A stretch of DNA of 12,336 nt, taken from the NCBI GenBank assembly GCA_020724025.1, contig DYHU01000095.1, positions 1-12,336 on the forward strand, read 5' to 3'. The position numbers were made by a program, and so were the translations under genes. The stretch's first letter is position 1, and each line of letters starts with the position of its first letter. The notes beneath the pieces were generated by a model. That model was given only the letters and a program-made list of their open reading frames with translations. It ran no database searches and was not told the DNA's origin. This document shows, piece after piece, positions 1-12,336 of the stretch. Origin of the DNA: Syntrophorhabdus sp. Lineage in GTDB: Bacteria; Desulfobacterota; BSN033; UBA1163.

Positions 1-124
1 TTGCCTTCCTTATCTCCTTGATAATGGATGGGTTAAGAGGCCAGCCCTTCGGGAATACTCTTCGGGAACTCATCCGCTTTTTACCCCTGTTACCCGAATA
101 ACCGGTCCCCTTCTTTAAGTTCAT
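1..124 (-). CDS. Partial minus-strand gene, N-terminus only, product unknown
   Basis: Reading the complement, an ATG at 124-122 opens a frame of 41 codons that stays open to the window edge, so only the N-terminus is present. A GGAG lies 8 nt before the ATG, which is good ribosome-binding-site spacing. The translation begins MNLKKGTGYSGNRGKKR and continues with a basic stretch (MSSRRVFPKGWPLNP). It is rich in Lys, Arg and Gly and has no membrane segment or signal peptide. I do not recognise the family. If real, it is transcribed divergently from the defence operon and shares the control region between about 125 and 300. The short visible length means it could be a chance frame; the RBS and the protein-like composition favour a gene. 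Confidence 0.35.
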   Translation of the reverse strand, partial: MNLKKGTGYSGNRGKKRMSSRRVFPKGWPLNPSIIKEIRKA

Positions 125-224
125 TCTCTTTGCTCCATGAGGGTGGAAAGAGTCCCCATGAGCAGGGACGCCTCTATTACTTCGCGGTTTCAGAGACCTC
201 CAAACCTCAAAGTTTTCAATTCTG

Positions 225-252
225 TTGATTTTTTATCCCAATTTGGTAAACT
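225..252 (+). promoter_or_regulatory. Candidate sigma70-like promoter for the rightward operon
   Basis: TTGATT (225-230) and TAAACT (247-252) are separated by 16 nt, in an AT-rich stretch about 50 nt upstream of the first rightward start codon at 303. The match to consensus is moderate and rests on pattern alone. It is the best candidate I see for driving the co-directional genes that follow. Confidence 0.25.
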
Positions 253-267
253 TCTCTTAAAGTCAAA

Positions 268-285
268 ACCCCACCAATATGGGGT
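268..285. promoter_or_regulatory. Perfect 6+6 palindrome in the operon leader
   Basis: ACCCCA (268-273) and TGGGGT (280-285) form a perfect inverted repeat around a 6-nt centre (CCAATA). It lies just downstream of the candidate promoter and immediately before the RBS (GAGGG, 290-294) of the small ORF starting at 303. It could be an operator for a dimeric regulator or a small leader hairpin affecting translation initiation. No T-run follows, so it does not look like a terminator. Confidence 0.3.
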
Positions 286-302
286 AAAAGAGGGACACCC
301 AG

Positions 303-428
303 ATGAGTATCTTCAACCTTCGCCAATCCGTAATTGTTGAATACAGCAAATATGTCCAGAGTTTCTTCTCCATCGCTGATCAATTACTTAAAATAGACGA
401 TCTTTGTTTTTCTTTCCGGAGTAAATAA
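303..428 (+). pseudogene. Short N-terminal remnant of a defence-type helicase
   Basis: This 41-codon ORF has a well-placed RBS (GAGGG, 8 nt before the ATG) and ends with TAA directly abutting the ATG of the RadC-family gene at 429. Its start, MSIFNLRQSVIVEYSKYVQS, followed by an F-F-S-I-A-D pattern, matches from memory the opening of large DEAD/DEAH helicases (YprA/DrmA-like, usually of many hundred residues) in defence loci, which begin with a similar aromatic, hydrophobic helix pair. Similarity ends near residue 30 and the rest looks unrelated. The likeliest reading is an internal deletion that removed the helicase and fused its translation-initiation region to the next gene. Alternatively it is an independent leader peptide coupled to translation of the gene at 429. 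The family link is by recollection and is the weak point. Confidence 0.4.
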
Positions 429-1148
429 ATGGATTCAAATTTTCAAAAACCTCATTATCTCGGTCACAGGAAACGCCTCCGTGAGAGATTCCAGAAGACT
501 GGTCTTGCTTCCTTTCAGGATTATGAAGCCGTAGAACTCCTTCTAACATTAGCGATTCCTCGAAAGGATGTTAAAATCCCTGCCAAAGAGGCTATAAAGA
601 GGTTCGGTTCCTTCCGCGGAGTTCTTGACGCCCCGGTCGAAGAATTAAAAAAGATACCCGGAATCGGTGAAGTGGCTCCATTAGCCATTCGATTCATTCG
701 CGAAGCCGCAAACCTCTACCTCCAGCCAAGAAGTCAAGCTGACCTCACATTGCAGAAAACTGAGCCTGAAACGATCTCATTAGAGGACCCAAAAGTTCTT
801 TTCGATTATTGCAAGGCGGCCCTGGGTGCCCAACATAATGAAATGTTTAAAGTCATATATCTAAATAGTCGCTTTAGGGTCATTGACCTTGAGACCTTAA
901 CCGAAGGAACCATTGACAGAGCATCCGTCTACCCACGAAAAGTGATGGAATCGGCGCTGAAAAAGAAGGCCTCAATTATCGTATTTGCTCATAACCACCC
1001 GGATGGAAATGTCACCCCTTCAGATCATGACAAGACCGTCACGCGAGCGCTTGTTCTTGCAGCCAAAACACTCAACATTACTGTTTTCGACCATATCATA
1101 GTCTCTAAAGACGAGGTCTTTAGCTTCCGGGCACAGGGTCTGCTTTAA
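429..1148 (+). CDS. radC: RadC-family JAMM/MPN+ domain protein
   Basis: A complete 239-residue protein with the two-part RadC architecture. The N-terminal half is helical with a helix-hairpin-helix DNA-binding motif (IPGIGEVAPLAIRF, about residues 76-89). The C-terminal half is a JAMM metal-binding domain with the signature H188-N-H190-P...P197-S198-x-x-D201, so the zinc ligands and catalytic serine of the fold are intact. Length is normal for the family. RadC proteins were once called DNA-repair proteins, but that role is unproven; family members are common in mobile and defence islands. GGAG (418-421) lies 7 nt before the ATG, and the stop codon of the preceding remnant touches this start. 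It overlaps the helicase-nuclease gene by one base, so the two are translationally coupled. Placement in this operon suggests an accessory role in DNA processing or control rather than housekeeping. Confidence 0.9.
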   Translation: MDSNFQKPHYLGHRKRLRERFQKTGLASFQDYEAVELLLTLAIPRKDVKIPAKEAIKRFGSFRGVLDAPVEELKKIPGIGEVAPLAIRFIREAANLYLQPRSQADLTLQKTEPETISLEDPKVLFDYCKAALGAQHNEMFKVIYLNSRFRVIDLETLTEGTIDRASVYPRKVMESALKKKASIIVFAHNHPDGNVTPSDHDKTVTRALVLAAKTLNITVFDHIIVSKDEVFSFRAQGLL

Positions 1149-4051
1149 TGGGTGTTTCTGATCAAATTCTCAATGCATTTCCTGATCTGAACTCAACCCA
1201 GTTCGAGGCAGTAGGACATACTGAAGGGCCTTTGCTCATCATTGCTGGCCCTGGCTCTGGAAAAACTCTGGTTCTTGTCGTTAGGGTTCTTAACATCCTT
1301 ATTCAGAAACTGGCCGAACCACGGGATATGCTCATCTGCACCTTTACAGAAAAGGCCGCTTTTGAATTGCGGGATCGAATCTCAGCGGCGGCCAAAAAGC
1401 TAAACTATTCTGGCGACCTGTCAGATCTTCTTGTTGGTACCATTCATGGCATATGTAATGACTTTCTGATGACTTACAGGCATCTCACTCCACTCGGCAA
1501 TAACTATGAAGTCCTTGACGAGCTTACCCAACTTCTGTTTCTATATGACAATTTTGATAAGATCATTGGACAAGAAGCGGATGGGAAATATCTTACCCGA
1601 TGGACAACTCGCTGGACGGCTATTGAAGGCGCCCGGAATTACTTCGATAAGATAACAGAGGAGTTGATTGATCCAATCAAACTTTTGGAATCTCCTGATC
1701 CTTTTATCAAAAGAATCGGGGAGGCCTATCGAGCTTACGAGCAGGCCTTGTATGAAAAGAACGGTATCGATTTTGCTCATCAACAAAAGCTCTGTTACCA
1801 GCTCCTTCAGGACTCGAGAGCGGGTGAGAGCATTAGAGGAAAAATTAAGTATGCGATGGTGGATGAGTATCAAGATACAAATTACATTCAGGAACAACTG
1901 CTTCTCCTTCTGACTAGTCCACGGAATAACATCTGTGTAGTGGGAGACGAAGATCAGAGTATTTACCGGTTTCGTGGCGCCACCGTAAGAAACATCCTCG
2001 AATTTCAAAACCACTTTCCCGCCCGTGAAATTAGTAAACTGACCATTAACTACAGGTCTCACGAAAAGATCATAAAGGCATATAACAAATTTATGATGAG
2101 CCACAATTGGAGCAATCCCGGCTCTGGCCACCAGTTCAGGTACGACAAGGAAATTGTCCCTGACCCTGATGGAAAATTTCCTGATTATCCCGCCGTCTTT
2201 TCCATCTGGGGCGAGACCAAAAATGATGAGGGAAGTCGAATTGCGGATATCGTTCATTTCTTAAAAGAGAACCGAGTCATAGAAGACTACAGCCAGGTAG
2301 CCTTATTTTTGCACAGTGTACGACTGGAACATAGTGAACACTATATTAGGGCGCTCGAAGCTAAAGGTATTCCTGCTTTTTGTCCCCGTGCCCGGGGTTA
2401 TTTTGAGAGTGAAGAAATCCGATATATAGTCGCTTGCTTTGCAATCTTGCTGGGATACTACGGAGAGAATCGGGGAGAAGTGGTAGGAAAGGGTCTCAAC
2501 GAATTGGCAACCTATGTGGATGATTGTCTCGTTGAACTCGGTCGGAGTTGCGGAGCTCCACATCCTCTCTCACTCTGTATCCAGCGATTTGAAGGGGAAA
2601 TTCGGGAATTACAAGAGGGGGAAACCCTCGATCGGAGGCTGGCAGATTATTTTTACCATTTCTTGGCTCATGAGCCGTTTGCCTCCATGGTCAAAAACGA
2701 AAATCGGGCGCGTAACCTTGCAATCTTTTCCCAACTATTGAATGTTTTTCAGAATTACTACCATTACACCGTTATTTCATACCGCAACCGGGATTTTCTT
2801 CGCTTACATTTTTTCAATAGCTTCCTCCGTCTTCTCTATATAGGCGGTATAAACGAGTATGAAGATCCAGACCAACCTTTTCCTAAAGGCTATGTTCAGG
2901 TGATGACCATCCATCAAGCCAAAGGGTTAGAGTTCCCGGTGGTTATCGTTGGCTCTCTTGACAAACAACTCTCCTCGCCTAAAGATGTGGACCGGCGCTT
3001 ATCACCTTTTTACCATAGAGAACCCTTCGAACCCGAAAACAGGATCACCGGATTTGATCGAATGCGACTTCATTATGTTGCTTTCTCCCGGGCAGAGAAA
3101 ATACTTGCGCTTACTTCAACGGAGCAACCAAAACCTTACTTCAATCCAATCTGGCAAGGGTTGCCTCAATGGCCGTATGTGAGGCAGGATCTCCTCAAAT
3201 CACTCTTTTTTCGATTAAGGAGCCGCATGCCCTTAAAGAAGACTTTTAGCTTTACCAGCGATCTTAAGGTCTATGAAACCTGCCCAAGGCAATACCAGTT
3301 TTTTCGAGACTATGACTTTACGCCATCCCGATCAGCAGAAATCTTTTTCGGAGCTTTGGTCCATCACACTATCGAGGATATCCATCGTTTGGTCATGGAT
3401 AAAAGGGCTCATGAGCTAAATGAGAGGAAAATTCGGGAGATCTTTGATTTCAATTTCCGGCATCTCATGGCCAGGGGCATCCGCCCAATTGGGGAGATCC
3501 AGAAGGCTAATGCCTTTTCTCAGGTCATGAACTATTTCAATCAAAATCGAGCCGAGATGGACCGTATCATTGACACCGAGGTCGATGTATCCGTTGAAAA
3601 GGAAAACTATATTCTTTCAGGAAAGATCGATCTCTTACTGGGTTCGGATGATAAGTTGGAGCTCCTCGATTTTAAATCACAACCTCGCCCTATTGAGGAT
3701 GATTTAAGGCTTGATGGCTACTACAAACAGCTTTGCATCTATGCCCATATTCTTGAGCGGCGATACGGCAGGAAAGCAGAGAGACTTTTACTTTACTGGA
3801 CCGGCGAACCCAAACGGTCAGAGGCCTTAATGGAGTTTCCTTACCGTCCCGAAGTTGTTGACGAAGCAGGTATTTATTTCGACCACGTTGTTGACCAGAT
3901 CCTCAAAAAGGATTACAGGATAAGAACCACACCTGAGCATAAGGTCTGTAAGGAGTGCGACCTACGGGTGTATTGTGGCCGTGAAGGGGTCATCAGGTTG
4001 GGTGAGATGAGTGGTATAAAGAAGAAGTGGTCTTATAAGGAGATAAGGTGA
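1148..4051 (+). CDS. UvrD/Rep-type helicase fused to Fe-S PD-(D/E)XK nuclease
   Basis: A 967-residue superfamily 1A helicase with a C-terminal nuclease. Visible helicase motifs are Walker A GPGSGKT (34-40), motif II VDEYQD (238-243), motif III GDEDQSIYRFRGA (266-278), motif IV LTINYRS (298-304), motif V MTIHQAKGLEF (586-596) and motif VI VAFSR (644-648). From about residue 705 there is a RecB/AddB/Cas4-like nuclease: H739/H740 with E743, D828 in GKIDLL, D841-F-K843, and four cysteines C712, C934, C937 and C943. The spacing C-x221-C-x2-C-x5-C is that of the AddB/Cas4 iron-sulphur staple. All catalytic positions look intact. Expected activity is ATP-driven 3'-5' unwinding coupled to single-strand cleavage. 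Unlike AddAB, one chain carries both activities and no partner subunit is adjacent. The ATG overlaps the RadC stop by one base, and the stop is followed at once by the next ATG, indicating one transcript. Confidence 0.9.
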   Translation: MGVSDQILNAFPDLNSTQFEAVGHTEGPLLIIAGPGSGKTLVLVVRVLNILIQKLAEPRDMLICTFTEKAAFELRDRISAAAKKLNYSGDLSDLLVGTIHGICNDFLMTYRHLTPLGNNYEVLDELTQLLFLYDNFDKIIGQEADGKYLTRWTTRWTAIEGARNYFDKITEELIDPIKLLESPDPFIKRIGEAYRAYEQALYEKNGIDFAHQQKLCYQLLQDSRAGESIRGKIKYAMVDEYQDTNYIQEQLLLLLTSPRNNICVVGDEDQSIYRFRGATVRNILEFQNHFPAREISKLTINYRSHEKIIKAYNKFMMSHNWSNPGSGHQFRYDKEIVPDPDGKFPDYPAVFSIWGETKNDEGSRIADIVHFLKENRVIEDYSQVALFLHSVRLEHSEHYIRALEAKGIPAFCPRARGYFESEEIRYIVACFAILLGYYGENRGEVVGKGLNELATYVDDCLVELGRSCGAPHPLSLCIQRFEGEIRELQEGETLDRRLADYFYHFLAHEPFASMVKNENRARNLAIFSQLLNVFQNYYHYTVISYRNRDFLRLHFFNSFLRLLYIGGINEYEDPDQPFPKGYVQVMTIHQAKGLEFPVVIVGSLDKQLSSPKDVDRRLSPFYHREPFEPENRITGFDRMRLHYVAFSRAEKILALTSTEQPKPYFNPIWQGLPQWPYVRQDLLKSLFFRLRSRMPLKKTFSFTSDLKVYETCPRQYQFFRDYDFTPSRSAEIFFGALVHHTIEDIHRLVMDKRAHELNERKIREIFDFNFRHLMARGIRPIGEIQKANAFSQVMNYFNQNRAEMDRIIDTEVDVSVEKENYILSGKIDLLLGSDDKLELLDFKSQPRPIEDDLRLDGYYKQLCIYAHILERRYGRKAERLLLYWTGEPKRSEALMEFPYRPEVVDEAGIYFDHVVDQILKKDYRIRTTPEHKVCKECDLRVYCGREGVIRLGEMSGIKKKWSYKEIR

Positions 4052-5416
4052 ATGATTCAATCCTATCTGGCCAGAGATGAAGGCAAGACGCTCGAATTCA
4101 AGGAAAATTGTAAATCACTGCAACATATTGTTCAGACTGCCGTCGCCTTTGCAAATACTGCGGGTGGTTCCATCGTTATCGGCGTTCGTGACCGAACGAA
4201 AGAGGTAGTTGGTGTAGCCGATTCCCTGGCAGAAGAAGAACGAGTTGCGAATGCATTCGCAGACGGTATTCGACCCCTTCTTGTCCCCGACATACAGATT
4301 CACTCCTGGCGTGATCGGGAACTCATTACAGTAATAATACCCCATACAATCGGGCCGTATTATATTCGGTCAGAGGGTCCAGAGTCGGGTGTCTACATTC
4401 GTTTGGGTTCGACGAATCGGCGGGCGGGCCCTGAAATGATCACAGAAATCCGCCTCCTGGCGCGCAACACCTTCTTTGATGAGCAACCATGCACGGAAGC
4501 GAGCTCGGAACAGGTTGACTTCCGAGCGGCTTCCGAGTTCTTCAAAGCCGTATCAAGGCCTCTTAGTTCCCCTAAACGAAAATCTCTGGGTCTTGTTGTG
4601 GAGTACAGAGGCCGAGAAGTTCCCACAAATGGTGCCGTACTTCTTTTCGGAAAGAATAGAAGTAGCCTCTTCCCGGATGCAAATATTCGCTGTGCTCGAT
4701 TTAAGGGAACTGATACATCAAGGTTTATTGATCAAACAGAAATTGACGAGCATCTTCCAAAGGCAGTGGAGAGCGCCATTTCTTTTGTTGAACGTCACAC
4801 TCTCCAGAGCTTAGAAATTGGCCGAATCCGCCGGAGAGAACAAGCGCAGTACCCTTCCCCCGTGATTCGAGAAGCTATCATCAATGCTATTGTCCATGCT
4901 GATTATTCGATTGGCGGCACTGGAACAAAGCTTGCGATCTTTGATGACCGCATTGAAATCACAAATCCTGGACTATTACCTTTCGGCTTAACTATCGAGG
5001 CTGTCATTTCGGGAGTTTCTCGCCTTCGGAACAGAGTCATTGGGCGCACCTTTCGGGAGTTGAATCTCATCGAACAGTGGGGTTCTGGCATTGGAAGGAT
5101 GCTTGCAGCCTGCGCTGAGGAAGGCTTAAAACCACCGAGATTTGAAGAGATAGGCACGAACTTCCGGGTCACTCTCTTTGAGACAAGAGTTACCACCCCT
5201 GTCCGTCCTGATTGGCATAATCAGGTTGTACGTTATCTTGCCCAAAAAGGCCAGATTTCCACGCAGGAAGCCACACGGCTTTGGAAGACGTCCGACCGCA
5301 CTGCAAGAACCCGCTTGCGTAAACTAGTCATAGATGGGGTGCTCGCCGAGATGGGAACAGGCCCCAAAGACCCCTATAGAACATATATTCTTAAGGAGGG
5401 GTATCCTGTCTCCTGA
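4052..5416 (+). CDS. AlbA_2 (Schlafen-type) protein with ATPase region and winged helix
   Basis: A 454-residue protein of the COG2865 type. The N-terminal AlbA_2 domain shows LEFKEN (14-19) and FANTAGGSIVIGV (33-45), the usual signature of this nucleic-acid-binding fold. The middle third resembles the HATPase_c_4/GHKL module: REAIINAIVHADYS (273-286) is the N-box-like helix, IEITNPG follows, and EQWGSGIGRM (341-350) is the glycine-rich lid. Residues from about 385 to the end form a probable winged helix (QISTQEATRLW...ARTRLRKLV). Members are usually annotated as transcriptional regulators or divergent AAA-4 proteins and are frequent in defence islands. The ATG follows the helicase stop with no gap, and AAGGAG (4037-4042) sits 9 nt upstream inside the preceding gene. 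It could regulate the operon or act as an ATP-dependent nucleic-acid effector; the sequence does not decide. Confidence 0.87.
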   Translation: MIQSYLARDEGKTLEFKENCKSLQHIVQTAVAFANTAGGSIVIGVRDRTKEVVGVADSLAEEERVANAFADGIRPLLVPDIQIHSWRDRELITVIIPHTIGPYYIRSEGPESGVYIRLGSTNRRAGPEMITEIRLLARNTFFDEQPCTEASSEQVDFRAASEFFKAVSRPLSSPKRKSLGLVVEYRGREVPTNGAVLLFGKNRSSLFPDANIRCARFKGTDTSRFIDQTEIDEHLPKAVESAISFVERHTLQSLEIGRIRRREQAQYPSPVIREAIINAIVHADYSIGGTGTKLAIFDDRIEITNPGLLPFGLTIEAVISGVSRLRNRVIGRTFRELNLIEQWGSGIGRMLAACAEEGLKPPRFEEIGTNFRVTLFETRVTTPVRPDWHNQVVRYLAQKGQISTQEATRLWKTSDRTARTRLRKLVIDGVLAEMGTGPKDPYRTYILKEGYPVS

Positions 5417-5435
5417 ATAGGTATATAAATATTTT

Positions 5436-5454
5436 CCCCTTCCTTTTTAAGGGG
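5436..5454 (+). promoter_or_regulatory. GC-rich hairpin between the two gene blocks
   Basis: CCCCTT (5436-5441) pairs with AAGGGG (5449-5454) around a 7-nt loop, in the only sizeable gap (67 nt) of the operon. No T-run follows the stem, so it is not a classic intrinsic terminator. It could stabilise or process the transcript between the upstream trio and the Mod-Res pair, or be a remnant of a dispersed CCCCTT/AAGGGG repeat. A purine-rich AGAGGT (5471-5476) downstream is the RBS of the methyltransferase. Confidence 0.35.
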
Positions 5455-5483
5455 GGCGGGAGGAATTTTAAGAGGTAAGTAAC

Positions 5484-7355
5484 ATGGCAAAAATTGAAAT
5501 TACCAAAACGGAGCTGATGTGGCCGGGGAAATATAATGAGGATGGGACCCGTAAAGAAGTGGAACGGGTAAACCTCCCTTTCCAGGTCATTGAAACAATC
5601 AATGAGACCCGTGCCACACGGGAGGCCGCCAAGAAGCCAAAACAACGTTCACTTTTCGATGTATGGGAAGCCAGAGAAGGCGATACGTTCGAAGAAGGTT
5701 GGAAGAACAAACTCATCTGGGGCGATAATAAACTGGTTATGGCCTCTCTCCTCGAAAAGTTTGCAGGGAAGATCGACCTCATCTATATTGACCCACCATT
5801 TGCAACTGGAGCAGACTTTTCTTTCAACACGCAAATCGGTGACGCCGATTTGGAGGTAACAAAGGAACAATCGATAATCGAAGAAAAAGCGTATAGAGAT
5901 ACTTGGGGAAGAGGACTCGATTCGTATCTTTCTATGATGTATGACAGATTAGTGCTCATGCGAGATCTGTTGGCAGAGGAAGGAAGCATTTACGTTCATT
6001 GTGATTACCGTGTTGTTTACCTTCTTAGAGCCATACTGGAAGAATTATTTGGCAGTGATTATTTCCAGAATGAAATTCAATGGTGCTACAGTATAGGTGG
6101 TAAAGGCGCTCAGCGTTTTGCTCGCAAACACGATACAATTTTATTTTATACAAAGTCAGAAAAATATGTATTTAATGCTAAAGACAGTGATGTCGTGGTA
6201 CCTCGAAAGGCCAATTCCCACATGCGCCTTAAAGTGGATGCTGATGGGAGGGAGTACCAAGAGAAGACTGACAGAAAGACTGGTAAAATTTACCGATACT
6301 ATGTTGATGAAGGTAAGATTCCAGAAGATTACTGGACTGATATTGAACAGTTGAACCGCGAAGATGCTGAGCGTGTTGGATACGAAACGCAGAAACCAGA
6401 AACGCTTCTTCGGAGAATCATTGCTGCCTCTTCTGATGCAGGCCATTTAGTAGCTGATATTTTCTGTGGTTCCGGCACAACCCTTGCTGCTGCCGAAAAA
6501 CTTGGCCGGCGCTGGATTGGTTGTGACCTTTCTCGCTGGGCGATCCATGTCACCCGAAAACGCCTCCTCGGCATCGAAAACTGTAAGCCTTTCGAAGTAC
6601 TTAACCTCGGGAAATATGAACGGAAGTACTGGCAGGGGGTAACGTTTGGTGACAGGAGAAAGACCGACCAGCAACTTGCTATTTATCAGTATCTGGCATT
6701 TATTCTGAAGCTCTATGATGCTGAACCTATTTCCGGGATGCAGCATCTCCATGGGAAGAAAGGCAAAGCCGTTGTCCATGTGGGTGCGGTTGATGCACCG
6801 GTGACTATTGACGAGATCAATGCCTGCCTGGATGAATGTGTGGCAATTCAGCAAAAGGAACTTTACATCCTCGGTTGGGAATGGGAGATGGGACTCTACG
6901 ACCTGATGACCGATGCCGCTAAAGGTCGGGGAATAAAACTCGTTCTCCTTAACATTCCTCGAGAAGTGATGGAGCAACAAGCCGTGGATAAAGGCGATAT
7001 CAAATTCTTCGAATTGGCTTACCTTGAAGTGGATATTAAACAAGAAAAGGGACGGAAGGTTATCGTAGCGCTCAAGGACTTTGTCATCCCCAATACCGAA
7101 CTTATCCCTGAAGATATTCGTTCCAAGGTCAAAAAGTGGGCAGATTATATCGATTACTGGGCCGTGGATTGGAATTTCCAAAACGATACCTTCATGAATG
7201 GCTGGGTGACCTATCGGACTCGAAAGGATCGAACACTTCCACTTAAAAGTGATCCCCACACCTATGAAAAGCCTGGCAAATACACGATAATGGTTAAAGT
7301 TGTAGATATTTTCGGTAACGATACCTCCCAGGCTTTTGAAGCCGAGGTAAAATAG
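5484..7355 (+). CDS. mod: Type III-like adenine-N6 DNA methyltransferase (Mod)
   Basis: A 623-residue site-specific DNA methyltransferase that should methylate adenine in the recognition site using S-adenosylmethionine. Motif order is that of the beta class: catalytic motif IV DPPF (103-106) comes first, then motif X-like YETQKPETLLRRII (300-313) and the SAM-binding motif I FCGSGTT (327-333) with D348 after WIGC. The catalytic motif is DPPF rather than the commoner DPPY, a known functional variant. The stretch between about 200 and 290, with a basic patch (KTDRKTGKIYRYY), is the probable target-recognition region. After residue 370 comes a long C-terminal extension ending in a short PKD/Ig-like segment (HTYEKPGKYTIMVKVVDIFG). 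The start has AGAGGT 7 nt upstream. Only 2 nt separate it from Res, so the pair is co-translated. It marks self DNA and probably supplies specificity to Res. Confidence 0.92.
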   Translation: MAKIEITKTELMWPGKYNEDGTRKEVERVNLPFQVIETINETRATREAAKKPKQRSLFDVWEAREGDTFEEGWKNKLIWGDNKLVMASLLEKFAGKIDLIYIDPPFATGADFSFNTQIGDADLEVTKEQSIIEEKAYRDTWGRGLDSYLSMMYDRLVLMRDLLAEEGSIYVHCDYRVVYLLRAILEELFGSDYFQNEIQWCYSIGGKGAQRFARKHDTILFYTKSEKYVFNAKDSDVVVPRKANSHMRLKVDADGREYQEKTDRKTGKIYRYYVDEGKIPEDYWTDIEQLNREDAERVGYETQKPETLLRRIIAASSDAGHLVADIFCGSGTTLAAAEKLGRRWIGCDLSRWAIHVTRKRLLGIENCKPFEVLNLGKYERKYWQGVTFGDRRKTDQQLAIYQYLAFILKLYDAEPISGMQHLHGKKGKAVVHVGAVDAPVTIDEINACLDECVAIQQKELYILGWEWEMGLYDLMTDAAKGRGIKLVLLNIPREVMEQQAVDKGDIKFFELAYLEVDIKQEKGRKVIVALKDFVIPNTELIPEDIRSKVKKWADYIDYWAVDWNFQNDTFMNGWVTYRTRKDRTLPLKSDPHTYEKPGKYTIMVKVVDIFGNDTSQAFEAEVK

Positions 7356-7357
7356 TC

Positions 7358-10096
7358 ATGACCAAAGCCGTTATTTCTTATGATAAAGACCTGCCAGAGA
7401 TTCCAGATCGACTGGCCCATCTTAAGCCAGATTGCCATCTGATTAAAAAAACTGCCGAAGAATTCGAAATCGTTGAAGGGCGCCGGCCGAGTAAGATGTT
7501 GTTGGTGAATCGCCTTCGCCAGGCTGTGGATAGGTGGCGTGATGAGGGATACCCTGGAGCCTCTTCCGTGACTCAGCGCCTGTTTCAATTCTGGTTCGAA
7601 GAAGATCATCTGTTAAACGGAAATACCTTCCACTACTATTTTGGTCAACAAGAAGCAGTAGAGACCCTTGTTTATCTTATAGAAATTGAAAAAAACCGCG
7701 ATTCAAAACCACTCATTGATTCTTTTGCCGAGGTTTTCAAGAAGGATATGTTTGAGTATAGCCTTGAGCACCAAACCACAATGGATGGTCGTCGTCAGGT
7801 CAGGCGTTATTTTCCGGAATTGGATAGTGATGGTCTCCAGGATCTCCCTCCCGAGAATTTAAGACGCTATGCTTTCAAGATGGCCACTGGCTCAGGTAAA
7901 ACTTATGTGATGGCGATGATTATGGGCTGGTCATACTTTCATCGGAAGATGGTGAAGGGGTCTGATCTCTCAACAAATTTTCTAATTGTTGCTCCGAACG
8001 TAATTGTCTACCAGCGTCTTGAGAAAGATTTTGCGAGCAACAAAATCTTTTATGATCTCCCGCTTATTCCTCCTGAATGGCAATGGAATATGAAAGTGAT
8101 CCTCCGGGGAGAAAGCGCTGAACCAGACCCGAATGGAAACCTTTTTCTCACAAATATCCATCAGATCTACGAATCCAGAGACGAGGAATGGACGCCGGCT
8201 AATGCTGTGGATGCAATCCTTGGTCGAAAGCCAGTTAAAGACCTCGCCTCCCATCAGCGTTCCATGTTAGAACGGCTAAAAAGCCTCCATGATCTTGTGG
8301 TGATTAATGATGAGGCGCATCATGTTCATGATGAAGAGTTAGCCTGGTATAAGACTTTAATGGCGCTTCACGAAAGCCTTCCCAATGGATTAGCATTATG
8401 GCTGGACTTCTCAGCAACACCTAAAGACCAGAACGGCACTTATTATCCCTGGATCGTCTGCGACTATCCCCTTGCTCAAGCCGTGGAGGATCGAATCGTC
8501 AAGGCGCCCCTTATTGTCCATCAGGTGAAACGTGCCGACCCTGAAAAAGTTAATAAGGATAACGTGACCGATGTTTACGGAGAATGGCTTTTTGCTGCCC
8601 TTGAGCGCTGGAAAGAGCACTCCAAGACCTATAAAGCTCTTGGACCAAGACCCGTCCTTTTTATTATGGCTGAGAAGAACGCTTTTGCTGATGAGATTGG
8701 CAAATGGCTATTCGATAAGACTAACAAGACTGGACTGAAGGAGAGCGAAGTACTGGTCATTCATACAGATTCGGAAGGGGAGATCACAAAAGCCTATGTA
8801 GAAGAAGCTCGAAAGGTGGCTCGTGACATTGACCTGGCTACCAACAAGATTAAAGTCATTGTCAGTGTGATGATGCTGAGAGAAGGATGGGATGTTAAGA
8901 ATGTGTCAGTTGTTTTAGGTCTTCGACCATTTACCTCGAAGGCGAAGATCCTTCCCGAGCAGGCTGTTGGCCGAGGACTTCGTCTAATGGAAAATATCAG
9001 CCCTGACCGAACCCAGACGCTGGAGGTATTGGGGACAAAAGCATTTGAAGATTTCGTAAGGCAGTTAGAGATGGAAGGGGTGGGGATCAAGACTGTTACG
9101 AAACCACCCGCTCCACCGATTAAAATAGAACCCGTTCAGGAGAAGATAAAATATGACATTGCCATCCCATTGACCAAACCTGTTTATCTTCATGACTATA
9201 AGAAGCTGTCGTCAATAGACCCGTTGAGCCTTGCCCCGATTTTTGATTATGATGAATTAGAAGAGGAATACCGAATTTCCCTCAGGATGGAGTTTGCTAC
9301 CACTGAAACTGAAATCCATCGAACGGTCATAATTCCGGGCACTCCACCACTTAGTCAAGAGATACTCTCTTCAATCACGAATAAAGTAATTGCTGAGGCT
9401 CGATTGTCGAATGTTTTCGCTGAACTTTATCCAATTGTCAGGACATATGTGGCAGAGCGAGGTTTTGGGCAAAAAATTGACCTGGAGAATGAAGAGATTC
9501 GAAATCACCTTCGAGTTCCAATGCTTCAACAGGGAGTTGCCACATATCTTGCCCGGAAAATAAGTGAGCTTACTTCAGATAAAAGAGAGATCGAATTTGA
9601 GGAGGCAGAATTTAAACTCTCAGACACCCAACCATTCGTCTGGAGGAGACGCCACCTCCAATGTGACCATACTATTTTTAATTATGTGGCCACCTATAAT
9701 GACTTTGAATCGGAATTTGCAAGATTCTTAGACCGATGTCCAGACATCTTGAGATTTGCGGCGTTGGCAGAACACTTCACCCGTTTTCGGGTTGATTACC
9801 TCAGCCCCTCCGGTGCTATCAAATTTTACTATCCGGATTTTGCGGCAGTTCAGAAAGTAAAAAATGGAAAGAAAATCAATTGGATTATTGAAACAAAGGG
9901 GCAAGTCTATGAAGCCGTCGCCTACAAAGAAGCGAGTATTCTGGATTGGTGCAAGAAGGTTTCGGCTCAGGTTGGCGAAGAGTGGCGCTACATCCGGGTT
10001 GACCAAAAAATCTTTGGTGACGGGAAATTCAATAAATTTTCTGATCTGCTTGCAGTAATTGAACCTGGGTTCTATGGATTTAAGAAACTTTTTTAG
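7358..10096 (+). CDS. res: Type III-like restriction endonuclease subunit (Res)
   Basis: A 912-residue superfamily 2 helicase-nuclease. Motifs in order: Walker A MATGSGKT (175-182), Walker B DEAHH (318-322), motif III SAT (352-354), a REGWDVKNV segment, and motif VI EQAVGRGLR (534-542). The C-terminal endonuclease shows PD827 followed by E845-T-K847-G, the PD-(D/E)XK core of type III Res proteins. All catalytic residues appear intact, so the enzyme should translocate on or switch along DNA by ATP hydrolysis and cleave unmethylated targets when bound to Mod. GAGGT (7344-7348) lies 9 nt before the ATG, inside the end of mod. The length is typical of the COG3587 Res group. No obvious terminator follows; a 107-nt AT-rich stretch leads to the next gene. 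Confidence 0.92.
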   Translation: MTKAVISYDKDLPEIPDRLAHLKPDCHLIKKTAEEFEIVEGRRPSKMLLVNRLRQAVDRWRDEGYPGASSVTQRLFQFWFEEDHLLNGNTFHYYFGQQEAVETLVYLIEIEKNRDSKPLIDSFAEVFKKDMFEYSLEHQTTMDGRRQVRRYFPELDSDGLQDLPPENLRRYAFKMATGSGKTYVMAMIMGWSYFHRKMVKGSDLSTNFLIVAPNVIVYQRLEKDFASNKIFYDLPLIPPEWQWNMKVILRGESAEPDPNGNLFLTNIHQIYESRDEEWTPANAVDAILGRKPVKDLASHQRSMLERLKSLHDLVVINDEAHHVHDEELAWYKTLMALHESLPNGLALWLDFSATPKDQNGTYYPWIVCDYPLAQAVEDRIVKAPLIVHQVKRADPEKVNKDNVTDVYGEWLFAALERWKEHSKTYKALGPRPVLFIMAEKNAFADEIGKWLFDKTNKTGLKESEVLVIHTDSEGEITKAYVEEARKVARDIDLATNKIKVIVSVMMLREGWDVKNVSVVLGLRPFTSKAKILPEQAVGRGLRLMENISPDRTQTLEVLGTKAFEDFVRQLEMEGVGIKTVTKPPAPPIKIEPVQEKIKYDIAIPLTKPVYLHDYKKLSSIDPLSLAPIFDYDELEEEYRISLRMEFATTETEIHRTVIIPGTPPLSQEILSSITNKVIAEARLSNVFAELYPIVRTYVAERGFGQKIDLENEEIRNHLRVPMLQQGVATYLARKISELTSDKREIEFEEAEFKLSDTQPFVWRRRHLQCDHTIFNYVATYNDFESEFARFLDRCPDILRFAALAEHFTRFRVDYLSPSGAIKFYYPDFAAVQKVKNGKKINWIIETKGQVYEAVAYKEASILDWCKKVSAQVGEEWRYIRVDQKIFGDGKFNKFSDLLAVIEPGFYGFKKLF

Positions 10097-10186
10097 TCCA
10101 ACACGTCATTTACAATTACGATGGAAGAAAGTCCTTTTTTCGGACACAATAAGAATTAGAGAATCATCAGATTAAACATTAGATAC

Positions 10187-10192
10187 AAGGAG
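10187..10192 (+). promoter_or_regulatory. Ribosome binding site supporting a GTG start
   Basis: AAGGAG sits 11 nt before GTG at 10204. No ATG or TTG with a Shine-Dalgarno sequence is available in this frame nearer the conserved N-terminus, so this site decides the GTG start of the Panacea-domain gene. The 107-nt gap upstream contains no convincing promoter or terminator hairpin. Confidence 0.55.
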
Positions 10193-10203
10193 TCAGTAAA
10201 TCA

Positions 10204-10743
10204 GTGGATATATCGGATTTGATCGCTATTATTTCAAGGCAGTATAAGGAAAAACTTGGTATTGTTCCGGCCAAGACAAAGTTATTGAAACTGGCATACC
10301 TAGCAGAAGTCTACTATACCAGGCTAACAGGCAATAGGTTGACGAACCAGGAATGGGTGTTCTGGAAATACGGACCATATCTCTGGGAGTATGAGGAAAT
10401 AATTTCGAACCAAGCGATCTTTGTGGCGCCGGAGGAAGCAGATGACTTTTACCCAGTAGAAGTTAGGGATGATTATCAAACGAAGGAGACGAGCCTGGAT
10501 GAAAACAGTGCGGTAGCTCGGGCTCTGGAACATGCAAGCGATGATCTTAACCAATTACTCGACTTTGTCTACTTCGATACCGAACCAATGATGACGGCTA
10601 AGATAAGAGGTGAAAAATTGGATTTTAGTTCAGTAATGCCAGAGGAATATTATACCATAAAGAAGTTTGAGGTTAAAAAGAAGCAAGGAAGCCAAATTAT
10701 TCAAAAAATAAGAAAGTGGGGGACTAGTAAAAAGGATGCCTGA
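10204..10743 (+). CDS. Panacea (SocA/DUF4065) domain antitoxin-like protein
   Basis: A 179-residue protein matching the Panacea domain: the KLLKLAYLAEVYY helix (about 28-40), the EWVFWKYGPYL segment (50-60) that corresponds to the conserved KYGP motif, and near the end FDTEPMMTAKIRGEKLDFS (about 125-143), the family's closing helix. No catalytic residues are apparent. Panacea proteins are antitoxin domains that pair with very diverse toxins; SocA, an adaptor for ClpXP degradation of SocB, is the classic member. The C-terminus is lysine-rich. Translation starts at GTG. Its stop lies within the first codons of the next frame (8-bp overlap), the antitoxin-then-toxin arrangement usual for these pairs. 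The region is more AT-rich than the preceding operon, suggesting a separately acquired module. Confidence 0.75.
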   Translation: MDISDLIAIISRQYKEKLGIVPAKTKLLKLAYLAEVYYTRLTGNRLTNQEWVFWKYGPYLWEYEEIISNQAIFVAPEEADDFYPVEVRDDYQTKETSLDENSAVARALEHASDDLNQLLDFVYFDTEPMMTAKIRGEKLDFSSVMPEEYYTIKKFEVKKKQGSQIIQKIRKWGTSKKDA

Positions 10744-10942
10744 CAAAGGCGTTAGTAAATTGTACGAGTACTGTTGTGATGGTCAGTTTTACGAATGGGT
10801 TTTCCCAGATGACTTTGGAAATCCGCCTCCAAATGTTGATGACAAATATATTTGCATGGGTCCTGTTTTTTATAAGGACGATGAAATATTAACCCTGATA
10901 GAAGATAAATATGATTCAATACATGAAGAAAAGTCTACATGA
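10736..10942 (+). CDS. Small ORF overlapping the Panacea gene, 5' part of interrupted partner
   Basis: This 68-residue frame begins MPDKGVSKLYEY and is acidic and aromatic-rich, with FYEWVFPDDFG and DDKYICMGPVFY. Its ATG overlaps the stop of the antitoxin-like gene by 8 bp, and AAAAGG just upstream within that gene is a weak RBS, so translation is probably coupled. I recognise no domain. It may be a stand-alone small protein, but the open frame directly beyond its stop makes a truncated N-terminal domain more likely. Confidence 0.5.
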   Translation: MPDKGVSKLYEYCCDGQFYEWVFPDDFGNPPPNVDDKYICMGPVFYKDDEILTLIEDKYDSIHEEKST

Positions 10943-11029
10943 AGTATTGCCAGATTTAAAGATGGCACAAAACACGATAGATTTCCCCATAGACCATACA
11001 AAAGTTTCCAACTCGAAACTGACGACGAC

Positions 11030-11497
11030 TTGATGGTCCTTAAATGCAAGATAAGGCCGGTCTTGGTTATCAAAAAGATTGAGTCTGATTGGAGGATTCC
11101 ATACAAGTATTCTTTCAATATCTGGCTTTGTTTACCCCTTTTTTCTTACAAGGACAGGCATTCCCAAGGATATGTCTTATCGGATCAAATGCTGCACGTA
11201 CCGCACAGATTTTATTTCCCGCCCGGCAACCCCGGTGTGGGAGAGGAATGTGCGGGTTTAATAAATGAACTCCAATTCATCCCTGAAATCAACCTTTATC
11301 CCAAAAAGTTTTTTTGTGACGATAGAGATCCCAAAATGAATCGACCCATTAAATTAAGCGACAAAGCCTTTCATGCTGTTATTGGACACATTGCCCAATT
11401 TCTCCCTGGGATTGTCATTTCGGGTGAATCAAATGAATGGTATGATTTCTTTAAAGAGCTTGTAAATGAAGAAATCTCTAAAGTGGTTCATCCTTGA
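11030..11497 (+). CDS. 3' part of the interrupted partner, possibly MazF/PemK-like
   Basis: This frame (155 residues from TTG 11030, or one fewer from ATG 11033) contains KCKIRPVLVIKKI near its start, then a hydrophobic strand with LCLPLFSY, then a G-Y-V-L-S turn, and ends with a helical segment (SDKAFHAVIGHIAQFLPGI). The R-P-V-L-V-I strand followed by a strand ending in C-x-P resembles the SH3-like core of MazF/PemK ribonucleases, but the middle is longer than usual and the match is by eye only. It would be the toxic part of the pair if the family call is right. It may be a fragment of no function. Confidence 0.4.
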   Translation: MMVLKCKIRPVLVIKKIESDWRIPYKYSFNIWLCLPLFSYKDRHSQGYVLSDQMLHVPHRFYFPPGNPGVGEECAGLINELQFIPEINLYPKKFFCDDRDPKMNRPIKLSDKAFHAVIGHIAQFLPGIVISGESNEWYDFFKELVNEEISKVVHP

Positions 11498-11581
11498 CTT
11501 GTACATCACATTTTAGAGGCTTAACTTGCCAAAGATCGGGGGGCAACCCTTCAAAATTTATTTAACCAGAAGAGGGGTTGA

Positions 11582-11716
11582 ATTTTTATTCTTAAAAAAG
11601 GTGTTCTCGGCCAGGATTTCCATGGCGAAACCTTCCGCGTCCTCAAAGAAAAAGGAATTTGGTTCATGCCGTGCAAGAAGACTGGATTGGGGGACATGCC
11701 TAAAAATATAAATTGA
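11582..11716 (+). pseudogene. Possible fragment of a DDE (IS4-type) transposase
   Basis: In one plus-strand frame the translation contains LKKGVLGQDFHGETFRVLKE, then KGIWFMPCKKTG, and stops at TGA 11714-11716. The sequence pattern (a loop with D-F-x-G-E, a helix ending L-K-E-K-G-I, a strand, then K-K) resembles the segment around the second catalytic aspartate of IS4-family transposases, where an 'L-K-x-x-G-I-x-F-x-x-P-x-K-K' stretch follows the aspartate. There is no start codon or RBS, and a stop lies immediately upstream, so it is at most a remnant. The assignment is tentative. Confidence 0.22.
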
Positions 11717-11860
11717 CATTTTTCAATGTCCCTGGCGTCCCGTATCACCTCATTGTGGGAGGGATCGAGCGTACTTCCTGTTACGCCCTGCTTTCCGACC
11801 TCTTCGGCCTCCGTTAATCCCTTCCTCACTCTCCGTTCAAAATCAGAGGGGAAAATGTTT

Positions 11861-11889
11861 TTGCTTTAAATTTAACTTTTTAATATAAT
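11861..11889 (+). promoter_or_regulatory. Strong sigma70-like promoter
   Basis: TTGCTT (11861-11866) and a perfect TATAAT (11884-11889) are separated by 17 nt, embedded in a very AT-rich tract. The expected transcription start is near 11896, only about 9 nt before the first ATG (11905) and about 21 nt before the second (11917), which favours the second ATG. This is the best promoter match in the window. Confidence 0.5.
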
Positions 11890-11904
11890 AACTGATGAGG
11901 CTGG

Positions 11905-12213
11905 ATGGTGACCAGAATGGATAAAAACCTTAACTGTCAAGACCACCGGAACTGGGCCATTGCAGGCCAACTACTGGTTGATCTCTCCAGCATGGAGTAT
12001 GGCTTTCTGGAGATTTACCCCGTTAGAAATTCCAGCAGGGCACTAAACCCCGCCGGAATTATTCTGAAACGTAATCCTGCCATAGGCGGGACTGCAGAGC
12101 AGTGGGGTATTATTTCTAACGGGGTGAAAAGATACCGGCAGGAGATCTGGGAGTATATTCAATACCGCGAAAGCCTCGTGAAGTGGCCTTCTATCAATCA
12201 AGAGAAAGGGTAG
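11905..12213 (+). CDS. Small hypothetical protein whose frame runs through a repeat element
   Basis: An open frame of 102 codons. Residues 1-37 (MVTRMDKNLNCQDHRNWAIA and following) and the last 28 or so (RYRQEIWEYIQYRESLVKWP) look like ordinary protein. The middle 36 or so residues (YPVRNSSRALNPAGIILK and following) are encoded by the 109-bp inverted-repeat element and resemble the translation of such elements seen in other frames. The start may be ATG 11905 or, given the promoter position, ATG 11917. I recognise no family. It is probably a small gene that received an insertion which happened to keep the frame open, or a chance ORF next to a good promoter. Confidence 0.35.
   Translation: MVTRMDKNLNCQDHRNWAIAGQLLVDLSSMEYGFLEIYPVRNSSRALNPAGIILKRNPAIGGTAEQWGIISNGVKRYRQEIWEYIQYRESLVKWPSINQEKG
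12017..12125. repeat. 109-bp MITE-like element with 14-bp terminal inverted repeats
   Basis: ACCCCGTTAGAAAT (12017-12030) and ATTTCTAACGGGGT (12112-12125) are perfect 14-bp inverted repeats. Inside, CCCGCC (12049-12054) pairs with GGCGGG (12085-12090) and CAGG with CCTG segments, so the whole element can fold into a long hairpin. It has no coding capacity of its own. The size and structure fit a non-autonomous miniature transposable element or an extragenic palindromic repeat. I see no clear target-site duplication in the flanks. Confidence 0.65.
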
Positions 12214-12248
12214 TGGGCCTTTTGGATGTTTGAAAGATTCCTCATTAT

Positions 12249-12336
12249 GTCATTCCCGCATAAGCGGGAATCCAGACACGGTCCCTGCAAAAGCAGGGAA
12301 CCACACCATTAAAAAACTGGATTCCTGCTTCCGCAG
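12249..12336. repeat. Stem-loop repeat with ATTCCCGC/GCGGGAAT, cut by the window end
   Basis: The element opens with a hairpin, ATTCCCGC-ATAA-GCGGGAAT (12252-12271). A second hairpin follows, TCCCTGC-AAAA-GCAGGGA (12282-12299). Then CTGGATTCC (12317-12325) is the exact reverse complement of GGAATCCAG (12267-12275). The start and end therefore form an outer inverted repeat enclosing an inner stem. The expected last bases (a GCAGGAATGAC-type end) lie beyond the window. Such dispersed intergenic repeats are familiar from many environmental proteobacterial genomes. It could also serve as a bidirectional transcription end for the small ORF before it. Confidence 0.65.

Follow-up and report, generated by a model that had tools for sequence, protein, structure and literature searches.

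A putative type III-like Mod-Res operon with RadC, a UvrD/Cas4-like helicase-nuclease and a variable slot before Mod

The 12,336-nucleotide stretch of Syntrophorhabdus sp. contig DYHU01000095.1 analysed here (the window) contains five intact open reading frames, all on the + strand, coding for RadC, a helicase-nuclease, an AlbA_2/HATPase protein, Mod and Res in that order. The initial annotation had described five intact genes in one direction with near-zero spacing except for one 67-nt gap, and this description is exact: the ORF calls and Pfam support every label, the junctions down the operon are -1, 0, +67 and +2 nt, and characteristic motifs are present in the RadC, helicase-nuclease, Mod and Res sequences. 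The operon start had been placed wrongly at position 303; RadC begins at 429, and positions 303–428 form a separate in-frame 41-aa ORF closed by a TAA at 426–428. The 67-nt gap (5417..5483, + strand) separates the AlbA_2 gene from Mod, and no convincing promoter or terminator pattern is seen in its sequence.

The first gene (429..1148, + strand) codes for a 239-aa RadC with HhH and JAB domains. It matches the Pfam RadC family (131.9 bits) and exceeds the curated NCBIfam cut-offs (TIGR00608, 177.5 against 133.85 bits; NF000642, 186.5 against 180 bits). The H-x-H-x7-S-x2-D motif is found as HNHPDGNVTPSDHD. At one candidate position for the JAMM glutamate, where 2QLC has the E of its ‘PRE’, the window RadC has K, and all nine operon RadCs read ‘PRxxxE’ instead. 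RadC is widespread among bacteria, and its part in DNA repair is contested (PMC5512222). At least one copy is present in each of the 30 genomes searched, all of them genomes already matched by other queries, with or without the operon. At 40-43% identity, the RadCs of L093, L153 and L143 are no nearer to the window RadC than ordinary chromosomal ones, which reach up to 48%.

The RadC frame overlaps that of the second gene (1148..4051, + strand), which encodes a 967-aa fusion of a UvrD-family helicase and a PD-(D/E)XK, Cas4-like nuclease (Pfam UvrD-helicase, 223.9 bits; PDDEXK_1, 74.1 bits; Cas_Cas4, 26.3 bits). The motifs GPGSGKT, DEYQDTN, GKID and LLDFK are present, and residues D828, D841 and K843 together with cysteines C712, C934, C937 and C943 are unchanged across 21 alignment rows. 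Scores against the repair equivalogs fall below their cut-offs (AddA, 176.6 of 707.65 bits; RecB, 106.3 of 696.05 bits), and the PADLOC GajB profile gives 189.9 bits.

The fourth and fifth genes are the restriction pair. Mod (5484..7355, + strand; 623 aa) is a predicted type III-like N6/N4 DNA methyltransferase (Pfam N6_N4_Mtase, 150.6 bits; PADLOC MTase_III, 451.7 bits) with DPPF preceding FCGSGTT. Its identity profile is hypervariable at the centre, approximately residues 200–310; in seven comparisons, residues 241–280 have 8-34% identity to the window Mod, compared with 57-87% at residues 81–120 and mostly 57-90% in the flanks, and we infer that the variable centre is as expected of a target-recognition domain. 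Res (7358..10096, + strand; 912 aa) is an SF2 helicase with the motifs TGSGKT and DEAH and a C-terminal PD..ETK nuclease motif, all invariant across 19 rows; Pfam ResIII scores 65.6 bits, and RE_endonuc scores 20.1 bits, which is under its cut-off. No PDB chain was matched at 1e-3 by the Res profile, and the nearest relatives of Res are 86-90% identical to it. Foldseek places EcoP15I Res at rank 2 (E 4.7e-8) with low TM-scores, and because the models of Res (pLDDT 71.8) and of the AlbA_2 protein (pLDDT 71.0) are middling, the fold matches serve only as support for the sequence evidence. The assignment of Mod-Res as type III-like stands, with adjacent Mod (DPPx before FxGxG), an SF2 Res with PD-(D/E)xK, and a variable Mod centre; the predicted pair is filed as type III-like only, because Res falls short of the curated type III cut-offs (PRK15483, 31.9 of 564 bits; BPTD_3080, 280.4 of 800 bits).

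The arrangement is beyond chance, because the gene set and its order are repeated elsewhere, namely in seven close genomes and a contig from a viral collection (L100). Downstream of close helicase-nucleases, Mod is present in all six genomes whose contig continues and Res in five of the six; the loci were mostly found via the helicase-nuclease, so the sample favours operons that contain it. RadC lies directly upstream in all seven genomes with a close helicase-nuclease, and the two genes overlap by 1–4 nt in seven of the nine loci measured. Across eight loci the Mantel rho is 0.96 for RadC and the helicase-nuclease, 0.94 for RadC and Res, and 0.98 for the helicase-nuclease and Res (0.93, 0.94 and 0.98, respectively, without L143), while whole-length Mod tracks the other genes less well (0.74-0.81, or 0.44-0.60 without L143). 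Such co-divergence would also be expected from plain vertical descent. In a second lineage, represented by L143 and by fragments of G001 with 88-92% identity, Mod-Res is preceded by RadC and another helicase-nuclease. Fourteen metagenome contig sizes are common to the Res and helicase-nuclease matches, against at most 1 for any of 50 offset controls; this comparison reads in one direction only, since clustering of proteins at 90% leaves the window’s own contig, which carries both genes, out of the Res list, and absences, including those of AlbA_2, are uninformative.

The locus contexts were drawn from genome searches, plasmids and viral contigs; a contig scan with generic UvrD patterns gave mostly unrelated UvrD proteins. 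Among the plasmid relatives of the helicase-nuclease that are near full-length, 15 of the 16 retrieved precede Mod and a Res-type gene, and none of the 16 has an adjacent RadC. RadC is thus not needed everywhere, and it is also absent from L099. Ten more distant Mod-Res pairs have no helicase-nuclease within the stretch examined, L157 has a Mod-Res pair without a detectable one, and four of the five distant helicase-nucleases L001–L005 have no Mod or Res match.

Between the helicase-nuclease and Mod lies the AlbA_2 gene (4052..5416, + strand), coding for a 454-aa protein with a Schlafen AlbA_2 domain (SLFN_AlbA_2, 75.1 bits), a GHKL-type ATPase domain (HATPase_c_4, 93.5 bits) and an HTH at its C-terminal end. 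The Schlafen triad E10, E15 and D47 is invariant in 16 AlbA_2 rows and aligns with E205, E210 and D248 of rat SLFN13 (5YD0; positions counted along the printed alignment). The position that it occupies is variable. AlbA_2-HATPase proteins are found in two of six close operons and no gene in the other four; the slot homologues in L151 and L092 are 48% and 29% identical to the window protein, L143 and L100 have other ATPase proteins, and across the loci the slot contains AlbA_2, a DUF4062-HATPase or a Sacsin-ATPase/NOV_C protein, or is empty. AlbA_2 is therefore not core but an optional occupant of a variable slot. Recent recruitment of the window AlbA_2 from outside was considered and is weakened by L172, where a broken AlbA_2, 91% identical, directly follows a helicase-nuclease end. 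With its catalytic triad intact, the AlbA_2 protein is more likely to be a Schlafen-type RNase that serves as a backup effector than to sense or regulate, as had been suggested.

Whether homologues of the first three genes lie mostly away from Mod-Res is answered differently for each of them. For AlbA_2 they do: in 12 of the 297 genomes that it hit, ten of the 12 matches are without a helicase-nuclease, a Mod or a Res within the DNA examined. For the helicase-nuclease they do not, and RadC is mixed, with 19 of the 20 non-operon copies retrieved sitting away from the other operon genes and the operon copy always adjoining the close helicase-nuclease. The proposal that the five genes form one system is supported for RadC and the helicase-nuclease, which belong with Mod-Res by order, overlap, co-divergence with Res and the second lineage, and is not supported for AlbA_2.

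We lean towards reading the locus as a type III-like operon in which RadC, the UvrD/Cas4-like helicase-nuclease, Mod and Res form a stable unit, with an interchangeable effector slot before Mod. Judging from family membership and variability, Mod would recognise a short site via its variable central domain and methylate host DNA. Res would translocate and cut DNA with unmethylated sites. The helicase-nuclease may then load on the cut ends, unwinding and degrading them until phage DNA is beyond repair, and RadC may be its partner, with DNA ends, branched DNA or nucleotides as substrates. The slot protein here, a putative Schlafen-type RNase with a GHKL-type ATPase and HTH, could be a second-line, growth-arresting effector should DNA-level defence fail. 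Much more tentatively, RadC and the helicase-nuclease might be a dedicated DNA-end-processing module, recruited to Mod-Res at least twice, that turns a cut into full destruction and whose failure or products trigger the ATPase-gated effector in the slot (Schlafen RNase, DUF4062 protein or Sacsin/NOV_C protein). In that case the locus would be a layered restrict-then-abort system in which RadC has a defined role.

RadC and the helicase-nuclease could instead be part of the unit for self-tolerance rather than attack, resecting or repairing the chromosome where Res has cut it at sites briefly left unmethylated, which would make the restriction system affordable to the cell. The resemblance of the helicase-nuclease to AddA/PcrA repair enzymes and the occurrence of RadC in every genome searched, operon or not, are consistent with this, and Hudaiberdiev et al. 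(2017; PMC5704561) liken the role of the nuclease domain to that of RecB and AddB in recombination; however, the same authors conclude from genomic context that UvrD-Cas4 fusions are components of defence systems, and we think host protection unlikely. Mod-Res pairs without a detectable helicase-nuclease, together with the visitor-like behaviour of AlbA_2, would also fit an ordinary type III-like pair joined by defence genes, with RadC and the helicase-nuclease acting on their own. Such hitch-hiking seems a little less likely again, given the invariable RadC adjacency in close genomes, the overlapping frames, the close co-divergence, the second RadC/helicase-nuclease lineage in the same place and the plasmid relatives, nearly all of which likewise lie ahead of Mod and a Res-type gene. 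Least probable by far is the initial annotation’s version, in which all five genes are obligatory and AlbA_2 is a DNA-binding sensor or regulator: the homologues in the slots of L151 and L092, the broken copy in L172 and the terminal HTH speak for it, but the slot is empty in most close operons or filled by other ATPase proteins, and the RNase triad is kept.

The stable unit with a variable slot resembles several known systems in part. As in EcoP15I, Mod is a beta-class enzyme with a variable centre (EcoP15I Mod, E 6.5e-17) and Res is an SF2 protein with PD..ETK (EcoP15I Res, E 4.3e-4). Type III restriction-modification involves single-strand methylation, and cleavage requires ATP and two inversely oriented sites. 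Unlike EcoP15I, the window operon is under the NCBIfam cut-offs and carries the extra RadC and helicase-nuclease. A UvrD-family helicase is shared with Gabija GajB, AddAB and RecBCD, but here a single protein combines the two activities and the repair equivalog cut-offs are missed; the listed PADLOC matches of the five genes, limited to 25 for two of them, include no GajA family, and the helicase-nuclease neighbours are RadC and AlbA_2. Among the open-licence PMC papers listed for RadC with type III or UvrD genes in operons, none was recognisable as describing this arrangement, and the ten best matches for TmtA do not mention it.

The closest precedent is the UvrD-Cas4 context reported in 2017 (PMC5704561), where such fusions are beside type III Mod-Res, in several loci along with an HTH-fused Schlafen-like ATPase. 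In the window, too, a single protein unites a UvrD-like helicase with a Cas4-like PF12705 nuclease and is encoded near Mod and Res, but the operon is headed by a RadC that overlaps and co-diverges with the helicase-nuclease, and the ATPase position is a variable slot. Most of the combination was predicted in that article, whose main text contains neither RadC nor JAB; what looks new is the presence of RadC and the swappable position. Because overlap and co-divergence link an extra RadC copy to the helicase-nuclease and the restriction pair, this operon lineage offers a testable context for RadC. The slot protein is similar to the Schlafen-type backup effectors of BREX (PMC12839542), which have a Schlafen domain, a minimal histidine-kinase-like ATPase and a wHTH and are encoded inside or next to a DNA-modification defence operon, but the window AlbA_2 is in a type III-like operon and other ATPase proteins also use its slot. 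The slot suggests a way in which restriction systems may gain second-line effectors that can be exchanged, a pattern also reported for BREX.

RadC (429-1148), the UvrD-PDDEXK helicase-nuclease (1148-4051), the AlbA_2/HATPase_c_4/HTH protein (4052-5416), Mod (5484-7355) and Res (7358-10096) are encoded on the forward strand by intact reading frames with Pfam matches, separated by -1, 0, 67 and 2 nt, and the catalytic motifs are present; this confirms the initial annotation of five intact co-directional genes. In a 21-row alignment the helicase-nuclease shows no variation at helicase DEYQDTN, nuclease D828 and D841-x-K843, or four cysteines, and the same holds over 19 rows for TGSGKT, DEAH and PD..ETK of Res. 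The operon does not begin at 303, as had been proposed; this position belongs to a separate 41-aa reading frame ending at 428, in the same frame as RadC, which runs from 429. The 41-aa frame (303-428) has no PADLOC match, weakly resembles the beginning of DEAD/DEAH-box helicase genes from Thermus (best E 0.1), and is possibly a helicase gene remnant. On the other side there is a SocA-like gene (Panacea, antitoxin-type; 10204-10743), overlapped by a 68-aa reading frame (10736-10942) and followed by another (11030-11497) with no Pfam match; these last two may be fragments of a single disrupted partner gene. Two short inverted repeats have arms at 12014-12030/12112-12128 and 12262-12275/12317-12330, the latter repeat-element-like.

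Whole-genome searches with the window helicase-nuclease (E 1e-100) matched 0/198, 4/297, 3/199, 1/299 and 0/121 genomes in five phylum samples; a class-level search matched 1/46, already among these. The matches fall into seven close ones (48-68% identity) and an eighth, locus L154, at 37-39%. RadC lies directly upstream of the helicase-nuclease in all seven close genomes (L090, L091, L092, L093, L151, L152 and L153), being split over two frames in L090, where the contig ends past the helicase-nuclease. The other six close loci all have Mod downstream, with a broken reading frame in L091, and in five of them Res follows; in L153 the Mod match ends at residue 452 and Res was not found in the stretch covered. 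Of two viral-collection contigs, L100 carries RadC, helicase-nuclease, a 1510-aa protein, Mod and Res; in L099 the helicase-nuclease and Mod lie at the end of the contig, and RadC was not found. L154 encodes a helicase-nuclease, Mod and a ResIII/TnsA-domain protein, with no RadC at the locus. The sparse distribution suggests that the operon moves horizontally as a block.

Pairwise protein distances were compared over eight operons, with and without the divergent L143. RadC/helicase-nuclease, RadC/Res and helicase-nuclease/Res distances correlate strongly (rho 0.96, 0.94 and 0.98; 1-3 of 5000 permutations as high), and also without L143 (0.93, 0.94 and 0.98; 1-11 of 5000). Whole Mod correlates more weakly with the other operon proteins (0.74-0.81; 0.44-0.60 without L143); for residues 1-180 alone the values are higher (0.87-0.90; 0.72-0.80). 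Residues 190-300 show no correlation (0.26-0.33; -0.18 to -0.11 without L143), and Mod identity to the window is 8-34% at residues 241-280, against 57-87% at 81-120 and 60-90% at 321-360. A target-recognition domain that can be exchanged would show this pattern. Gene order and co-divergence bear out the spirit of the earlier proposal that the genes form one system, in that RadC and the helicase-nuclease belong with Mod-Res; plain vertical descent could also cause such co-divergence.

L143 has the window order (RadC, UvrD-PDDEXK protein, DUF4062-HATPase_c_4 protein, Mod, Res), with Res 50% and the helicase-nuclease only 28% identical to the window's. In a 25-row tree, branches with support of 100/99 and 100/100 separate this helicase-nuclease from the others; the starred branches require at least two changes of RadC label, and two separate gains of RadC would be the simplest reading. 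The L143 RadC groups with one from genome G001 (100/100). This G001 RadC (91% identical to that of L143) shares a contig with the beginning of a helicase-nuclease (88%), and a second contig holds the end of a Mod (92%) and a Res (91%). The eight other operon RadCs come together at 82/86 on the first tree and with closer outgroups split in two, six of them grouping at 99/99 and the other two at 100/99; a single clade of all eight is not rejected (p-AU 0.488). The RadCs of L093, L153 and L143 are 40-43% identical to the window's, no closer than chromosomal RadCs (up to 48%), which speaks against a special operon RadC. RadC was present in 30/30 genomes searched, all from a sample matched by other queries; 19 of 20 non-operon copies examined lack other operon genes in the stretch covered, which is sometimes short, and the twentieth is the G001 locus. 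RadC matches occur in 1886 plasmid records, the best among the matches listed being 38.8%. All nine operon RadCs (window 429-1148 and eight relatives) have PRxxxE where 2QLC has PRE, and it is possible that a metal-site glutamate is shifted by about one helical turn. Genome G341 encodes a 76-residue RadC fragment (C1:981841-982068; 62% identical to the window's) and a 69% AlbA_2 fragment (L177), perhaps the remains of a similar operon.

At E 1e-60 the window helicase-nuclease matches 24 plasmid records, of which 17 (H1-H17) are near full-length at 34-37% identity; 16 of these (all but H2) were examined, and H18-H20 besides. At 15 of the 16 loci a methyltransferase gene is followed by a large one whose annotation reads DEAD/DEAH helicase, TnsA-domain or conserved protein (the last on a Spirosoma plasmid, after two small genes), an Annamia plasmid being the sole exception. 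RadC adjoins the helicase-nuclease at none of the 16; in L103 a JAB-domain gene lies at a distance of ~7 kb. Mod and a DEAD/DEAH gene accompany H19 too, and neither is seen at H18 (unannotated) or H20. Of three Res-type genes compared with Pfam ResIII, those of L106 and L110 score above the cut-off and that of L101 just below; the plasmid Res genes do not match the window Res and are therefore of a distant kind. At the plasmid-type loci L101, L106 and L154 the Res-type protein has a C-terminal TnsA-like domain instead of the PD..ETK end of the window Res. Among the five most similar genome-contig loci (L001-L005, 28-42%), only L005 has Mod and a weak Res match. The window Res matched 12/297, 3/198 and 1/6 genomes. 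Six of these Res are 51-64% identical by this search; a helicase-nuclease gene lies close to four of them (L091, L092, L093 and L143), L135 keeps only the C-terminal part of that gene and no Mod was found there, and L124, from G001, ends in Mod. The ten at 35-40% have Mod, with no helicase-nuclease detected in the stretches covered, several of which end near Mod. Metagenome protein matches to Res (69) and helicase-nuclease (71) share 14 contig sizes of at least 8 kb, compared with no more than one for any of 50 offset controls; this comparison misses the window's own contig, so absences in it are uninformative.

The AlbA_2 gene is not core, and its assignment as an obligatory sensor was wrong: the slot between helicase-nuclease and Mod could be assessed in six close operons, of which four have no AlbA_2 there and two have an AlbA_2-HATPase_c_4 protein (L151, 48% identical to the window's; L092, 29%). 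The slot holds the DUF4062-HATPase_c_4 protein in L143 and, in L100 (12802-17334), the 1510-aa Sacsin-ATPase/NOV_C protein (PADLOC TmtA, 1510.5 bits); downstream of the Res-type gene, L154 encodes a HATPase_c_3 protein weakly similar to Shedu. Common to all of these is an ATPase of GHKL type, to which we take their Pfam ATPase domains to belong. The window AlbA_2 matched 12/297 genomes, in two of them beside operon genes (L172 and L135); near the other ten there are none in the stretch covered, which is little on one side in L168, L171 and L176. L172 (91-4111) is a broken relative: a helicase-nuclease end is followed by an AlbA_2 that is 91% identical to the window's up to residue 226 and out of match beyond it, and transposase-like reading frames are close by. 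AlbA_2 E10, E15 and D47 are invariant over 16 rows and in a profile match align with E205, E210 and D248 of rat SLFN13 (5YD0), a correspondence obtained by counting residues in the printed alignment and allowing for an offset of 13. PMC5862951 reports diminished SLFN13 activity when any of these is mutated, E205A and E210A being inactive. Structure searches with the predicted AlbA_2 model recover Schlafen N-domains, with 5YD0 at rank 6 (E 2.8e-4) behind others including 3LMM (an uncharacterised relative) and 2KYY (RecG-related).

The interpretation of these genes as one defence operon has largely been anticipated in print. Hudaiberdiev et al. (2017, PMC5704561) describe UvrD-like helicases fused to a Cas4-like nuclease and adjoining type III Mod and Res, at several loci along with an HTH-fused Schlafen-like ATPase, and judge from genomic context that these fusions belong to defence systems. 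RadC and JAB are absent from the main text of that paper, the window RadC has no PADLOC match, and none of the search listings seen (among them PMC12458937, PMC5704561, PMC5512222 and PMC12839542) presents RadC as belonging to such an operon. What looks new is RadC as a conserved partner, apparently recruited twice, and an interchangeable ATPase/effector slot. Judged by protein family, Mod-Res would cut DNA first, degradation of the ends would follow, and a backup RNase would act last; a role of RadC and the helicase-nuclease in repair is a serious rival to this defence scheme. As to the last step, a 2026 BREX survey (PMC12839542) describes proteins with the architecture of the window AlbA_2/HATPase_c_4/HTH protein as backup RNase effectors.
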